A stretch of DNA of 64,000 nt from assembly GCF_008364765.1 (NCBI RefSeq), contig NZ_VTUY01000008.1:194954-258953 (forward strand), in the 5' to 3' direction. Position numbers and translations under genes: made by a program. Below, piece after piece: positions 1 to 64,000 of this stretch. The notes below the pieces were generated by a model. That model was given only the letters and a program-made list of their open reading frames with translations. It searched no databases and was not told the DNA's origin. Source of the DNA: Bacillus sp. CH30_1T (GTDB lineage: Bacteria > Bacillota > Bacilli > Bacillales > Bacillaceae_B). Within the stretch, counting starts at the first letter, position 1, and each line of letters begins with the position of its first letter.

Positions 1-23
1 TCCAGACCAACGACTGGATTCAT
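1..23 (-). CDS. IS110-type transposase, first codons only (runs off left edge)
   Basis: Reading leftwards from the ATG at 23, seven complete codons give MNPVVGL plus two bases of a D/E codon. A strong ribosome binding site (AAGGAGG on the minus strand, 33-39) lies nine bases before the start. From memory, MNPVVGLD is the typical beginning of one branch of Bacillus IS110-family DEDD transposases, where the D is the first RuvC-like catalytic residue. The identification rests on very few residues and on the structured leader behind it. If correct, it stands head to head with the second IS110 gene on the plus strand. Confidence 0.5.
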
Positions 24-218
24 TCTCAATCTCCTCCTTATATTCAACTTGCCAGTAACCCCTAATCCTCTTAGTAGTATCATAGCTTCGCTTGTTATAC
101 GAGATCTTTGTCCCAACCAGCCTCAAACATGTTTCTACCAGTAGGGGGTGAACGGTTTAACTGACGGGATCTAAGTCCCACGGGGGCGGACGTTCTACCC
201 TGGCTACTGTTATAATAA
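24..218 (-). ncRNA. Candidate bridge (seek) RNA region of the left-edge IS110 element
   Basis: About 195 bases without a convincing ORF lie upstream of the minus-strand IS110-type start. They contain short stem-loops, for example GGGA (166-169) with TCCC (176-179), and a GC-rich block at 176-195. In IS110-group elements the long 5' non-coding end is transcribed into a bridge RNA whose loops specify target and donor DNA. The position, length and lack of coding fit that role. The RNA boundaries cannot be fixed by eye, and the element border is unknown. Confidence 0.4.
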
Positions 219-317
219 GACCATATAAAAAATGGTCAACCAGAAAAATCTAACATTCTGGTTAACCTAATAATACGAACGGGGGCGTTTGCTGAACAAG
301 CAGCCGCCATTTGTTCA
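219..317 (+). other. Clustered hairpins between the two IS110 elements
   Basis: Three inverted repeats follow one another: GACCAT/ATGGTC (219-224/232-237), AACCAGAA/TTCTGGTT (238-245/256-263) and TGAACAA/TTGTTCA (293-299/311-317). They lie upstream of the plus-strand transposase and may belong to its left end and non-coding RNA, or to the junction between the two elements. No terminal repeat could be recognised, so the element boundary stays open. Confidence 0.5.
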
Positions 318-372
318 AGTAAAGGGCAGCATTCCTGTTATGAAGAAAAATGGGGTTTGAACAAAAAAATAA

Positions 373-439
373 CCTCTTGGTATGATATGAGTGTCCTGAG
401 CTGGCCAGCAAAAAGGACAAAATCATATCTACCAGGAGG
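373..439 (+). promoter_or_regulatory. Long hairpin that sequesters the transposase ribosome binding site
   Basis: The arm 373-390 (begins CCTCTTGG) pairs with 423-439 (ends CCAGGAGG) with one bulge and a G-U pair. An inner stem GTCC/GGAC (393-396/415-418) is capped by the GCTGG/CCAGC palindrome. The AGGAGG binding site (434-439) for the ATG at 448 lies inside the outer stem. Such stems are known in insertion sequences to block translation of read-through transcripts from neighbouring genes. That function is inferred here. Confidence 0.75.
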
Positions 440-447
440 CTATCAAC

Positions 448-1734
448 ATGAATTATAACCAAAATGAAAAGATTGCTCATATTACTTCTCAAACACTCAT
501 TATAAGAGTAGACATTGCGAAATTCAAGCATGTCGCGCGTGCTCAAGACTTCAGAGGCTTGGAGTTTGGTGCTCCTTGTCACTTTGGAAATACACATGCT
601 CATTTCGATCTGTTTCTAAGCTGGATTAACCAGCTGATGAAGCAAAATGAGATGGACAAGGTAATTATCGGAATGGAACCGACAGGTCACTACTGGCTTA
701 ATCTCGCTCATTTCTTAAAGGAAAAAGAAATTAAGTTTGTCGTGGTGAACCCAATGCATGTCAAGAAGTCCAAGGAGTTGGATGACAACTCATCAACCAA
801 AAACGATGTGAAGGATGCCAAAGTGATCGCCCAGTTGGTCAAAGACGGAAGATACGCTGAACCACAAATTCCGCAAGGAGTTTATGCAGAACTTCGGGTG
901 GCCAGAAAAATACGCGACCTTTTGTCTGTTGATCTACAGATGCTTCAAGGGCAGATTCACAACTGGCTAGATCGCTATTTCCCTGAATTTCTAACCGTCT
1001 TTAAGGATTGGGAAGGGAAAGCAGCACTACAACTTTTAAAGCTGAATGTATTACCACAAGAACTGGAATATATATCGGATCAAGACATCCTGACTCACCT
1101 CAGAAAGGTAGTAAAACGTGCAGTAGGACTCCGTAAAATTCATGAGTTGAAACGGGCTGCCAAAGATTCAATTGGCATTCGTGAAGGTTCAAAGATGGCT
1201 AAATTAGAGCTTCGCACTTTACTAGAAAAGTATGAGTTGGTAGTCGAAAGGTTCGAAGAATTAGATTCTGATATAGAGGATCTTCTTGATCAGATCCCTG
1301 GTGTTCAACAGATGTTAGCGATCACGGGAATTGGCAAGGATACAGTGGCAGGGTTCTTTGCGGAAGTAGGAGACATAAGAAACTACTCCCATCCCCGCCA
1401 GATCATCAAATTGGCTGGACTTAGCCTGAAGGAGAACACCTCCGGAAAGCATAAGGGACTAACGAAAATTACGAAACGAGGAATGAAGGCACTCAGGGCT
1501 CTCCTCTTTCGAGTAGCTATGCCGTTGGTCGCCAAGAATGCCGCCTTTAAAGCTTTACATCAGTATTATACTACTCGACAGAGTAACCCATTGAAGAAGA
1601 TGCAGTCCATGATTGCCATCTGTAACAAGCTTATACGTATCTTATTTGCGATTGGCACAAAGCAATGTGAGTTTAGTGAAGAAAGAATGTTGAAAGACAT
1701 TCCCCATATGGCTCAATTACGGGCCGCAGTTTAA
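448..1734 (+). mobile_element. IS110-family transposase, full length
   Basis: The 428-residue protein is of usual length for IS110 transposases. It has an N-terminal RuvC-like DEDD domain (first Asp at D22 in VDIAKFKHVARAQD, then the IGMEPTGHYW and VKDAKVIAQL segments, the latter near residue 125) and a C-terminal Tnp_20 domain around residues 285-400 with IPGVQQMLAITGIGKDTVAGF and the LAGLSLKENTSGKHKG segment that leads to the catalytic serine region. The start ATG has AGGAGG eight bases upstream, partly hidden in a hairpin. As I recall close relatives, the first motif reads GIDIAKHKH, so the R and F here are substitutions. The catalytic Asp is kept and the frame is open, so activity is possible. 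IS110 elements transpose through an RNA-guided mechanism and leave no inverted repeats to mark the ends. Confidence 0.9.
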
Positions 1735-2119
1735 GGATCACTGGCGTTATTTAACGGTTTCTTAGAGGTTAATACCATAGATTTGAAGCACGGATTAGTC
1801 AGTAAAACCATTAACGTACGGGCATAGACCCTGTAGGGCAGCATGACTGACATCCACCTCATGGAAAGGTTGGACGAAGGAATTTTAGAGCATAGACTCT
1901 GTGAGAATTGGGAGGGTTGACCTCCATGAGAAATGTGGAGATCCACCAGTGCGACCATACTTTTACTAGTTAACCACTTTTGGGATTGAAGTGGCTGGGT
2001 AGGTTAACTTCCTTTTTCTCTTCATGCCCAGAATTACCCTCACTTTCAACACTTTTCCATACTTCAAATGTCTTAGCTATATAAATCTCATAGAAATATT
2101 GAGAATAAGTGAGAAAACA
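1735..2119 (+). other. Non-coding tail after the IS110 transposase
   Basis: No gene is visible. The first 250 bases contain short stems such as GGAGG/CCTCC (around 1909-1924) and look like the non-coding right part of the element. In the IS1111 branch the guide RNA is encoded downstream of the transposase, so this stretch is the alternative place for it. No boundary with host DNA could be recognised. Confidence 0.4.
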
Positions 2120-2173
2120 AGAGTTATCTCTTTCTTTATAGAGGGAAGAGTTATCTCTTTCTTTATAGAGGGA
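2120..2173 (+). repeat. Perfect 27-bp tandem duplication
   Basis: The 27 bases at 2120-2146 (AGAGTTATCTCTTTC...GAGGGA) are repeated without change at 2147-2173. The repeat is AT-rich, non-coding, and lies between the IS110 element and the TnpC-like gene. It looks like a recent slippage duplication; no function is evident. Confidence 0.9.
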
Positions 2174-2371
2174 GAATAACGGAACAACTCACTTTAGTAT
2201 GTGGAAAACCAAAGCGAGCTGAAGCTTATGATAAAATCCAATTTATCCTGATATTATCTCTGTCGTTTATTTTAAACACAAATCATTATGCTAATGCAGT
2301 AAATGAGGCTGATACTAAAATATGTACTACATTTAAATACTTACTTATATGCAGCCTAAGAAAACCAGTAG

Positions 2372-2677
2372 ATGAAAGCTATAAAAAGGCTCGTGAGAGC
2401 CAATAAAACTATTAATTTCAATAGTGTTGCCAGTGAGGCAGGAGTAGCAAAAGCTACTTTATACAACAATGTATTACTTCGGGAAAGAATTGAAACACTT
2501 TGGTCTCAACAAATTCAAAGTCCTTCTAAGAAAAATGCTAAGCACGAAATGAATGATAATAATAAGGACGCTGTTATAGAATCTCTTAAAAGAAAAGTTA
2601 AGAGATTAGAACATGAAAACAAGGTGTTACGTGACCAATTAAAGGTAGTGTATGCTGAAGTTTACAATAAAATTTAG
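2372..2677 (+). CDS. Tn554 TnpC-like (DUF6262-type) protein, orphan
   Basis: The protein has 101 residues. Residues 1-45 (KRLVRANKTINFNSVASEAGVAKATLYNN) match the pattern of the small DNA-binding accessory protein TnpC of Tn554-type transposons, where a helix-turn-helix precedes LRERIE. Residues 66-95 form a Lys/Glu-rich coiled coil (IESLKRKVKRLEHENKVLRDQL). Family members usually have about 20 more N-terminal residues, so this copy may be shortened, and no good ribosome binding site precedes the ATG. The tyrosine recombinases TnpA and TnpB that normally stand upstream are absent; an IS110 element is there instead. A remnant of a Tn554-like element is the simplest reading. Confidence 0.6.
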   Translation: MKAIKRLVRANKTINFNSVASEAGVAKATLYNNVLLRERIETLWSQQIQSPSKKNAKHEMNDNNKDAVIESLKRKVKRLEHENKVLRDQLKVVYAEVYNKI

Positions 2678-2679
2678 GG

Positions 2680-2706
2680 AACCCTCGGATTTTTACGAGG
2701 GTTTTC
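2680..2706 (+). terminator. Terminator after the TnpC-like gene
   Basis: AACCCTCG (2680-2687) pairs with CGAGGGTT (2696-2703), followed by a short T run. It begins two bases after the stop codon. Confidence 0.75.
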
Positions 2707-2993
2707 AAAGTTAATTCTTCAACAAACGTGGCAGTTTTGTTGAATAGTAGTAGTGATTAACTTGTGTTCAACAATCAGGCCATTTAATGGATTAAGGCTG
2801 ATTAAGATAAAAGGCATGTTTATGGAAGAAAGAATGAATATTTTTTCATTTTTTGTGAGTCTTATAAAACGCAAAAATCACTTGGGGTTAAATTAATAGG
2901 TTTAATATGAACCTTCTAAAAGAAAACACTACATTGCTATTGAATAAATCTTTTACTCACTTGTAGGGTCTAGCGAACTAATTGCTAAACGTA
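2707..2993. other. Intergenic region without a gene
   Basis: No ORF is convincing. A weak interrupted palindrome AATCAG...CTGATT (2773-2778/2798-2803) encloses CCAT/ATGG. The region separates mobile DNA from the AraC regulator, and its 3' part may hold the terminator of that minus-strand gene. Confidence 0.4.
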
Positions 2994-4235
2994 CTACGAA
3001 ACAGTGTGCTTATTTCGAAAGTGTTTTGGAGTAACTCCTGTAAACTTTTTAAAAATCTTGGTGAAATAACTTTGGTCATTAAAATGTAGCAATGAACAGA
3101 TATCAGACAAGGAATAGTTCGTTAAAGTTAATAAATTCCTTGCCTCTTCAATTTTTGCCTGTTGGATATATTCACTTAAAGAGATGCCAACTTCTTTTTT
3201 AAATAATACAGACAAATAACTTGGGTTCATATCTACAAGGTTAGAGAGTAGCGATAGAGTAATTTTTTCGTAAAGATGATTAAAAATATAGTGTTGACAG
3301 AACGTGATAGACTTTGAGTATTTTTGATCCTTGACTTTGTACACCCGTTCTACAAAAGAACAAAAAGCCTCGTCTCTTAATCGTTCAATTGCTTTTATGT
3401 TATTCAAAGTTTCAAGTTTTTGAATGTATAAATCACTTAGGGTATAAGCAACTTCTGGATGAAGGCCTCCTTCAACAGCAGCTCTGGTAGCAAGGGTAAT
3501 ACCAGCAATTAATAAATTTTTTTGGCTTCTTATATGACTGGTTTTTGATAAAACGCCAAACTTTTCTGGGGGGAGTGACTCCAAATACTTGATTACTTCC
3601 TCTTTGCGGCCTTCTTTTACATTTTGAAGTAACTTATTAACCATTTTAGGATCCTGACGAGATGTGATATTTTGGAGTCGCTTTGAAATAATTAAATCGA
3701 TATTCTTAACTTGGGTAGAAGTATTTTCTAACTGGCTGTTTTTTTTACGTATATGATTAATGTCTAATTTCTTATTATAGAGTGTATAGTAAATCAGTAT
3801 ACCAATATTCATTAACTTTTCTTTATTAATGATTGGTAATGATTGGTAATAGTGAGTGATCTCCTCTTTCTTATTTCTGAACAAATCAAAATCGTTCATA
3901 ACCCCATCGATTCTTTCCTCCGATAGTTCTGAGTAAATAGATGGCCCAATGATAATTGTTCCCTGAGGGTTATCTTCTTCTTTAACACAAATAGAAATAA
4001 AATTTTCCTGATAGTTAGATGATCTGAAAATTGGAAAATCATGAGGGTCATCCTTTTGATATAGCTCACTTAATTGTTCCTTTCGAGAAGAATAAAAAGG
4101 ATTAGTAACATAGCCTGATGTAAATTTATGCACGACATCTCCGTTTGTGTCTAAGTAAAATACACACATGCTGGAAACCTGGAATATCAGATTACTGATG
4201 TATTCAATATCAACAAATTTGGAAGAAATATTCAT
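2994..4235 (-). CDS. AraC-family transcriptional regulator with N-terminal sensor domain
   Basis: The protein has 413 residues. The last 100 form a double helix-turn-helix of AraC type (ITLSLLSNLVDMNPSYLSVLFKKEVGISLSEYIQ, then YSLSDICSLLHFNDQSYFTKIFKKFTGVTPKHFR). Residues 1-150 (MCVFYLDTNGDVVHKF and an IIIGPS segment) look like a small ligand-sensing fold, and residues 150-310 are mostly helical. No membrane segment is seen, so it should act in the cytoplasm. It is transcribed away from the FAD dehydrogenase, sulfatase and transporter genes across a 225-bp AT-rich gap, the usual arrangement for a local activator. The inducer is unknown; a product of sulfated glycoside breakdown is a guess from the neighbours. 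Confidence 0.8.
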   Translation of the reverse strand: MNISSKFVDIEYISNLIFQVSSMCVFYLDTNGDVVHKFTSGYVTNPFYSSRKEQLSELYQKDDPHDFPIFRSSNYQENFISICVKEEDNPQGTIIIGPSIYSELSEERIDGVMNDFDLFRNKKEEITHYYQSLPIINKEKLMNIGILIYYTLYNKKLDINHIRKKNSQLENTSTQVKNIDLIISKRLQNITSRQDPKMVNKLLQNVKEGRKEEVIKYLESLPPEKFGVLSKTSHIRSQKNLLIAGITLATRAAVEGGLHPEVAYTLSDLYIQKLETLNNIKAIERLRDEAFCSFVERVYKVKDQKYSKSITFCQHYIFNHLYEKITLSLLSNLVDMNPSYLSVLFKKEVGISLSEYIQQAKIEEARNLLTLTNYSLSDICSLLHFNDQSYFTKIFKKFTGVTPKHFRNKHTVS

Positions 4236-4460
4236 ATTATTGACCTCTCAACGTTGAAATAGATTTTGTCGTCCGATATAGGTCGACTTCTTTAATAGAT
4301 TTAATAATGTTTTTCATCAACCCGACATCAGGAAAATGAATACGAATACATTTTTTTTGCAAATCAATAAATAACACTAAACTTCTATAAATTATACCAT
4401 AATTATAATTTGAAAATAAATACTATTTAGATAACGAAAGGACAGAGTGGGGGACGTATT

Positions 4461-6116
4461 ATGGATTATGATGTGATCGTAGTTGGGGCGGGGCTTGCTG
4501 GTCTAGTAGCAACAGCTGAAATTGCAGATGCTGGTAAAAAGGTATTGCTATTAGATCAAGAACCTGAAACCTCATTGGGAGGACAAGCATGGTGGTCTTT
4601 TGGTGGATTGTTTTTAGTTGATTCGCCAGAGCAGCGTAGAATGGGAATTAAAGACTCTAAAGAATTGGCTTGGCAAGATTGGCTGGGAGCAGCTGGTTTT
4701 GACAGGGACGAAGATGAAGATTATTGGGGGCAAAAATGGGCGGAGGCATATGTAGACTTTGCTGCTGGTGAGAAACGAGAGTGGTTATACAACTTGGGGG
4801 TTCGCTTTTTTCCTGTAGTAGGATGGGCAGAAAGAGGCGGGTATCTGGCTGAAGGACATGGCAACTCCGTTCCTCGATTCCATATTGTTTGGGGGACAGG
4901 TCCCGGCATTGTCGCTCCATTCGATCGGAGAGTCCGGGAGCACATAAGAAATGGATTGGTCGAATACCGTCCCCGTCATCGTGTAGACAATCTTATCAAT
5001 AGTAATGGTGCAATTGTTGGTGTAAGAGGCTCTGTTCTTGCGCCAAGTTCTGCTCTACGTGGGGAAGATAGCAATAGAGAAGTGATAGGAGACTTCGAAT
5101 TTCGGGGGCAAGCTGTACTGGTATCCAGCGGTGGTATAGGGGCAAACCATGATATGATCCGCAGAAATTGGCCTAGCAGGCTTGGGCAGCCTCCGAAACG
5201 AATGATTTCAGGCGTACCCGCACATGTGGATGGACGGATGCTCGCCATTACTGAAGAAGCAGGGGGGCGAATTGTGAATCGGGATCGGATGTGGCACTAC
5301 ACCGAAGGAATAAAAAATTGGAACCCTGTATGGGGAAATCATGGGATTAGGATATTGCCAGGACCTTCATCAATTTGGCTGGATGCAAAAGGGAAGCGGT
5401 TACCTATCCCTAATTTCCCAGGGTTTGACACATTAGGTACATTAGAGGCAATCCAAAAGTCAGGATACGATTATTCTTGGTTTATCTTAACTCAAAAAAT
5501 CATTGAAAAAGAATTCGCATTGTCTGGATCGGAACAAAATCCTGATCTAACGGGTAAAAGCATTCGGAAAGTTTTGGGTAGAGCATTACCAGGGGCCCCG
5601 AGTCCTGTACGGGCATTTATGGACAAAGGGGAAGACTTTATCATTGCGGATAATTTGCCTGATCTTGTAGCGGGTATGAACAAATTGACAGGTGAAAACT
5701 TATTGAACCTGGCAGATATAGAACGTCTAATACAAGCACGGGATCGTGAAATAAATAATAAATTCACGAAGGACCTTCAAATAACTGCGATCCGCGGAGC
5801 ACGTAACTACATTGGCGATAAATTAATCAGAGTTACCCCTCCTCATAAAATGCTTGATCCCCAAAATGGCCCACTTATTGCGGTTCGACTAAATATTGTC
5901 AGCCGGAAAACCTTGGGCGGATTGCAAACCGATATGTCTGGACGAGTGCTTAATTCGGCAGGGGAAGTGGTTCCTGGTCTTTATTCAGCTGGAGAAGCCT
6001 CTGGTTTTGGCGGAGGCGGTATACATGGATATCGAGCGCTTGAAGGTACATTTGTTGGCGGATGTCTTTTTACAGGACGTGTAGCAGGTCGCTCTATAGC
6101 TTTAGATTTAAGATAA
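4461..6116 (+). CDS. FAD-binding dehydrogenase (fumarate reductase/KstD-like flavoprotein)
   Basis: The protein has 551 residues. The N-terminal Rossmann motif DVIVVGAGLAGLVA (G9, G11, G14) binds FAD. A second nucleotide segment VLVSSGGIGANHDMI lies near residue 221, and the C-terminal GLYSAGEASGFGGGGIHG (near 505-522) closes the FAD site, as in FAD_binding_2 oxidoreductases. The family (COG3573 type) dehydrogenates or reduces small molecules and includes relatives of 3-ketosteroid dehydrogenase; the substrate cannot be read from the sequence. The start has GGGGGA five bases upstream. It is the first gene of the run facing away from the AraC regulator, so it probably oxidises the aglycone or sugar taken up or freed by its neighbours. 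Confidence 0.8.
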   Translation: MDYDVIVVGAGLAGLVATAEIADAGKKVLLLDQEPETSLGGQAWWSFGGLFLVDSPEQRRMGIKDSKELAWQDWLGAAGFDRDEDEDYWGQKWAEAYVDFAAGEKREWLYNLGVRFFPVVGWAERGGYLAEGHGNSVPRFHIVWGTGPGIVAPFDRRVREHIRNGLVEYRPRHRVDNLINSNGAIVGVRGSVLAPSSALRGEDSNREVIGDFEFRGQAVLVSSGGIGANHDMIRRNWPSRLGQPPKRMISGVPAHVDGRMLAITEEAGGRIVNRDRMWHYTEGIKNWNPVWGNHGIRILPGPSSIWLDAKGKRLPIPNFPGFDTLGTLEAIQKSGYDYSWFILTQKIIEKEFALSGSEQNPDLTGKSIRKVLGRALPGAPSPVRAFMDKGEDFIIADNLPDLVAGMNKLTGENLLNLADIERLIQARDREINNKFTKDLQITAIRGARNYIGDKLIRVTPPHKMLDPQNGPLIAVRLNIVSRKTLGGLQTDMSGRVLNSAGEVVPGLYSAGEASGFGGGGIHGYRALEGTFVGGCLFTGRVAGRSIALDLR

Positions 6117-6219
6117 GCGTTTATTTATTTTAAACAATGGCAGAAAAATGTAAAGGGTTTCAAGGTGGATTTAATAGGAATGTAATTGGGATGCATGATG
6201 AACGAGGGGGGATTAAATT

Positions 6220-7566
6220 ATGAATGATAAGCAAGTTTCATTGAAAGAAAGAATTAGCTATGGTTTAGGTGATACGGCTTCCAACCTTGTTTTTACAATG
6301 ATAACAACATATCTCATGTTCTTCTATACAGATGTATCAGGTATAAGCGCGGCAGCGGTCGGAACTTTATTTCTAGTCGCAAGAGTAATCGATGCTTTCG
6401 ACGCACCCATTATCGGTGTGTTAATTGATCGAACAAGTACAAAATGGGGGAAGTCAAGACCTTATTTCCTTTGGCTAGCCATACCGTTTGGGGTTGTGGC
6501 AGTGTTAACATTTACAATACCAGATTTAAGTGAGTCAGGTAAGCTTATCTATGCCTATCTAACGTATATCATATTGGGGATAATGTATTCAGCTATTAAT
6601 ATACCTTTATCGTCATTATTGCCAAGTATAACAAGCAGTTCACAAGAAAGAACCGTTGTGAATGCGTTCAGAGGGATTGGGGGAAAAGTTGGCACATTTA
6701 TCGTAAATGTAGCTGTATTACCACTAGTCGCGTTTTTTGGACAAGGGAACCCGCAAGATGGCTTCCTCTATACGATGATTTTGTTTGCTTTTGTTAGCGT
6801 TGTTTTATTTTTTATTACGTTTGCGAATACAAGAGAACGTGTCCAAGCAAATGGAAATAAGCCCATTCCTTTTAAAGAAGGAGTCAAGGCATTAAAAGGA
6901 AATCTTCCTTGGTGGCTCTTGTTGGTTTCAAACGTGCTTCTTTTTATTGCTATCATCTCGTCTCTCCAATCGACCATCTATTTTTTTACTTACAATCTTA
7001 ACCGAGAAGATTTGATTCCTCTTATAAATGGATTAACTATTTTGATGGTTGTTGGGACTATCGCAGCCCCAATTCTTGCAAAAAAAATAGGGAAGCGAAA
7101 TTCGATGATTTTAGGATTTATTATTACCAGCATCGGCCAGGTTGTGATGTATATCGGAGCAGAAGCAGCTTCAATCCCTTTTCTTATTTTAGGAAGAGTG
7201 GTAAGTATTTCAGGATTAGGATTAGCCGTTGGATTGAAATTTGCCATGATTGCCGACACGGTAGATTATGGGGAGTGGAAATCTGGTGTGAGAGCGCCAG
7301 GATTATTAATGGCTTCTTCCACCTTTGGGGTTAAACTTGGAATGGGGCTTGGGGGAGCGATTGCAGCATGGATCATGTCAGGAGGAGGCTATGTAGCAAA
7401 CCAACAGCAAAGCTTCTCAGCATTATTAGCCATTGAATTCAATTTTATTTGGCTTCCATTTATTAGTTGTATTCTTAGCATCATTCTATTCCTGTTCTAT
7501 CGATTAGAGAAGGAAGAAGCAAAAATAATGGAAGTCCTAAAAGAGAAACATAATGCTGTTATTTAA
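6220..7566 (+). CDS. GPH-family (MFS) sugar:cation symporter
   Basis: The protein has 448 residues and about 12 membrane segments. The start SLKERISYGLGDTASNLVFTM and the loop RTSTKWGKSRPYFLW are hallmarks of the glycoside-pentoside-hexuronide:cation symporter family (MelB, XynB and YicJ relatives). The conserved D and DRTxxKWGKxRP residues bind the coupling cation. GAGGGGGG lies just upstream of the ATG. Its place between the FAD dehydrogenase and the sulfatase-maturation gene suggests it imports a glycoside, possibly sulfated, that the following enzymes process in the cytoplasm; neither following enzyme has a signal peptide. Confidence 0.85.
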   Translation: MNDKQVSLKERISYGLGDTASNLVFTMITTYLMFFYTDVSGISAAAVGTLFLVARVIDAFDAPIIGVLIDRTSTKWGKSRPYFLWLAIPFGVVAVLTFTIPDLSESGKLIYAYLTYIILGIMYSAINIPLSSLLPSITSSSQERTVVNAFRGIGGKVGTFIVNVAVLPLVAFFGQGNPQDGFLYTMILFAFVSVVLFFITFANTRERVQANGNKPIPFKEGVKALKGNLPWWLLLVSNVLLFIAIISSLQSTIYFFTYNLNREDLIPLINGLTILMVVGTIAAPILAKKIGKRNSMILGFIITSIGQVVMYIGAEAASIPFLILGRVVSISGLGLAVGLKFAMIADTVDYGEWKSGVRAPGLLMASSTFGVKLGMGLGGAIAAWIMSGGGYVANQQQSFSALLAIEFNFIWLPFISCILSIILFLFYRLEKEEAKIMEVLKEKHNAVI

Positions 7567-7644
7567 TTATATAAAATCGAGATAAATCATAGCAGGCAAA
7601 TTTGGGTATATTTTGCCGCCAACCGTAAAAGGAAGGTGAAATGA

Positions 7645-8607
7645 ATGTCTCATGAAAAAAAAACTCCGTGTTGTTGTGCAAGCAGACCACAGTCACTCGG
7701 GACCACACTTACACAACAACAGGATGGAATGGCAATGCGTGACAAATCTGTGACGAAAGGGATGATTTACCTTTCCGGCGGGGAATTTTTGATGGGGACT
7801 AATAGTAATGAAGGATTTCCTACAGACGGTGAGGGGCCTGTTCGAAAAGTGAAGGTGAATCCGTTTTATATTGATTCGTGTACTGTAACCAATTCTGAGT
7901 TCTTGGAATTTGTTACAGATACAGGATACAAGACAGAGGCTGAAGTATACGGGTGGTCGTTTGTATTTTCCAGTTTTGTTTCAGAAGAAGTTGCGAAAAC
8001 CGTGACGGAAGTTGTGCATAACGCCCAATGGTGGTGGGTTGTTAAAGGAGCTTATTGGAAGGAACCGGAAGGACCCAGTTCCAGCATTGCAGATCGAATG
8101 GATCACCCGGTTGTTCATGTGTCCTGGAATGACGCGCTTGTCTACTGTCAGTGGGCAGGTAAACGCTTGCCGACTGAGGCGGAATGGGAATATGCTGCCC
8201 GCGGGGGACTCGTTCAAAAGAGATATCCTTGGGGAGATCGGCTCCAGCCAGGAGGTAAACATATGTGTAATATCTGGCAGGGTACGTTTCCTGAAAAAAA
8301 CAAAGGAGCAGACGGATACCTGGGTACGGCTCCAGCCAAGTCTTTTCCTCCTAATGGATATGGATTATACAATGTGTCGGGGAATGTATGGGAGTGGTGC
8401 TCGGATTGGTTCAGCCCAACTTTCTATCAGGATACTTCATGTGACAATCCAAAGGGGCCATCCAGTGGTAAAGCAAAAGTTACACGCGGCGGCTCTTATC
8501 TTTGCCACAAATCGTATTGTAATCGTTATCGAGTTACTGCCCACAGTTCCAATACTCCAGATAGTTCAACAGGAAATATTGGCTTTCGATGTGCAGCTGA
8601 CGCATAA
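7645..8607 (+). CDS. Formylglycine-generating enzyme (aerobic sulfatase maturase)
   Basis: The protein has 320 residues and the SUMF1/FGE-sulfatase fold: GMIYLSGGEFLMGT (residues 45-58), HPVVHVSWNDALVYCQWAGKRLPTEAEWEYAARGG, YPWGD, NVSGNVWEWCSDW and the C-terminal GFRCA. The catalytic pair is present as C287 and C292 in GGSYLCHKSYCNRYR, the residues that bind copper in true FGEs and that most FGE-like proteins lack. It oxidises the Cys of CxPSR in sulfatases to formylglycine using oxygen. The N-terminus has an odd CCC cluster (residues 9-11). The sulfatase gene follows immediately, making it the obvious client. No signal peptide is seen, so it is cytoplasmic. Confidence 0.93.
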   Translation: MSHEKKTPCCCASRPQSLGTTLTQQQDGMAMRDKSVTKGMIYLSGGEFLMGTNSNEGFPTDGEGPVRKVKVNPFYIDSCTVTNSEFLEFVTDTGYKTEAEVYGWSFVFSSFVSEEVAKTVTEVVHNAQWWWVVKGAYWKEPEGPSSSIADRMDHPVVHVSWNDALVYCQWAGKRLPTEAEWEYAARGGLVQKRYPWGDRLQPGGKHMCNIWQGTFPEKNKGADGYLGTAPAKSFPPNGYGLYNVSGNVWEWCSDWFSPTFYQDTSCDNPKGPSSGKAKVTRGGSYLCHKSYCNRYRVTAHSSNTPDSSTGNIGFRCAADA

Positions 8608-8642
8608 TACAACGAAAGTTTATGAAGAGAGGATGTTTAAGT

Positions 8643-10181
8643 ATGAGAATGCTTATTTTAGATTTAGATTCATTACGACCAGACCATTTGGGATGTTACG
8701 GGTATAACCGGAATACCTCTCCTAATATTGACAAAATTGCGGATGAAGGAGTTTTATTTACGAATTACTATACTTCAGATGCTCCTTGTTTCCCATCCCG
8801 GACGGCGTTGATGACCGGACGTTTCGGAATACATACAGGGGCAGTGGGTCATGGGGGAACAGCTGCAGATGTACGTATCGAAGGACCTAGCCGTTTGTTC
8901 CGAGACACTTTAACATATGAAAGCCTTCCGGCTTTCTTGCGTTCAGTTGGATTAAAAACAACACTTGTAAGTCCTTTCCCAGAAAGGCACTCCGCTTGGA
9001 CTTTTTATGCGGGATTCAATGAAGTGCATAACACAGGAAAAGTCGGTTTTGAATCAGCGGATGAAGTGACACCGACTATTTTAAAGTGGGTAGAGGATAA
9101 CGCCAAAGAGGATAACTGGATGTTATATGTGAATTATTGGGATCCACATACACCTTACCGAACGCCAGAGAGTTTCGAGAACCCATTTGAAAACGAACCT
9201 CTGCCAGAGTGGATTACGGAGGAAGTCCTTATGCAGCACAGGCAAAAGGTCGGTCCTCATAGTGCTCAAGATTTGAATATGTATGATAATTCAACAAATC
9301 CTCAGTTCCCTCGTTATCCAGGAGAGATTTCGGATTTGGACGATTTACGTCAAGTGATTGATGGATATGATTGCGGTGTTCGACATATGGATGAAAACAT
9401 AGGACATATTTTCAAAGCTCTTGAAGCACAAGGCGTTATGGATGACCTTGTCGTTATTATTTCAGCAGACCATGGAGAAAACTTAGGAGAGCTAGGAATA
9501 TATGCTGAACATGGAACCGCAGACAATGCAACATGCCGAATTCCGATGATTATCCGTTGGCCAGGTATGAAACAGGGACATGTCGATCACGGATTACACT
9601 ATCATCTTGATCTTTTGCCAACTCTGGCTGAACTACTTGGAAAAGATCCGAAACAAAGCTGGGATGGTACAAGCTATGCCTCAGTGTTAACAAGCGGGCA
9701 AGAGAACGGAAGAGAATTTTTAGTTATTTCCCAATGTGCTCATGTGTGTCAACGGAGTGTTCGTTTTGAAAACTGGCTATACATTCGGACGTATCATGAC
9801 GGATTCCATTTATTTGATGAGGAAATGTTATTTAATCTTCAGAACGATCCGTATGAACAACATAACTTAGCAATGGAAAAACCAAGTGTTTGTAAGGAGG
9901 CAGTCTATTATCTCAATCAATGGCATGATGAGATGATGAAAACGATGCCGTTTGATGTAGATCCGCTGTGGACTGTCATCAAGGAGGGAGGACCATATCA
10001 TGCTCAATCAGAGCACTTAAAGAGATATATAAAACGATTAGAGGTAACAGGGCGCGGCTGGGCAATTTCAGAGTTGATGAAAAGGCATCCGCTAGCATTT
10101 GAAGAATCAAAACCAGAAAATTTTGCCCAAAAATCGTTTGAGCATTTTAGACCAAGCTACCGGATATTAAATAGGACATGA
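8643..10181 (+). CDS. Type I (formylglycine) sulfatase
   Basis: The protein has 512 residues from the ATG at 8643, which has AGAGAGGA at good spacing; an ATG at 8622 would add seven residues but lacks a site. The alkaline-phosphatase fold is marked by LILDLDSLRPDHLGCYGY (metal ligands near D7 and D9), the sulfatase signature CFPSR (C49, to be converted to formylglycine) followed by TALMTGRFGIHTG, and ISADHGENLG with two further metal ligands. No signal peptide is seen, so it hydrolyses an imported sulfate ester. The downstream GH3 glycosidase and upstream symporter suggest a sulfated glycoside. The C-terminal ~120 residues resemble the usual sulfatase tail (FHLFDEEMLFNLQNDPYEQHNLA). Confidence 0.93.
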   Translation: MRMLILDLDSLRPDHLGCYGYNRNTSPNIDKIADEGVLFTNYYTSDAPCFPSRTALMTGRFGIHTGAVGHGGTAADVRIEGPSRLFRDTLTYESLPAFLRSVGLKTTLVSPFPERHSAWTFYAGFNEVHNTGKVGFESADEVTPTILKWVEDNAKEDNWMLYVNYWDPHTPYRTPESFENPFENEPLPEWITEEVLMQHRQKVGPHSAQDLNMYDNSTNPQFPRYPGEISDLDDLRQVIDGYDCGVRHMDENIGHIFKALEAQGVMDDLVVIISADHGENLGELGIYAEHGTADNATCRIPMIIRWPGMKQGHVDHGLHYHLDLLPTLAELLGKDPKQSWDGTSYASVLTSGQENGREFLVISQCAHVCQRSVRFENWLYIRTYHDGFHLFDEEMLFNLQNDPYEQHNLAMEKPSVCKEAVYYLNQWHDEMMKTMPFDVDPLWTVIKEGGPYHAQSEHLKRYIKRLEVTGRGWAISELMKRHPLAFEESKPENFAQKSFEHFRPSYRILNRT

Positions 10182-10352
10182 AAAGATAAGATTGAATATG
10201 GAGAATGAAAATCTGGTGTAAGAACAGAGGACTAGTGGAGCGGAAGCGGTGCAAACTGACTCCGCCTTATTTTGTATTTATGCGTGATTTATCTTCCAAT
10301 CCAAATTATATTGCTAGGTTTGTATAAACTTGATAAACAATATCCACAAATC

Positions 10353-10368
10353 GTGATAAAACTATCAC
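10353..10368. promoter_or_regulatory. Inverted repeat upstream of the GH3 gene
   Basis: GTGATA (10353-10358) and TATCAC (10363-10368) form a perfect 6-4-6 palindrome about 30 bases before the GH3 start. The GH3 gene is separated from the sulfatase by 218 bp, so it may have its own promoter, with this as a possible operator. The regulator is unknown; the upstream AraC protein is one candidate. Confidence 0.4.
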
Positions 10369-10399
10369 TTTTTAATTCTATGATACAGGAGTACTAGAT

Positions 10400-12697
10400 A
10401 TGAACAGAGATATTAAATCAATGATTTCCCAGATGACTTTAGAAGAAAAAGCAGGAATGTGTTCAGGATTTGACTATTGGCATACAAAAGCTGTCGAGAG
10501 ACTGGGAATACCGTCTATTACGTTGTCGGACGGACCGCATGGACTAAGGAAACAGGAAGGCACTGCAGACCATTTGGGATTGAACAGCAGTAAGCCGGCC
10601 ACATGTTTCCCTCCAGCTGTCAATACGGCATCTTCTTGGGATCGTCAATTGATTAAGAAAATGGGAAATGCATTAGGTGTAGAGTGTCAGGCAGAGGATA
10701 TCGCAATACTTCTTGGTACAGGAACCAACTTGAAACGTTCGCCATTATGCGGACGGAACTTTGAGTACTTTTCTGAGGATCCATATTTGTCTGCCAATAT
10801 GGCAGCAAATTATATTAATGGATTACAAAGCCAAGGAGTAGGAGCATCCCTGAAGCATTTTGCGGCAAATAACCAGGAATATAATCGCTTTCTTACTAAT
10901 GTTGAAGTGGATGAAAGGACACTTAGGGAAATATATCTGGCAAGTTTTGAAGGAGCGGTAAAGGAGGCACAACCATGGACCGTAATGTGTGCATATAACC
11001 AGCTAAATGGTTACTATTGTTCGGAAAATAAATACCTTTTGACTGATATTTTAAAAGAGGAATGGGGTCATGAAGGTATTGTGGTTTCAGATTGGGGGGC
11101 TGTAAATGAAAGGGTCGAAGGGCTGGCTGCAGGGCTGGACCTGGAAATGCCTCCCGGTATCTTCGAAGGGGACAAAAAGATTATCGCTGCTGTAAAAAAT
11201 GGAACACTCTCAGAAGATGTCCTTAATAAAGCAGTAGAAAGACTGCTGAATGTTATATTTAAGTCAGTGGACAGTAAGAAGGAAAAGGTCGTCTGTGACA
11301 TGGAGGAACATCATAAGCTGGCAAGGGAAATTGCGAGTGAAAGTATGGTCCTGCTGAAAAATGAAGACAACTTACTGCCATTAAAAAAGGAAGGAACACT
11401 TGCAGTAATAGGTGCATTTGCAGAAGAACCCAGGTTTCAAGGGGGAGGAAGCTCATATATTATTCCAACAAAAATAGACATTCCATTAAGAGAGATTGAA
11501 AAGCTTGCGGGTCAGGAAATGAAGGTTGTCTATGCAGAAGGTTACAGGAAAGACGGATCGACGGGCAGGTACTCCAAGCATGCGTTAAAGTCGTCCAGCG
11601 ACCAACCGGATATGAAACTGATAGAAGAAGCAAAAGTAACTGCTAAGAAGGCGGATGTAGCCATTGTATTTGCAGGACTGCCTGAAGCTTATGAGTCAGA
11701 AGGATCTGACAGGAAACATATCAGAATTCCCGAAGGGCAGAGAAAACTGATCGAAGCGGTGGCAGAAGTGCAGAAAAATACTGTAGTAGTGCTTAGTAAT
11801 GGCTCACCAATTGAGATGCCGTGGCTAGACGATGTGAAAGGTGTCCTTGAGGCTTATTTAGGAGGGCAAGCTGCCGGCGGTGCTATTGCAGACCTTCTAT
11901 TTGGTATAGCTAACCCATGTGGAAAGACTGCAGAAACTTTCCCTAAGAAAATCAGTGACAATCCGTCTTATTTGAACTTTCCTGGAAATGAGAAAAGGGT
12001 GGAGTACAGAGAAGGATTATTCATCGGTTACAGATATTATGATGCCATGGAAATTGAACCATTGTTCCCGTTTGGTTTTGGATTGAGCTATACAAGTTTT
12101 GATTATACCGGAATTTCAATTGATAAGAAGGAAATGTACGATAATGATTCAGTAACTGTAAAGGTTAAAGTAAAGAATACGGGTACGGTAACAGGAAAAG
12201 AAATTGTTCAGTTATATGTAAGAGATGTTGAAAGTAGTGTGATTAGGCCATATAAAGAGCTAAAGGGTTTTGATAAGGTAGAGCTTGATCCGGGAGAAGA
12301 AAAAACTGTAGAGTTCGTACTGAATAAAAGAGCTTTTGCCTATTACAATTCCGATATTAAGGACTGGTATGTGAAAAGTGGAGAATTTGAAATTCTAGTT
12401 GGAAAATCTTCAAAAGAAATTGTTCTAAATGAAATTATTTATGTCAAATCAACTACAGTGATTAAAAAGAGATTTACCAGAAATTCTACCCTTTTTGATT
12501 GTATGTCAGACCCGGTACGTACTGAAAACATAAAACCATTGATAGAGAGTATTGCAGAAAAATTCAGTTTTCAGGGGGAGTCTAAAAGCCAGACACAATT
12601 TTTAAATGATATGCCGCTAAGGTTGCTTATTTCATTTCAGCCTATTCCATTTACAGAAGCAGATCTGGACAACTTGTTGCACAAATTGAATGAGTAA
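10400..12697 (+). CDS. Glycoside hydrolase family 3 (beta-glucosidase-like)
   Basis: The protein has 765 residues. The N-terminal GH3 barrel (1-290) contains [40 protein letters not shown] and the nucleophile motif [10 protein letters not shown] (D231). The C-terminal alpha/beta domain (310-560) has [11 protein letters not shown] and the [14 protein letters not shown] segment where the acid/base usually lies. A fibronectin III-like domain follows (about 575-690), and the last 80 residues are an extension I do not recognise. No signal peptide is present, so it cleaves an imported glycoside, probably removing a terminal beta-glucose or related sugar. It closes the sulfatase island. The start has CAGGAGT about ten bases upstream. 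Confidence 0.88.
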
Positions 12698-13070
12698 TTG
12701 TATTAAGGATGAATTATTAAATTTTTTCTATGTTTGGTTTGCAATAAAGGCATGTTTTATCTTTGGATTATCCTGTATGTTTAGTAGTTAACTTATCAGT
12801 ACTCTAACTTCAGATGGGAGTTTCAAAGTTCTTGGAAAAACCATTTATTGAACAATAAGCTTTGCTTTTTTGAGAGAATGTCAATCAGTCGATGAGCTCT
12901 TCTTAGATGAAGCTGAGGTAAATAATAAAAATAACGCGAAATGTTCGAGCTCTTGTTCTGCAGATAGAATATATTAGATAGAAAGCTTAAGAGAAGAAGT
13001 CGAAAAATATGAAAGAATGAAGGAAAACAAGTAATGTAGCCCTTCTGTTCAGACGGTTAATCGTCGTGGA
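12698..13070. other. Intergenic debris between the GH3 gene and the IS6 remnant
   Basis: No intact gene is visible. On the plus strand a short open end (about 12986-13034) reads SLREEVEKYERMKENK then stop, which looks like the charged C-terminal helix of a lost protein. The rest is AT-rich without recognisable signals. Confidence 0.35.
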
Positions 13071-13737
13071 GGTTCTGGTGCAATATGATTTGATAGGAAC
13101 ATAGGGCCTAAATATCCTTTTCATCTGTGAATTATGATACTACCCCTAATAATTTATTTATGAATTCAATCTCGCTTTGGACAGTCTTCACCCCTTGTTG
13201 AAGCTGTCCTTTTTTCAGCATATGCATCACTTCCACTCCACAGATGATCTGTTTGGCTGTTCGAAACGTTTTTAATCCTAGCATAGAACGGACTCGCTTC
13301 TTAATAAAGCGATGATCTTGCTCCACTATATTATTCAAGTACTTCTGTTGTCTAAGTTGCATACTGTCTGGTATACTTTTCTCCTTTTTAATTGTTCAAT
13401 TGCTATAGGATAAGCCGGATTTTTATCGACTGTCATGACACGAGGCTTAGAAACATGAATAGAACTCAAAGCTTTCTTGAAGAAGCGCTTTGCAGCCTCT
13501 TTATCTCTTGTTTTACTGAGATGAAAATCAATCGTGTTTCCTTTGGAATCCACTGCACGATACAGATACATCCATTGACCTTTTACTTTGATATACGTTT
13601 CATCGACTCTCCAGGAATCATTCGTTTGCTTAAGATGATGCCGTACTCTTTGGTCTAATTCAGATCCATATTGATGAACCCAACGCATAATCGTTGTGTG
13701 AGCCATCGACAAGCCACGTTCTTCACGGAACACCTAA
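13071..13737 (-). mobile_element. Truncated IS6-family insertion sequence
   Basis: The end at 13071-13088 (GGTTCTGGTGCAATATGA) resembles the terminal inverted repeat of IS6/IS431-type elements (GGTTCTGTTGCAAAG). The other end is missing: transposase homology stops abruptly near 13735 and host-like sequence begins, so about the first 50 codons and one terminus are lost. It marks the right edge of the sulfatase island. Confidence 0.75.
13132..13733 (-). pseudogene. IS6-family transposase, N-truncated and frameshifted
   Basis: Two overlapping reading frames together give the DDE core of an IS6 transposase. The first (13335-13733) has TTIMRWVHQYG, VDETYIKVKGQWMYLYRAVDSKG (first D) and VMTVDKNPAY (second D). 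The second (13132-13362) has KYLNNIVEQDHRFIKKRVRSMLG (the E). The frame changes around 13345-13362, and the N-terminal zinc-finger-like part is missing. The family does not use programmed frameshifting, so this is a dead copy. Confidence 0.88.
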
Positions 13738-13817
13738 ACAAGATAAAGCATTTAATTGAAGAAGCAGAAGGTGGATACTACAGATTGGTGGAATCTGTTA
13801 ATAATTCTAAATTCTAA
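13735..13817 (+). pseudogene. C-terminal remnant of an unidentified gene
   Basis: Immediately beyond the IS6 truncation point the plus strand reads NKIKHLIEEAEGGYYRLVE and ends SVNNSKF-stop at 13817. This looks like the end of a real coding sequence cut by the insertion. The family could not be identified. Confidence 0.4.
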
Positions 13818-13873
13818 TTTAAGAAATAAATTATTTACGATCAAAGAATGAGGAGGGAAAAACAATAAATAAA

Positions 13874-14407
13874 ATGAAAATCGGAAGTATCTTAGGAAGC
13901 ACGCGTCAAGGGCGTTTAAGCCCGCAAGTTGGTGATTGGGTCAAGGAGATTGCTGACAACCGGAGAGATGCAAATTATGAAATTGTAGATATTGCAGATT
14001 TTAAACTACCATTTTTAGGAGAAGGAACTGGTCATGAACCAGGATTAAAAGCTTGGTCAGAAAAAATTTCAAGCTTAGATGGATTTGTCTTTATAGTTCA
14101 GGAATACAATCACAGTATCACAGGAGCATTAAAGAATGCACTTGATTCAGCACGCAATGAATGGAACAACAAGGCAGCATGTATCGTAAGCTATGGTTAA
14201 ACAGGTGGAGCTCGTGCAGCTGAACATTTGCGTGGAATCTTAGGAGAATTATTAGTAGCGGACGTTCGTGTACACCCAACATTATCATTATTTACAGACT
14301 TTGGAAATTTTCGCACCTTTAAACCAGCTGAATTACACCTTGATAATGTAAATGCAATGTTAGAGCAAACTATCGTATGGAGCAGTGCATTAAAAACTTT
14401 ACGGTAA
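13874..14407 (+). pseudogene. NAD(P)H-dependent FMN reductase with one in-frame stop
   Basis: Residues 1-108 have the flavodoxin-like FMN reductase start (KIGSILGSTRQGRLSPQVGDWV), EYNHSITGALKNALDSARNEW and CIVSYG. A TAA at 14198-14200 follows, and the same frame then continues TGGARAAEHLRGILGELL through LKTLR to a stop at 14405-14407. Relatives read SYGSTGGARA, so one Ser codon (TCA) probably became TAA. The full frame of 177 codons matches the family's length. GAGGAGGG precedes the start. Either a recent nonsense mutation or a sequence error; it lies beside other decaying genes. Confidence 0.88.
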
Positions 14408-14507
14408 ACACCACTACAAATATAGGTAAATAGAAAATTAAGTTATATCCGTTAAATCCCACAATAATAATTATTAGGCTTTGATAATCGTTAGTGATCT
14501 TCAACAA

Positions 14508-14543
14508 TCGGGCGCTTTTCTTTAATAAGAAGGCGTCTTTTTG
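14508..14543 (+). terminator. Imperfect terminator after the FMN reductase remnant
   Basis: A GC-containing hairpin of the form GGGCGCTTTTCTT / AAGAAGGCGTC, closed by a TAAT loop and followed by TTTTT. Pairing is imperfect. Confidence 0.5.
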
Positions 14544-14625
14544 TAATGATTATGTTTAAGTGTTAAAGAGATTGTGAAGGTTTCTACTTAAACTATAGGG
14601 TGTGTTTGTTAAAGAATAAAGAGAA

Positions 14626-14697
14626 AAGCCATTTAACATTTTAGATATGTCTAATATGTTAAATGACTTATTATTATTGTTTTTTTTATTTTAAGTA
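14626..14697 (+). terminator. Long AT-rich hairpin with T run (facing both ways)
   Basis: AAGCCATTTAACAT... (14626 on) pairs with ...ATGTTAAATGACTT (ending near 14669), and a T-rich run including eight Ts follows on the plus strand. The minus-strand lamin-tail pseudogene reads into this hairpin at its very end, which suggests its original C-terminus is lost. Confidence 0.6.
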
Positions 14698-16568
14698 TTG
14701 ATAACTTGAGCTCTGTTTGGGATGGATCTACGGAGTATTCAAGTTCGCCATCTTTGTAAATGTGATAACTGTATAGATCGGATTCAGTTGAAGCGTCCCA
14801 GGTTAAAACAGCTTCCCCGTTGCCCGCAGTTGCCTCAAGGTTGGTCGGTGATATCGGTGTTTCTTCATCTGACACGGGACGATCAGGTGCTTGATCTTCA
14901 ACAACCCATCCCGGAGTCGGATATTGGCCAGCTGCCAATTTTTCCATTGTCCGGGTATTATTTTTTTGGATAGGTATAAGTGACGGTTTGTTTTAGAGAT
15001 ACATCTTCTGCTGAGTATTCTGCTCTGACGACTTCGAGTCCATCAGGGTCATAAACGGTCAGTGTATTGCCGCCGTTGACCAGGCCGGCGATATCCCCGA
15101 GGACGATCGTATACTCTTCTTGAAAATACTTGCTTTTGTACGAATAGAAATAGTTATAATTAAATGCTTCGAGGGAAATAGGGCTGATGGATGCATTTCT
15201 AGTCCAGACCACCACAGTATCCCAAGGCTTCAAAATGTGAGTGTCCCCGATTTCTTCATCCCAGTTATAGGAGGCAAATCGATACCCTTTCAGATCGATC
15301 GGGTCGGGGCTATTGTTATAAAGCTCAAAGTATTCGAATGCATCGTAGCCTGCATAGTTATCTGTGTTCGGAATCAATTCGGTGATCAGCAGGTTTGGTG
15401 TCGGTACGTTTTCTGTCGGTCCTGTGACGAGTGGTGCAGAAGCTTCCGATTCATTTCCGACTTGATCGAGTGCAGTTACTTCTAAAGTGTACTCCCTGTT
15501 CAATTCCAGAGGGGATACGATCAAACTCGTTTTGTCAGCAGCGACGGTACCGTAAAGTGTTCCGTTGATGTAGACGCGGTATCCAGCAAGATCGCTTTCT
15601 GTATTGGCAGTCCAAAGCAACTTTACATGATCGTTCGCTGGATTTGCTTTCAGTCCGGAAGGCGTGGCTGGGGCTTCACTGTCCACGACCTCCTGTGGGA
15701 CAACCTGGACTTCTTTTGTTGCAGGGGATTCGTTTCCTTCCGAGTCCACAGCTGTCACCCGGAATGTATATGCCTGCCCATTTTCCAATCCATCAATGAT
15801 TGAAATGGTCGCATCTGTAGAGGTGGTCGTTCCATCAGAGTGGTAGATCGTATAGGAGACTGCACCTTCTGAAGCTTCCCACTCAAGGGTAACCGATTGG
15901 TTGGCGGGAGTTGCAGTCAGGTTAGATGGTGTAGTAGGACCTGACACTTGTTCAGGCAGTAAAACGGCAGGAGTTGGTGGTTCATCGTTGCCTAACTTCA
16001 TCATTTCAGCTGAGCTGGTTGCCTGGTAAATGATACTGCGGTTTGTGATGCCATCGACTTCCCCATCATTGATTAACGCGGTACTAAGGATATTGTCATC
16101 AGCATCAGCAATTCCTACTTGGCGAAGGCTGCTGTCATGCAATCCTTGACCTGATGTCGTCAGCTTGATTTCGTATACTTCATCGGCAGTGAGATACATG
16201 TCATAGTTAGAGTTGAAGTCCCATAGCGGTATATCAGGATAAGCGAATTTCTTTAACCAGAGGACCAGGGACTCTTTCGGCTGGATGGTCTTGTCTTCGA
16301 TGGGCCATCGGTTGGCCGGGCTTGAGAAGTTACTCGTGAAGTATTGGAGTTGATAATCTTGTAGATTGATTGCTTCTGAGGTCGTATTATAGATTTCGAC
16401 GTACTCATAGGGCTGTCCGGAACCGTCGGATTTGGTGACGATTTCCGTGATGACAAGAGGCGGGGTGGAATCCTTCGCGCTTGCAATGTGAGCATGAAGC
16501 AATAATAGTCCTACGAATCCTAAAGCAAGAAGGGCTAACCTGCTAATTGATCTGTTTTTCAACTTCAT
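14651..16568 (-). pseudogene. Secreted lamin-tail/fibronectin III protein, frameshifted
   Basis: The ORF from 16568 has a signal peptide (residues 1-31, ending AHIASA), a lamin-tail domain (about 37-190, PLVITEIVTKSDG...YEYVEIYN), two FN3 domains (about 212-290 and 298-382) and a second lamin-tail domain (about 392-530, LLITELIPNTDN...FEYFELYN). It stops in a run of seven As near 14960 (TYTYPKK-stop). One base fewer would continue as PKNNTRTMEKLAAGQYPTPGW into the ORF at 14651-14947, which carries a third FN3 start (ISPTNLEATAGNGEAVLTWDAS). That ORF ends inside a terminator hairpin. Such proteins are cell-surface or secreted, often attached to nucleases or phosphatases. AGGAGG precedes the start. 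Confidence 0.82.
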
Positions 16569-16602
16569 TTCCTCCTTTTAAAATGTTATTTATGTATAAA
16601 TG

Positions 16603-16664
16603 AAAAGAACCCCATGGCAATGGAGTGCACGATAAACGTACACGCGATTGACACAGGGTTCTCC
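16603..16664 (-). promoter_or_regulatory. Structured leader with intrinsic terminator before the lamin-tail gene
   Basis: On the minus strand AGAACCC (16662-16656) pairs with GGGTTCT (16612-16606) followed by TTTTC. A GTGTACG/CGTGCAC stem lies inside (16643-16637/16631-16625). It sits about 40 bases before the gene start and roughly 30 bases after a possible -10 (GATTATA near 16688-16682), so it is in the 5' leader, not at the end of another gene. An attenuator or small riboswitch is possible; I recognise no known class. Confidence 0.5.
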
Positions 16665-16765
16665 TCATCTCTACCCGCTATATAATCTTACTAACTCCAT
16701 CATACAATGAGCGCTTGGGGGTGGTAATGGCCATTCTAGAAAATTTAGAATTTTTAGATATATCA

Positions 16766-16794
16766 TTGAAATGAAAGAAAGATTGGTGTATGAT
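16766..16794 (+). promoter_or_regulatory. Sigma-A-type promoter of mgtC
   Basis: TTGAAA (16766-16771), a 17-base spacer and TATGAT (16789-16794). Transcription would give a leader of about 140 bases before the MgtC start. The leader contains a very short ORF (MKRIV) after a purine-rich site, but no recognised magnesium riboswitch. Confidence 0.6.
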
Positions 16795-16943
16795 AAAAGG
16801 AATATTATGAGAAATGAAGCTTGGTAGGAAGAGGAGAAGAGATCACCTATGAAGCGAATTGTATGATTTTTTCACAATGGGGTGGAGAAATCAGGCATTC
16901 GTTTTGTGGCGCGGTCTCTTTTTAGTTTAAGGAGGATGGCGGA

Positions 16944-17477
16944 ATGACGCATTACATGAATGAGGTATCGGGATTCTTCTGGCAGCATGATATCTATTTC
17001 CGGATTTTGGTCAGTGCTGTATTAGGATTCATCATTGGATGGGACAGGACATCGAAAAATAAGCCCGCTGGTTTAAAAACATATACGTATGTATCGGTGG
17101 CATGTACATTGATTACAATCGTCTCGATCGAAGGTGCGGAGATGCTCAGTCTACCGGACAGCGGAAAAGTAATGGACCCGTTTCGTCTGGCAGCGCAAAT
17201 CGTATCGGGACTCGGATTCCTCGGTGCAGGAGTGATCCTGAAAGATGGGTTGCGGGTGAAGGGACTGACTTCAGCTGCGATGATTTTTTACGTTGGGGGA
17301 ATCGGAATTGGTATTGGAGCTGGATTTTATTCTATAGTCATCTTCGCAACACTGGTAACCTTCATCATTACCAAGATAGGTAATATCTTTGAAGAGAGGG
17401 ATATCACGTCAGTGCGCCTCCCGTGGATCAGGAAAAAAAGAAAGACAGACGATGCAGAAAAAAAGGTGGGAACGTGA
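16944..17477 (+). CDS. MgtC/SapB family membrane protein
   Basis: The protein has 177 residues. Four or five membrane segments span residues 18-150; ILVSAVLGFIIGWDRTSKNKPAGLKTYTYVSVACTL and LAAQIVSGLGFLGAGVILKDG with GLTSAAMIFYVGGIGIGIGAGFY are the family's signatures. MgtC proteins help cells cope with low magnesium and modulate the F-type ATP synthase in some bacteria. The C-terminal 30 residues are charged and cytoplasmic. AAGGAGG lies upstream of the ATG. It stands alone between its own promoter and a bidirectional terminator. Confidence 0.88.
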   Translation: MTHYMNEVSGFFWQHDIYFRILVSAVLGFIIGWDRTSKNKPAGLKTYTYVSVACTLITIVSIEGAEMLSLPDSGKVMDPFRLAAQIVSGLGFLGAGVILKDGLRVKGLTSAAMIFYVGGIGIGIGAGFYSIVIFATLVTFIITKIGNIFEERDITSVRLPWIRKKRKTDDAEKKVGT

Positions 17478-17533
17478 AAGTGAGCTCAACTCCAGTGTAT
17501 GCAGTTCAGTTACGAAATTTAACATCACAAAGG

Positions 17534-17573
17534 AAAAGGCACACGAATTTCCAAGTGAATTCGTGTGCCTTTT
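17534..17573. terminator. Bidirectional terminator between mgtC and the GNAT gene
   Basis: AAAAGGCACACGAATT (17534-17549) pairs perfectly with 17558-17573 around an eight-base loop, with As on one side and Ts on the other, so it serves both converging genes. Confidence 0.93.
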
Positions 17574-17580
17574 CTTAATG

Positions 17581-18048
17581 TTATATCAAAATGGAAAAAG
17601 TGGGTTCATCAAAGGTCATTATATTTTCTTCTGAAAAACCAAATTTCAAATAAAATAATCTCCCTGCTTCATTTTCGTGATGAACCGTTAAATTCAAACG
17701 ATTACAAGAATGATTGGTGGTTTTAATATGTCTGATTACTTCTTTTAACGTTTTTGAGCCCAATCCGATTCTTTGAAATCTTTTATCTATGAAAAAATGA
17801 AACAGCCAGTAATCATCTCTACTGCCTGGTGTATAATGCAGATTGAAAAAGCCTACCATCTTATTTTGATTGTAAATGCCATATGGCTCTACCATTTTTC
17901 CACCAGGTCTTATATACGCTTTAGCAAGGGCAATAGCGACGGGAGGATGAATAGATGCAACAAATTTAAGTTGATCATCGTGGACGGATAGTTCAAGTGC
18001 TTCTCGCCAATTGTCTGCACTTATTAATTTAATACTGATATCTGACAT
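17581..18048 (-). CDS. GNAT family N-acetyltransferase (spermidine acetyltransferase-like)
   Basis: The protein has 155 residues and the GNAT fold: IKLISADNWREALELSVHDDQ at the start, VGFFNLHY, the acetyl-CoA loop FIDKRFQRIGLGSKTLKEVI (Q/RxxGxG around 93-100) and LTVHHENEAGRLFYLKFGF. The layout resembles BltD/PaiA-type polyamine acetyltransferases, where the opening strand is followed by a helix binding the amine; the substrate assignment is tentative. It converges on mgtC and lies downstream of glpP without an obvious shared promoter. Confidence 0.8.
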   Translation of the reverse strand: MSDISIKLISADNWREALELSVHDDQLKFVASIHPPVAIALAKAYIRPGGKMVEPYGIYNQNKMVGFFNLHYTPGSRDDYWLFHFFIDKRFQRIGLGSKTLKEVIRHIKTTNHSCNRLNLTVHHENEAGRLFYLKFGFSEENIMTFDEPTFSILI

Positions 18049-18093
18049 ACGACACCTCAGTTATTTTTATCTGATTTAACTAACCCTTTTTGG

Positions 18094-18663
18094 TTAAAAG
18101 TCTAGATTCCAGAGCTTCGGATCCCCAGAAGATATGGCGAGTGCACCAGCTCTTAGTCCATTCAGAATATCTTGCTTATTACTGATCAGGCCACCAGCGA
18201 TGATTGGCAGCGTAGTCATGATCGTCAGTTTATCAATCACGGACGGCATGAGACCGGGAAGGACTTCAATCGCATCCGGCTTGCAGTTCTGTGCGATATC
18301 AATTCCTTTGACAAGGGCATTGCGGTCGATAAGAAAAAGACGCTGGATCGTCATCAAGCCTTCTTCCTTTGCATATTTGATCAGGTTGCTCCTCGTCGTA
18401 ATGATACCAGCCGGCTTCCAGATTTCTGCTATGTATTTAATGGCACTCTTCGTATTGGACAGTCCATCGATGAAATCAATATGTATAAACGTGGTTTTAC
18501 CGGCTTCCTTCAACTTTTTTAGATACCCGTCCATCGTAATCAAACTGCCAGTAAGGATGAACACGATGTTGGCGTTTGACTGTATGGCCTTTTCCAAGTC
18601 TTTTTCTTCCTTTATGGAAGCGATGACTTGGGATTGGACGATGTCGATAATGTTTGGTTTCAT
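18094..18663 (-). CDS. glpP: Glycerol-3-phosphate responsive antiterminator
   Basis: The protein has 189 residues from the ATG at 18663, which has AGGGGC before it; a frame open to 18774 would add 37 residues without a site. The TIM-barrel sequence (VFILTGSLITMDGYLKKLKEAGKTTFIHIDFIDGLSNTKSAIKYI, IEVLPGLMPSVIDKL, PIIAGGLISNKQDI, ALAISSGDPKLW) matches GlpP throughout. It binds glycerol-3-phosphate and the glp leader mRNA to prevent termination. The glpF/glpK genes it usually neighbours are not here, so it acts in trans. Confidence 0.93.
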   Translation of the reverse strand: MKPNIIDIVQSQVIASIKEEKDLEKAIQSNANIVFILTGSLITMDGYLKKLKEAGKTTFIHIDFIDGLSNTKSAIKYIAEIWKPAGIITTRSNLIKYAKEEGLMTIQRLFLIDRNALVKGIDIAQNCKPDAIEVLPGLMPSVIDKLTIMTTLPIIAGGLISNKQDILNGLRAGALAISSGDPKLWNLDF

Positions 18664-18904
18664 GTATTTTGCCCCTTTGAATAGACTGAATATTGTTTTT
18701 TCTTTTAGTATAGCATAATTGTTTTGGGGCTGAGAGGTGTAACCTTGGCTTTCTTGTAAACTACTAATGTTCACGATGAAGTAAAGTATGAAGGAAGAAT
18801 TTTAGCGATTTACTTGAAAATCGTAAAATATTCAACAACTAATTGAAGACTAGTTAAAGAAATTTGATTATGTCCTCCGTAATACAATTAATTCAAAAAC
18901 AGGA
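18664..18904. other. Intergenic region upstream of glpP and the S-box
   Basis: AT-rich, no gene. The glpP-proximal part should hold its promoter on the minus strand. A possible -10 is visible near 18706-18713 (TATAGCATAA on the plus strand), but nothing clear enough to assign. Confidence 0.3.
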
Positions 18905-18933
18905 TTGACAAACCAATTGAAATCCTTTACCAT
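18905..18933 (+). promoter_or_regulatory. Promoter of the S-box/metNPQ transcript
   Basis: TTGACA (18905-18910), a 17-base spacer and TACCAT (18928-18933), about 50 bases before the riboswitch. Confidence 0.65.
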
Positions 18934-18980
18934 AACCCTAATGCTTAAACGCAACATAACTTTAACTTAATAAAGCAATA

Positions 18981-19090
18981 TCTTCTTATCCAGAGAGGTG
19001 GAGGGACTGGCCCTGCGATACCTCGGCAACGGGTTCTTATGAATACCGTGCCAATTCCATCAAGTCATATGACTTGAAAGATGAGAAGAG
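18981..19090 (+). ncRNA. SAM-I (S-box) riboswitch
   Basis: The closing stem TCTTCTTATC pairs with GATGAGAAGA at the far end. The conserved core is present: CAGAGAGGTGGAGGGACTGGCCC, GATACCTCGGCAACGGGTT, the GTGCCAATTCC segment and a third hairpin CAAGTCATATGACTTG. When SAM binds, the antiterminator is disrupted and the terminator just downstream forms, shutting off metNPQ when methionine/SAM is plentiful. Confidence 0.97.
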
Positions 19091-19107
19091 TGGACATATA
19101 CATATTT

Positions 19108-19145
19108 GTGCCTCTCTTCTTATGAAGGGGGGCACTTTTTATTTT
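19108..19145 (+). terminator. Riboswitch-controlled terminator
   Basis: GTGCCTCTCTTC (19108-19119) pairs with GAAGGGGGGCAC (19124-19135) using several G-U pairs, followed by TTTTTATTTT. The left arm overlaps a segment (CTCTTCT) that can pair with AGAAGAG at 19084-19090, which is the switch. Confidence 0.93.
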
Positions 19146-19206
19146 CAGCCATGTCCTTCAAACACAGGCTTCAAGAAGAATACATAGCGAAAGGAGCAAG
19201 TCCTGT

Positions 19207-20232
19207 ATGATCAGAGTTCAGAATGTTACGAAAGTATTCGAGGCGAAGGATGGCCCATTCACCGCTTTGAAGAATGTTTCCTTCGATGTGAAGAGGGGAG
19301 AGATTTATGGTGTGATCGGATTCAGCGGAGCGGGAAAAAGCACGCTTGTCCGCTGTCTCAATTTTTTAGAGAAACCATCATCGGGTGATATTTTCATAGA
19401 GGGGCGCAGCCTGAAAGATCAGTCGGCAATCGATCTAAGGAAAGAGCGGCACCGCATCGGGATGATTTTTCAGCATTTCAATCTGTTTCAATCCCGGACG
19501 GTGGCAGGGAATATCGCCTATCCTCTGAAACTTGCAAAATGGCCAAAAGAAAAAATCAGCGAGAGAGTAAAGGAATTGCTCGCGTTTGTCGGACTTGAAG
19601 ATAAAGCGAAGCATTATCCGGATCAACTGTCAGGAGGGCAGAAGCAAAGGGTGGGGATAGCAAGAGCCCTGGCGACATCGCCTTCGATTCTGCTCTGCGA
19701 TGAAGCAACATCCGCACTTGATCCTCAGACGACGGATTCGATTCTGAACTTATTAAAGAGAATCAACGCGGAGTATGGCATTACGATTGTGATGATCACC
19801 CACGAAATGGGGGTCATCCGGGAAATCTGTGATAAGGTCGCTGTCATGGAAAATGGAGAAATCGTTGAAGAGGGAAGCGTCTTTGATATCTTTTCCAACC
19901 CGCAGACCCGGACGACGAAAAATTTTGTGAAGAGTGTCATGAATGATCAGCTGCCGGCATCGGTTCTCGACAAATTGAATGACAGCAAAGAAGGGCGCAT
20001 CTGTCGCCTCATTTTCAAGGGGGATTCGACGGGCACGCCGATCCTTTCCGAAACGGCAAAGAAATTCGATGCCCACATCAATGTGTTATTCGGCCAGATC
20101 ACGGAACTCCAGGGTAAGCCGTTCGGGAATCTCATCGTACAGATCATTGGCAGCAAGAAAGAAACGGAAGAAATCCTGGATTATTGGAAGAACCGATTAT
20201 TCGTAAGCGAGGTGGAGAAGCGTGCAAGTTAA
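19207..20232 (+). CDS. metN: Methionine ABC importer ATPase MetN
   Basis: The protein has 341 residues. The ABC domain spans 1-245 with Walker A GFSGAGKST, Q-loop MIFQHFNLFQ, signature LSGGQKQR and Walker B ILLCDEATSALD. The C-terminal NIL domain (about 265-340) is the regulatory methionine-sensing domain typical of MetN. Its end overlaps metP by 11 bases. The S-box riboswitch 116 bases upstream confirms its role in methionine uptake. Confidence 0.96.
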   Translation: MIRVQNVTKVFEAKDGPFTALKNVSFDVKRGEIYGVIGFSGAGKSTLVRCLNFLEKPSSGDIFIEGRSLKDQSAIDLRKERHRIGMIFQHFNLFQSRTVAGNIAYPLKLAKWPKEKISERVKELLAFVGLEDKAKHYPDQLSGGQKQRVGIARALATSPSILLCDEATSALDPQTTDSILNLLKRINAEYGITIVMITHEMGVIREICDKVAVMENGEIVEEGSVFDIFSNPQTRTTKNFVKSVMNDQLPASVLDKLNDSKEGRICRLIFKGDSTGTPILSETAKKFDAHINVLFGQITELQGKPFGNLIVQIIGSKKETEEILDYWKNRLFVSEVEKRAS

Positions 20233-20884
20233 CTGGGAATTATTCTGGCCAAGAATTATAGAGGCGACGTGGGATACCGTGGCGATGGTGTCATTCTCCC
20301 TCCTGTTTGCAACGTTGATCGGGCTTCCCCTCGGCATCATCGTCGTGGTCACGCGGAAGGGGCACTTACTTGAAAATAAAGTCGTCTTTTCCGTATTGAG
20401 CAGCATCATCAACGTGTTCCGTTCGGTCCCGTTCATCATCTTGATGGTGGCCATCATCCCCTTTACAAGATTGGTAGTGGGCACATCGATCGGAACGGCG
20501 GCAGCGGTCGTGCCGCTTGTCGTATTTGCGGCACCGTATATTGCAAGACTGGTAGAGAGCTCGCTCCTTGAAGTGGAACCGGGTGTCATTGAAGCGGCGG
20601 AGTCCATGGGGGCCGGTCCGTGGCAGATCATCTTCGGGATCCTCATTCCGGAAGCATTGAGTACATTGGTCCTGAATATCACGATTGCGACCATCGGCCT
20701 TGTCGGTGCATCGGCCATGGCCGGGGCAGTCGGAGGCGGTGGCCTCGGGGATCTGGCCATCGCTTACGGATATCAGCGATTTGAAACATCCGTCATGATC
20801 GTGACTGTCATCATTTTAATCGTGATGGTGCAGGGACTGCAGACAGCAGGGAATACCTTATCAAAAATCATCAGAAGACGTTAG
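20222..20884 (+). CDS. metP: Methionine ABC importer permease MetP
   Basis: The protein has 220 residues and five predicted membrane segments. The coupling-loop motif EAAESMGAGPWQIIFGILIPEAL (about 122-144) contacts the ATPase. SAMAGAVGGGGLGDLAIAYGYQRF near residue 165 is conserved in MetI/MetP. GTG start overlaps metN, indicating translational coupling. Confidence 0.95.
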   Translation: MQVNWELFWPRIIEATWDTVAMVSFSLLFATLIGLPLGIIVVVTRKGHLLENKVVFSVLSSIINVFRSVPFIILMVAIIPFTRLVVGTSIGTAAAVVPLVVFAAPYIARLVESSLLEVEPGVIEAAESMGAGPWQIIFGILIPEALSTLVLNITIATIGLVGASAMAGAVGGGGLGDLAIAYGYQRFETSVMIVTVIILIVMVQGLQTAGNTLSKIIRRR

Positions 20885-20895
20885 GAGAGAGGAAT

Positions 20896-21732
20896 ATGAA
20901 AAAATCAATCAGCCTGGCGAGTATCGCCATTCTTTTAATCACCCTTATATTGAGCGGCTGCTCGGGAGACAGTGCATCCGGCTCAGGTGAAAAAGAAGTC
21001 GTTAAAGTCGGAGTGAATGGATCTGGGGTACCGATTTGGGAGTATATGAAGGAGAAAGCAGCGAAGGAAGGGATTGAAATCGAGATTGTGGAGTTTGCCG
21101 ATTACGTGAGACCGAACCAGGCACTGGCCGATGGGGATATCGACCTGAACGCCTTCCAGACGATTTCGTATTTTGATTCTTTCGTTGAAGAACATAATCT
21201 GGACCTTGTACCGATCGGCACGACGATCATCGCGCCGATGGGGATCTATTCGGAAACATATAAATCGGTAGAAGACTTACCGAAAGGCAGTAAAGTAGCC
21301 GTTCCTCAAGAGGCGACGAACCTTGGCCGTGCCCTTCTCCTACTGGAGGAAGCAGGTTTGATACAACTGAAAGAAGGATTTGATCAGTCACAGGGTCTCG
21401 AAGCTATAAAAGAAAACCCGAAAAACCTTGAATTCACACCGGTCGTCGCTGCCCAGACACCGAGGGTACTGCCGGATGTTGCGGCATCGATCATCAATAA
21501 TGGTGTGGCTGTTGAAGCAGGGTTCGTACCGGTTGATGACAGCATCTATATCGAAGGGGCGGAATCCAAGCCGTTCATCAATATCATCGCGGCGCAGGAA
21601 AAAGATAAAGACAATAAGACTTATAAAAAGATCGTTGAGCTCTATCAGGAAGATGACGTAGCGGAACATATCAAGAAAACATACAAAGATTCCCTGATCC
21701 CGACATTCGTGCCGGTCAGTGAATTGCATTAG
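20896..21732 (+). CDS. metQ: Methionine-binding lipoprotein MetQ
   Basis: The protein has 278 residues. The lipoprotein signal ends LILSGC, with the lipidated Cys at position 22. The mature part is the NlpA/MetQ family (VKVGVNGSGVPIWEYMKEKAAKEGIEIEIVEFADYVRPNQALADGDIDLNAFQT). It captures methionine (often either isomer) outside the membrane for MetNP. AGGAGAGAGG precedes the ATG. Confidence 0.95.
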   Translation: MKKSISLASIAILLITLILSGCSGDSASGSGEKEVVKVGVNGSGVPIWEYMKEKAAKEGIEIEIVEFADYVRPNQALADGDIDLNAFQTISYFDSFVEEHNLDLVPIGTTIIAPMGIYSETYKSVEDLPKGSKVAVPQEATNLGRALLLLEEAGLIQLKEGFDQSQGLEAIKENPKNLEFTPVVAAQTPRVLPDVAASIINNGVAVEAGFVPVDDSIYIEGAESKPFINIIAAQEKDKDNKTYKKIVELYQEDDVAEHIKKTYKDSLIPTFVPVSELH

Positions 21733-21744
21733 GAGGGAAAAGAG

Positions 21745-22941
21745 ATGAGTCAACCAGTAGCGATTGCCGATCGTAAACACAACATCGTTTCGGCAGTGGA
21801 CCAACTGGCTGTGAAACTCGTTTCAACCAGCCATCAGATCCACGACAAACCTGAAATCGGAAACGAAGAGTTCTTTGCTTCAGAGACCTTGACCACCCTC
21901 CTTGCAGCCAATGGATTCTCCATTGAAAGGGGAGTGGCGGGTCATGAAACTTCCTTTGTGGCACGCAAACATTCAGGGAAAGAAGGGCCGGTCATCGGCT
22001 ACCTGGCTGAATATGACGCCCTGCCTGGACTCGGTCACGCCTGCGGTCACAATATCATCGGGACGGCAAGCTGCGGGGCGGCCATCGCCCTGTCGTCCGT
22101 ACTCGATGAAACAGGAGGGGAAGTGGTGGTGTTCGGGACTCCTGCCGAGGAAGGCGGTCCGAACGGAAGTGCGAAGGGCAGTTTTGTAAAAGCAGGCTTG
22201 TTCGAAGGAGTGGATGCCTGCATGATGGTTCATCCGTTCAACAGGACAACGCAGACAGGGAAAACCCTTGCGGTGGACCCGCTTGATTTCGAATTTAAAG
22301 GAAGGTCTGCCCATGCGGCAGCTTCCCCTGAAGATGGAATCAATGCCCTCGATGGAGTGATCCAGCTTTTCAACGGCATTAACGCCCTTCGCCAGCACGT
22401 GACCGATGATGTACGGATCCACGGTATCATCACCCACGGTGGGGACGCGCCCAACATTGTCCCTGATTATGCAAAAGCACGCTTCTATATACGGGCTGCA
22501 ACCAGGGAAGCGTGCAATGAAGTCACGAAGAAAGTGAAAGCGATCGCTGAGGGATCGGCACTTGCCACCGGGACGAAACTGAATGTCATCAAAATCCAAA
22601 ATGAAGTCGATCACTTTCAGCTCAACCGTCGCTTCGATAAAGTATTCCAGCGGTCCATCGAGTCACTGGGGGAATACTTCGACGATACGGAACGAAAGGG
22701 ACTCGGTTCCTCCGATGCCGGAAACGTCAGCCGGGTGGTCCCGACCATCCACCCCTACATCAAAATCGGCCCCGAATCCCTCGTCGTCCACACGAACGAA
22801 TTCAGGGATGCGGCTAAATCCACCGAGGGTGACCGTGCGCTTGTGATCGGGGCAAAGGCACTTGCGCTGACGGGGTATGAATTGTTGACGGATAAGCAGC
22901 TTTTAGAGGAAATATGGAAAGAGTTCGGTTCAAGTAAATAA
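21745..22941 (+). CDS. M20 family amidohydrolase, last gene of the metNPQ operon
   Basis: The protein has 398 residues. Metal-binding motifs of the M20 peptidase/AbgB type are seen: GYLAEYDALPGLGHACGHNIIGTA (about 85-110), GTPAEEGG (138-145) and the dimerisation domain with KGRSAHAAASPEDGINALDG. These enzymes hydrolyse amide bonds of N-acyl amino acids or small dipeptides. Twelve bases separate it from metQ and a terminator follows, so it is under S-box control; an N-acylated methionine or sulfur amino acid derivative is a reasonable substrate guess. The exact substrate is not evident. Confidence 0.85.
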   Translation: MSQPVAIADRKHNIVSAVDQLAVKLVSTSHQIHDKPEIGNEEFFASETLTTLLAANGFSIERGVAGHETSFVARKHSGKEGPVIGYLAEYDALPGLGHACGHNIIGTASCGAAIALSSVLDETGGEVVVFGTPAEEGGPNGSAKGSFVKAGLFEGVDACMMVHPFNRTTQTGKTLAVDPLDFEFKGRSAHAAASPEDGINALDGVIQLFNGINALRQHVTDDVRIHGIITHGGDAPNIVPDYAKARFYIRAATREACNEVTKKVKAIAEGSALATGTKLNVIKIQNEVDHFQLNRRFDKVFQRSIESLGEYFDDTERKGLGSSDAGNVSRVVPTIHPYIKIGPESLVVHTNEFRDAAKSTEGDRALVIGAKALALTGYELLTDKQLLEEIWKEFGSSK

Positions 22942-22948
22942 AGATGAA

Positions 22949-22979
22949 AAGACAGCCAAATCAGGGCTGTCTTTTTTTG
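22949..22979 (+). terminator. Terminator of the metNPQ operon
   Basis: AAGACAGCC (22949-22957) pairs with GGCTGTCTT (22965-22973) and runs into seven Ts. Confidence 0.93.
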
Positions 22980-23106
22980 TGTGAAAGATATGTGGCGCTT
23001 AATGGAGAATGTTCCAATGTTAAACAAAAATACTAGAAGGATATTGAAAAAATGAGAGATTGTATCGCAGAAATCAAAGAAAGGAGAATGACATTGGGGC
23101 ATATTG

Positions 23107-23155
23107 GGGTCAGACCCTCGGCACGGTGAAGCATTAATGTACCGGGGGTCTGACT
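23107..23155. repeat. REP-like palindromic repeat
   Basis: GGGTCAGACCCTCGG and CCGGGGGTCTGACTC form a nearly perfect inverted repeat around a 20-base loop. The GGGGTC-(A/T)GACCCC unit recurs at 32440 and, degenerate, at 32601 and near 62931. Such palindromes are scattered widely in Bacillaceae and resemble those mobilised by Y1-type (RAYT) transposases, none of which is in the window. Confidence 0.7.
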
Positions 23156-23315
23156 CTATTCTTCGTAATAGTGTTGTTATGATACAATTGTAAATAATGG
23201 ATATTCCATTATAGTGCAGGTTAGCTTTAAAAACCTATATAATGATAGATTTTTAAGAAGTCGGTGTTAATGGATAATAAAGTTCTTCAATTGCAAAAAG
23301 TAGGGTGATAAGAAG

Positions 23316-23987
23316 ATGATAGGAATAAGTATAGCGACGAAGTGGGAATTTGAAGCGACATTGGAATATTTCGGCATAAAAGAAAACGAACGTTTCGGTT
23401 ATCCTTATGGCGAGTATTTCATGAGAACGATGAATGATACTGAGCTTGTTTTTTATAGTACCGGTGTAAGAAAAGTAAATGGTGTTGGTGGTAATCAGTA
23501 TATGATTTCTAAATTTAATTTAACTAAAGTAATCGTTGCTGGAACATGTGCAGGAATAGATGATACGTTCAGTAATTTGGATATTTTTGTACCTGATAAA
23601 GCCGTTCAATATGATTGCACAGTAAAAGAAATTGAGCCTTTTATTAAACATTCCTTTATAGTAGATATTGATCTATCAAACTATGGGAATGATTTTTATA
23701 CCGGAACAATTGGCACCGCTGATAAAGCAGTAGTTATGTGGAAGGACTATTTAGAACTTAAAGAAAACGAAATAATAATAGCCGATACAGAAGCGGGTGC
23801 AATTGCTTATATCTGTAAGAAGAATGATGTTGAGTGCATTATTATAAAAGGAATATCTGATTTTCCAACAGAAGAAAGTAACTCTGATAAATTCGAATCG
23901 AACACTGAACAAATTAATATTTATTTAGAAAACACCCCCAAAGTTATGAGCAAAATATTTGGCGAATATTTAAAGAGATTTATTTAA
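23316..23987 (+). CDS. Nucleoside phosphorylase/MTA-SAH nucleosidase-like protein
   Basis: The protein has 223 residues and the PNP_UDP_1 fold: IGISIATKWEFEATLEYF at the start, VIVAGTCAGIDDTF (the usual GxAGG loop is altered to GTCAGI), ADTEAGAIAYICKKNDVECIIIKGISDF, where E of DTEA and the D of ISD match the ribose-binding Glu and catalytic Asp of MtnN. It is diverged from the housekeeping MtnN, so the nucleoside substrate is uncertain. It stands alone with lower GC than its neighbours. No terminator is clear. Confidence 0.75.
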   Translation: MIGISIATKWEFEATLEYFGIKENERFGYPYGEYFMRTMNDTELVFYSTGVRKVNGVGGNQYMISKFNLTKVIVAGTCAGIDDTFSNLDIFVPDKAVQYDCTVKEIEPFIKHSFIVDIDLSNYGNDFYTGTIGTADKAVVMWKDYLELKENEIIIADTEAGAIAYICKKNDVECIIIKGISDFPTEESNSDKFESNTEQINIYLENTPKVMSKIFGEYLKRFI

Positions 23988-24151
23988 ATAAATTTGAAGT
24001 TAATAGAAAGATAGTGATTATTGATGAAACTTTTCTTTTAATGGAGTCTCCTTTGTTCTATAAAATAAGTATTTTAGGCAGCTTGTCAAAACATGACTGA
24101 GAGACTAGGTCAACTAGAATGCTAATTTAATGAGTTTTCCTATTAAAGTGT

Positions 24152-24165
24152 TGCAAACGGTTACA
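24152..24165 (+). promoter_or_regulatory. cre site (CcpA operator) at the rbs promoter
   Basis: TGCAAACGGTTACA matches the cre consensus TGWAANCGNTNWCA at all but one position. It overlaps the probable -35 (TTGCAA, 24151-24156), with TTATTT 17 bases downstream as -10, so CcpA would block RNA polymerase. Confidence 0.75.
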
Positions 24166-24181
24166 AACATGTGTTATTTTA

Positions 24182-24199
24182 TGTGTAACCGGTTACACA
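24182..24199. promoter_or_regulatory. RbsR operator
   Basis: TGTGTAACCGGTTACACA is a perfect 18-bp palindrome with the central CG typical of LacI-family operators. It lies just downstream of the promoter and 31 bases before rbsR, so RbsR represses its own operon. Confidence 0.88.
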
Positions 24200-24230
24200 A
24201 AACCAACCAAACGAACAGGAAGTGACGTAC

Positions 24231-25211
24231 GTGGTAACAATCAAGGATGTGGCGAGTGAAGCGGGGGTGTCGGTGGCGACGGTCTCCCGGGTGCTCAATG
24301 ATAACGGCTATGTAGGAGTCGAGACGAGGAAAAAAGTGATGAAGGCGATCGAGAAGCTGAATTACAGTCCGAACGAGGTAGCCCGCTCCCTATTCAAACG
24401 GGAGTCGAGGTTGATCGGACTGCTGCTTCCGGATATTACGAATCCTTACTTCCCGCAGCTGGCGAGAGGGGTCGAGGATGAAGTGAGCGAGGCTGGGTTC
24501 AGGCTCCTGCTCGGGAACAGCGACGAGAACATCCAGAAGGAACTGGATTATATCCAGACCTTCGTGCAGAACAATGTCGTCGGCATGATCTCAGCGACCA
24601 ATCATGTGGAGCATGATCAGCTTTATAAGGAATTGAACCTCCCACTCGTCCTCCTTGACCGGACCACGGAGAACTATCCGGCTGTCTATGCGGACGGCCG
24701 CAAAGGAGGACGCCTGGCGGCAAAGACCTTAGTTGAAAAAGGGGCGAAGCGGATCACCGTCATGAAGGGACCAGCCCACGTCAAGCCGGCACAGGACCGA
24801 TTCCGTGGAGCCGTTGAGTACTTAAGCGGGTCAGACGTTGATTTCACCGTGATGTCAACGACCTCGTTCTCCTTTGAAGACGCAAAGGGCTGGGCAGAGG
24901 AACTATTCGCCACCTATCCTGATACGGATGGGGTCATCGCGAGCAATGATATCGTCGGGATCGCCATTCTCCATGAGGCATTGAGGCTTGGGAAAAAGAT
25001 ACCCGAAGACGTACAGATCATCGGCTACGATGACATCCCCCAGAGCAGTCTTTCCTATCCGGCGCTCTCCACGATCAGGCAGCCGGCTTATGAAATGGGC
25101 AGGCAGGCAGCGGCACTTCTGATTAAACTGATAAAAAAAGAAAAAGACATCGATACAACTGTTCAGCTTCCAGTTGAACTCATACAGCGAAACACAACAC
25201 GAAAGGGATGA
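24231..25211 (+). CDS. rbsR: Ribose operon repressor, LacI family
   Basis: The protein has 326 residues from GTG at 24231, with AGGA ten bases before it; a GTG at 24222 is too close to that site. The N-terminal LacI helix-turn-helix (TIKDVASEAGVSVATVSRVLNDNGYVG) and hinge precede a periplasmic-binding-like effector domain (LIGLLLPDITNPYFPQLARGVEDE, DGVIASNDIVGIAILHEALRLGKKIPEDVQIIGYDDIPQSS). Ribose or a phosphorylated form releases it from the palindrome upstream. First gene of rbsRKDACB. Confidence 0.95.
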   Translation: MVTIKDVASEAGVSVATVSRVLNDNGYVGVETRKKVMKAIEKLNYSPNEVARSLFKRESRLIGLLLPDITNPYFPQLARGVEDEVSEAGFRLLLGNSDENIQKELDYIQTFVQNNVVGMISATNHVEHDQLYKELNLPLVLLDRTTENYPAVYADGRKGGRLAAKTLVEKGAKRITVMKGPAHVKPAQDRFRGAVEYLSGSDVDFTVMSTTSFSFEDAKGWAEELFATYPDTDGVIASNDIVGIAILHEALRLGKKIPEDVQIIGYDDIPQSSLSYPALSTIRQPAYEMGRQAAALLIKLIKKEKDIDTTVQLPVELIQRNTTRKG

Positions 25212-25217
25212 AGGAAG

Positions 25218-26108
25218 ATGAAAAAAGCGAAAATTGCCGTGATCGGCAGTTCATCCATGGATCTGGTAGTGACATCAGCAAAACGCCCCGGTGCAGGGGA
25301 AACGGTACTGGGCGACAGCTTTGACACGGTTCCTGGCGGGAAAGGAGCCAACCAGGCGGTTGCAGCTGCAAGGCTTGGGGCTGACGTTTACATGATCGGA
25401 TGCGTAGGTGATGACCCGTATGGCCAAGAGATTTTAGAAAACTTTAAGCGTAATGGTGTTCATACGGACTATGTGGAACCGGTTACAGGTGAGAAATCTG
25501 GAACCGCTCATATCATCCTCGCTGAAGGGGACAACAGCATTGTCGTTGTAAAAGGGGCTAATGATCTTGTGACTCCTGAGTACGTGGAGAAAACAGCCGA
25601 TTTCCTCAAAACATGCGACCTCATCATGATCCAGCAGGAAATCCCGGAGGAAACGGTTGAGTACGTGGCAGACCTGTGTAACGAGATTGAAGTTCCACTG
25701 CTACTTAACCCGGCTCCAGCACGTAAGATTTCACAAAAAGTCATCGATGGTGCAAGCTACTTGACACCAAATGAACATGAAGCAGATGTGCTCTTCAACG
25801 GAATGAAGCCGTCAGAAGCGCTGAAACAATATCCTGACAAAGTCATCATCACAGAAGGAGCAGCGGGAGTCCGCTACCATAACGGAACAAAAGAAATTCT
25901 TGTTCCTTCCTTCAAAGTCGAAGTCGTCGATACGACAGGGGCCGGCGATACTTTCAATGCCGCATTCGGAACAGCCGTGGCTGAAGGACAGTCAATGGAA
26001 GAAAGCCTCCGATTCGCAAACCGCGCCGCATCGCTTTCCGTGACCGGATTCGGGGCACAGGGCGGAATGCCGACAAGAGACGAAGTGGAAAGGAAGCTGG
26101 CAGAATGA
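25218..26108 (+). CDS. rbsK: Ribokinase
   Basis: The protein has 296 residues of the PfkB family. It starts [13 protein letters not shown] and has [15 protein letters not shown] (about 40-54) and the catalytic [22 protein letters not shown] (Asp of GAGD near residue 247). It phosphorylates ribose at O-5 with ATP. The stop overlaps the rbsD start by four bases. Confidence 0.97.
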
Positions 26109-26491
26109 AACGACATGGCATCTTGAACAGTCACATTGCGAAAATACTAGCCGATCTCGGCCACACGGATACGATTGTCGTGGCCGATGCCGGTCTCCCA
26201 ATTCCGTCAGACGTTGTAAAAATCGATCTGGCATTGAAACCGGGAGAGCCGTTCTTCCTTGACGTGGTCGAGCTGTTAAAGGAAGAAATGGTTGTCGAAA
26301 CCGTCACGCTGGCAGAAGAAGTAGAAACGAATGCAGGGGTTCATAAACAGATGACCTCATGGTTTGACGGAATCCAGTATGTATCCCATGAAGATTTCAA
26401 GAAAGAAACCCATAAAGCGAAGGCTGTCATCCGCACGGGGGAAGTTACACCTTATGCGAATTGTATCCTTCACGCGGGAGTCATTTTTTAA
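26105..26491 (+). CDS. rbsD: D-ribose pyranase
   Basis: The protein has 128 residues. [34 protein letters not shown] is the classical RbsD start, with the catalytic His (H20) and Asp (D28). It converts beta-pyranose ribose to furanose forms for the kinase. The C-terminal [12 protein letters not shown] is intact. Confidence 0.97.
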
Positions 26492-26509
26492 AACAAAGGG
26501 GTGAGTAGC

Positions 26510-28000
26510 ATGCAGATTAGCATGAAGAATATCCATAAAGCATTTGGTTCGAACAAAGTTCTTGAAGGAGTGGACATCGAGATCCAGCACGGGGAGGTCC
26601 ATGCCCTGATGGGAGAAAACGGTGCCGGAAAGTCGACCCTGATGAACATCCTGACTGGTCTTCACAAGAAGGATCAGGGAACGATCACCATCGACGGGAA
26701 CGAAATGACGTTTGACGATCCGAAGCAGGCCGAGGAATTCGGCATTGCCTTCATCCATCAGGAGATGAACGTCTGGCCTGAGTTGACCGTCCTTGAGAAT
26801 CTTTTCATCAATAAGGAACCGGTTACACAATTCGGTCTCATCAATACGAGGAAAATGAAAGCGGTTGCGAATGAGCAGTTTAAGAAACTGAACATTTCCA
26901 TCCCTCTCACAAAAGAAGCGGGTCAGTGCTCGGTCGGGCAGCAGCAAATGATCGAAATCGCCAAAGCCCTTATGACGGATGCAAAAGTCATCATCATGGA
27001 CGAGCCGACGGCGGCCTTGACAGACCGGGAAATCGATACGCTCTTCACCGTTATCCGTTCGTTAAAAAAAGCCGGCGTGTCAATTGTGTACATCTCCCAC
27101 CGGATGGAAGAGATCTTCACGATTTGTGACACCATCACGGTCATGCGGGACGGACGCACGGTGGATACGACGCCGATTCCCGAGACGAACTTCGATGAGG
27201 TCGTGAAGAAAATGGTCGGACGTGAATTGACGGACCGCTTCCCGGCCCGGGATCCAAAGCCAGGCGAAACAATGCTTGAAGTTCGAAACCTGACGAAAAA
27301 GGGACTGTTTGAAAAGGTAAGCTTCGAGGTCCGCTCAGGAGAAATTGTCGGCGTATCAGGATTGATGGGGGCAGGCCGGACGGAAATCATGCGCACCATC
27401 TTCGGACTCGACGGACGTTATGAAGGCGAAATCCTCGTGAACGGGAAACCGGTCACCATTAAAACACCCGATCAAGCGGTGAAGCTCGGTCTTGGATTCA
27501 TCACCGAGGATCGGAAGGACGAAGGACTCGTCCTCGACTTTTCCCTGAAGGATAATATCGCCCTTCCAAGCCTCTACAGCTTCACGAAGAAGGGCTTGAT
27601 CAATGATAAAAGCGAACAGGACTTTGTGGAAATGCTTATCAAACGGCTGACGATCAAGACGGAATCAGCCCGGACTCATGCACGGAACCTGTCCGGCGGG
27701 AACCAGCAGAAGGTGGTCATCGCTAAATGGATCGGGATCGGTCCGAAAGTGCTGATCCTAGACGAACCGACGAGGGGAGTCGATGTCGGGGCGAAACGTG
27801 AAATTTATCAGCTGATGAACGAGCTCACCGACCGTGGCGTCGCGATCGTAATGGTATCATCCGAGCTGCCAGAAGTACTCGGGATGAGCGACCGCATCCT
27901 CGTCGTCCATGAAGGGACCATCGCAGGAGAGCTATCTAAGGAAGACGCAACACAGGAAAAAATCATGACATTGGCGACAGGAGGTCACGCACATGAATAA
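26510..28000 (+). CDS. rbsA: Ribose ABC importer ATPase (two ABC domains)
   Basis: The protein has 496 residues from the ATG at 26510, which has AAAGGGGTG at proper spacing; a GTG at 26501 lies inside that site. Domain 1 has [15 protein letters not shown] and [13 protein letters not shown]. Domain 2 has the degenerate Walker [24 protein letters not shown] and [13 protein letters not shown]. It energises RbsC. The codons for EPVT in domain 1 contain an operator-like AACCGGTTACACA (26817-26829). Confidence 0.96.
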
Positions 28001-28946
28001 CGCACTCAAAACGAATCACGTCGGCAATCTGATGCAAAAGCTAGGTCCGCTCCTTGGACTGTTTGTGCTGATTGCGACCGTATCCATCATCAACCCTAGT
28101 TTTCTAGAACCCTTGAACTTATTGAATCTACTAAGACAGGTCGCAATTAACGCCCTGATTGCCTACGGGATGACCTTCGTCATTTTAACCGGAGGAATTG
28201 ATTTATCCGTCGGCTCGATCCTCGCCTTATCCAGTGCCCTGATGGCAGGGATGATGGTATCGGGAATCGACCCGATCCTTGCGATTCTGATCGGCTGTAT
28301 TCTCGGAGCTCTGATGGGAATGGTCAACGGACTATTGATTACAAAAGGTAAAATGGCACCGTTCATCGCCACACTTGCAACGATGACCATGTTCCGCGGG
28401 TTGACGCTCGTCTACACAGACGGTAACCCAATCACGGGACTTGGCGACAGCTATGCATTCCAACTGTTTGGAAGAGGATATTTCCTTGGAATCCCGGTAC
28501 CTGCCGTCACGATGATCCTGACGTTCGCGATCCTGTGGGTGATCCTGCATAAAACCCCGTTCGGCCGAAAAACATATGCCATTGGTGGGAATGAAAAAGC
28601 AGCCCTGATCTCAGGGATCAAAGTACCACGCATCAAAGTGATGATCTACTCCCTGGCAGGCTTACTGGCAGCACTCTCAGGAGCGATCCTCACGTCACGC
28701 CTGAATTCAGCCCAGCCGACAGCGGGTACATCCTATGAACTCGATGCCATCGCCGCCGTCGTCCTAGGCGGGTCAAGCCTGTCTGGCGGACGCGGACTGA
28801 TCGTCGGAACACTGATCGGTGCACTCATCATCGGAACGTTAAACAACGGTCTGAACCTGCTCGGCGTCTCATCCTTCTTCCAAATGGTCGTAAAGGGTGT
28901 CGTCATCATCATCGCCGTTCTCATCGACCGAAAGAAAGCAGCGTAG
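27993..28946 (+). CDS. rbsC: Ribose ABC importer permease
   Basis: The protein has 317 residues and eight to ten hydrophobic helices. Typical motifs are [45 protein letters not shown] and [19 protein letters not shown]. It overlaps the end of rbsA by eight bases. Confidence 0.96.
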
Positions 28947-28956
28947 GAGGGATACT

Positions 28957-29895
28957 ATGAAAAAAGCATGGTTACTACTTATCAGTCTATCACTCATATT
29001 CCTGGGCGCCTGCTCCCTGCAGCCGCCGGAATGGGCGAAGCCGAATAAAAGCTCAAATCCTGAAGACATCAAAATCGGACTATCCGTTTCAACACTGAAT
29101 AACCCATTCTTCGTCTCCATGAAAAACGGCGTGCAGGAAGAAGCTAAGAAACAAGGCATGGAAGTCGTCGTCGTCGATGCCCAGAACGATGCCGCCAAAC
29201 AGATCAATGACGTAGAAGACCTCATCCAACAGGGTGTTGACGTCCTATTGATCAACCCAACAGATTCAGCGGCCATCTCAACAGCCGTTCAATCCGCCAA
29301 CAGCCTTGGTATCCCCGTCGTGACCCTTGACCGCTCAGCGGAAAAAGGAGACGTCGCTACTCTTGTCAGCTCGGATAACGAAAAGGGCGGCGAAATGGCC
29401 GGAGAATATCTGGTCGAACAGCTTGGTGAAGGAGCAAAGGTTGCAGAACTTGAAGGTGTTCCTGGAGCATCCGCTACTCGTGAGCGTGGAGCCGGGTTCC
29501 ACAACATCGCCGACAAACAGCTTGATGTAACAGCCAAGCAGACTGCAAACTTTGATCGTACCGAAGGATTGAATACGATGGAAAACCTGATTCAGGGGAA
29601 TCCAGATATCAAAGCTGTTTTCGCTCATAATGACGAAATGGCATTGGGAGCACTGCAAGCGATCCAGAGTTCTGGCCGTGATGTATTAGTCGTTGGATTT
29701 GATGGGAATGAGGATGCGATGACTAGTATTCGTAACGGTAACCTGTCTGCGACTGTTGCTCAGCAGCCTGAGAAGATCGGTCAGTTGGCCGTTCAGGCTG
29801 GGGCTGATGTGTTGTCAGGGAAGAAAGTGAAGGAGAAGATTCCTGTGCCGTTGAAGTTGGTGACGGAGGAGAATATAGAAGACTCTTCAGAATAA
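28957..29895 (+). CDS. rbsB: Ribose-binding lipoprotein
   Basis: The protein has 312 residues from the ATG at 28957 (GGAGGG before it); the open frame extends 20 codons further up inside rbsC. The signal ends LIFLGAC with the lipid Cys at position 19. The mature part has the Peripla_BP_4 fold: IGLSVSTLNNPFFVSMKNGVQEEAKKQGMEVVVVDAQND, VAELEGVPGASATRERGAGF and VVGFDGNEDA. It delivers ribose to RbsC. Confidence 0.96.
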   Translation: MKKAWLLLISLSLIFLGACSLQPPEWAKPNKSSNPEDIKIGLSVSTLNNPFFVSMKNGVQEEAKKQGMEVVVVDAQNDAAKQINDVEDLIQQGVDVLLINPTDSAAISTAVQSANSLGIPVVTLDRSAEKGDVATLVSSDNEKGGEMAGEYLVEQLGEGAKVAELEGVPGASATRERGAGFHNIADKQLDVTAKQTANFDRTEGLNTMENLIQGNPDIKAVFAHNDEMALGALQAIQSSGRDVLVVGFDGNEDAMTSIRNGNLSATVAQQPEKIGQLAVQAGADVLSGKKVKEKIPVPLKLVTEENIEDSSE

Positions 29896-29904
29896 ATTGT
29901 GGTA

Positions 29905-29942
29905 AACCTCATTCGGGCGTTTGTACGGATGAGGTTTTTTCG
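29905..29942 (+). terminator. Terminator of the rbs operon
   Basis: AACCTCAT (29905-29912) pairs with ATGAGGTT (29929-29936), followed by TTTTCG. Confidence 0.85.
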
Positions 29943-30213
29943 TTTGTTGATAAAAGTAGTGGAGAAAAATTTTAACTTTTCTTGCTTGGGTTTGATCCAA
30001 ATGAGTTGGGGGTCGCCATGTTTTTCAGATGATTAAGCCAAAAGAAATAATCGTCTTTAAGAAACCTGCTCTTCATTTTCTACTCCAAAGGTATTTACCT
30101 TCCTCAGATTTAATAACAACATATTTAATTAAAAATATTCACCTAAGGGTATCCTTTCCCAGCCCATCTCCCTATATATAAGTTGAATACAGATTGAATC
30201 AGGAGTGAATCAA
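29943..30213. other. Intergenic region after the rbs operon
   Basis: No gene or clear repeat. The 3' end carries AGGAG (30201-30205) for the following ORF. Confidence 0.3.
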
Positions 30214-30606
30214 ATGAGTAGATGGAGTAATTTAAATCAATGGATGTTCGATTTGGATACATTTTATCCCCTGTATCTGTGGATTGTGTTGAATGCCATG
30301 TATGTGGGCGGAGTTCAGTTAGGGTGTGTGATGCTTGGTGAAAGGCCGTATATTAGGTCGATTGGGAAGTTTCGAGAGACCCTTTTTTATAAAGTGAGAA
30401 TGTGGCCATTTTGTAAGTGGATGGAGTATGGGAGTGTCTATACGTTTAAGCCGATGAATGATTTAGCTTGTGGGCATTATTTCTATTGGATCGGTATGTC
30501 TGTAAAAAAGGGATATGATGATTCTGGGATTGACCAGCTTGATAATAAAGCTGATTCCGGATTGTCTTCGTGCGGCGAAAAGCATGTGAATCGGGTGCGG
30601 AAATGA
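30214..30606 (+). CDS. Uncharacterised protein with a hydrophobic N-terminal half
   Basis: The protein has 130 residues from the ATG at 30214 (AGGAG eight bases upstream). It is Trp/Tyr-rich: WSNLNQWMFDLDTFYPLYLWIVLNAMYVGGVQLG forms one or two possible membrane-associated segments, then WPFCKWMEYGS and CGHYFYWIGMSVKKGYDDSG. The last 30 residues are hydrophilic. I recognise no family. The codon pattern and ribosome binding site support translation, but conservation cannot be judged. Confidence 0.5.
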   Translation: MSRWSNLNQWMFDLDTFYPLYLWIVLNAMYVGGVQLGCVMLGERPYIRSIGKFRETLFYKVRMWPFCKWMEYGSVYTFKPMNDLACGHYFYWIGMSVKKGYDDSGIDQLDNKADSGLSSCGEKHVNRVRK

Positions 30607-31154
30607 CCTGCAAACAGACTTAAGATCTTAGAGAAAGAATAGATATTAGAGAACGCCACCAACATAGCGACACTAAGGATGTAGATAGGGTGGAGGCGCT
30701 GATTGGACATTTCATTGGCAGGATGGATGTAATCATGATGTTTGAGTGGTTCATACGGAGGAGTTCTGGGTCGGAAAATTGGAAGAGTGTATTCTCTAAT
30801 ATGTGAAGAGGAGAATTCAGGTCTATATCATCAATGGCTGATAAGGTCATTCGTTTGAAAGTGCGCATTTCTAGATTAATGCAAAAAGTCGAATGGGATC
30901 CGTCCCCATTTACCCCGAGAAAAACCAAAAAATCAGGGTTGTACCAATCATCAAGATTTAAATAAAATTTCATTTTACCTCGCGATGAAATAGGGTGTCA
31001 ACCCTAAAGTTGTATTTTTTATCAAAAAAATGCTATAATTATTACCTGGTGATTTTTTTTTATTGAACGTTTAGTTATATATCTTATTTATTCCGAAGGG
31101 AAATTCAAACAGTTTTTGTGAGCTTTTCAGGCAATAGTACCCGAGTTATTATAC
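30607..31154. other. Stretch with competing open frames on both strands
   Basis: Plus strand: one frame from 30620 reads ERHQHSDTKDVDRVEALIGH through WKSVFSNM, has a TGA, then continues in frame as SMADKVIRLKVRISRLMQKV to SSRFK-stop near 30963. Minus strand: an ORF of 117 residues (30973-30620, MKFYLNLDDWYNPDFLVFLG) with GAGGT before its ATG covers the same bases. Both look partly protein-like and only one can be real; I cannot choose. The final 180 bases are AT-rich promoter-like sequence. Confidence 0.35.
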
Positions 31155-31170
31155 AAGGAGGACTAATATA

Positions 31171-32025
31171 TTGAATTTAATCAATAAGAAAGTTACACAT
31201 GAGCGGTTTGGTATGGGAAGTATCGTTAAACATAATGATACGGTAGTTGAAATACATTTCGCCTCGGAAAATAAAAAATTTGTTTACCCGGATGTATTTG
31301 GACAGCACTTGAAACTACATGATAAAAGTGCTGCCAATTCACTTGAAAAAATTTTACACGAGCAGGAAATGGAACTCAAAGAGAAAGAAATGCAGAAGGA
31401 AGAGGAAAAGGAACGGCAAAGAAAATACCAGGAGCTTCGAGTGGGTCATGAAAAACTTATGAAAAATCATAAACTTCATCCCGAATCGCAGATGGTTTAC
31501 CGGTGCGATATAGAAGAACAGAGTAGCTCCTTTTCAGATTGGACGGTTTCCTCTGGTGAAATAAAAAGTGGTAATAATAAGGGTAAGCCAAACAAGCCCA
31601 GTCGCTTACACCAAAACAGTGCAGTCCTGCTGACAGCGGTCGATCCCGGCATGCTTGAAAAAGACAGACGGATATTAGGTGTCTATATGGTAAAGGATAA
31701 TTTCATCGGTAAACTTTGTGAAGATGGAAATATTCCTGCCCATTCCCATTACAGACTCCAACTTACAGACGAGGAATCGAAGCAGATGCCTTTTTGGAAA
31801 TACTATGTCAATGAAAAATCCCCTCAAAAAACGACTTGGAATACAGGCAAGTACCGTTATTTTGATAATTCGTGGATGGCTCAGATTTTGCGCGACATCG
31901 TTTCATTGAAAAGTGACACGGAGGAACAAGAGCTGGCACAACAATTTCTGGACCACTTCTCTAAGGTGAATCAAATAGTAGAGCAGGAGTTAAAAGAGCC
32001 GAATGGAGCATTATTGCGTGCTTAG
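31171..32025 (+). CDS. Conserved uncharacterised protein with KOW-like N-terminus and coiled coil
   Basis: The protein has 284 residues. A TTG start has AAGGAGG (31155-31161) at good spacing. Residues 1-50 (KKVTHERFGMGSIVKHNDTVVEIHFASENKKFVYPDVF) resemble the small beta-barrel of CarD/helicase-associated RFGxG-I domains. Residues 57-95 are a Glu/Lys coiled coil (HEQEMELKEKEMQKEEEKER). Residues 105-284 form a Trp/Tyr-rich C-terminal domain (GEIKSGNNKGKPNKPSRL, LGVYMVKDNFIGKLCEDGNIPAHSHYRLQL, WNTGKYRYFDNSWMAQILRDIV). I recall similar Firmicutes proteins with misleading names such as malate synthase; nothing here supports that enzyme. Function unknown. Confidence 0.8.
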   Translation: MNLINKKVTHERFGMGSIVKHNDTVVEIHFASENKKFVYPDVFGQHLKLHDKSAANSLEKILHEQEMELKEKEMQKEEEKERQRKYQELRVGHEKLMKNHKLHPESQMVYRCDIEEQSSSFSDWTVSSGEIKSGNNKGKPNKPSRLHQNSAVLLTAVDPGMLEKDRRILGVYMVKDNFIGKLCEDGNIPAHSHYRLQLTDEESKQMPFWKYYVNEKSPQKTTWNTGKYRYFDNSWMAQILRDIVSLKSDTEEQELAQQFLDHFSKVNQIVEQELKEPNGALLRA

Positions 32026-32263
32026 ATAAGAACAGCGGGGGAACTGGCACAAGGTGAAAGAGTGTGTTAGGTTCACTGCGAATAGTGTTAAACAGGGACA
32101 AGGCGGCCGCCTTGTCCCTTTTAGTGGTTTTTGGACACCATACTTGTTCCTTCGTCTCCCTTTTTACCTCAGCCCTCATTTTATGTGGGGTGAGTTTGAA
32201 ACGACTACTCTAGTTTTAATGGTAAAATGTTACTTATACTCGATTGTTTAAGGAGATGAATAG

Positions 32264-32436
32264 TTGCTTAGACTTTTTGTTACAAGACACGGTGAAAAAT
32301 TGTATTGAATACCCAAAGGAAGTTACAGGGATGGAAAGACTCTGATTTAACTGAGAACGGAATGGAAAATGCGTTATCACTAGGGAACAGGTTAAAAGAT
32401 GTGGAATTTCATTCTATTTATGCTAGTCCTAATGAG
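32264..32436 (+). pseudogene. Histidine phosphatase (phosphoglycerate mutase-like) remnant
   Basis: TTG at 32264, with AAGGAG eight bases before, starts LLRLFVTRHGE, the RHG signature of histidine phosphatases, then stops at codon 15. A one-base shift continues NTQRKLQGWKDSDLTENGMENALSLGNRLKDVEFHSIYASP, the expected next 40 residues. Homology ends at the REP-like palindrome at 32440. About two thirds of the gene is missing. Confidence 0.8.
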
Positions 32437-32439
32437 CTG

Positions 32440-32452
32440 GGGGTCTGACCCC
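32440..32452. repeat. REP-like palindrome GGGG-TCTGA-CCCC
   Basis: Same unit as at 23107-23155. It sits exactly where the histidine phosphatase remnant is interrupted and is followed by a T run, so it could also act as a terminator. Confidence 0.65.
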
Positions 32453-32624
32453 GTTTTTTTAAAAAAGACATATCCTGTAACTATATAATTATTTCATACT
32501 CTTAAACATAAGTTACTAGAAAAATACGATATTAATCTTTTTGGTAATAAATATTATCAGGATAATGGGATTACTCCTGATAAGGTAGAGCATTATGCTT
32601 GGGGTTTGACCCTAATCTACAAAG
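32453..32624. other. Debris between two REP-like palindromes
   Basis: No intact gene. After a stop, one plus frame reads HKLLEKYDINLFGNKYYQDN and on through GITPDKVEHYAWGLT, protein-like but unrecognised. A degenerate palindrome GGGGTTTGACCC lies at 32601-32612. Confidence 0.35.
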
Positions 32625-32660
32625 AAGAGAGTGAACCTACCATTACAGGTTCACTCTCTT
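32625..32660. terminator. Terminator hairpin after the truncated NCS1 permease
   Basis: AAGAGAGTGAACCT (32625-32638) pairs perfectly with 32647-32660. It corresponds in position to the AGAGTGAATC/GATTCACTCT hairpin behind the intact copy at 52225-52253. Confidence 0.75.
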
Positions 32661-32663
32661 ACC

Positions 32664-33602
32664 TTAACCAAGTTTCTGAATAGGATTCTGCTCTTCCATC
32701 CTACTCTTTATTTTACTAATCACATTTATAATAGAGGTCATTATAAAACAACTAAACCCCGGCGACCACCCATTCGGAATCACCAAATAAACCACCATCC
32801 CAAATACTAAAACATACAACGACTCACGATTAAAATTCGCCCCCCCACTCGCAAGCCGAACCAGCGCGCTCTCAGAAATCCTCCCTCTCCTAATAACCAA
32901 ATAATCAGCCACCACAATCGCCGATATCGGAATGATCAGGATCCCGAGATAAGAAATATACTCCTGCGCATTATAAACCAACTGCGGAAATGAACTTAAA
33001 ATGATCCCGACTATACTGAACAACAGTGCACTTTGTATTCGCGATAGAGATGGTAGTGCGTTAAGCAGACTGTATCCGCCTGTATACGCATTACTCAGAT
33101 TAATCGAAATCATCGACACCATCGCACATGCCGTGATCACCAGTAGAAGCAGGCTTGAGTCAGTCAGTTGACTCGCTGCCACGAATGGATTCAGGTCCTT
33201 GAACAAGCTGGCACTCAATCCTCCAAGCAGTGCGGTCATCATGAATCCGACGACGTTTCCACTATAAAGGCCCCAGAATCCGTGGCGGTCGCTTTTACTA
33301 TAGCAGGTGATGTCGGATGATGCGCTGACGCCGGAGATGTATTGGACGAAGACGAGGCTTGAGTAGAATAGGAACGTTCCTATGGAGAATGGTTCCTGAT
33401 CTTGGTTGGGTGTTGTGAGGGAATCGGCTCCTTCTGTTAGGAAAAGGTACAGGATGATTCCCTGACCGATTACTAGGATAGGAATGAATAGTTTAGTAGC
33501 TTTCTTGACGGCTTCGAAGCCGATGAGGGCTAGAAGGGTCATGATAATGGCGAGTCCGATGGCGACCGGTATGAATTGTATCGCGTACGTTGTTACTTTG
33601 AT
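32664..33602 (-). pseudogene. Truncated NCS1 purine/cytosine permease (C-terminal two thirds)
   Basis: From about 33602 the minus strand reads KVTTYAIQFIPVAIGLAIIMTLLALIGFEAVKKATKLFIPILVIGQ and continues to the stop, parallel to residues 130-439 of the intact permease at 52269-53588. By eye the DNA is roughly 90 percent identical. The first 130 residues are absent, and unrelated sequence begins at the junction. The internal ATG at 33542 could start a 292-residue product, but half the transport core is gone. It forms the left member of a pair of direct repeats around the ara/gal island. Confidence 0.9.
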
Positions 33603-33989
33603 AGTATGAGATTGTATGCAAGAACCATTATCATACTATTCAAAATTCAAATGCAAAAAGCATAAGTAATATAATATACTTAGTGATAATCAATGTTATT
33701 CAAAATTTTTAGTATTTAAGAGAAATTGAAAGTAACTTAGCAAATTGACGATACCATAGTCCTATCTAAAACGGTAAAATAGCATTAAAGATTCATCAAT
33801 GCCTTTTTCGAAATCCTGGATATACAGCATTTTACCGCGTCGCAATGTATTTATAGATAGTACACTCTCTTTAGCTTACGGGCGGAAGGGGTGTATAACC
33901 GCTGCACTACTATACTATCTCCGATCAACATTCAAGGCACGTGAAGTGCGTCTTTTTGATAGTATTGTATTTTGAAAGGGGTTTCAAGA
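33603..33989 (+). promoter_or_regulatory. Intergenic region with nested inverted repeats upstream of araP
   Basis: CGGTAAAAT (33772-33780) pairs with ATTTTACCG (33829-33837), enclosing GCATT/AATGC followed by CTTTTT. A second perfect pair AGATAGTA/TACTATCT (33855-33862/33913-33920) follows. AAAGGGG (33975-33981) is the ribosome binding site of araP. The structures may be leader RNA or a remnant of mobile DNA; neither can be named. Confidence 0.45.
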
Positions 33990-34973
33990 TTGAAAAAACT
34001 GCTTTTAATTTATTTATTGTTAACTAGTCTATTTGTAATTTATGTATATCATTATCAAACAGACGATTCTTCAAAACGTGAATGGTCTGGAAATGAAATG
34101 AAAGGAAGTATCGATGAAACCTATGTAATGGTTACCTTCCAGGTGGGAATTGACTATTGGAAAGGTGCCTTAAAAGGCTTTGAAGATGCGGCAAAAGCTT
34201 TGAATGTATCTGTGGAGTATCGCGGTGCTACGCAATACGATGTAGGAGAGGAGATTACGGTACTAGAACAGGTTATTGCAAAGAATCCTGCAGGTATTGC
34301 TATCTCAACGATTGATCCAGAAGCATTGAATCCTGTTATTAATAAAGCTGTTAATGCTGGTATCCCAGTCGTCATGTTTGATGCGGATGCGCCAGAAAGT
34401 AAAGCATACTCCTTTATAGGTACAAATAGTTATAATGCTGGTGTAGAGGCTGCACATAAGATGGCAGAACTATTAAATGAAAATGGACAAGTCGGTATCA
34501 TCACACAACCTCATCAATTAAATCAAATAGATCGTGCACAAGGATTCCGGAATACCATTTTTAAGGAGTATCCTAACATGGAAGTAGTCTCTACCAAGGA
34601 TGGAAGGGGGGACCAAATGCAATCTAAAGAAGCTGCGCAGGAAATGATGGAAGAATACCCGGATCTTACTGGAGTTTTCGTTACGCAAGCAGTTGGCGGG
34701 GTTGGAGTCGGAAGAGCGACCTTGGCTAATAATTCTGAAGATTCCGTTAAAATTATTAGCTTTGATACAGATAAAGGGACCCTTGATATGATCAAAGATG
34801 GGACGATCTCAGCAACATTAGCACAGGGAACATGGCAGATGGGATATTGGGGGCTACAATTTTTATTTCATCTAAATCATGAACCCAAAAGAAGGGCGCC
34901 GCTTCCTCGCGTTGTTGATACTGGTGTTACGATCGTTACGAAGAAAAATGTGGATGCCTATTATCAACAATAA
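33990..34973 (+). CDS. araP: Membrane-anchored sugar-binding sensor (AraP-type)
   Basis: The protein has 327 residues from TTG at 33990, with AAAGGGG eight bases upstream. An N-terminal membrane anchor (KKLLLIYLLLTSLFVIYVYHY) has no lipobox Cys. The rest is a Peripla_BP_4 sugar-binding domain (VMVTFQVGIDYWKGALKGFEDAAKAL, GIAISTIDPEALNPVINKAVNAGIPVVMFDADAPES). It is followed by a YesM-type kinase and YesN-type regulator. The order matches AraPST of Geobacillus stearothermophilus, in which AraP senses extracellular arabinose and signals to the kinase. The assignment rests on that synteny. Confidence 0.8.
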   Translation: MKKLLLIYLLLTSLFVIYVYHYQTDDSSKREWSGNEMKGSIDETYVMVTFQVGIDYWKGALKGFEDAAKALNVSVEYRGATQYDVGEEITVLEQVIAKNPAGIAISTIDPEALNPVINKAVNAGIPVVMFDADAPESKAYSFIGTNSYNAGVEAAHKMAELLNENGQVGIITQPHQLNQIDRAQGFRNTIFKEYPNMEVVSTKDGRGDQMQSKEAAQEMMEEYPDLTGVFVTQAVGGVGVGRATLANNSEDSVKIISFDTDKGTLDMIKDGTISATLAQGTWQMGYWGLQFLFHLNHEPKRRAPLPRVVDTGVTIVTKKNVDAYYQQ

Positions 34974-34986
34974 AACCAGGGAATGG

Positions 34987-36819
34987 ATGGGGAATAAATT
35001 GAAACACTGGACACAGATAAATAATTTACCCATTCGATATAAGTTAATCTCTCACTTTTTAATTATCAGTATCATTCCCATTATTTGTCTGGGTCTTTTG
35101 ATTAATTGGACAGTTGAGCGTGTACTGGAGGAGCAAGTAAATGACAATACTCTGCAGCTTATCGGCAAAGTAAACAAGTCCCTTGAATTTTACATTAACA
35201 ATATGCAAAGTATTACCTACTTTATCGGCTTTAATGAAAAAGTACAGCACTTTTTAGCGGCAGACAATGAGGTAGAGCCTAATGCAGCGGATGAATATGA
35301 CATCCAGCGGTTTCTGCGTGATTTTACTACCCTTTCACCGGAAGTAGCCGGGATTTTGATCGTTAATAGTAATGGTGACTATATTAGTAATGAATTTTTT
35401 GCACCATCAACAAAAGATTTAACCGAAGAGAGTTGGTATAAAGAAGCGGTCGACAATAATGGGATATTTACAATTATTGGTCAACCAAAAGATCGAGGTC
35501 TGTCTTCATTAGTTAATTACCAAAATGACGAAGTGGTTTCGGTTGTCCGGGCAGTAGTAGATCCATATGCTGATGAAGTTCTTGGGGTGATCCTGATTGA
35601 TTTAAAGCAAAGGGTCATTAAGGAAACGTTAGTAGACGTTCGCTTGGGAAAAACCGGCTACCTTATGCTGGTGGATGATCAAGGACGAAACATTTATCAG
35701 CCCAATGACCCGTTAATTAAAAATGTTCCATATAAATGGATAGCAGGACAAAATTCAGGAACTTTCTCAAAAGAAGTGAATGCACAACGACTTCAATTTA
35801 TCCACCAAAAATCCCCGTTTACTAATTGGACGACGATAGGTGTGTTTCCTGCGGAAGAAACAATTTTTGAAATACGGGAGATAAGGTTTTATTTAGTCAG
35901 TTTTATTTTTCTGATCATGATTTTTGGAATTCAAATATCTTATTTTCTATCTAATTCAATATCAAATCCTATTGCTCAGTTAATGAAATTTATGCGAAAA
36001 GCAGAGTCTGGAGAATTTGATGTTCGCTACAGTGAAAAGCGAAATGATGAAATTGGTATGCTGGGACGTAGTTTTAATAATATGCTAAGACAAATTAATC
36101 ACTTGATGTCTTTAACAAAACTCCAAGAAAAGGAAAAAAGAGATGCGGAGTTTAGAAGCTTGCAAGCAAACATTAATCCGCATTTTCTATATAATACGCT
36201 GGATACTATCCAGTGGATGGCAAGAAAGCAAAAGAGAAATGACATAGCGGAAGTTGTAGAGTCACTGGCGAAATTATTCCGTATCGGGCTAAGTAAAGGC
36301 AGAGACATCATTTCTTTGGATGAAGAACTTGACCATATAAAGAATTATTTGCAAATACAGAAGACGAGGTATCGTGATAAGTTAAACTATCAAATTCATG
36401 TGGAAGAGAGTATGGGTGATTTATATGTTATAAAGTTTATTCTACAGCCAATTATAGAAAATGCTATTTATCATGGGATTAAGGAACGAAGGGGCCCTGG
36501 CCACATCATTGTAACAGCGCAAGAAAAAGAGAGTAACTTATCGATCACTATTGAAGATGACGGAGCTGGTATGACTGAATTGCAGCTTCAAGAGATGCGG
36601 CAAGCACTAAGTGAAGCGATTGCTAGAACAGAGAACAAAGGGGAAACCAGAGATAAAAAAGGCTATGGCACTCTAAATGTGCAAGCCCGGATCCAGTTAG
36701 CGTTTGGTGAAGGCTATGGGATGCATATTCATAGTGAGGAGAAAGCGGGTACAACAGTCGAAATCATATTACCGATGCTGAAAGACGATACAGGGCTGGT
36801 AAAAGGGGATGCAACATAA
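34987..36819 (+). CDS. araS: YesM-type sensor histidine kinase (AraS-type)
   Basis: The protein has 610 residues from ATG at 34987; the open frame begins inside araP at 34879 but lacks a site there. A first membrane helix (FLIISIIPIICLGLLINW) is followed by an extracellular dCache-like domain (about 40-295), a second helix (YLVSFIFLIMIFGIQISYF), HAMP, the His_kinase domain (SLQANINPHFLYNTLDTIQWMARKQ, His phosphoacceptor) and HATPase (QPIIENAIYHGIKE, DDGAGMT). It should read the AraP signal and phosphorylate AraT. Confidence 0.88.
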   Translation: MGNKLKHWTQINNLPIRYKLISHFLIISIIPIICLGLLINWTVERVLEEQVNDNTLQLIGKVNKSLEFYINNMQSITYFIGFNEKVQHFLAADNEVEPNAADEYDIQRFLRDFTTLSPEVAGILIVNSNGDYISNEFFAPSTKDLTEESWYKEAVDNNGIFTIIGQPKDRGLSSLVNYQNDEVVSVVRAVVDPYADEVLGVILIDLKQRVIKETLVDVRLGKTGYLMLVDDQGRNIYQPNDPLIKNVPYKWIAGQNSGTFSKEVNAQRLQFIHQKSPFTNWTTIGVFPAEETIFEIREIRFYLVSFIFLIMIFGIQISYFLSNSISNPIAQLMKFMRKAESGEFDVRYSEKRNDEIGMLGRSFNNMLRQINHLMSLTKLQEKEKRDAEFRSLQANINPHFLYNTLDTIQWMARKQKRNDIAEVVESLAKLFRIGLSKGRDIISLDEELDHIKNYLQIQKTRYRDKLNYQIHVEESMGDLYVIKFILQPIIENAIYHGIKERRGPGHIIVTAQEKESNLSITIEDDGAGMTELQLQEMRQALSEAIARTENKGETRDKKGYGTLNVQARIQLAFGEGYGMHIHSEEKAGTTVEIILPMLKDDTGLVKGDAT

Positions 36820-38009
36820 TGAATAAATGGAAAGTATTAATTGCAGATGATGAATATATTATTCGTGAGGGTATACGTTCTTCCGTCGACTGGGAAGAAT
36901 TTGGTATGGAAGTTATCGGGGAAGCGGAAGATGGAGAAGAAGCAGTTGAATTAGCCTTAAAGCATAAGATTGATATATTATTGATCGATTTAAATATGCC
37001 CATAATGAATGGTTTAGCTGCAATGAAGCACTTAAGGGACGAACTGCCCCATTGTAAGATGGTAGTTATCTCGGGTTATGATGAATTTCACTATGCTCAA
37101 GAGGCAATACGATTGCAAGTAGAAGACTATCTATTAAAACCTGTTAATCCGGAAAAGCTTAAAAAAATTCTGATCGAGCTAAAGCAGCAATTAGACGTTG
37201 AGGTACAGCAGAAGTCCTTTTTGAAACAAGCTGAAAACCAAATTAAGAAGAATCATTTACAACTGAAGGAACGTTTTTTTCAAGAATGGATAGCAGGTCA
37301 ATTAACAAGTACTGAAATTAAAGAGCAATTACAATTTTTAGAATTTTCAGTAGAGAAACCAGTACAGTACCTTGTCATTAGATTGCCTGATTATCATAAC
37401 AATCGAACGTATTTACAGGAAAATGACCGGCAAAGTGACTTGTTTGCATTTGAAAGTATAGTAACGAAGTCTTTAGAGAAAATAAAAGCTGCAGTTTTTC
37501 GGGATAGATCGAATTTACTGAATGTTTGCCTGTGGGAACTTGTGACTAATGAACAAATTGCAGCGGTTGAAGCGATGATTAAGAAAGACTTGAATTTTAA
37601 CATCTTCTGGCATCTGGAAGATGTAAACGAAGATTTATCCGATTTATATCAAGTTTATGCCCGATGTAAAGAGTCATTGGATAAGAAAACACGAATTTCT
37701 CCCATTGTTAAACAGGCTCAGATCTTTGTTCAAAAGCATTACCAAGACTCATCCCTTTCATTAGAGAGAGTTGCTGTAGAATTACACGTAACAACCGTCT
37801 ACTTAAGCCGTATGATGAAACAGGAGTTAGGTATTTCTTATAGTGGTCTCTTAACACGGATGCGTATAGACAAAGCGGTTAATTTATTGAAAACAACTGA
37901 CATGTCAATTCGGGAGATAGCAGATACAGTTGGTTATGAATCACAGCATTACTTTAGCACAATTTTCAAGAAACTGGTTGGTGTATCTCCGAAGCGATTT
38001 AAACAATAA
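36819..38009 (+). CDS. araT: YesN-type response regulator with AraC output (AraT-type)
   Basis: The protein has 396 residues. The receiver domain (1-125) has the acidic pair D10/D11, the phosphoacceptor D57 in IDLNMPIMNGL and K of LLKPVNP. Residues 300-396 are an AraC double helix-turn-helix (LSLERVAVELHVTTVYLSRMMKQELG, SIREIADTVGYESQHYFSTIFKKLVGVSPKRFK). The start overlaps the araS stop by one base. It is expected to activate the arabinose importer genes that follow. Confidence 0.88.
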   Translation: MNKWKVLIADDEYIIREGIRSSVDWEEFGMEVIGEAEDGEEAVELALKHKIDILLIDLNMPIMNGLAAMKHLRDELPHCKMVVISGYDEFHYAQEAIRLQVEDYLLKPVNPEKLKKILIELKQQLDVEVQQKSFLKQAENQIKKNHLQLKERFFQEWIAGQLTSTEIKEQLQFLEFSVEKPVQYLVIRLPDYHNNRTYLQENDRQSDLFAFESIVTKSLEKIKAAVFRDRSNLLNVCLWELVTNEQIAAVEAMIKKDLNFNIFWHLEDVNEDLSDLYQVYARCKESLDKKTRISPIVKQAQIFVQKHYQDSSLSLERVAVELHVTTVYLSRMMKQELGISYSGLLTRMRIDKAVNLLKTTDMSIREIADTVGYESQHYFSTIFKKLVGVSPKRFKQ

Positions 38010-38021
38010 CTAAAAGGAAAG

Positions 38022-38048
38022 CTCTCCATATATATGGGGAGTTTTTCT
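38022..38048 (+). terminator. Terminator after araT
   Basis: CTCTCCATA (38022-38030) pairs with TATGGGGAG (38033-38041), then TTTTTCTTTTT. It separates the sensor operon from the importer operon. Confidence 0.75.
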
Positions 38049-38192
38049 TTTTGGTTACTTTTATAAACATCTAAGGGCTAATTATCGCAAAATTCATAAC
38101 TATTTTTACATTTAGATTAATTATTTATAAAAACAGTTTAAATTTATGTAAAGCCTTACATTGGAAATGTTGATATTCTAAATTCAAGAAAG

Positions 38193-38206
38193 AGAAAGCG
38201 ATTACA
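38193..38206 (+). promoter_or_regulatory. cre site upstream of araE
   Basis: AGAAAGCGATTACA fits the cre consensus at 13 of 14 positions, 24 bases before the araE ATG. It implies CcpA-mediated glucose repression of arabinose uptake. Confidence 0.65.
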
Positions 38207-38229
38207 AAAATTGAAAGGGGTTACAAAGG

Positions 38230-39315
38230 ATGAAGAGGAAATCAGGTTTATTTGCACTACTCATTTGTTTTATGTTGCTTTTAGCTGCCTGTGGAGGAAA
38301 CAAAACATCAGGAGGCTCTGACGAAAAAGGCTTAATCGGTGTTGCGATGCCAACTAAATCATCACAAAGATGGGTAGATGATGGAAATAACATGGTGGAG
38401 CAATTAAAAGAACTAGGATACAAAACAGATTTACAATATGCAGAAGATGATGTTGATAAGCAAATCGAACAAATCGAGAACATGATTGTAAAAGGTGCAG
38501 AAGTTCTAGTTGTTGCATCAATCGATGGTACAGCATTAACAAATGTTTTAGAAAAAGCTGCTGATCAAGATATTCAAGTAATTGCTTATGACCGCTTGAT
38601 CATGGAAACTGATAACGTTTCTTATTATGCAACCTTTGATAACTTCCAAGTAGGTGTATTACAAGCAAATTATATTGAAGAGGCATTAAAGCTTTCAGAA
38701 GAAGCAGGACCATTTAACATCGAACTATTTGCTGGATCTCCAGATGATAATAACGCTAATTTCTTCTGGGATGGTGCAATGTCTGTATTACAGCCACATA
38801 TCGATAGCGGAAAATTAATCGTACAGAGTGGACAAACGAGTTTTGAGCAAGGTGCAACAATGCGCTGGGATGGAAACTTAGCAAAATCACGTATGGAAAA
38901 CATTTTAAGTAAATCGTATTCAAATGGTGAAACTGTTGATGCAGTATTGTCACCTTACGATGGAATCAGCCGTGGAGCTATTCAAGCATTAAAAGGGGTA
39001 GGTTATGGCTCTGGGGATCTGCCGCTTCCTGTTGTTACAGGTCAAGATGCAGAATCAGCTTCTGTTAAATCTATGATTGCAGGCGAACAGACACAAACAG
39101 TATTTAAAGATACTCGTGATTTAGCTGCCGTAGTAGTAAACATGATTCAATCGATTCAAAAGGGTGAAGATGCGGAAGTTAATGATACAGAAACATATGA
39201 CAATGGCAAGAAAGTTGTTCCTTCTTATCTAGTAGAACCCGTATCTGTAGATATCAACAATTACAAAGAGAAATTAATAGATAGTGAATATTATTCTGAA
39301 GACGAATTAAAATAG
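38230..39315 (+). CDS. araE: Arabinose/multiple-sugar-binding lipoprotein (AraE-type, ChvE family)
   Basis: The protein has 361 residues. The lipoprotein signal is [21 protein letters not shown] with C21. The mature domain is ChvE-like ([79 protein letters not shown]). It is the substrate-binding subunit of the importer formed with the next two genes; in the Geobacillus system this gene is called araE and binds L-arabinose. This AraE is not the unrelated H+ symporter of B. subtilis. Confidence 0.85.
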
Positions 39316-39322
39316 CCAAACG

Positions 39323-39355
39323 GATTTCAGTGGTGACTGTGTCACCACTGAAATC
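39323..39355 (+). promoter_or_regulatory. 15-bp perfect hairpin between araE and araG
   Basis: GATTTCAGTGGTGAC (39323-39337) pairs with 39341-39355 around a three-base loop, with no T run. Such hairpins behind binding-protein genes usually protect the upstream message from 3' decay, raising binding protein over ATPase and permease. Confidence 0.8.
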
Positions 39356-39390
39356 ATTATTACGTTATTTATAAGAAGGTGGTCAGGGCT

Positions 39391-40950
39391 ATGTCAGATT
39401 ATATTTTAGAAATGCGTAACATAACGAAAACGTTCCCTGGTGTTAAAGCGTTGGATAATGTGAACTTAAAAGTTGAAAAAGGCGAAATTCACTCTCTCGT
39501 TGGTGAGAATGGTGCTGGTAAGTCCACATTGATGAAAGTATTAAGTGGTGTCTATCCCAGTGGTTCGTTTGATGGTGGTATTTATCTTGAAGGTCAAGAG
39601 TGTCATTTTAAAGATATTAAGCAAAGTGAAGGTGTTGGTATTGTTATTATTCACCAAGAACTTGCTTTAAGTCCATTTCTATCAATAGCTGAAAACATAT
39701 TCTTAGGAAATGAAAGACAATCCCGCAACATAATAAAGTGGCAAGATACCTTTAAGGAAGCCAAAACATTATTAGATCGAGTTGGGTTAAAAGAGTCACC
39801 TGAAACTGCTGTAATGGATATAGGCGTTGGGAAGCAACAGCTGGTTGAAATCGCGAAGGCACTATCGAAAAATGTAAAACTATTAATTCTGGATGAACCA
39901 ACAGCAGCATTAAATGAAACAGATAGCGAAAATCTATTAAAATTACTACTTGAACTTAAAAAACAAGGAATAACTTCTATTCTTATATCTCATAAATTAA
40001 ATGAAGTATCGGCTATTTCTGATTCAATTACTATTTTACGAGATGGGCAAACAATTGAAACATTCTCGGCTAAGGAAGAAGAAGCATTAGAGGATCGAAT
40101 TATCAAAGGGATGGTTGGACGGGAATTGACAAGTCGCTATCCTGAACGCGTCCCAACTATTGGAGAAACTGTTTTTGAAGTGAAAAATTGGAATGTTTAT
40201 CACCCTCAACAGCGTGAACGAAAAGTTATTGATAATGTGAATTTTCATATTCGTCGCGGGGAAATTGTTGGGATAGCCGGCCTCATGGGTGCGGGCAGAA
40301 CCGAACTGGCGATGAGTATTTTTGGAAAAACTTACGGAAAGAAAATAACTGGTTCTTTATACAAAAATGGAAAAGAAATTCAAGCAAATACAGTAAGTGA
40401 GGCCATTAAGGACGGAATTGCTTATGTATCAGAGGACCGGAAAACATATGGATTAAATTTAATCGATGACATTAAACGGAATATCACGTTATCGAATCTT
40501 AAACGCATTTCGAAAAACTCTGTCATTAATGAAAATAAAGAGATTGCCGAAGCGAAAATATTACGTGAAAAACTAAACATTAAAACGCCATCGCTTGAAC
40601 AGCTTGCTGGAAACCTGAGTGGGGGAAACCAGCAAAAAATAGTGTTGAGTAAATGGATATTTACTGAGCCTGACTTATTAATTTTGGATGAACCGACACG
40701 AGGTATAGATGTGGGAGCCAAATATGAAATATATTCTCAAATTAATGATTTGGCGGCTGAGGGATTGGCTGTATTAGTTATATCATCAGAGCTTCCAGAG
40801 GTACTTGGACTCTCAGACCGTATATATGTAATGAATGAAGGACGTATAACAGGTGAACTTAATCGCTCTGAAGCGAATCAAGAAAATGTTATGCGTTATA
40901 TGACCGGATCTGGAGGGGCTAATCGTGCAAACAGTAATGAACTTATTTAG
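39391..40950 (+). CDS. araG: Arabinose ABC importer ATPase (two ABC domains)
   Basis: The protein has 519 residues from ATG at 39391 (AAGGTGG before it). Domain 1 has [22 protein letters not shown] and [13 protein letters not shown]. Domain 2 has [23 protein letters not shown] and [14 protein letters not shown]. This is the MmsA/GguA branch of CUT2 importers. It overlaps araH by 26 bases. Confidence 0.9.
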
Positions 40951-42088
40951 AAACAATATACGTGAATATGGAATGATTATTGCACTTGTATTCATTACCG
41001 GACTGTTTTTGATATTAACAGATGGGATTACCTTTAAACCTTTGAACTTAACCAATTTAATCCTGCAAAATGGATTTATTTTAGTATTAGCCGTTGGGAT
41101 GGTTCTAGTCATTATTACCGGAAACATTGACCTATCCGTTGGTTCTGTCGTTGCATTTGTCGGTGCTATCGCCGGGGTATTGATGATCAATAACAATGTA
41201 CCGGTTTGGTTAGCAATTATTTTATCCATTTTTGTTGGTGCACTGATTGGTGTTTGGCAAGGATTTTGGATTGCCTATGTAGGAATACCATCCTTTATCG
41301 TAACTTTAGCAGGGATGTTAATCTTCCGTGGATTGACTTTGTATTTATTGGATGGTAAGTCATTAGCGCCATTCCCTGATTCTTTTGGACAGTTAAGCAG
41401 CGGTTTCCTGCCGAACATTGGATCAGGAGACTTCCATCTTCTATCGATCGTATTGTCTGTGCTGCTATCCCTTGTATTAATTTATTTAGAGTATAGTAAG
41501 CGTAAAAATCAATTGCAAAACAACTTGGAAGTATTGCCGCTCTGGATTACGGTAACAAAGTTAGCACTATTAGTCTTTGTTATTAACTGGTTTACTTATC
41601 AGCTTGCACTAAACAAAGGGATTCCGATTGTATTGGTGATCGTATTCGCCCTTATCGTTATTTACACTTTTATTATGAAAAATACAGTAATGGGGCGCTA
41701 CGTTTATGCAACCGGCGGTAACAAGAAAGCCGCAGATTTATCAGGTATAAAAACGAAGCGAGTTGTATTCTGGGTGTTTGTAAACAACGGTATCATTGCA
41801 GCATTAGCTGGGTTGATGTTTGCTGCCCGCTTGAATTCAGCAACACCGGCGGCAGGTAACATGCTTGAGTTAGACGCAATCGCGGCTGTATTTATCGGTG
41901 GTGCTTCAATGGCCGGTGGTGTTGGTACGGTAATTGGTGCGATTGTCGGTGGTCTGGTAATGGGTGTCATGAACAATGGTATGTCATTAATCGGGATCGG
42001 CATTGATTGGCAGCAAGCGATTAAAGGTTTGGTACTCTTACTGGCAGTAGGTTTTGATGTGTTTAATAAAAATAGAGCTGGAAAATAA
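40925..42088 (+). CDS. araH: Arabinose ABC importer permease
   Basis: The protein has 387 residues and about 10-12 hydrophobic helices. It has the CUT2 motif [29 protein letters not shown] and [22 protein letters not shown]. It is longer than RbsC because of an insert around residues 190-230, as in MmsB/GguB. GTG start with GGAGGGG upstream. Confidence 0.9.
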
Positions 42089-42147
42089 TGCGAAAACACA
42101 ATGAGGGCTACGATTCCCATGGTGTTTTTGAAAGGGGATGCGCGAAC

Positions 42148-42849
42148 ATGCTGGAGGGTTTAAAGCAGCAAGTACTCGAAGCGAATCAAGCTTTACCTAA
42201 ACATAACTTAGTCACATTTACTTGGGGGAATGTCAGTGCTATTGATCGTGAAACAAATTTAGTAGTGATTAAACCAAGTGGAGTGGATTATGAAGAATTG
42301 AAACTAGAAGACATCGTTGTGGTCGACTTAGAAGGTAATATGGTTGAAGGTCATTTGAAAGCATCATCTGATACACCAACACATGTACATTTATATAAAT
42401 CATTTCCAGACATCGGAGGAATTGTGCATACTCATTCCCCGCAAGCAACAAGCTTTGCGCAAGCAGGAAAAGGGATACCTGCACTTGGCACAACTCATGC
42501 TGATTACTTTTATGGAGAAATTCCATGTACCCGGCCCATGACTAAAGAAGAGATTAAAGGAAGATATGAGCATGAGACTGGGGTTGTCATTGTAGAAACA
42601 TTTGAAAAAGAAAAACTGGATCCTGCACTAATTCCAGGGGTTCTTGTTTACAATCATGCTCCTTTTGCATGGGGAAAGGATGCCCATGACGCTGTTCATA
42701 ACGCAGTGGTTTTAGAGGAAGTGGCTAAAATGGCATTATGGACACATCAAATAAATCCCGAAACGAGAATGATGGATCAAAACTTGCTGGATAAGCATTT
42801 CCTAAGAAAGCATGGGGCAGCTGCATATTATGGTCAGGATAAAAATTAA
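42148..42849 (+). CDS. araD: L-ribulose-5-phosphate 4-epimerase
   Basis: The protein has 233 residues from ATG at 42148 (AAAGGGG ten bases upstream); the frame is open 20 codons earlier. It is a class II aldolase-fold epimerase: [25 protein letters not shown], the zinc ligands in [30 protein letters not shown] and the third ligand in [24 protein letters not shown]. It converts L-ribulose-5-P to D-xylulose-5-P. The order araD-araA-araB differs from araABD of B. subtilis. Confidence 0.94.
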
Positions 42850-42896
42850 AAGAGGATTGGTCATATGACAAGCTCAATGATAGGGAGGATAAAAGT

Positions 42897-44390
42897 ATGT
42901 TAAAAGTAAAGCCTGTTGAATTTTGGTTTGTGACGGGAAGTCAGCATTTATATGGACCTGAGACGTTAGAGGAAGTAGCAAAACACTCTCAGGAAATGGC
43001 AAATGGGCTGAATCAAGGTAAGGGTGTTCTTTCAAAAATAGTCTATAAACCTGTTGTGAAAACGGCAGAAGAAATTCGTAAAATCATGATTGAGGCAAAT
43101 GCGGATGATCATTGTGGCGGAATCATTACATGGATGCATACATTTTCACCTGCAAAAATGTGGATTGCCGGACTTTCTGAGTTAAAGAAGCCTTTACTGC
43201 ATTTACATACACAATACAATCGTGACATTCCATGGAATGAAATTGATATGGACTTCATGAACCTAAACCAAGCAGCACATGGTGATCGTGAGTATGGTTT
43301 TATTGGGGCAAGAATGGGAATTGCACGGAAGGTTGTTGTTGGTCATTGGCAGGATCAAGAAACACAGGGCCGAATTGCAACTTGGATGAGAACGGCTGTT
43401 GCATTTAATGAAAGCAAAAATCTAAAAGTAGCTCGATTTGGTGACAACATGCGCCGAGTTGCAGTGACTGAAGGAGATAAGGTTGAAGCACAAATAAAAT
43501 TTGGATGGACTGTTAATGGTTATGGTATCGGTGAACTTGTTGCTAAGATGAATGAGTTCTCTGAAGGGGATGTTGATCGTTTAATAGCAGAATATGAGGA
43601 CAAGTATGATTTTGCGGCGGAGGGTAAAGAAGCTGGACCGGTTCGTGAATCAATTCGTTACCAAGCACGTATTGAGCTTGGGATGAGAGCATTCTTGGAA
43701 GAAGGAGGCTATTCTGCGTTTACAACAACGTTTGAAGACTTACACGGCATGAAACAATTGCCGGGACTTGCAGTTCAGCGCCTTATGGAAGATGGTTATG
43801 GTTTTGCCGGCGAAGGGGACTGGAAGACAGCAGCCCTTTTACGTATGATGAAAATCATGTCTAATAATCAAGGGACATCATTTATGGAGGATTACACTTA
43901 TCATATGGAGCCTGGAAATGAAATGGTACTGGGCTCTCATATGTTAGAGATTTGCCCAACGATTGCAGAAACAAAACCTGTGATTGAAGTACACCCGCTG
44001 GGTATCGGTGGAAAAGATGATCCGGCACGAATGGTATTTAACAGCCGTCCTGGAAAAGCTGTGAACTTCTCTGTTATCGATTTAGGGCATCGCTTTAGAT
44101 TACTTGTAAATGAAGTAGAGGCCGTAAGAGTGGAAAAAGAGATGCCAAATCTACCTGTAGCAAGAGTATTATGGAAGCCGAAGCCATCACTAAGAGACTC
44201 TGCAGAAGCATGGATTTTTGGCGGTGGTGCCCATCATACTGTTTTCTCATATGACATTACATCTGAACAACTACAAGATTGGGCAGAGATGGCAGGAATT
44301 GAATGTGCGATTATTGAGGGTGACACAAAACCATATGTGTTCAGAAATGAGTTGCGTATTGCTGATCTGGCCTGGAAGCTCTATCAATAG
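42897..44390 (+). CDS. araA: L-arabinose isomerase
   Basis: The protein has 497 residues, the usual family length. [20 protein letters not shown] at the start, [16 protein letters not shown], the metal-binding region [28 protein letters not shown] and the C-terminal [12 protein letters not shown] are all intact. It isomerises L-arabinose to L-ribulose using Mn2+. GGGAGGA precedes the ATG. Confidence 0.97.
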
Positions 44391-44455
44391 TTAATCGTAT
44401 TATAGGATGAAAATAGCAGGCAATAGATGTTCAAAATAACTCAGCAAAAATATGT

Positions 44456-44497
44456 TCCCCTTTAGGTAGACAGATTACTGGAAGGGGGATTTTTTCT
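44456..44497 (+). terminator. Terminator-like hairpin between araA and araB
   Basis: TCCCCTT (44456-44462) pairs with AAGGGGGA (44482-44489) and runs into TTTTTTCT. It lies inside the ara gene run, so it would lower araB expression relative to araA or separate two transcripts. Confidence 0.75.
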
Positions 44498-44522
44498 AAT
44501 AACACCCTGGGGGGGGAATTAC

Positions 44523-46121
44523 ATGTGTCTTGATGTGGAAAATATCATTTATAGCGGCGAAACAACGCTTGGTATAGAACTTGGATCCACTCGTATTAAA
44601 GCAGTTCTGATTGGAAAAGACAATATTCCGATCGCCTCTGGCAGTCATGACTGGGAAAATAGCCATATCAACAATATCTGGACATATAGTGAGGATGAAA
44701 TTTGGAAGGGTGTACAAGACAGCTATCAAAAGATGGCTGTTGATGTGAAACATAAATATGGAATAACATTACAAACAGTTGGATCGATCGGGTTTAGTGC
44801 GATGATGCACGGTTATATGGCCTTCGACAAAGATGGAGAGCTGCTGGTCCCTTTTCGTACCTGGCGTAATAATATGACTGAACAAGCTTCAGAAGTATTG
44901 ACAGAATTGTTTAACCATCAAATTCCGCAAAGATGGAGTATTGCCCATTTGTATCAAGCTATATTGAATAAGGAAGAACATATTTCAGACATCAACTTCC
45001 AGACAACTCTAGCTGGTTACATCCATTGGAAATTGACAGGAGAGAAGGTTTTAGGAGTTGGTGATGCCTCAGGCGTATTTCCGATTGATTTAAATACGAA
45101 CCATTATAATCAGTCAATGATCAATCAATTTAATGAGTTGGTTGCACCAAAGAAATTGCAATGGAAACTCGATGATATTCTGCCTGAAGTTTTGGTAGCG
45201 GGTGAAAACGCAGGTGTACTTACAGAGGAAGGGGCAAAGCTTTTGGATGTAACCGGGGAGCTGAAGGTAGGTATTCCGCTATGTCCGCCGGAAGGTGATG
45301 CAGGGACTGGCATGGTTGCAACAAACAGTGTAGCGAAGCGTACCGGTAATGTTTCTGCTGGTACATCTGTATTTGCAATGGTGGTGCTGGAAAAGGAACT
45401 ATCCAGAGTATATGCGGAGATCGATCTTGTGACCACACCTACTGGTAATCTGGTAGCTATGGCGCATTCCAACAACTGTTCTTCAGACATCAATGCATGG
45501 GTTGGTTTGTTTGATGAATTTTCAAAAGCAATAGGTATGGAAGTTGACGTGAATAATTTGTACGGAACTCTTTATAATTTGGCACTCAAGGGGGATCCGG
45601 ATGGCGGGGGGCTATTAGCCTACGGTTATCTTTCCGGTGAACACATTACTCACTTTGAAGAAGGTCGGCCATTGTTTGTTCGATCGTCAGACAGTAATTT
45701 CAATTTGGCTAATTTTATGCGCGTACATTTATTTACAGCTTTAAGTGCAATGAAGCTTGGGATGGATATTCTTCTCAAAGAAGAAGAAGTGAAGCTAGAT
45801 GAAATCCTGGGCCACGGAGGCTTTTTTAAGACAAAAGGAGTTGGACAAAGCCTCATGGCAGCTGCCCTCGATACTCCTGTTTCTATTATGGAAACGGCAG
45901 GTGAAGGCGGAGCATGGGGGATTGCTTTACTAGCATCATATATGGTAAATAAAAAAGATAATGAAACGTTGGAAGAATTCCTAAGGCAGAACGTATTTGC
46001 AGAACAAGCAGGTATGACAATCTCACCTGATCCTAAAGATGCAGAGGGCTTCGAGAAGTTTATGGAACGCTATAAAAAGGGCCTTGCGATTGAAAGAGCA
46101 GCAGTAGAAAATCTAACATAA
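44523..46121 (+). CDS. araB: FGGY-family kinase, probable L-ribulokinase
   Basis: The protein has 532 residues and the FGGY fold: [20 protein letters not shown] at residues 14-33, [30 protein letters not shown], and the C-terminal [24 protein letters not shown] and [14 protein letters not shown]. It is not orthologous by eye to B. subtilis AraB, which starts differently. It resembles the separate branch of ribulokinases (AraK type) reported in clostridia. Context with araD and araA makes phosphorylation of L-ribulose the likely job; xylulose cannot be excluded. A run of eight Gs before the ATG acts as ribosome binding site. Confidence 0.82.
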
Positions 46122-46137
46122 ATAAGTAGAAATCTAT

Positions 46138-46172
46138 AAACGGCGGGAGCGGAGAGCACCCACCGTTTTTTA
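46138..46172 (+). terminator. Terminator after araB
   Basis: AAACGGCGGG pairs with CCCACCGTTT (one mismatch) and continues into a T-rich tail. Confidence 0.75.
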
Positions 46173-46235
46173 TTTATTCATTAAGAAAGTATAGATTGGC
46201 GGCTGGAAGAATTTCGAGGTAGTTGCACAAAATAC

Positions 46236-46248
46236 TTAATTAAATTAA
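46236..46248. promoter_or_regulatory. Probable operator of the ROK repressor gene
   Basis: TTAATTAAATTAA is a 13-bp palindrome that recurs exactly inside the longer palindrome before galK (51349-51361). It lies 54 bases before the ROK start, upstream of a possible -10 (TATAAT near 46277). A shared site argues for autoregulation. Confidence 0.55.
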
Positions 46249-46301
46249 CTAATTCAAATATGGTACAATAATTCAATATAATGTAATTTGGAGGCTTTTC
46301 G

Positions 46302-47483
46302 ATGCAGCGTGGTACTTTTCAATTAATGAAATCTGTAAATAAATCAATCATTCTAAATAAGATTCGGACTTCAGAATCTATATCCCGGGCACAGATTGCG
46401 AAAGAAACAAGTCTTACTCCTCCGACTGTCAGCAGTATTGTAAAAGAACTCATTGAGCAAGGATTAGTAAGAGAAAGTATGCTGGGCAGCTCAAGCGGAG
46501 GACGTAAACCCACAATGCTTCATATTAATAACGATGCATATTATGTCATTGGAGTGGATGCGGGACCTGAAAGAGTGGAATGTATCCTGACAGATTTAGC
46601 AGGAGAGATTATTTACAGGACATCTGGTTTGCTTCCACAACATTTAACAAATAAGCAACTTCTATTCATTTTACAAGAAACTATTTATAAGATCATAAGA
46701 TTTTCTAATGTGGAACAAAGTAAAATTATTGGTATTGGGGTAGCCATGCACGGTGTGGTAGATGTTGAAACGGGTACATCACTTGTGGCACCGATATTGA
46801 AGTTAGGAAATATTCCGATCAGAGCAATTCTAGAGAAAGAGTTTAACATGACGGTGAAGGTTGAAAATGATGCGAGAGCGATGGCGCTGGGTGAATCTTG
46901 GTTTGGAGGGCATGGTGATGTCGATAGCATGGTTGCCGTAAATATTGGACGGGGTGTAGGGTCCGGTTTAGTGATTAATGGTAAATTGTATCATGGTGCA
47001 AAAGGGATTGCTGGTGAAATTGGACATATGACAATAGATATAAATGGTGAAGTATGTGCATGTGGTAATCGGGGTTGTCTTCAAACTTTAGTGAGTGGTG
47101 ATGCCATTGCTAAAAGGGCAAGAAAAAATTCCGGGGAAGGTGTAAGTTCTAACTCTTTATCAGGTAAGGATATATTTGATTTAGCTCAAAATGGGGATAA
47201 GTTCTGTATAAACCTGCTTAATGAAACAGGAAACATAATTGGTATTGGTTTAACAAACTTAATACATTTAATCAATCCAAGTAAGATTGTCCTCGGCGGG
47301 GGAGTGATGAACAGTGAAAAATTCATCATGCCTGGTCTGCTTGAAATGATTCAGCAAAAAGTACTGATAAAGGAAGCGGGACAAACGGAGATTGTTGTGA
47401 CACGATTAGGTCATGATGCGACATTATTAGGAGCTGTTTCCTTACTCCTTGTTGAACTATTTGATCCAATTTTAATAGGTTAA
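46302..47483 (+). CDS. ROK-family transcriptional repressor
   Basis: The protein has 393 residues. The N-terminal winged helix-turn-helix (ISRAQIAKETSLTPPTVSSIVKELIEQGLV, about 27-56) precedes a ROK sugar-binding domain: VIGVDAGPERVECILTDL, VENDARAMALGESWFGGHG, GEIGHMTIDINGEVCACGNRGCLQT (zinc-binding Cys/His cluster) and LVIVLGGG-like KIVLGGGVM. Such repressors bind a sugar and release DNA. It lies between ara and gal genes. The palindrome common to its own and the galK promoter suggests it controls galactose genes, and perhaps ara. Confidence 0.88.
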   Translation: MQRGTFQLMKSVNKSIILNKIRTSESISRAQIAKETSLTPPTVSSIVKELIEQGLVRESMLGSSSGGRKPTMLHINNDAYYVIGVDAGPERVECILTDLAGEIIYRTSGLLPQHLTNKQLLFILQETIYKIIRFSNVEQSKIIGIGVAMHGVVDVETGTSLVAPILKLGNIPIRAILEKEFNMTVKVENDARAMALGESWFGGHGDVDSMVAVNIGRGVGSGLVINGKLYHGAKGIAGEIGHMTIDINGEVCACGNRGCLQTLVSGDAIAKRARKNSGEGVSSNSLSGKDIFDLAQNGDKFCINLLNETGNIIGIGLTNLIHLINPSKIVLGGGVMNSEKFIMPGLLEMIQQKVLIKEAGQTEIVVTRLGHDATLLGAVSLLLVELFDPILIG

Positions 47484-47562
47484 AGGCTCAGTCTGTTTTT
47501 TTGAAAACCTATTCTTTCGGTATCAAATGAAGTTATAACAAAGCAGAATGAAGCTATACAGC

Positions 47563-47590
47563 AAAAAAGCCGAGGCTGTAAAAACCTCGG
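47563..47590 (-). terminator. Terminator of the gal operon
   Basis: On the minus strand CCGAGG (47590-47585) pairs with CCTCGG (47575-47570), followed by CTTTTTTGC. Confidence 0.85.
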
Positions 47591-47608
47591 GTCACCGAAA
47601 TTCCAGCG

Positions 47609-49111
47609 TCAGCGTTTCGTTGCATACTCCGATTCCATACTATTCAAAGAAGTTATGAACCTCTCAAAGCCGCCTCTATTTTTAAAAACGCCGGCATCTT
47701 GAAGACATTTCACAAACTTTTTCCCAAGCTCTTCTCGTAAAATGGATTCTGCCTGCTCATTAGTAAGTAATTTACCGTATTCAAGTTTCAATTGTTCTGC
47801 CCATCTTTGATGATATGAAGCCACTTTACCTGAGTTACCAAGTAAAAACTCTTTTATATCGACCAGCTCATCTTTTAACCTAGGTGGCAGTACAGCCAAT
47901 CCCATCACTTCGATTAATCCGATGTTTTCTTTTTTTATATGGTGAACGTCTTCATGTGGATGAAAAATCCCCAGTGGATGCTCATCCGTCGTTCGGTTAT
48001 TTCTTAATACGAGGTCAAGCTCTAAGATCCCATTTCGATTTCTTGCAATTGGGGTAATCGTGTTATGAGGTGTATCATCTGTGAAAGCTAATACATCTGC
48101 ATTTTCATTAGTATAATTTCTCCAAGTAAGCAAAATCTTATCTGCTGCATTGACAAGAGATACCATATGTTTTGACCGTATACGAATCACAGACATCGGC
48201 CAGTTCAGCACTGAAGCTTGTATTTCAGGAAAGCCTTCTAATTTGAAGTTGAAAGCATTTTCAGCACGGGTCATAGCAAATTCATATCTTCCTCCCTGAT
48301 AGTGATCATGGCTTAAAATGGAGCCGCCGACAATTGGTAAATCAGCATTTGAACCGATGAAGTAATGCGGAAACTTCTCTGTAAAGCTAAGTAACCGTTC
48401 AAATGATTCTCTATTTATTTTCATCGGCCGATGCTCTTCAGAAAGTAATATGCAGTGCTCGTTATAGTAAACATAAGGAGAGTACTGTAAATACCAATTT
48501 TCATTTAAAAGGGGAATATTGATAATACGATGATTGGCACGTGCGGGATGACCTAATCTTCCTGCATATCCCTCGTTTTCTATGCACAGCAGACATTTAG
48601 GGTAGTTAATCGTTTGTTTCAATTCCCGCTCCCGCTTAATCTGCTCCGGATCCTTTTCCGGCTTTGATAAATTGATGGTAATGTCAAGCTGACCATATGC
48701 TGTATCAGATTTATAAGAGATGTTTTTCGCGATCCGGTTCTGTTGGATATAGTTATTGTTGATACTTAAGTTATAAAAGTAATTCGTAGCTGCAGCGGGT
48801 GACTCTTGGTAACTTTGGTTGAATACAGTATTGACAACAGATGGTCTTGGAACGAAGCAATTCATTATATTAGCTGCTAAGACTTCCTTGTCATCATAAA
48901 GGTTATCGATCACTTTTTCTTCTACTGCATATGCAATGATTTTCTCTACAAGATTCGAAAGAGTATCATCACTTTCTTGCACATCTTCAGGATAGGTCTC
49001 TAATCCAAGTAAGCTCATCACTTGATTCCGCATATAAATCTTATCTGCAGGTTCAATTAATTGAACATCCAACGCCTTCTGAATCAGCCCGGCAATATGT
49101 TGATAGATCAT
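47609..49111 (-). CDS. galT: Galactose-1-phosphate uridylyltransferase (GalT type 2)
   Basis: The protein has 500 residues from ATG at 49111, which overlaps the galE stop by four bases and has AAGAAGGAT before it; the longer frame to 49162 lies within galE. This is the long Firmicutes GalT, distinct from the 350-residue HIT type. Recognisable segments are [31 protein letters not shown], the HEDVHH segment and [20 protein letters not shown], where the active His residues lie. It transfers UMP from UDP-glucose to galactose-1-P. Confidence 0.95.
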
Positions 49112-50109
49112 GTTAGCACATCCTTCTTGTACCCTTCTGGCTGGGAAGAGTGCCATTTCCATGCGTCCTCAATCATTTTCGAAATGGATGTTCTAGTTGG
49201 ATTCCAACCTAGTACTTGTTTCGCTTTTTCCGAACTTGCTACTAAAATCCCCGGGTCACCAGTTCGGCGCGGACCAATTTCTGCTCGAATGTCCTTGCCT
49301 GTAACGTTTCTTGCTGCCTCAATCATTTCTTTCACAGAGAATCCCTGACTGCTTCCCAAATTAAAAACATCACTTTTGCCACAAGCTTGTAAATAGTTTA
49401 AGGCTAAAAGATGAGCAGTAATTAAATCTTCAACGTGTATATAATCCCGAATACAAGATCCATCAGGCGTGTCATAATCATCTCCAAAGATGGTGATATG
49501 AGGTCGTTGTCCTAAAGCAGTCTGTAAGATGATGGGAATAAGATGGGTTTCGGGTTGATGGTGCTCCCCGATTTCTGAAGTTTCTCTTGCGCCAGCTACA
49601 TTAAAATAGCGTAGTGATACATATTTTATCCCGTAAGCATGTTCCGTCCATTTTATCATTTTTTCCATGGTAAGTTTCGTCTCACCATATGTGTTTGTTG
49701 GGTTCGTCGGTGCCGATTCTGTAATGAGTGCCGTATCAGGCTCACCATAGGCTGCTGCAGTAGAAGAAAATACAATATGTTTTACTTTATATTCAACCAT
49801 GACCTTAAGTAATACCTGTGTCCCGTAAACATTATTATCATAATACTTGAGAGGGTTCTGCATAGACTCTCCGACAAGTGAATGGGCTGCAAAATGCATC
49901 ACAGCAGTAATCGGTTCTTCTTCAAATACAGAGCGTAAAAACTCAATATTACGCAGATCTCCCTCATAGAATACGGCCTTTGAATGTATTGCTTGTCTGT
50001 GTCCAGTTTCAAGGTTATCGACCACAACAACCTGTTCACCTTGATCAATCAATTGATAAACAGCATGTGAACCTATATAGCCTGCACCACCTAAAACTAA
50101 TATACTCAT
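49108..50109 (-). CDS. galE: UDP-glucose 4-epimerase
   Basis: The protein has 333 residues. It is an extended SDR with [14 protein letters not shown] (NAD-binding, residues 7-20), the Ser-Ala-Ala substrate region FSSTAAAYG and catalytic YGETK (about 149-153). It interconverts UDP-galactose and UDP-glucose. ATG overlaps the galK stop by four bases. Confidence 0.97.
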
Positions 50110-51293
50110 AGGATAGCCTCCTCAGAAATTTCTTTAGCACCGCTGCCGATCCCCGCTATGTAAAATGTTGCATCATAACCGATTTTTTCTCTGTAGATGG
50201 CAGTAATGTTTTTCTTGAAATCATTTACTTTATCTTTCGCCACAACCGCAATTGCACAACCGCCAAACCCGGCACCAGTCATACGCGCGCCAAGTACCCC
50301 ATCTTGTGACCATGCAGCGTGGACGAGGGTATCCAGCTCGTGACCAGTAACCTCATAATCGTCTCTCAGTGAGTGATGAGATTCATTCATTAATTGACCA
50401 AAACGTATAAGATCTCCCTGCTGCAGACTTTTTAGTGCTTCTAATGTGCGTGCATTTTCATATACAGCGTGTTTAGCCCGTTTTCGACTCACCTCATCTG
50501 TGATTAGTTTCTTATTCAGTTCAAATTCCTCAGGTGTTAATTCTCCTAAACTATGAATCGTTAGTTTCCGCTGCAAGTCTCTTAATGCTAGCTCACATTG
50601 CGTACGACGTTCGTTATATTTAGAGCCTGCTAACACACGTTGTTTATTTGTATTGATAATCATTATGACATATTTACCCAATTCAAGAGGGGCATATTGA
50701 TATTCAAGAGTTTGACAATTTAAAAGGATGGCATGATCTTGTTTTCCCATACCGATAGCAAATTGATCCATAATCCCGCTGTTGACACCAATATACTTAT
50801 TTTCAACCATTTGACCACATTGAATCATTGGAATGGGTTTCAATTTCAAATCGAAAAGTCCATTCAATAAAACGCCCGTTGCCATTTCTATGGACGCAGA
50901 AGATGAAAGACCCGCCCCGTTGGGAATATTTCCATAAAATAAAATATCTGCTCCTTGGTGAATCTTATAGCCAGCCTCCTTTAAATAAAGAAACATCCCT
51001 TTAGGGTAATTTGCCCATTGGTCAGATTCTTTAAAAGAAAGGTCAGATAAGTCACATTCTATGATTCCTGCTTCAGGAAAATTCATGGAGTAAAACCGTA
51101 TCCTTTGGTCGTCCCGCTTTCTTCCCAATGCAGTGGTTCCATAGGAAATAGAGGCTGGAAATACATGTCCGCCATTATAGTCCGTATGCTCTCCGATTAA
51201 ATTGATTCTTCCTGGGGCGAAGAAGATCCTGGGGGCATTGAGTGTATGAAAGATAGATTGAAACTCAGTTATTAAAGTAGTTGCCTTATTCAT
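50106..51293 (-). CDS. galK: Galactokinase
   Basis: The protein has 395 residues of the GHMP kinase family. Galactokinase signature [19 protein letters not shown] (about 27-45), ATP-binding [18 protein letters not shown] (about 120-137) and [17 protein letters not shown] near the C-terminus are present. It phosphorylates galactose at C1. First gene of galK-galE-galT; GGAGG precedes the ATG. Confidence 0.97.
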
Positions 51294-51339
51294 AAATACC
51301 TCCTATACTCTTGGTGAGGCTGTCAGGTTCTGATTTCAC

Positions 51340-51370
51340 TTAACTTAATTAATTAAATTAATTAAGTTAA
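51340..51370. promoter_or_regulatory. 31-bp perfect palindrome before galK
   Basis: Two 15-base arms around a central A: the left arm starts TTAACTTAATTAATT and the right is its exact complement. It lies about 47 bases before the galK ATG on the minus strand. It contains the 13-mer also found before the ROK gene, so it is the likely ROK operator. It is AT-only apart from one C and one G. Confidence 0.75.
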
Positions 51371-51397
51371 AGTTAGCGTACTATAATTCAGTCGAAG

Positions 51398-51535
51398 ATG
51401 CAATTCGAAATCGAAGGGTTTAGGGGGCTTTGTGCTATTGCTGGCAGTGGAAGCAAAGTCCAAGATGGCTCAGGGGAGTTACATATACCAAAAGCATATG
51501 AAAGCTATGAGGCAATCTTTATGATGAAAAAATAA
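51398..51535 (+). pseudogene. C-terminal fragment of an unidentified, possibly carbohydrate-active, protein
   Basis: A plus frame reads MQFEIEGFRGLCAIAGSGSK through VQDGSGELHIPKAYESYEAI and ends FMMKK-stop. The pattern is like the last beta-sandwich strands of a glycoside hydrolase, but the family was not identified. No ribosome binding site precedes the ATG, so it is probably the end of a lost gene. Confidence 0.35.
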
Positions 51536-51639
51536 ATGCTGTTTGAACCTTTCCAAATGATTTACCTAAGAGTGGGTGTTAAGCATGTATGAGGGATTTA
51601 CTAATATGAGCAGCTCTACTAATGAAAGGATTGTTCAAT

Positions 51640-52061
51640 ATGAATGAATATGTAGAAAATATAAGTTTTTTAGATAAGGCAGCCATTAAAGCAGGGAATG
51701 ATCATTTTGAATTTATTATAGTACCAGCTTGGGGATCTAACCTAATTTCACTTGTTGAGAAGAAGAACAATAAGGAATTACTTCGAGTCCCCAGCTCAGC
51801 TAGTCCGGCATCAATCAAGCAATTGTTGTAAATGAACCAACTGGAATTAAAATTACCTACGAAGCAGATAATAACTTTAAGTTTTGGGTTGTATATAATC
51901 ATGATGGAAATCATCAGTTTGTATGTCCAGAGCCATATACGTGGGTGACGAATGCCCCTAATCTTGATTTAGATTATTCGACTACAGGACTTCAAGTTAT
52001 CGAACCAAACCAAGAAAAAACGGTTATGACAAAAATAATGGTATCCAGTAATGATTTTTAA
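51640..52061 (+). pseudogene. Aldose 1-epimerase (galM-like) with internal deletion
   Basis: From ATG 51640 (AAAGGA nine bases upstream) the frame gives FEFIIVPAWGSNLISLVEKKNNKELLRVP, the normal start of Firmicutes aldose epimerases, then stops at 51831. From 51822 another frame gives VVNEPTGIKITYEADNNFKF, CPEPYTWVTNAPNLDLDYSTTGLQVIEP and a normal C-terminus ending 52061. About half of the roughly 325-residue protein, including the catalytic His residues, is deleted at the junction near 51815. The remnant fits a galactose cluster that once had its mutarotase. Confidence 0.82.
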
Positions 52062-52224
52062 AGTAAGAAAGAATTGGAGATAGATTATTATATAATTGTA
52101 GGTAAACACTGCATATGCGTCTATCTGTCATCCCAACTGAAACACGTGGAGTGCGGAAACAATTTTGGTTTATAATCTCTGAGTTATAATTGATAAAAGA
52201 GACAGGGGTTTATTTACCAAGCAA

Positions 52225-52253
52225 AGAGTGAATCTTGTCATCGGATTCACTCT
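52225..52253 (-). terminator. Terminator after the intact NCS1 permease
   Basis: AGAGTGAATC (52225-52234) pairs with GATTCACTCT (52244-52253). Same position and partly the same bases as the hairpin behind the truncated copy. Confidence 0.65.
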
Positions 52254-52268
52254 CTTTGTTTAAAAAAT

Positions 52269-53588
52269 TTATTGGATGGTTTTCTGTCCATCTTTCTTTT
52301 CCCATTTTTTACTCTCTTTATAAAGAATTAAAGTGATAATAAAACAAGAAAATCCCGGCGAATAACCATCCGGAATAACCAAATAAAACACCATCCCAAC
52401 CCCCAACACAATCAACGCCTCACGATTAAAATTCGACTCCCCATTCGCAAGCCGCACAAGCGCATTCTCTGAAATCCTACCTTTCCTAATAACTAAATAA
52501 TCAGCCACCACAATCGCCGATATCGGAATGATTAGGATCCCCAGATAAGAAATATACTCCTGCGCATTATAAACCAGCTGCGGAAACGAACTTAAAATAA
52601 TTCCGGCGACACTGAACAACAATGCACTTTGAATCCGCGATAGGGACGGTAGTGCATTAAGCAAACTGTATCCCCCTGTATACGCATTACTAAGATTAAT
52701 AGAAATCATGGACACCATTGCACAAGCCGTGATCACCAATAGAAGCAGGCTGGAGTCGGTCAGTTGACTCGCTGCCACGAATGGATTCAGATCTTTGAAC
52801 AAGCTGGCACTCAATCCTCCCAATAGTGCGGTCATCATGAATCCGACGACGTTTCCTCCGTAGAGACCCCAGAATCCGTGGCGGTCGCTTTTGCTGTATC
52901 GGGTGATGTCCGATGATGCGCTCACTCCGGAAATGTATTGAACGAAGACGAGGCTTGAATAGAAAAAGAACGTTCCGATCGAGAATGGTTCCTGACCCTG
53001 GTTCAGTGTCATGAGGGAATCGGCTCCTTTTGTCAGGAACAGGTACAGGATGATTCCCTGGCCGATCACGAGGATCGGGATGAATAGTTTGGTCGCTTTC
53101 TTGACGGCTTCGAAGCCGATGAGGGCTAGAAGGGTCATGAGGATGGCGAGTCCGATGGTGACGGGTATGAATGGTATGGTGTACGGTGTTACTTTTTCCA
53201 CCATGGAGATGATGACGAAGGTTCCTCCGATGGTTTGGACGCTGAACCAGTAGAGGGACGTCAGGGACCGGATGGGGGATGCGATGAGCATCGACAGCCG
53301 GGTTCCGATGATGGACCGTAGGACGTATTGAGCGGGCAGGCCGTAGCGGGATCCCGGTAGAGATAAGAATGATACGAATAGGAAGGCGACGCTTGCTCCG
53401 AGTGCAGTGGCTGTGAACGCTGCCTGAAAGGATAGTCCACCTTCAAGGACGGCGAGTGCGGGGATGAGGAAGTTTCCTGCGTTCACGGAGAAGGCGAGCT
53501 GTATGATGAAGTATTCGATCCATGTGGTTGATTTCAATTCACTTGGAACCTTTTCAAGTCCGAGTCTTTCGATCATGGGTTGTTTCAT
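52269..53588 (-). CDS. NCS1-family purine/cytosine permease
   Basis: The protein has 439 residues and 12 predicted membrane helices. It starts ERLGLEKVPSELKSTTWIEYFIIQLAFSVNAGNFLIPALAVLEGG, with the N-terminal NxGNF substrate region, and GVSASSDITRYSKSDRH (about 230-246), typical of CodB/PucI-like transporters. It probably imports a nucleobase such as cytosine or allantoin with a cation; the substrate is not determined. It is the complete version of the truncated gene at 32664-33602, in the same orientation 19 kb away. Confidence 0.88.
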   Translation of the reverse strand: MKQPMIERLGLEKVPSELKSTTWIEYFIIQLAFSVNAGNFLIPALAVLEGGLSFQAAFTATALGASVAFLFVSFLSLPGSRYGLPAQYVLRSIIGTRLSMLIASPIRSLTSLYWFSVQTIGGTFVIISMVEKVTPYTIPFIPVTIGLAILMTLLALIGFEAVKKATKLFIPILVIGQGIILYLFLTKGADSLMTLNQGQEPFSIGTFFFYSSLVFVQYISGVSASSDITRYSKSDRHGFWGLYGGNVVGFMMTALLGGLSASLFKDLNPFVAASQLTDSSLLLLVITACAMVSMISINLSNAYTGGYSLLNALPSLSRIQSALLFSVAGIILSSFPQLVYNAQEYISYLGILIIPISAIVVADYLVIRKGRISENALVRLANGESNFNREALIVLGVGMVFYLVIPDGYSPGFSCFIITLILYKESKKWEKKDGQKTIQ

Positions 53589-53829
53589 GGAATAATCTCC
53601 TTTGGGTATACTAAGGTGGATCGTTTCTATTTTAAAGAATTTTTGGAAAAAAGCGAAGAAATAATCATTTAATTTTTTAAAGAAAAATAGAGATATTTCC
53701 TTATTTATTTGTTAGAATGTAAGTGCTTACAGGGTGAGTAATTGCCCTTCGCTATTATATATAAATAGTGTTATATTTAGGAAGTAAATGCTCCAAGGAG
53801 CAATAGTGCATTTAGGAGGTTGGCTTAGT

Positions 53830-54948
53830 ATGCGTATTGGTGTACCAACGGAAATTAAAAATAATGAAAATCGGGTGGCTATGACTCCCGCAGGTGTTGT
53901 GAATCTGGTTCTTTTTGGACATGAGGTTTACATTGAATCAGGAGCTGGATTAGGCTCAGGATTCACAGACGAAGATTACGTAGCAGCAGGTGGACACATC
54001 GTTGATTCTGCAGCGGAAGCATGGTCCATGGACATGGTCATGAAGGTAAAAGAGCCACTTCCAAGTGAGTACTCTTATTTCCGTGAGGGACTTATCTTAT
54101 TTACATATTTACATCTTGCTCCAGAACCGGAATTAACGAAAGCGTTAATCGATAATAAAGTGATCGGGATTGCGTACGAAACGGTTGAACTGAATCGTGC
54201 CCTTCCATTATTGACTCCGATGAGTGAAGTGGCTGGACGTATGGCGACTCAAATCGGTGCTCAGTTCTTAGAGAAGATCCACGGTGGTAAAGGTGTGTTA
54301 CTTTCAGGTGTACCAGGGGTTCGCCGTAGTAAAGTAACGATCATCGGTGGAGGAGTTGCAGGTACGAATGCAGCGAAAATGGCTGTTGGACTTGGTGCCA
54401 ATGTAACAATCCTTGACCTTAACCCGGATCGCCTTCGTCAGCTTGATGATATCTTCGGTAGTGACGTAACGACGCTTATGTCCAACCCACTTAATATCGA
54501 ACAAGCTGTTAGAGAAGCAGATCTTGTAATCGGAGCTGTTCTGATTCCAGGAGCGAAAGCACCTAAATTGGTAACAGAAGACATGATCAAAGCGATGACG
54601 CCGGGATCGGTTGTAGTCGATATCGCCATCGACCAAGGTGGAATCTTCGAAACAACGGACCGCATCACGACTCATGACGATCCAACTTACGTGAAGCACG
54701 GAGTTGTACATTATGCCGTTGCCAACATGCCTGGTGCCGTACCACGTACGTCTACGATCGCACTTACAAATGTAACAGTACCTTACGCGGTTCAAATCGC
54801 AAACAAAGGCTACAAAAAAGCATGCCTGGACAACGAAGCGCTATTAAAAGGTATTAACACGTTGAACGGATATGTGACATACCAAGCTGTAGCAGAAGCA
54901 CACGCTGTAGACTACTCAGACACAAGAACACAATTAGAGCAACAATAA
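53830..54948 (+). CDS. ald: Alanine dehydrogenase
   Basis: The protein has 372 residues from ATG at 53830 (AGGAGG upstream; the frame is open 14 codons earlier). [23 protein letters not shown], the catalytic region [11 protein letters not shown] (Lys near 74), [15 protein letters not shown] (His near 95) and the NAD-binding [30 protein letters not shown] are all present. It interconverts alanine and pyruvate plus ammonia. It begins the conserved backbone part of the window. Confidence 0.97.
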
Positions 54949-54955
54949 CACCACG

Positions 54956-54992
54956 AAGCCGACTGCATGGGAATGTTCAGTCGGCTTTTTTT
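54956..54992 (+). terminator. Terminator of ald
   Basis: AAGCCGACTG (54956-54965) pairs with CAGTCGGCTT (54978-54987), then TTTTT. Confidence 0.93.
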
Positions 54993-55081
54993 ATGTAAAT
55001 ATAGGAGAGATTATGAAGCCCTCGGTGTTATGTCCTTAAGTTGATTGGAGTGCAATTCTTTACATAACAAAATGGGAGTAT

Positions 55082-55119
55082 ACAGAAAAAGCCACATCCT
55101 GAAATGTGGCTTTTTCTGT
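55082..55119. terminator. Bidirectional terminator behind hxlB
   Basis: ACAGAAAAAGCCACAT (55082-55097) pairs perfectly with 55104-55119; T runs on both strands. Confidence 0.93.
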
Positions 55120-55129
55120 ATTTTTTACT

Positions 55130-55687
55130 CTATTCGAGATTTGCATGTTTACCATACATTTTAGTAGAATCCAATCCCTTTTTCTCCATAAAGCGCAGAA
55201 TGATGGCATCATAAAATAACAACATCGTTTGCTCAAATAGAGAGCCCATTGGTTGGATCGTTTTGTAATCACCTTCGGACTGGTCTTTCGTTACTCCTGG
55301 TAATGTAACGGTCAAATCAGCTAATTCTCCAATGGTTGATTCAGGAGAAATGGTTATTGCTGCGACGGTACCTCCCAAGCTTTTTGCTTTTTCAGCAATG
55401 GCCACTAACGTTTTGGTTTCTCCTGAGCCTGATCCAATGATTAATAGATCATCCTTTTCTAAGTTAGCTGTTACTGTTTCCCCAACGACATAGGCATCAA
55501 TCCCCATGTGCATCATTCGCATCACAAAAGATTTCCCCATCAATCCAGATCTGCCAGCACCAGCCACAAAGATTTTCTTGGATTCTAAAATCTGGTTTAC
55601 TAATTTCTCTGCCTCTTCATCAGAGATTAAGTGTACCGTTTGTCTTAATTCTTCAACGACTTTGGCTAAATATTGAGTAGAATTCAT
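55130..55687 (-). CDS. hxlB: 6-phospho-3-hexuloisomerase
   Basis: The protein has 185 residues with a SIS domain: KIFVAGAGRSGLMGKSFVMRMMHMG (about 34-58), DLLIIGSGSGETKTLVAIAEKAKSLGG and the C-terminal LFYDAIILRFMEKKG. It converts hexulose-6-phosphate, formed from formaldehyde and ribulose-5-P, into fructose-6-P. Seven bases downstream of hxlA, in one operon. Confidence 0.95.
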   Translation of the reverse strand: MNSTQYLAKVVEELRQTVHLISDEEAEKLVNQILESKKIFVAGAGRSGLMGKSFVMRMMHMGIDAYVVGETVTANLEKDDLLIIGSGSGETKTLVAIAEKAKSLGGTVAAITISPESTIGELADLTVTLPGVTKDQSEGDYKTIQPMGSLFEQTMLLFYDAIILRFMEKKGLDSTKMYGKHANLE

Positions 55688-55694
55688 CGATTCA

Positions 55695-56327
55695 TTACCC
55701 TTGGTGAATTAATTCCTGCATTTCACGTGCAGTCGCTCGTTTATCTTCTTTGCTTGTAATCCCGCCACCTACAATGATGAGGTCAGGCTGTTCTTTAATA
55801 ACTTCCGGTAGTGTTTCTAATTTGATTCCACCGGCAATTGCCGTTTTGGCATTTTTCACAACGCTTTTGATCGTGTGTAGATCTTCAAAGGAATTTTTTC
55901 CTACAGCTTGCAGATCATAACCCGTGTGTACACAGATATAATCGGCACCAAGTTCGTCCAATTCTTTCGCACGGGCTGCAACGTCTTTCACCGCAATCAT
56001 ATCAACAAGGATTTGTTTCCCTTGTTTTCGGGCTTCTTCTACTGCGCCTTTGATTGACTCGTCTTCTGCCGTTCCAAGAATCGTAATGATGTCAGCACCC
56101 GCAGCAGAGGCTTGACTTACTTCATATCCAGCTGCATCCATAATTTTTAAGTCCGCTAATACGGTTAAGTCAGGGAATGCTGCTTTTACTTCTTTCACTG
56201 CTTTTAGGCCTTCATTGATCACCACAGGTGTACCAATTTCTACAACATCAATATACTCTTCTACCTCTTTTACTAATGCAATTGCTCCTGGAATATCCAC
56301 AAGATCTAATGCTAATTGTAATTTCAT
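55695..56327 (-). CDS. hxlA: 3-hexulose-6-phosphate synthase
   Basis: The protein has 210 residues in the OMP-decarboxylase fold: LQLALDLVDIPGAIALVKEV, DLTVLADLKIMDAAGYEV (catalytic DxKxxD), VCVHTGYD-like YICVHTGYDLQA and ITSKEDKRATAREM. It condenses formaldehyde with ribulose-5-P. With HxlB it forms the RuMP detoxification route. Confidence 0.95.
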   Translation of the reverse strand: MKLQLALDLVDIPGAIALVKEVEEYIDVVEIGTPVVINEGLKAVKEVKAAFPDLTVLADLKIMDAAGYEVSQASAAGADIITILGTAEDESIKGAVEEARKQGKQILVDMIAVKDVAARAKELDELGADYICVHTGYDLQAVGKNSFEDLHTIKSVVKNAKTAIAGGIKLETLPEVIKEQPDLIIVGGGITSKEDKRATAREMQELIHQG

Positions 56328-56508
56328 TTATATTCGCTCCTTATAATAAATTTAAATTGGTTATGCTAAGTGTTGTCATGAGAATGTATTTACTCACTAG
56401 CATGCTGTTTAGTATACTCAGTATGTAAATAAATTTGAAGTACGCACTTTCATCGCATATAGTGATAAAAAGTATACTATTGGATGAAATAAAGGGGAGT
56501 TGACGTAA

Positions 56509-56874
56509 ATGCCAAATTTAGGAGAGAAAAATTTTAATTGTGAGAAAGAATTAACGCTCGCAGTAATCGGTGGTAAATGGAAAATGTTAATTTTATGGCA
56601 TCTAGGCAAGGAAGGAACGAAACGATTTGGTGAATTAAAGTCCCTTATGCCGGGAATTACCCAAAGAATGCTTGTAAACCAATTGCGCGAACTTGAAGAT
56701 CATTTAATCGTACACCGAGAAGTGTATCCTGTAGTTCCACCAAAAGTTGAATACTCACTTACCGAGCATGGTGAAAGACTGTTACCGATTTTAGAGGCTA
56801 TGTATGAGTGGGGCAAAGATTATGTCGAGAATGTATTGGAAAAGGAAACGGATGATCAATCAGCTGCAAAATAG
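56509..56874 (+). CDS. hxlR: HxlR-family transcriptional activator
   Basis: The protein has 121 residues and an HxlR winged helix: [85 protein letters not shown] in conserved order. The N-terminal Cys (FNCEKELTL, residue 9) may sense formaldehyde, as in B. subtilis HxlR. It is divergent from hxlAB across 181 bp. TATACTCAGTATG and AGTATACTATTGG in that gap are candidate binding sites. Confidence 0.92.
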
Positions 56875-56886
56875 AAAATCTCATTT

Positions 56887-56913
56887 ACCAAGGGTTGACC
56901 TTGGTTTTTTTTA
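56887..56913 (+). terminator. Terminator of hxlR
   Basis: ACCAAGG (56887-56893) and CCTTGGT (56899-56905) followed by seven Ts. Confidence 0.88.
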
Positions 56914-57050
56914 TTACTGTTTTATATGAGTAGAGACAACAACTTAATTGCCACTTCTCGCTTATTCTTATAAAATTGGGGTATAACATATAAGTAGCAT
57001 AAGAGAGTAAGAAGATAATAATAGATAAGTTTATATGGAGGAGATGCAAA

Positions 57051-57731
57051 ATGAAGATTTCATATCATGGACATTCAGTAGTGAAGATCGAAACGAACGG
57101 TAAAACGATTTTAATCGACCCATTCATCAATGGAAATGAACTGACAGATCTTAAAGTGGATGACGAGAAACCCGATGTGATCATTCTTACACACGGTCAC
57201 AACGATCACGTAGGTGACACCGTCGAGCTTGCGAAGGAGAATGATTCATTGGTAATCGCGAATCATGAATTGGCAACGTACTTAAGCTGGCAATCAGTGA
57301 AGACTCATCCGATGCATGTTGGGGGAGCGTATGAATTTGACTTCGGGAAAGTGAAATTGACACAGGCGTTCCACGGCTCAGGTCTGATTACAGAGAGCAA
57401 TGAGATCATTTATATGGGTATGCCTGCTGGCGTGCTCTTGATGATTGAAGGGAAAACCATCTTCCATGCGGGGGATACCGGATTATTCTCCGATATGAAG
57501 CTGATCGGGGAGCGTCATCCGATTGATCTTGCTTTCCTTCCGATCGGAGATAATTTCACAATGGGACCTGAAGATGCGGCTACAGCAGCTAGCTTCTTAA
57601 AGGCGAAGAAAGTCGTGCCGATCCACTATGATACATTCCCGCCGATCAAACAGGATCCGCAGAAATTCATCGACTTGCTTGATGATTGTGAAGGACAGGT
57701 TATGAAGGCTGGAGACGTCATCGAATATTAA
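57051..57731 (+). CDS. ytkL: UPF0173 metal-dependent hydrolase (YtkL)
   Basis: The protein has 226 residues with a metallo-beta-lactamase fold: [10 protein letters not shown], the HxHxDH-type motif [16 protein letters not shown] (about 49-64), [11 protein letters not shown] and [14 protein letters not shown]. The family is conserved in Bacillaceae but the substrate is unknown. GGAGGAG precedes the start. Confidence 0.92.
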
Positions 57732-57843
57732 TTAGTGAGAGCATTGCAAATTAAGTAGTTTAGATAATGTGGAGAAAACTTAAGACCACAGCCAAAATAT
57801 TGTACGTTCCGTTTTGCAAATAACGTATTTTCAGCTTAATGAC

Positions 57844-57874
57844 AAAAAAGTGCCGGTATTCGGCACTTTTTTGG
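57844..57874 (+). terminator. Terminator of ytkL
   Basis: AGTGCCG (57849-57855) pairs with CGGCACT (57861-57867) with A and T runs on either side. Confidence 0.9.
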
Positions 57875-58000
57875 TGTCTTTATTACTTTTTATCATATTC
57901 ATTCAAAGGTACATCGCCCTTCAGAAAAAACATGGGCAAACCACCTCATTTCAGAAGAGTTAGAACATAACAAACAAGACACAACCAGGATCTACATGAA

Positions 58001-58045
58001 AAGCAACCCATCCAATTGATCATGAAGGATGGGTTGCTTTAATTT
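58001..58045. terminator. Strong hairpin, likely terminator for the minus-strand pair
   Basis: AAGCAACCCATCC (58001-58013) pairs perfectly with 58027-58039. It lies about 90 bases beyond the stop of the small minus-strand ORF and can terminate that transcript. Confidence 0.75.
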
Positions 58046-58134
58046 ACTCTATAGGAGAGACATTATCAGTGTTAGGGTGAGGATATTGAAGCACTGCTTA
58101 TTATTATTTAGATTTCATTAATTTTCCTTTTATG

Positions 58135-58284
58135 TCAATTCAAATATAATCGAAAAAACACTACAATTACAATTAGATATAATAGAGCATATACCATTCT
58201 AAATTTTATTTTATTAGAATAAAATAAATATATATATATAATTGTTAAAACTATGAAAATTAAAAGTAATATATTATCCAACAT
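58135..58284 (-). CDS. Small two-helix membrane protein, possible immunity protein
   Basis: A 49-residue ORF starts at ATG 58284, 21 bases after the secreted-protein stop, with GGTGGTGAG as ribosome binding site. It reads MLDNILLLIFIVLTIIYIYL, then FYSNKIKFR as a charged loop, then MVYALLYLIVIVVFFRLYLN. Two membrane helices with a basic loop are typical of bacteriocin immunity proteins, and the tight spacing suggests co-expression. No homology could be tested; the AT-rich sequence makes chance ORFs more likely, so this is a candidate. Confidence 0.55.
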   Translation of the reverse strand: MLDNILLLIFIVLTIIYIYLFYSNKIKFRMVYALLYLIVIVVFFRLYLN

Positions 58285-58305
58285 ATGCTCACCACCAAAT
58301 TTATT

Positions 58306-58956
58306 TTATCTAGACTTTACTTTATATGTCAAAGCCCAAGTCATATCAAGAATAACACCTTTTCCTTTATTATGCGACTTCATTGCCTTCCCAAGTTTTT
58401 TACAATATACCCCTGTGATACCTGCAATACCAGCTACAGGTGGTAACCAAAATAGTATAGTTGCATAATCCTGTTCAGTATCTGATGCATCTTCCAACTG
58501 TTTAATTGCTTTTTTAGCTTGTGAATCAGTATATGTTGCCCTTACTCCCCACCAATAAGTTTTAGAAGTATAACCTTTCCTAGCAGCAGCCATAAATTTA
58601 TATTTATTAGTAACTGATAAATTAGTAATTGATAAATCTTCATTAACCACTACTTGTCCATTTTTTACTTGTCTGTTAATTTCTTCAAAAGATTTTTCTA
58701 AAACCGCTAATTCATTTTTTATATATACATCTTGAGGGATACTACTATCAACATACAAAAAGCCTTGATCATTTTTATGAACATAAGGCGCTACTTCAAA
58801 AATAACTTCTGAAGCATCTTCAGCTAATGAAGCTACCGGTAATCCTGTAATCTCGTTTGATATATTTTCATTTGCATGAGCGATATTCGATAAAAATCCA
58901 CTTGAGAATCCTAAAGTTAATATTGTTGTTGCTCCTAAAATAAGTGCCTTTTTCAT
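58306..58956 (-). CDS. Secreted WWG-motif protein, possible bacteriocin-like toxin
   Basis: The protein has 216 residues. The signal peptide (MKKALILGATTILTLGFSSGF through NIAHA) is cleaved near residue 28. Residues 29-115 are hydrophilic and pro-region-like (SLAEDASEVIFEVAPYVHKN). The C-terminal part has KTYWWGVRATYTDSQAKKAI, a helix, the hydrophobic ATILFWLPPVAGIAGITGVY and SHNKGKGVILDMTWALTYKVK. The WWG-hydrophobic-GKGV layout resembles Bacillus secreted peptides I associate with bacteriocin-like proteins, but I cannot name a family. AAGGGTG precedes the ATG. Confidence 0.7.
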   Translation of the reverse strand: MKKALILGATTILTLGFSSGFLSNIAHANENISNEITGLPVASLAEDASEVIFEVAPYVHKNDQGFLYVDSSIPQDVYIKNELAVLEKSFEEINRQVKNGQVVVNEDLSITNLSVTNKYKFMAAARKGYTSKTYWWGVRATYTDSQAKKAIKQLEDASDTEQDYATILFWLPPVAGIAGITGVYCKKLGKAMKSHNKGKGVILDMTWALTYKVKSR

Positions 58957-59285
58957 TTTACATTACACCCTTTTACAAAAAATAGTATTTTCTTCCGGAA
59001 GGATTATATATTACCATATTAATAATCAAATAATATAAAAATTATCCTTAAATAATCCTTAAGTTTATTTTATTACATAATCTTAAAAGCCCTTGATACA
59101 TCAACAAAAACACCCATTTGATTTAATGAGCTAATAGGTATGCTAATTCATATGCCATATACAATGATTCTCCACAAAAACTTAACTACTTAGGTGCAAA
59201 TTCATTGTCCTTTTTCTCACGTTTATACAACATCCTTCACGCACTCGCATATACATGATACAAGCCTAGAGAGGAGGAAGAACGT
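58957..59285. other. AT-rich divergent intergenic region
   Basis: No gene. It must hold the promoter of the secreted protein on the minus strand and of the small membrane protein on the plus strand; none is clear enough to mark. AGAGAGGAGGAAG (59269-59281) is the ribosome binding site for the GTG at 59286. Confidence 0.35.
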
Positions 59286-59528
59286 GTGAAACAACGATAC
59301 ATTCTCTGTTTACTATTCACAGGGGCCCTAATATATTATGGAGCTCCCCGCATATCCATTTTTGCAGAAGGTCTTCAAGGCACCTTCGCCATCGGCTGGC
59401 TTGTACTTGCAACCTTTGTGGTAGCCGGAAACCTCGCAGCCCTTCTTTACACACCTAAAGGAATAAGTAAGGGCAAGAAGTTGAAATCGAAACCGGTGCG
59501 GAAAGTGAGATCGAGATCATTTGGATAA
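59286..59528 (+). CDS. Small membrane protein, two helices and basic tail
   Basis: The protein has 80 residues. Helices lie at about 4-21 (RYILCLLFTGALIYYGAP) and 35-56 (AIGWLVLATFVVAGNLAALLY). The last 20 residues are strongly basic (KGKKLKSKPVRKVRSRS). GTG start with a strong ribosome binding site. It looks like one of the small conserved Bacillaceae membrane proteins near ytkL/ytoI; function unknown. Confidence 0.75.
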   Translation: MKQRYILCLLFTGALIYYGAPRISIFAEGLQGTFAIGWLVLATFVVAGNLAALLYTPKGISKGKKLKSKPVRKVRSRSFG

Positions 59529-59571
59529 GTGTTTTTAATAGTTATCGATTGAGTATAAGCAAACCCTTAAA

Positions 59572-59695
59572 GTTGATTGGAGCGGAAGGTGCTCGACTCC
59601 TGCGGGAATAGCTGGACAGGTGAGACCCCGGAAGCGCAGCTGAGGAGGCTCACCGCCAGCCCCGCGGAAAGCGAGCACCTGGAGCGGAAATCAAC
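59572..59695. repeat. Dispersed Bacillaceae palindromic repeat (about 124 bp)
   Basis: Begins GTTGATTGGAGCGGAAG and ends GGAGCGGAAATCAAC, so its ends are complementary (GTTGATT/AATCAAC). Inside, AGGTGCTCG pairs with CGAGCACCT, and AGGTGAG with CTCACC. Much richer in GC than its surroundings. Copies of this kind (CTCCTGCGGGAA...GAGGCTCACCGC...GCGGAAAGCGAGC) are scattered between genes in many Bacillus genomes. It can fold into one long stem. Confidence 0.82.
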
Positions 59696-59738
59696 CAGCA
59701 CTCTCTCCGTACAAAAGCATCAAAGTTCTCCAAATCAG

Positions 59739-59762
59739 GGGGCTTACACCAATGTAAGCCCC
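59739..59762. terminator. Hairpin before ytoI
   Basis: GGGGCTTACA (59739-59748) and TGTAAGCCCC (59753-59762) form a perfect 10-bp stem with a four-base loop. There is no long T run, so it may be a terminator for upstream reading or a leader structure. Confidence 0.6.
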
Positions 59763-59838
59763 GATTAAATTGAAACACCACGCTTTTCACATTATAATAA
59801 ACATATGAAGCAGGACGTTATAAAGAAGGGTGAAAAGC

Positions 59839-61158
59839 TTGGCTACTAAACACGAACAAATAATAGACTACATAGATACTTTGCCAGTCGGTGAAAAAAT
59901 CTCTGTTCGCCAAATTGCAAAAGCACTGAACGTGAGCGAAGGAACCGCGTACAGGGCGATTAAAGATGCGGAAACTAAAGGATATGTCAGCACCATCGAA
60001 CGCGTCGGTACCATCCGGATCGAACAAAAGAAGAAAGACAACATCGAAAAGCTCACCTATGCAGAAGTGGTCAATATCATTGATGGACAAGTATTGGGTG
60101 GAAGAACGGGATTACATAAAATGCTCAATAAGTTCGTCATTGGAGCGATGAAGCTTGAAGCCATGATGAGATACACGGAAGCGGGGAACCTGTTGATCAT
60201 CGGGAACCGGACCCAGGCCCACGAGCACGCACTACGAGCCGGGGCTGCCGTACTGATCACCGGTGGATTCGATACAGAAGATCATGTCAAGAAGCTTGCA
60301 GATGAGCTCGAACTCCCGATCATTTCTACTTCCTACGACACGTTTACAGTGGCGACCATGATCAACCGGGCAATTTATGATCAGCTCATCAAAAAGGAAA
60401 TCGTATTGGTAGAAGATATTTTAACAAAAGCGGATGACACGGCATACTTGCATATAAACGATACGTTGGAGGAATGGTTCGAAAAAAATCAATATACATT
60501 CCACAGCCGTTTCCCGGTGGTCGATAACAATCTGAAAGTGCATGGTATGGTCACCTCGAAAGACGTCATGGGGCAGGAAAAGTATACGGGAATCGATAAG
60601 ATCATGACCAAACAACCGATCACCGTCAGCCCGAATACAAGCGTTGCTTCAGCCGCCCATATCATGATCTGGGAAGGGATCGAATTACTTCCCGTGGTCA
60701 ATGAACAAAACAGGCTCCAGGGAATCATCAGCCGTCAGGACGTATTAAAGGCCCTGCAAATGATTCAAAGGCAGCCACAGGTTGGGGAAACGATTGATGA
60801 TCTGATTAGTAATGGAGTAGAAGCAGCAGCTGAGAAAAAAGGCGATAAAGAAGTCTACCTTTTTGCGGTGACTCCTCAGATGACCACTGGAATTGGTACG
60901 ATCTCGTATGGCGTATTCACTACATTAATGACAGAAGCGGCCAATCGAGCATTGAAGCCCTACAAAAAAGGCGATATTGTCATCGAAAACATGACCATCT
61001 ATTTCATCAAACCTGTTCAAATGGAGAGCATGCTTGAAATTCACCCGAAAGTGCTCGACGTCGGAAGAAAATTTGGTAAAGTGGATGTAGAAGTATATAG
61101 TGAAGGTGTATTGGTGGGGAAATCCCTGATGATTTGCCAGCTGATTGATCGTCATTAG
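59839..61158 (+). CDS. ytoI: HTH/DRTGG/CBS/hotdog regulatory protein (YtoI)
   Basis: The protein has 439 residues from TTG at 59839, which has AAGAAGGG eight bases upstream; a GTG at 59830 would sit on that site. Domains in order: helix-turn-helix (KISVRQIAKALNVSEGTAYRAIKDAE), DRTGG domain (about 70-180), two CBS domains (about 190-310, MTKQPITVSPNTSVASAAHIM, LQGIISRQDVLKAL) and a C-terminal hotdog thioesterase-like domain. CBS domains bind adenine nucleotides, so it is thought to be a nucleotide-responsive regulator. Confidence 0.93.
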   Translation: MATKHEQIIDYIDTLPVGEKISVRQIAKALNVSEGTAYRAIKDAETKGYVSTIERVGTIRIEQKKKDNIEKLTYAEVVNIIDGQVLGGRTGLHKMLNKFVIGAMKLEAMMRYTEAGNLLIIGNRTQAHEHALRAGAAVLITGGFDTEDHVKKLADELELPIISTSYDTFTVATMINRAIYDQLIKKEIVLVEDILTKADDTAYLHINDTLEEWFEKNQYTFHSRFPVVDNNLKVHGMVTSKDVMGQEKYTGIDKIMTKQPITVSPNTSVASAAHIMIWEGIELLPVVNEQNRLQGIISRQDVLKALQMIQRQPQVGETIDDLISNGVEAAAEKKGDKEVYLFAVTPQMTTGIGTISYGVFTTLMTEAANRALKPYKKGDIVIENMTIYFIKPVQMESMLEIHPKVLDVGRKFGKVDVEVYSEGVLVGKSLMICQLIDRH

Positions 61159-61204
61159 GGTTTTTTCTGAATAAGTGGGATCACTTGTAGAATTTTCGAC
61201 AAAA

Positions 61205-61348
61205 GGTTCATAAAAATGAATTTCCGGATCATAAGTTGCCGAAACTGGATCATAAATCTGGAAAGAGGATCATAAGTAACGAAACCCGGTTCATAAATCC
61301 CGAAAGAGGGTCATAAGTAGCCAAAACCGGTTCAGGAAAGTTGAAGAA
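61205..61348 (+). repeat. Tandem 20-21 bp repeats, six to seven units
   Basis: Units start at 61205, 61226, 61247, 61267, 61288, 61308 and a degenerate one at 61329. The consensus is GG(A/T)TCATAA(G/A)T(n)3CGAAA followed by two or three variable bases; units of 20 and 21 bases alternate. Non-coding, downstream of ytoI. Confidence 0.88.
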
Positions 61349-61504
61349 TGACCGCTTTTTCATCCATAGGCTACTTAAAAGGTCATCTTTCACCTGATAA
61401 TTGAACAAAACGATGCTATTTTACCTGAAAAAATAATTAAATCAATCCACCGACTAAGAAATCAGAAAAAAAAGACCGGATAAGCATCCAGTCTATTGTC
61501 GCAT

Positions 61505-61810
61505 TTATTGGTTATCCAGTTCTTTCGCTTCTCTTTGAGCATAAGGAAGCACGTGCTTGTACAGCTTATACCCTGCCCAGCAGCTTCCAAGTCCAATCAG
61601 GATGAAAAGACCGCCGATAAAATACGTCAGCGTTCCAGGGAATAAAAACAGCTGATTGATCCCAAACAGGGCAACAAATAGCCCTAGGGCAATGCTTGCC
61701 TTCGCCGATAACCATTTCTTTTCCATTGGTCGATTCGTTCGAACCTGTCTGATTTTATAAAAGACATAAAACGTGAATGTTACGACAATCAGTAGTGCGA
61801 GAAAATACAT
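61505..61810 (-). CDS. ytpI: YtpI family membrane protein
   Basis: The protein has 101 residues from ATG at 61810, with GGAGGA nine bases upstream; a start at 61825 would fall before that site. Three helices (YFLALLIVVTFTFYVFYKI, IALGLFVALFGINQLFL, YFIGGLFILIGLGSCWAGYKLY) match YtpI, a small integral protein conserved next to ytoI and nrnA. Function unknown. Confidence 0.9.
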   Translation of the reverse strand: MYFLALLIVVTFTFYVFYKIRQVRTNRPMEKKWLSAKASIALGLFVALFGINQLFLFPGTLTYFIGGLFILIGLGSCWAGYKLYKHVLPYAQREAKELDNQ

Positions 61811-61903
61811 AGTTTTGTCCTCCATCGTTGACTTCTCTCGCTACTATTTTACAGATATCAGGACAGATTGCCAAATAAAAAATCCACTCCAAAGGAGATT
61901 CCC

Positions 61904-62845
61904 ATGAAAGAACAAATACTGGACCTCATCAAACAATATGAAACCATCATCGTACATAGACATGTTCGCCCGGATCCTGACGCCTATGGTTCCCAGGGAG
62001 GACTGGTGGAAATGCTGAAAACGTCCTTCCCGGATAAAAAGATTTTTGCCGTCGGGAAAGAAGATGAAAGTCTTCATTATTTAAAACGCTTGGATGTCAT
62101 TGAAGACCACGTTTTCGAAGGAGCTTTAATCATCGTTTGCGATACGGCGAATGAAGAACGTATCTGTGACCGTCGTTATAAGTTAGGGGATAAGCTCGTG
62201 AAAATCGATCATCACCCCAATGAAGATGCATACGGAGATTATTTATGGATCGATACATCCGCAAGCTCAGTAAGCGAAATGATTTATGAATTCTACTTGT
62301 TCGGTAAGGATAAAGGACTGACGTTATCTGATGAGGGCGCAAGACTTTTATTTGCCGGGATTGTGGGAGACACGGGAAGATTCCTTTATCCGAGCACAAC
62401 TCAGAATACGTTTGATATCGCAGGCGAATTGATCCGCTTTGATTTTGACCGTAATGAACTATTCAATAAAATGTACGAGATCGATGCCAATGTCATCAAG
62501 CTTCACGGATTTGTCCTTCAAAACTTCGAAATGGATCAGGATGGCTGTGCAAGCATGATCATGACGAAAGAAATACTGGAGCAGCATCAGGTCATTCCTT
62601 CAGAAGCTTCTTTACTGGTCAGTACATTGGGTAACGTAAAAGGCATCAAAGCGTGGGTCTTCTTCATTGAAGAAAGTGATCAAATCAGGGTCCGTCTGCG
62701 TTCAAAAGGACCAGTCATCAACACCATCGCCAAAAAATACAACGGCGGAGGACATCCATTGGCTGCAGGGGCTTCGATTTATTCATGGGAAGAGAAAGAA
62801 GAAGTAATGAAGGATTTAAGAGAAGTGTGCAGGAATCATAGATAA
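61904..62845 (+). CDS. nrnA: Bifunctional oligoribonuclease/PAP phosphatase NrnA
   Basis: The protein has 313 residues from ATG at 61904 (AAAGGAGA upstream). It is a DHH/DHHA1 phosphoesterase: VHRHVRPDPDAYGSQGGL (D residues bind Mn), ICDTANEERI, KIDHHPNEDAYGD (the DHH motif) and C-terminal YNGGGHPLAAGA (GGGH substrate motif). It degrades nanoRNAs and dephosphorylates 3'-phosphoadenosine-5'-phosphate. Divergent from ytpI, as in B. subtilis. Confidence 0.96.
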   Translation: MKEQILDLIKQYETIIVHRHVRPDPDAYGSQGGLVEMLKTSFPDKKIFAVGKEDESLHYLKRLDVIEDHVFEGALIIVCDTANEERICDRRYKLGDKLVKIDHHPNEDAYGDYLWIDTSASSVSEMIYEFYLFGKDKGLTLSDEGARLLFAGIVGDTGRFLYPSTTQNTFDIAGELIRFDFDRNELFNKMYEIDANVIKLHGFVLQNFEMDQDGCASMIMTKEILEQHQVIPSEASLLVSTLGNVKGIKAWVFFIEESDQIRVRLRSKGPVINTIAKKYNGGGHPLAAGASIYSWEEKEEVMKDLREVCRNHR

Positions 62846-62851
62846 GACTTA

Positions 62852-62888
62852 AGAGGAGCTGGTATCTGCCGGCTCCTCTATTTAATGT
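62852..62888 (+). terminator. Terminator of nrnA
   Basis: AGAGGAGC (62852-62859) pairs with GCTCCTCT (62872-62879); the following ATTTAATGTT is a weak T tract. Confidence 0.75.
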
Positions 62889-63194
62889 TCTGACAGGCAC
62901 ATAAGAATCGCCCCTTTCAAATTTAATAGGGGTCTGAGTGGTTCGTAAATCCTGCCAATATTATAAAAAAGTTCAAACTCCGGTCCATTGACGGGAGTAT
63001 TTTTGTGTTCTTTTTTCTTTACGTCATCCCCCTATAAAATAGGCTTTTGTATCAGTCACAATACCCAGCAAGATGACATAAATTGTTTGGGAGTGTTCAT
63101 ATTTATAGTGAATTTACCTAAATTACAGAAATTTTTCTTGGAAAGCTCAATTGTTTTTGTTCCTTAATTGTGAGAGACATTGGGTAAACTTTTT
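62889..63194. other. Intergenic region before the bacteriocin precursor
   Basis: No gene. A half copy of the REP-like unit (GGGGTCTGA, around 62931) is present. The promoter of the precursor should lie in the last 150 bases; none is clear. Confidence 0.35.
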
Positions 63195-63211
63195 GGGAGG
63201 TAATGAAATTG

Positions 63212-63463
63212 ATGAATAATTTTCACAATGAACTTCAGAGTCTGAATGTAGGTGATTTCCAGGCAACACAGCCTGTTTCATGGGATCAAAACATGTATGA
63301 TCCTAATGACGAACGAATTTTCCTTGGATTTGGAGGCTGTTTCGGCTTTGGATTCGCATGCTTCTTTAGTTGCTTTGGTTGTGGTGGATGCTTCCGTTGC
63401 GGAAGATGCGGCAGATGCGGAAGATGTGGCGGGTGCGGACGGTGTGGACGCTGCGGCCGTTAA
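63212..63463 (+). CDS. Heterocycloanthracin/sonorensin-type bacteriocin precursor
   Basis: The peptide has 83 residues from ATG at 63212; GGGAGG (63195-63200) is 11 bases before it and only two before the ATG at 63203. The leader MNNFHNELQSLNVGDFQATQPVSWDQ matches the ELQSL-DFQ-P-WDQ pattern of this precursor family. The core has Phe/Gly-rich GFGGCFGFGFACFFSCFGC followed by GGCFRC and a CGR/CGG repeat to the end; 12 Cys in all, spaced by three in the tail. In this family Cys (and Ser) are cyclised to thiazoles (oxazoles) by a cyclodehydratase. The next gene is a maturation protein. Few Ser/Thr occur, so products would be mainly thiazoles. Confidence 0.93.
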   Translation: MNNFHNELQSLNVGDFQATQPVSWDQNMYDPNDERIFLGFGGCFGFGFACFFSCFGCGGCFRCGRCGRCGRCGGCGRCGRCGR

Positions 63464-63491
63464 TCAGGTTTTAGAATATCGTTTTCAACTT

Positions 63492-63526
63492 GATCCCTGT
63501 ATGAGTCAGTGCAGGGGTCTTTTTTT
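63492..63526 (+). terminator. Terminator of the precursor gene
   Basis: GATCCCTG (63492-63499) pairs with CAGGGGTC (63512-63519) using one G-U pair, then seven Ts. The precursor can thus be made in excess of the modification enzymes. Confidence 0.85.
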
Positions 63527-63557
63527 ATACATAAGGGACAAAGTGAGACTCATACGA

Positions 63558-63572
63558 TGATAATGATAGTCA
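63558..63572. promoter_or_regulatory. Fur-like box before the maturation gene
   Basis: TGATAATGATAGTCA matches the 7-1-7 Fur box TGATAAT-N-ATTATCA at 12 of 14 positions. It lies 27 bases before the ATG of the maturation gene. Iron (or peroxide/zinc through PerR or Zur) control is possible but untested. Confidence 0.45.
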
Positions 63573-63598
63573 TATTAGCGGGTGTAAGGAGGAGCGCT

Positions 63599-64000
63599 AT
63601 GGCAAAATTGGACCCTTCTATGCGTTTAAAAGTAAAGAGGGATACGTTTTATCTCCCTGAACCAAACAGCGGTGTTTTCTTTAGGAATAACCAATGCTCT
63701 TTCCGCATGGAGGGAAGTGGAATTGATCAATGGGTTGAGAAGCTGCTTCCGATGTTCAATGGGGAGTACTCCCTTGAGTATTTGACGAACGGACTGCCAG
63801 TCCCTTATAAAAACAGGGTCATGGAAATGGCAGAGGTTTTGCATAAAAACGGGTTTGTTCGGGACGTGAGCAGGGATCTGCCACACCAGCTTCCCCAACA
63901 TGCATTGAAAAAATTCGCATCACAGATCGAATTTGTCGACAGTTTGGCAGGTTCGGGAGCTTCAAGGTTTGAAACCTACCGCGGGGCCAATGTCCTGGCA
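63599..64000 (+). CDS. Putative thiazole-containing bacteriocin maturation protein (5' part)
   Basis: ATG at 63599 with AAGGAGG (63586-63592) opens a frame that stays open to the window edge (134 codons). It begins AKLDPSMRLKVKRDTFYLPE and has FRMEGSGIDQWVEKLLPMFNGEYSLEYL, LHKNGFVRDVSRDLPHQLPQ and ASQIEFVDSLAGSGASRFE. I recall this as the start of the large ThiF-like proteins named putative thiazole-containing bacteriocin maturation protein, found beside YcaO cyclodehydratase and dehydrogenase genes. The remaining part, expected to be several hundred residues, lies outside. Confidence 0.85.
   Translation, partial: MAKLDPSMRLKVKRDTFYLPEPNSGVFFRNNQCSFRMEGSGIDQWVEKLLPMFNGEYSLEYLTNGLPVPYKNRVMEMAEVLHKNGFVRDVSRDLPHQLPQHALKKFASQIEFVDSLAGSGASRFETYRGANVLA

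Follow-up and report, generated by a model that had tools for sequence, protein, structure and literature searches.

The locus at the edge of the 64 kb window (the whole stretch of DNA analysed, contig positions 194954-258953 of a 4.9 Mb genome) is a complete four-gene heterocycloanthracin/sonorensin cluster encoding a precursor peptide, an F protein, a fused C-D cyclodehydratase and a dehydrogenase. Judging from conserved sequences upstream of two of its genes, the cluster is probably run by the mother-cell sporulation programme, with the enzymes made early and the peptide late. The locus joins a known kind, and the sporulation-type promoters recurring throughout the order are the part worth following. 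The seemingly new element is the apparent control of the cluster by sigma-K- and sigma-E-type promoters; their resemblance to promoters used only in sporulation suggests that these presumed antibiotics may be spore products.

Identification of the cluster genes

The precursor scored 49.4 bits against TIGR03601 in the HMM search (cut-off 35), in agreement with the heterocycloanthracin-type leader proposed in the initial annotation, and it is the sole match to that model genome-wide (E up to 1). The described composition was likewise found, the peptide containing 12 Cys residues, the Phe-rich block within GFGFACFFSCFGC and a CGR/CGG repeat, which together give a Cys-Xaa-Xaa repeat core. The ATG at 63212 is the best start codon because the alternative upstream ATG at 63203 lies only 2 nt downstream of GGGAGG and, in the longer frame, the TIGR03601 match starts at residue 4. 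The next gene, previously read as ThiF-like, encodes an F protein of 633 residues that matches TIGR03693 with 732.8 bits (cut-off 561.9); the 134 residues lying in the window alone score 207.9 bits.

Genes for a YcaO protein and a flavin dehydrogenase had been anticipated within about 10 kb to the right. Both follow the F gene directly and end approximately 5.0 kb past the window edge. The cyclodehydratase is one protein matched by TIGR03882 (146.7 bits), TIGR03604 (415.5 bits) and PF02624; it has two CxxC pairs and ends in PxPxP, as do the proteins of 22/22 relatives. The SagB-type dehydrogenase matches TIGR03605 (196.7 bits, two domain matches), and the Lys-Tyr pair of its N-terminal domain is kept in all 22 relatives. 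The meaning attached to the PxPxP and Lys-Tyr motifs is presumed here. The assignment to azole-modified (TOMM) clusters is borne out by the TIGR03601, TIGR03693, YcaO and SagB-type matches, and five of the seven features listed for the heterocycloanthracin/sonorensin group are present, namely the precursor, F protein, fused C-D cyclodehydratase, SagB-type dehydrogenase and Cys-Xaa-Xaa core; the other two listed features are a shortened, F-dependent C domain and an azole-containing mature product. In 22/22 named loci the F, C-D and B genes are immediate neighbours. By F protein, most of the nearest named relatives belong to Rossellomorea, so the host is probably a Rossellomorea.

Table 1. Positions of genes and putative control elements of the cluster (window coordinates unless stated; L002 is the extended locus).
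Feature	Position	Strand	Evidence or remark
GerE-like box AAATAGGCTTTT	63037-63048	+	exact match to RWWTRGGYNNYY, the presumed consensus
AC, sigma-K-type -35 determinant	63058-63059	+	17 nt before CATA
Second TRGGY-type box, reversed (ACCCA on + strand)	63063-63067	-	column conservation at -14 to -10; putative role
CATAAATT, sigma-K-type -10 element	63077-63084	+	
Precursor peptide gene, 83 aa	63212-63463 (stop included)	+	TIGR03601, 49.4 bits
Precursor leader, residues ~1-35	63212-63316	+	predicted boundary
Precursor Cys-rich core, residues ~36-83		+	predicted boundary
Hairpin resembling an intrinsic terminator, with a T run behind it, in the gap from precursor to F gene	63492-63519	+	
Sigma-E-type promoter ATA-N17-CATACGAT, SpoIIID-like GGGACAAA within the spacer	63531-63558	+	
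F-protein gene, start (ThiF-like leader-binding protein)	63599-64000	+	TIGR03693
F-protein gene, whole	contig 258552-260450, stop to 260453 (L002 3553-5451)		TIGR03693
Fused C-D cyclodehydratase (YcaO) gene, 648 aa	L002 5454-7400, beyond window		TIGR03882, TIGR03604, PF02624
SagB-type dehydrogenase (B protein) gene, 525 aa	L002 7421-8998, beyond window		TIGR03605

The predicted chemistry is as follows. The F protein would bind the leader and offer the core to the YcaO protein for closure of Cys residues to thiazolines, and the flavin enzyme would oxidise the thiazolines to thiazoles. In the available text of PMC4603692, the C domain of heterocycloanthracin systems is described as shortened and activity as dependent on the F protein. 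The BA_2677-type family, as presented in PMC2674419 and in passages of PMC4603692, has in common with the present cluster the TIGR03601 leader, F protein, fused cyclodehydratase and B protein, together with a CXX-repeat core showing tripeptide indels. Sonorensin of Bacillus sonorensis MT93, reported in the accessible part of PMC4544038 as an isolated antimicrobial peptide, is linked to the same group by the NCBI model TIGR03601, which is named for both heterocycloanthracin and sonorensin. Thiopeptide clusters with an F protein, as outlined in parts of PMC4603692, share the ThiF-like leader-binding protein and fused cyclodehydratase; unlike in those clusters, no cycloaddition enzyme or lanthipeptide-type dehydratase was found among the neighbouring proteins scanned.

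Core sequence and gene order in relatives

Both the core and the adjacency of precursor and enzymes had been considered unusual, and comparison with relatives contradicts both views. In the family sample of 36 genomes, all of one genus in the grouping used, the precursor exceeded the cut-off in 22 genomes at 23 loci (one genome has two), and the F gene adjoins it at all 23. The Phe-rich and CGR/CGG core is present in 22 of the 23 loci, the exception being L008 (genome G015) with another arrangement of CFx and CGGR blocks. The core is the standard of the genus and recurs in other genera, so the claim that it is unusual was rejected.

Heterocycloanthracin-type clusters are common in the order sample of 397 genomes, with a precursor match (E up to 1e-4) in 90, of which 81 exceed the curated cut-off, and an F gene in 110. 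In 85 of the 90 precursor-bearing genomes a precursor match precedes the F gene in the same orientation, with 117-352 nt separating the HMM matches of the two genes. One of the 85, G346, counts through a second, weak match, its stronger one being 903 nt away. The distance is 4.0-10.1 kb in four further genomes, and one weak precursor match belongs to a genome without an F gene. Nine of the 21 genomes with an F gene only were fetched, and four of them had a precursor next door (G159, G189, G207, G232). Adjacency is the rule in the sampled order, and the proposal that it is unusual was rejected on the 85/90 genomes sharing the arrangement. The remote precursor described by Haft (PMC2674419) and in passages by Cox (PMC4603692) characterises the B. 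cereus group. The present cluster differs from the BA_2677 type in that the precursor adjoins the enzymes, as it does in B. licheniformis according to Haft (PMC2674419), and in that the core is rich in Phe and Arg.

Among relatives, core length varies largely in steps of whole tripeptides. Some TIGR03601 matches contain stops; in the five such loci translated with flanks, the model overruns the peptide end. At one unit of several same-genus precursors, e.g. L004, L006 and L010, a Cys-to-Gly change gives GGGGRC. Genome G029 has two heterocycloanthracin precursors approximately 2.5 Mb apart (L010, L025), each beside its own F gene. Six precursor matches (E up to 1e-4) were found in each of G584 and G594, two genomes from a different order, which suggests precursor families within one cell. 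No plasmid relatives were found by tblastn of the plasmid collection.

A sigma-K-type element upstream of the precursor gene

Alignment of the DNA upstream of the 23 same-genus loci revealed conserved islands amid variable sequence. In the window, AC and CATAnnnT stand at sigma-K spacing at 63058-63084, with CATA 135 nt upstream of the precursor start codon. A total of 113 loci were then considered at the level of the order, with a precursor found in 99 and none in 14, five of which were expected to hold one (L080, L108, L117, L118, L125) and nine of which were fetched for the F gene. CATAnnnT is present within 260 nt upstream of 97/99 precursors (300 resamplings: mean 29.3, maximum 43), AC precedes it by 15-18 nt in 85 (resampled mean 5.2, maximum 13) and the sigma-K form, AC-N17-CATAnnnT, is found upstream of 81 (resampled mean 1.4, maximum 6), these counts coming from loci that share ancestry and are not independent. 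The sigma-K form occurs in at least one locus of 28/31 genera and in every locus of 22, and the 18 precursors without the exact form are mostly near-misses with GC for AC or altered spacing. The 64 kb window as a whole contains eight copies of the AC form on both strands, that of the precursor included.

The consensus of 97 loci reads roughly AAATaGGCnnTTgnATcaGTaACAATrCCCa-N9-wCATAwTTTGTTGrrGAgaGT, in an alignment anchored on CATA that favoured AC and TTG and placed one row (L016) on another CATA. Columns that were not scored are equally strong: T at -37 (0.93), GG at -35/-34 (0.86, 0.94), CC at -12/-11 (0.95, 0.92), T at +10 (0.94) and G at +14 (0.94). L132 and L133, which have no CATAnnnT, are left out of the alignment. 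These two loci (G207, G232) encode precursors with CAGRCGGF repeats, and their F genes keep the sigma-E-type element.

Exact matches to RWWTRGGYNNYY, which we take to be the GerE consensus, were found as putative sites in 53 of the 97 aligned loci (resampled mean 0.9, maximum 6), 50 of them at a single offset, 40 nt before the -10 CATA. No paper giving the letters of the GerE consensus was found in the open PMC literature.

It is very improbable that the upstream blocks lack promoter function and are sequence retained by descent or RNA leaders. The 5' region of the precursor is long, counted from CATA, and partly conserved, as would suit such a reading; however, the boxes persist while the spacers vary across 31 genera, their spacing equals that of known sigma-K genes, and no Rfam family reaches its gathering score.

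Two other candidates for the region were rejected. The sole plus-strand match to a sigma-70 promoter near the precursor overlaps the start codon, with three matches in the region versus 1.9 in shuffles, and the search of the 5' region for an RNA family gave sub-threshold Rfam matches only (best E 0.078).

A hairpin and a sigma-E-type element upstream of the F gene

Two terminator-like hairpins are present in the region versus a shuffle mean of 0.7, and the hairpin between the precursor and F genes recurs in the same-genus alignment with stem letters changed in L008. Beyond it, ATA and CATAnnnT stand at sigma-E spacing in the window copy (63531-63558). The spacer sequence GGGACAAA is not an exact match to what we take to be the SpoIIID consensus. 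Over 84 loci the F-gene element following the hairpin reads roughly ACATAaggGACAAAttgnnnTaCATAnnATgatA. The sigma-E form, ATA-N17-CATAnnnT, is located upstream of 83/92 F genes (resampled mean 0.57, maximum 3), the 92 being the 99 loci minus four with no F start within 420 nt and three in which the start was not recognised. It occurs in at least one locus of 30/31 genera and in every locus of 29, and a looser sigma-E-type element precedes the F gene in six of nine fetched pieces in which no precursor adjoins it.

Exchanging the two forms between the two sets of upstream sequences yielded the AC form in 3/92 F upstreams and the ATA form in 1/99 precursor upstreams. For the predicted assignment of the two elements to different sigma factors, this swap is the decisive internal control. 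According to the proposed scheme, sigma-E RNA polymerase would transcribe the enzyme genes first, from the promoter between the precursor and F genes, and sigma-K, with the help of GerE, would transcribe the precursor later. The hairpin would presumably stop most precursor transcripts before the F gene.

Assignment of the sigma factors

As a positive control from the same genomes, the sigma-K form was compared with that upstream of spoVFA, which we take to be a sigma-K gene. AC-N17-CATAnnnT is present in 18/19 spoVFA loci with an ORF found, from a set of 20 loci of which L155 gave no ORF; a 21st genome had no locus. All 12 same-genus spoVFA genes continue from the end of the -10 element with TGTTGAA, close to the order-wide precursor consensus TTGTTGrr, and the corresponding letters of the window's own copy are TTGTTTGG. 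The gerE candidate of the same genome, a 74-aa ORF (PF00196, 82.3 bits), is preceded by AC-N17-CATATGAT, so that the AC-CATA spacing of the precursor is that of spoVFA and gerE. Close to it is an ORF apparently encoding succinate dehydrogenase subunit B, presumably the arrangement of B. subtilis. Among the best 25 of 27 matches, no NCBIfam model over its cut-off names the gerE candidate.

The corresponding control for sigma-E was weak, with ATA 15-18 nt before CATAnnnT in 14/30 spoIVA upstreams and no CATAnnnT upstream of the genome's own spoIVA. A stricter genome-wide sigma-K pattern gave four sites, one of them before spoVFA, versus two for the reversed pattern, and was uninformative. The spacings found here agree with the published gaps between the logo elements of the two factors if the logos are read as we assume. 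These gaps are given in passages of PMC517825 as 15 nt for sigma-K and 12 nt for sigma-E, each plus or minus one, and the mother-cell regulators named there are sigma-E, SpoIIID, GerR, sigma-K and GerE. Parts of PMC11736430 place GerE in the SigK regulon and cotY under the joint control of SigK and GerE.

Sporulation-type promoters are not mentioned in the text of Haft 2009 (PMC2674419) or in the available sections of Cox 2015 (PMC4603692), and the words spore and sporulation are absent from the main text of the sonorensin paper (PMC4544038). Within the accessible portions of the open PMC literature, no link of heterocycloanthracin to sigma-E, sigma-K or GerE was found, and the literature as available to us gave no account of how a mature product is built, what it does or when it is made, apart from the reported activity of sonorensin. 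According to excerpts of PMC6962202, sporulation genes and a putative heterocycloanthracin gene are alike up-regulated in B. cereus biofilms, which fits the sporulation reading but proves nothing. The available part of a B. thuringiensis proteome study (PMC4363619), in which an unspecified bacteriocin was undetected while most sporulation proteins were detected, counts against it. PMC9912610, from the portion at hand, concerns another B. cereus YcaO gene, BC5122.

Neighbouring genes and the fate of the product

No exporter was seen among the eight main ORFs of at least 100 aa in approximately 11 kb after the dehydrogenase, five of which were scanned with Pfam and NCBIfam and three judged by eye. 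The next three genes of the genome itself (ABM domain, methyltransferase, DUF5643-like) were found in the flanks of 0/22 named loci. When all ORFs of 100 aa or more flanking the operon were clustered in 23 loci (the genome's own and the 22 named), no neighbouring family beyond the cluster genes was present in more than 9/23. The families at 9/23 are an upstream NrnA, a CBS-domain protein and a small membrane protein (by eye), which are read as housekeeping. The sole transporter-like family recognised is a permease of the window's 52 kb region, present in 5/23 loci within the upstream housekeeping block (by eye). A subtilisin-like ORF (L002 17653-18894, by eye), situated approximately 8.7 kb beyond the dehydrogenase, does not belong to any family shared by five or more of the 23 loci. 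A 216-aa ORF on the minus strand (58306-58956) has a signal-peptide-like start.

The initial annotation envisaged a possible new bacteriocin. A secreted new bacteriocin is unsupported, the most frequent neighbouring families being upstream, housekeeping-like and confined to 9/23 loci, and the putative promoters pointing to the sporulating mother cell. It is unlikely that the product is a heterocycloanthracin bacteriocin secreted in the ordinary way in late growth, with upstream blocks that serve some other stationary-phase regulator. The family name and the sonorensin reports (PMC4544038, in part) speak for such a product, as does the up-regulation of a putative member in B. cereus biofilm cells in the available text of PMC6962202; however, that text also has sporulation genes up-regulated in those cells at 24 and 48 h, the permease of the housekeeping block is the only recurrent exporter-like family beside the cluster, and what sets the two upstream elements apart is precisely the sigma-E/sigma-K determinant, each form hardly ever occurring in the place of the other.

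On the preferred reading of mother-cell control, the product would be kept in the mother cell, because the cluster has no dedicated exporter, until its deposition on the spore or its release by lysis, either of which would make an exporter unnecessary. If true, the two-step control would explain the absence of a travelling exporter, protease and immunity gene. Extended to the whole family, the reading is tentative, plausible and short of probable: heterocycloanthracins may be sporulation products, not conventional secreted bacteriocins, with azole machinery under sigma-E, a precursor under sigma-K and GerE, and a polythiazole on the spore surface or freed by lysis that would arm or shield the spore. 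Such peptides could then be missed in vegetative cultures, and sporulation control makes function accessible to simple tests with spores and with strains deleted for the sigma factors.

A special case, in which azole-modified repeats rich in Cys, Arg and Phe would serve as building blocks of the coat or crust and kill nothing, appears rather doubtful. The late sigma-K/GerE-type promoter, as in crust genes (cotY, in passages of PMC11736430), is consistent with it, as are the missing exporter among the ORFs described above and the tripeptide steps in core length; against it, sonorensin is reported to kill bacteria, and release by lysis fits the same promoters.

Distribution among spore formers and beyond the order

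SpoIVA was found in 209 and absent in 90 of the 299 genomes of the class sample. Precursors are present in 52/209 SpoIVA-positive versus 0/90 SpoIVA-negative genomes (Fisher p 1.7e-9, uncorrected for kinship). At this level L201 gave no precursor call, and L210 belongs to the window's own order. Outside the order, AC 17 nt before CATAnnnT within 260 nt was found in only 4/25 precursors scanned. The ATA form is present in 13/22 named F upstreams, comprising 13/13 Rossellomorea and Bacillus loci versus 0/9 others (six Paenibacillus, Oceanobacillus, Cohnella and an Alicyclobacillaceae bin). In 6/6 named Paenibacillus loci and in the Cohnella locus, however far from the usual position, the F gene is preceded at 550-764 nt by the exact AC form.

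Eight of the 20 class-level loci listed, all of genus g156, have TGGGC...ATACCyA...CATA in the same order (by eye). These loci (L189, L191, L194, L195, L199, L200, L205, L207) encode a leader resembling MDDFKKELKKL, and the TGGGC and ATACCyA boxes before CATA, with a shifted -10 element, may be the variant of this control found in that lineage.
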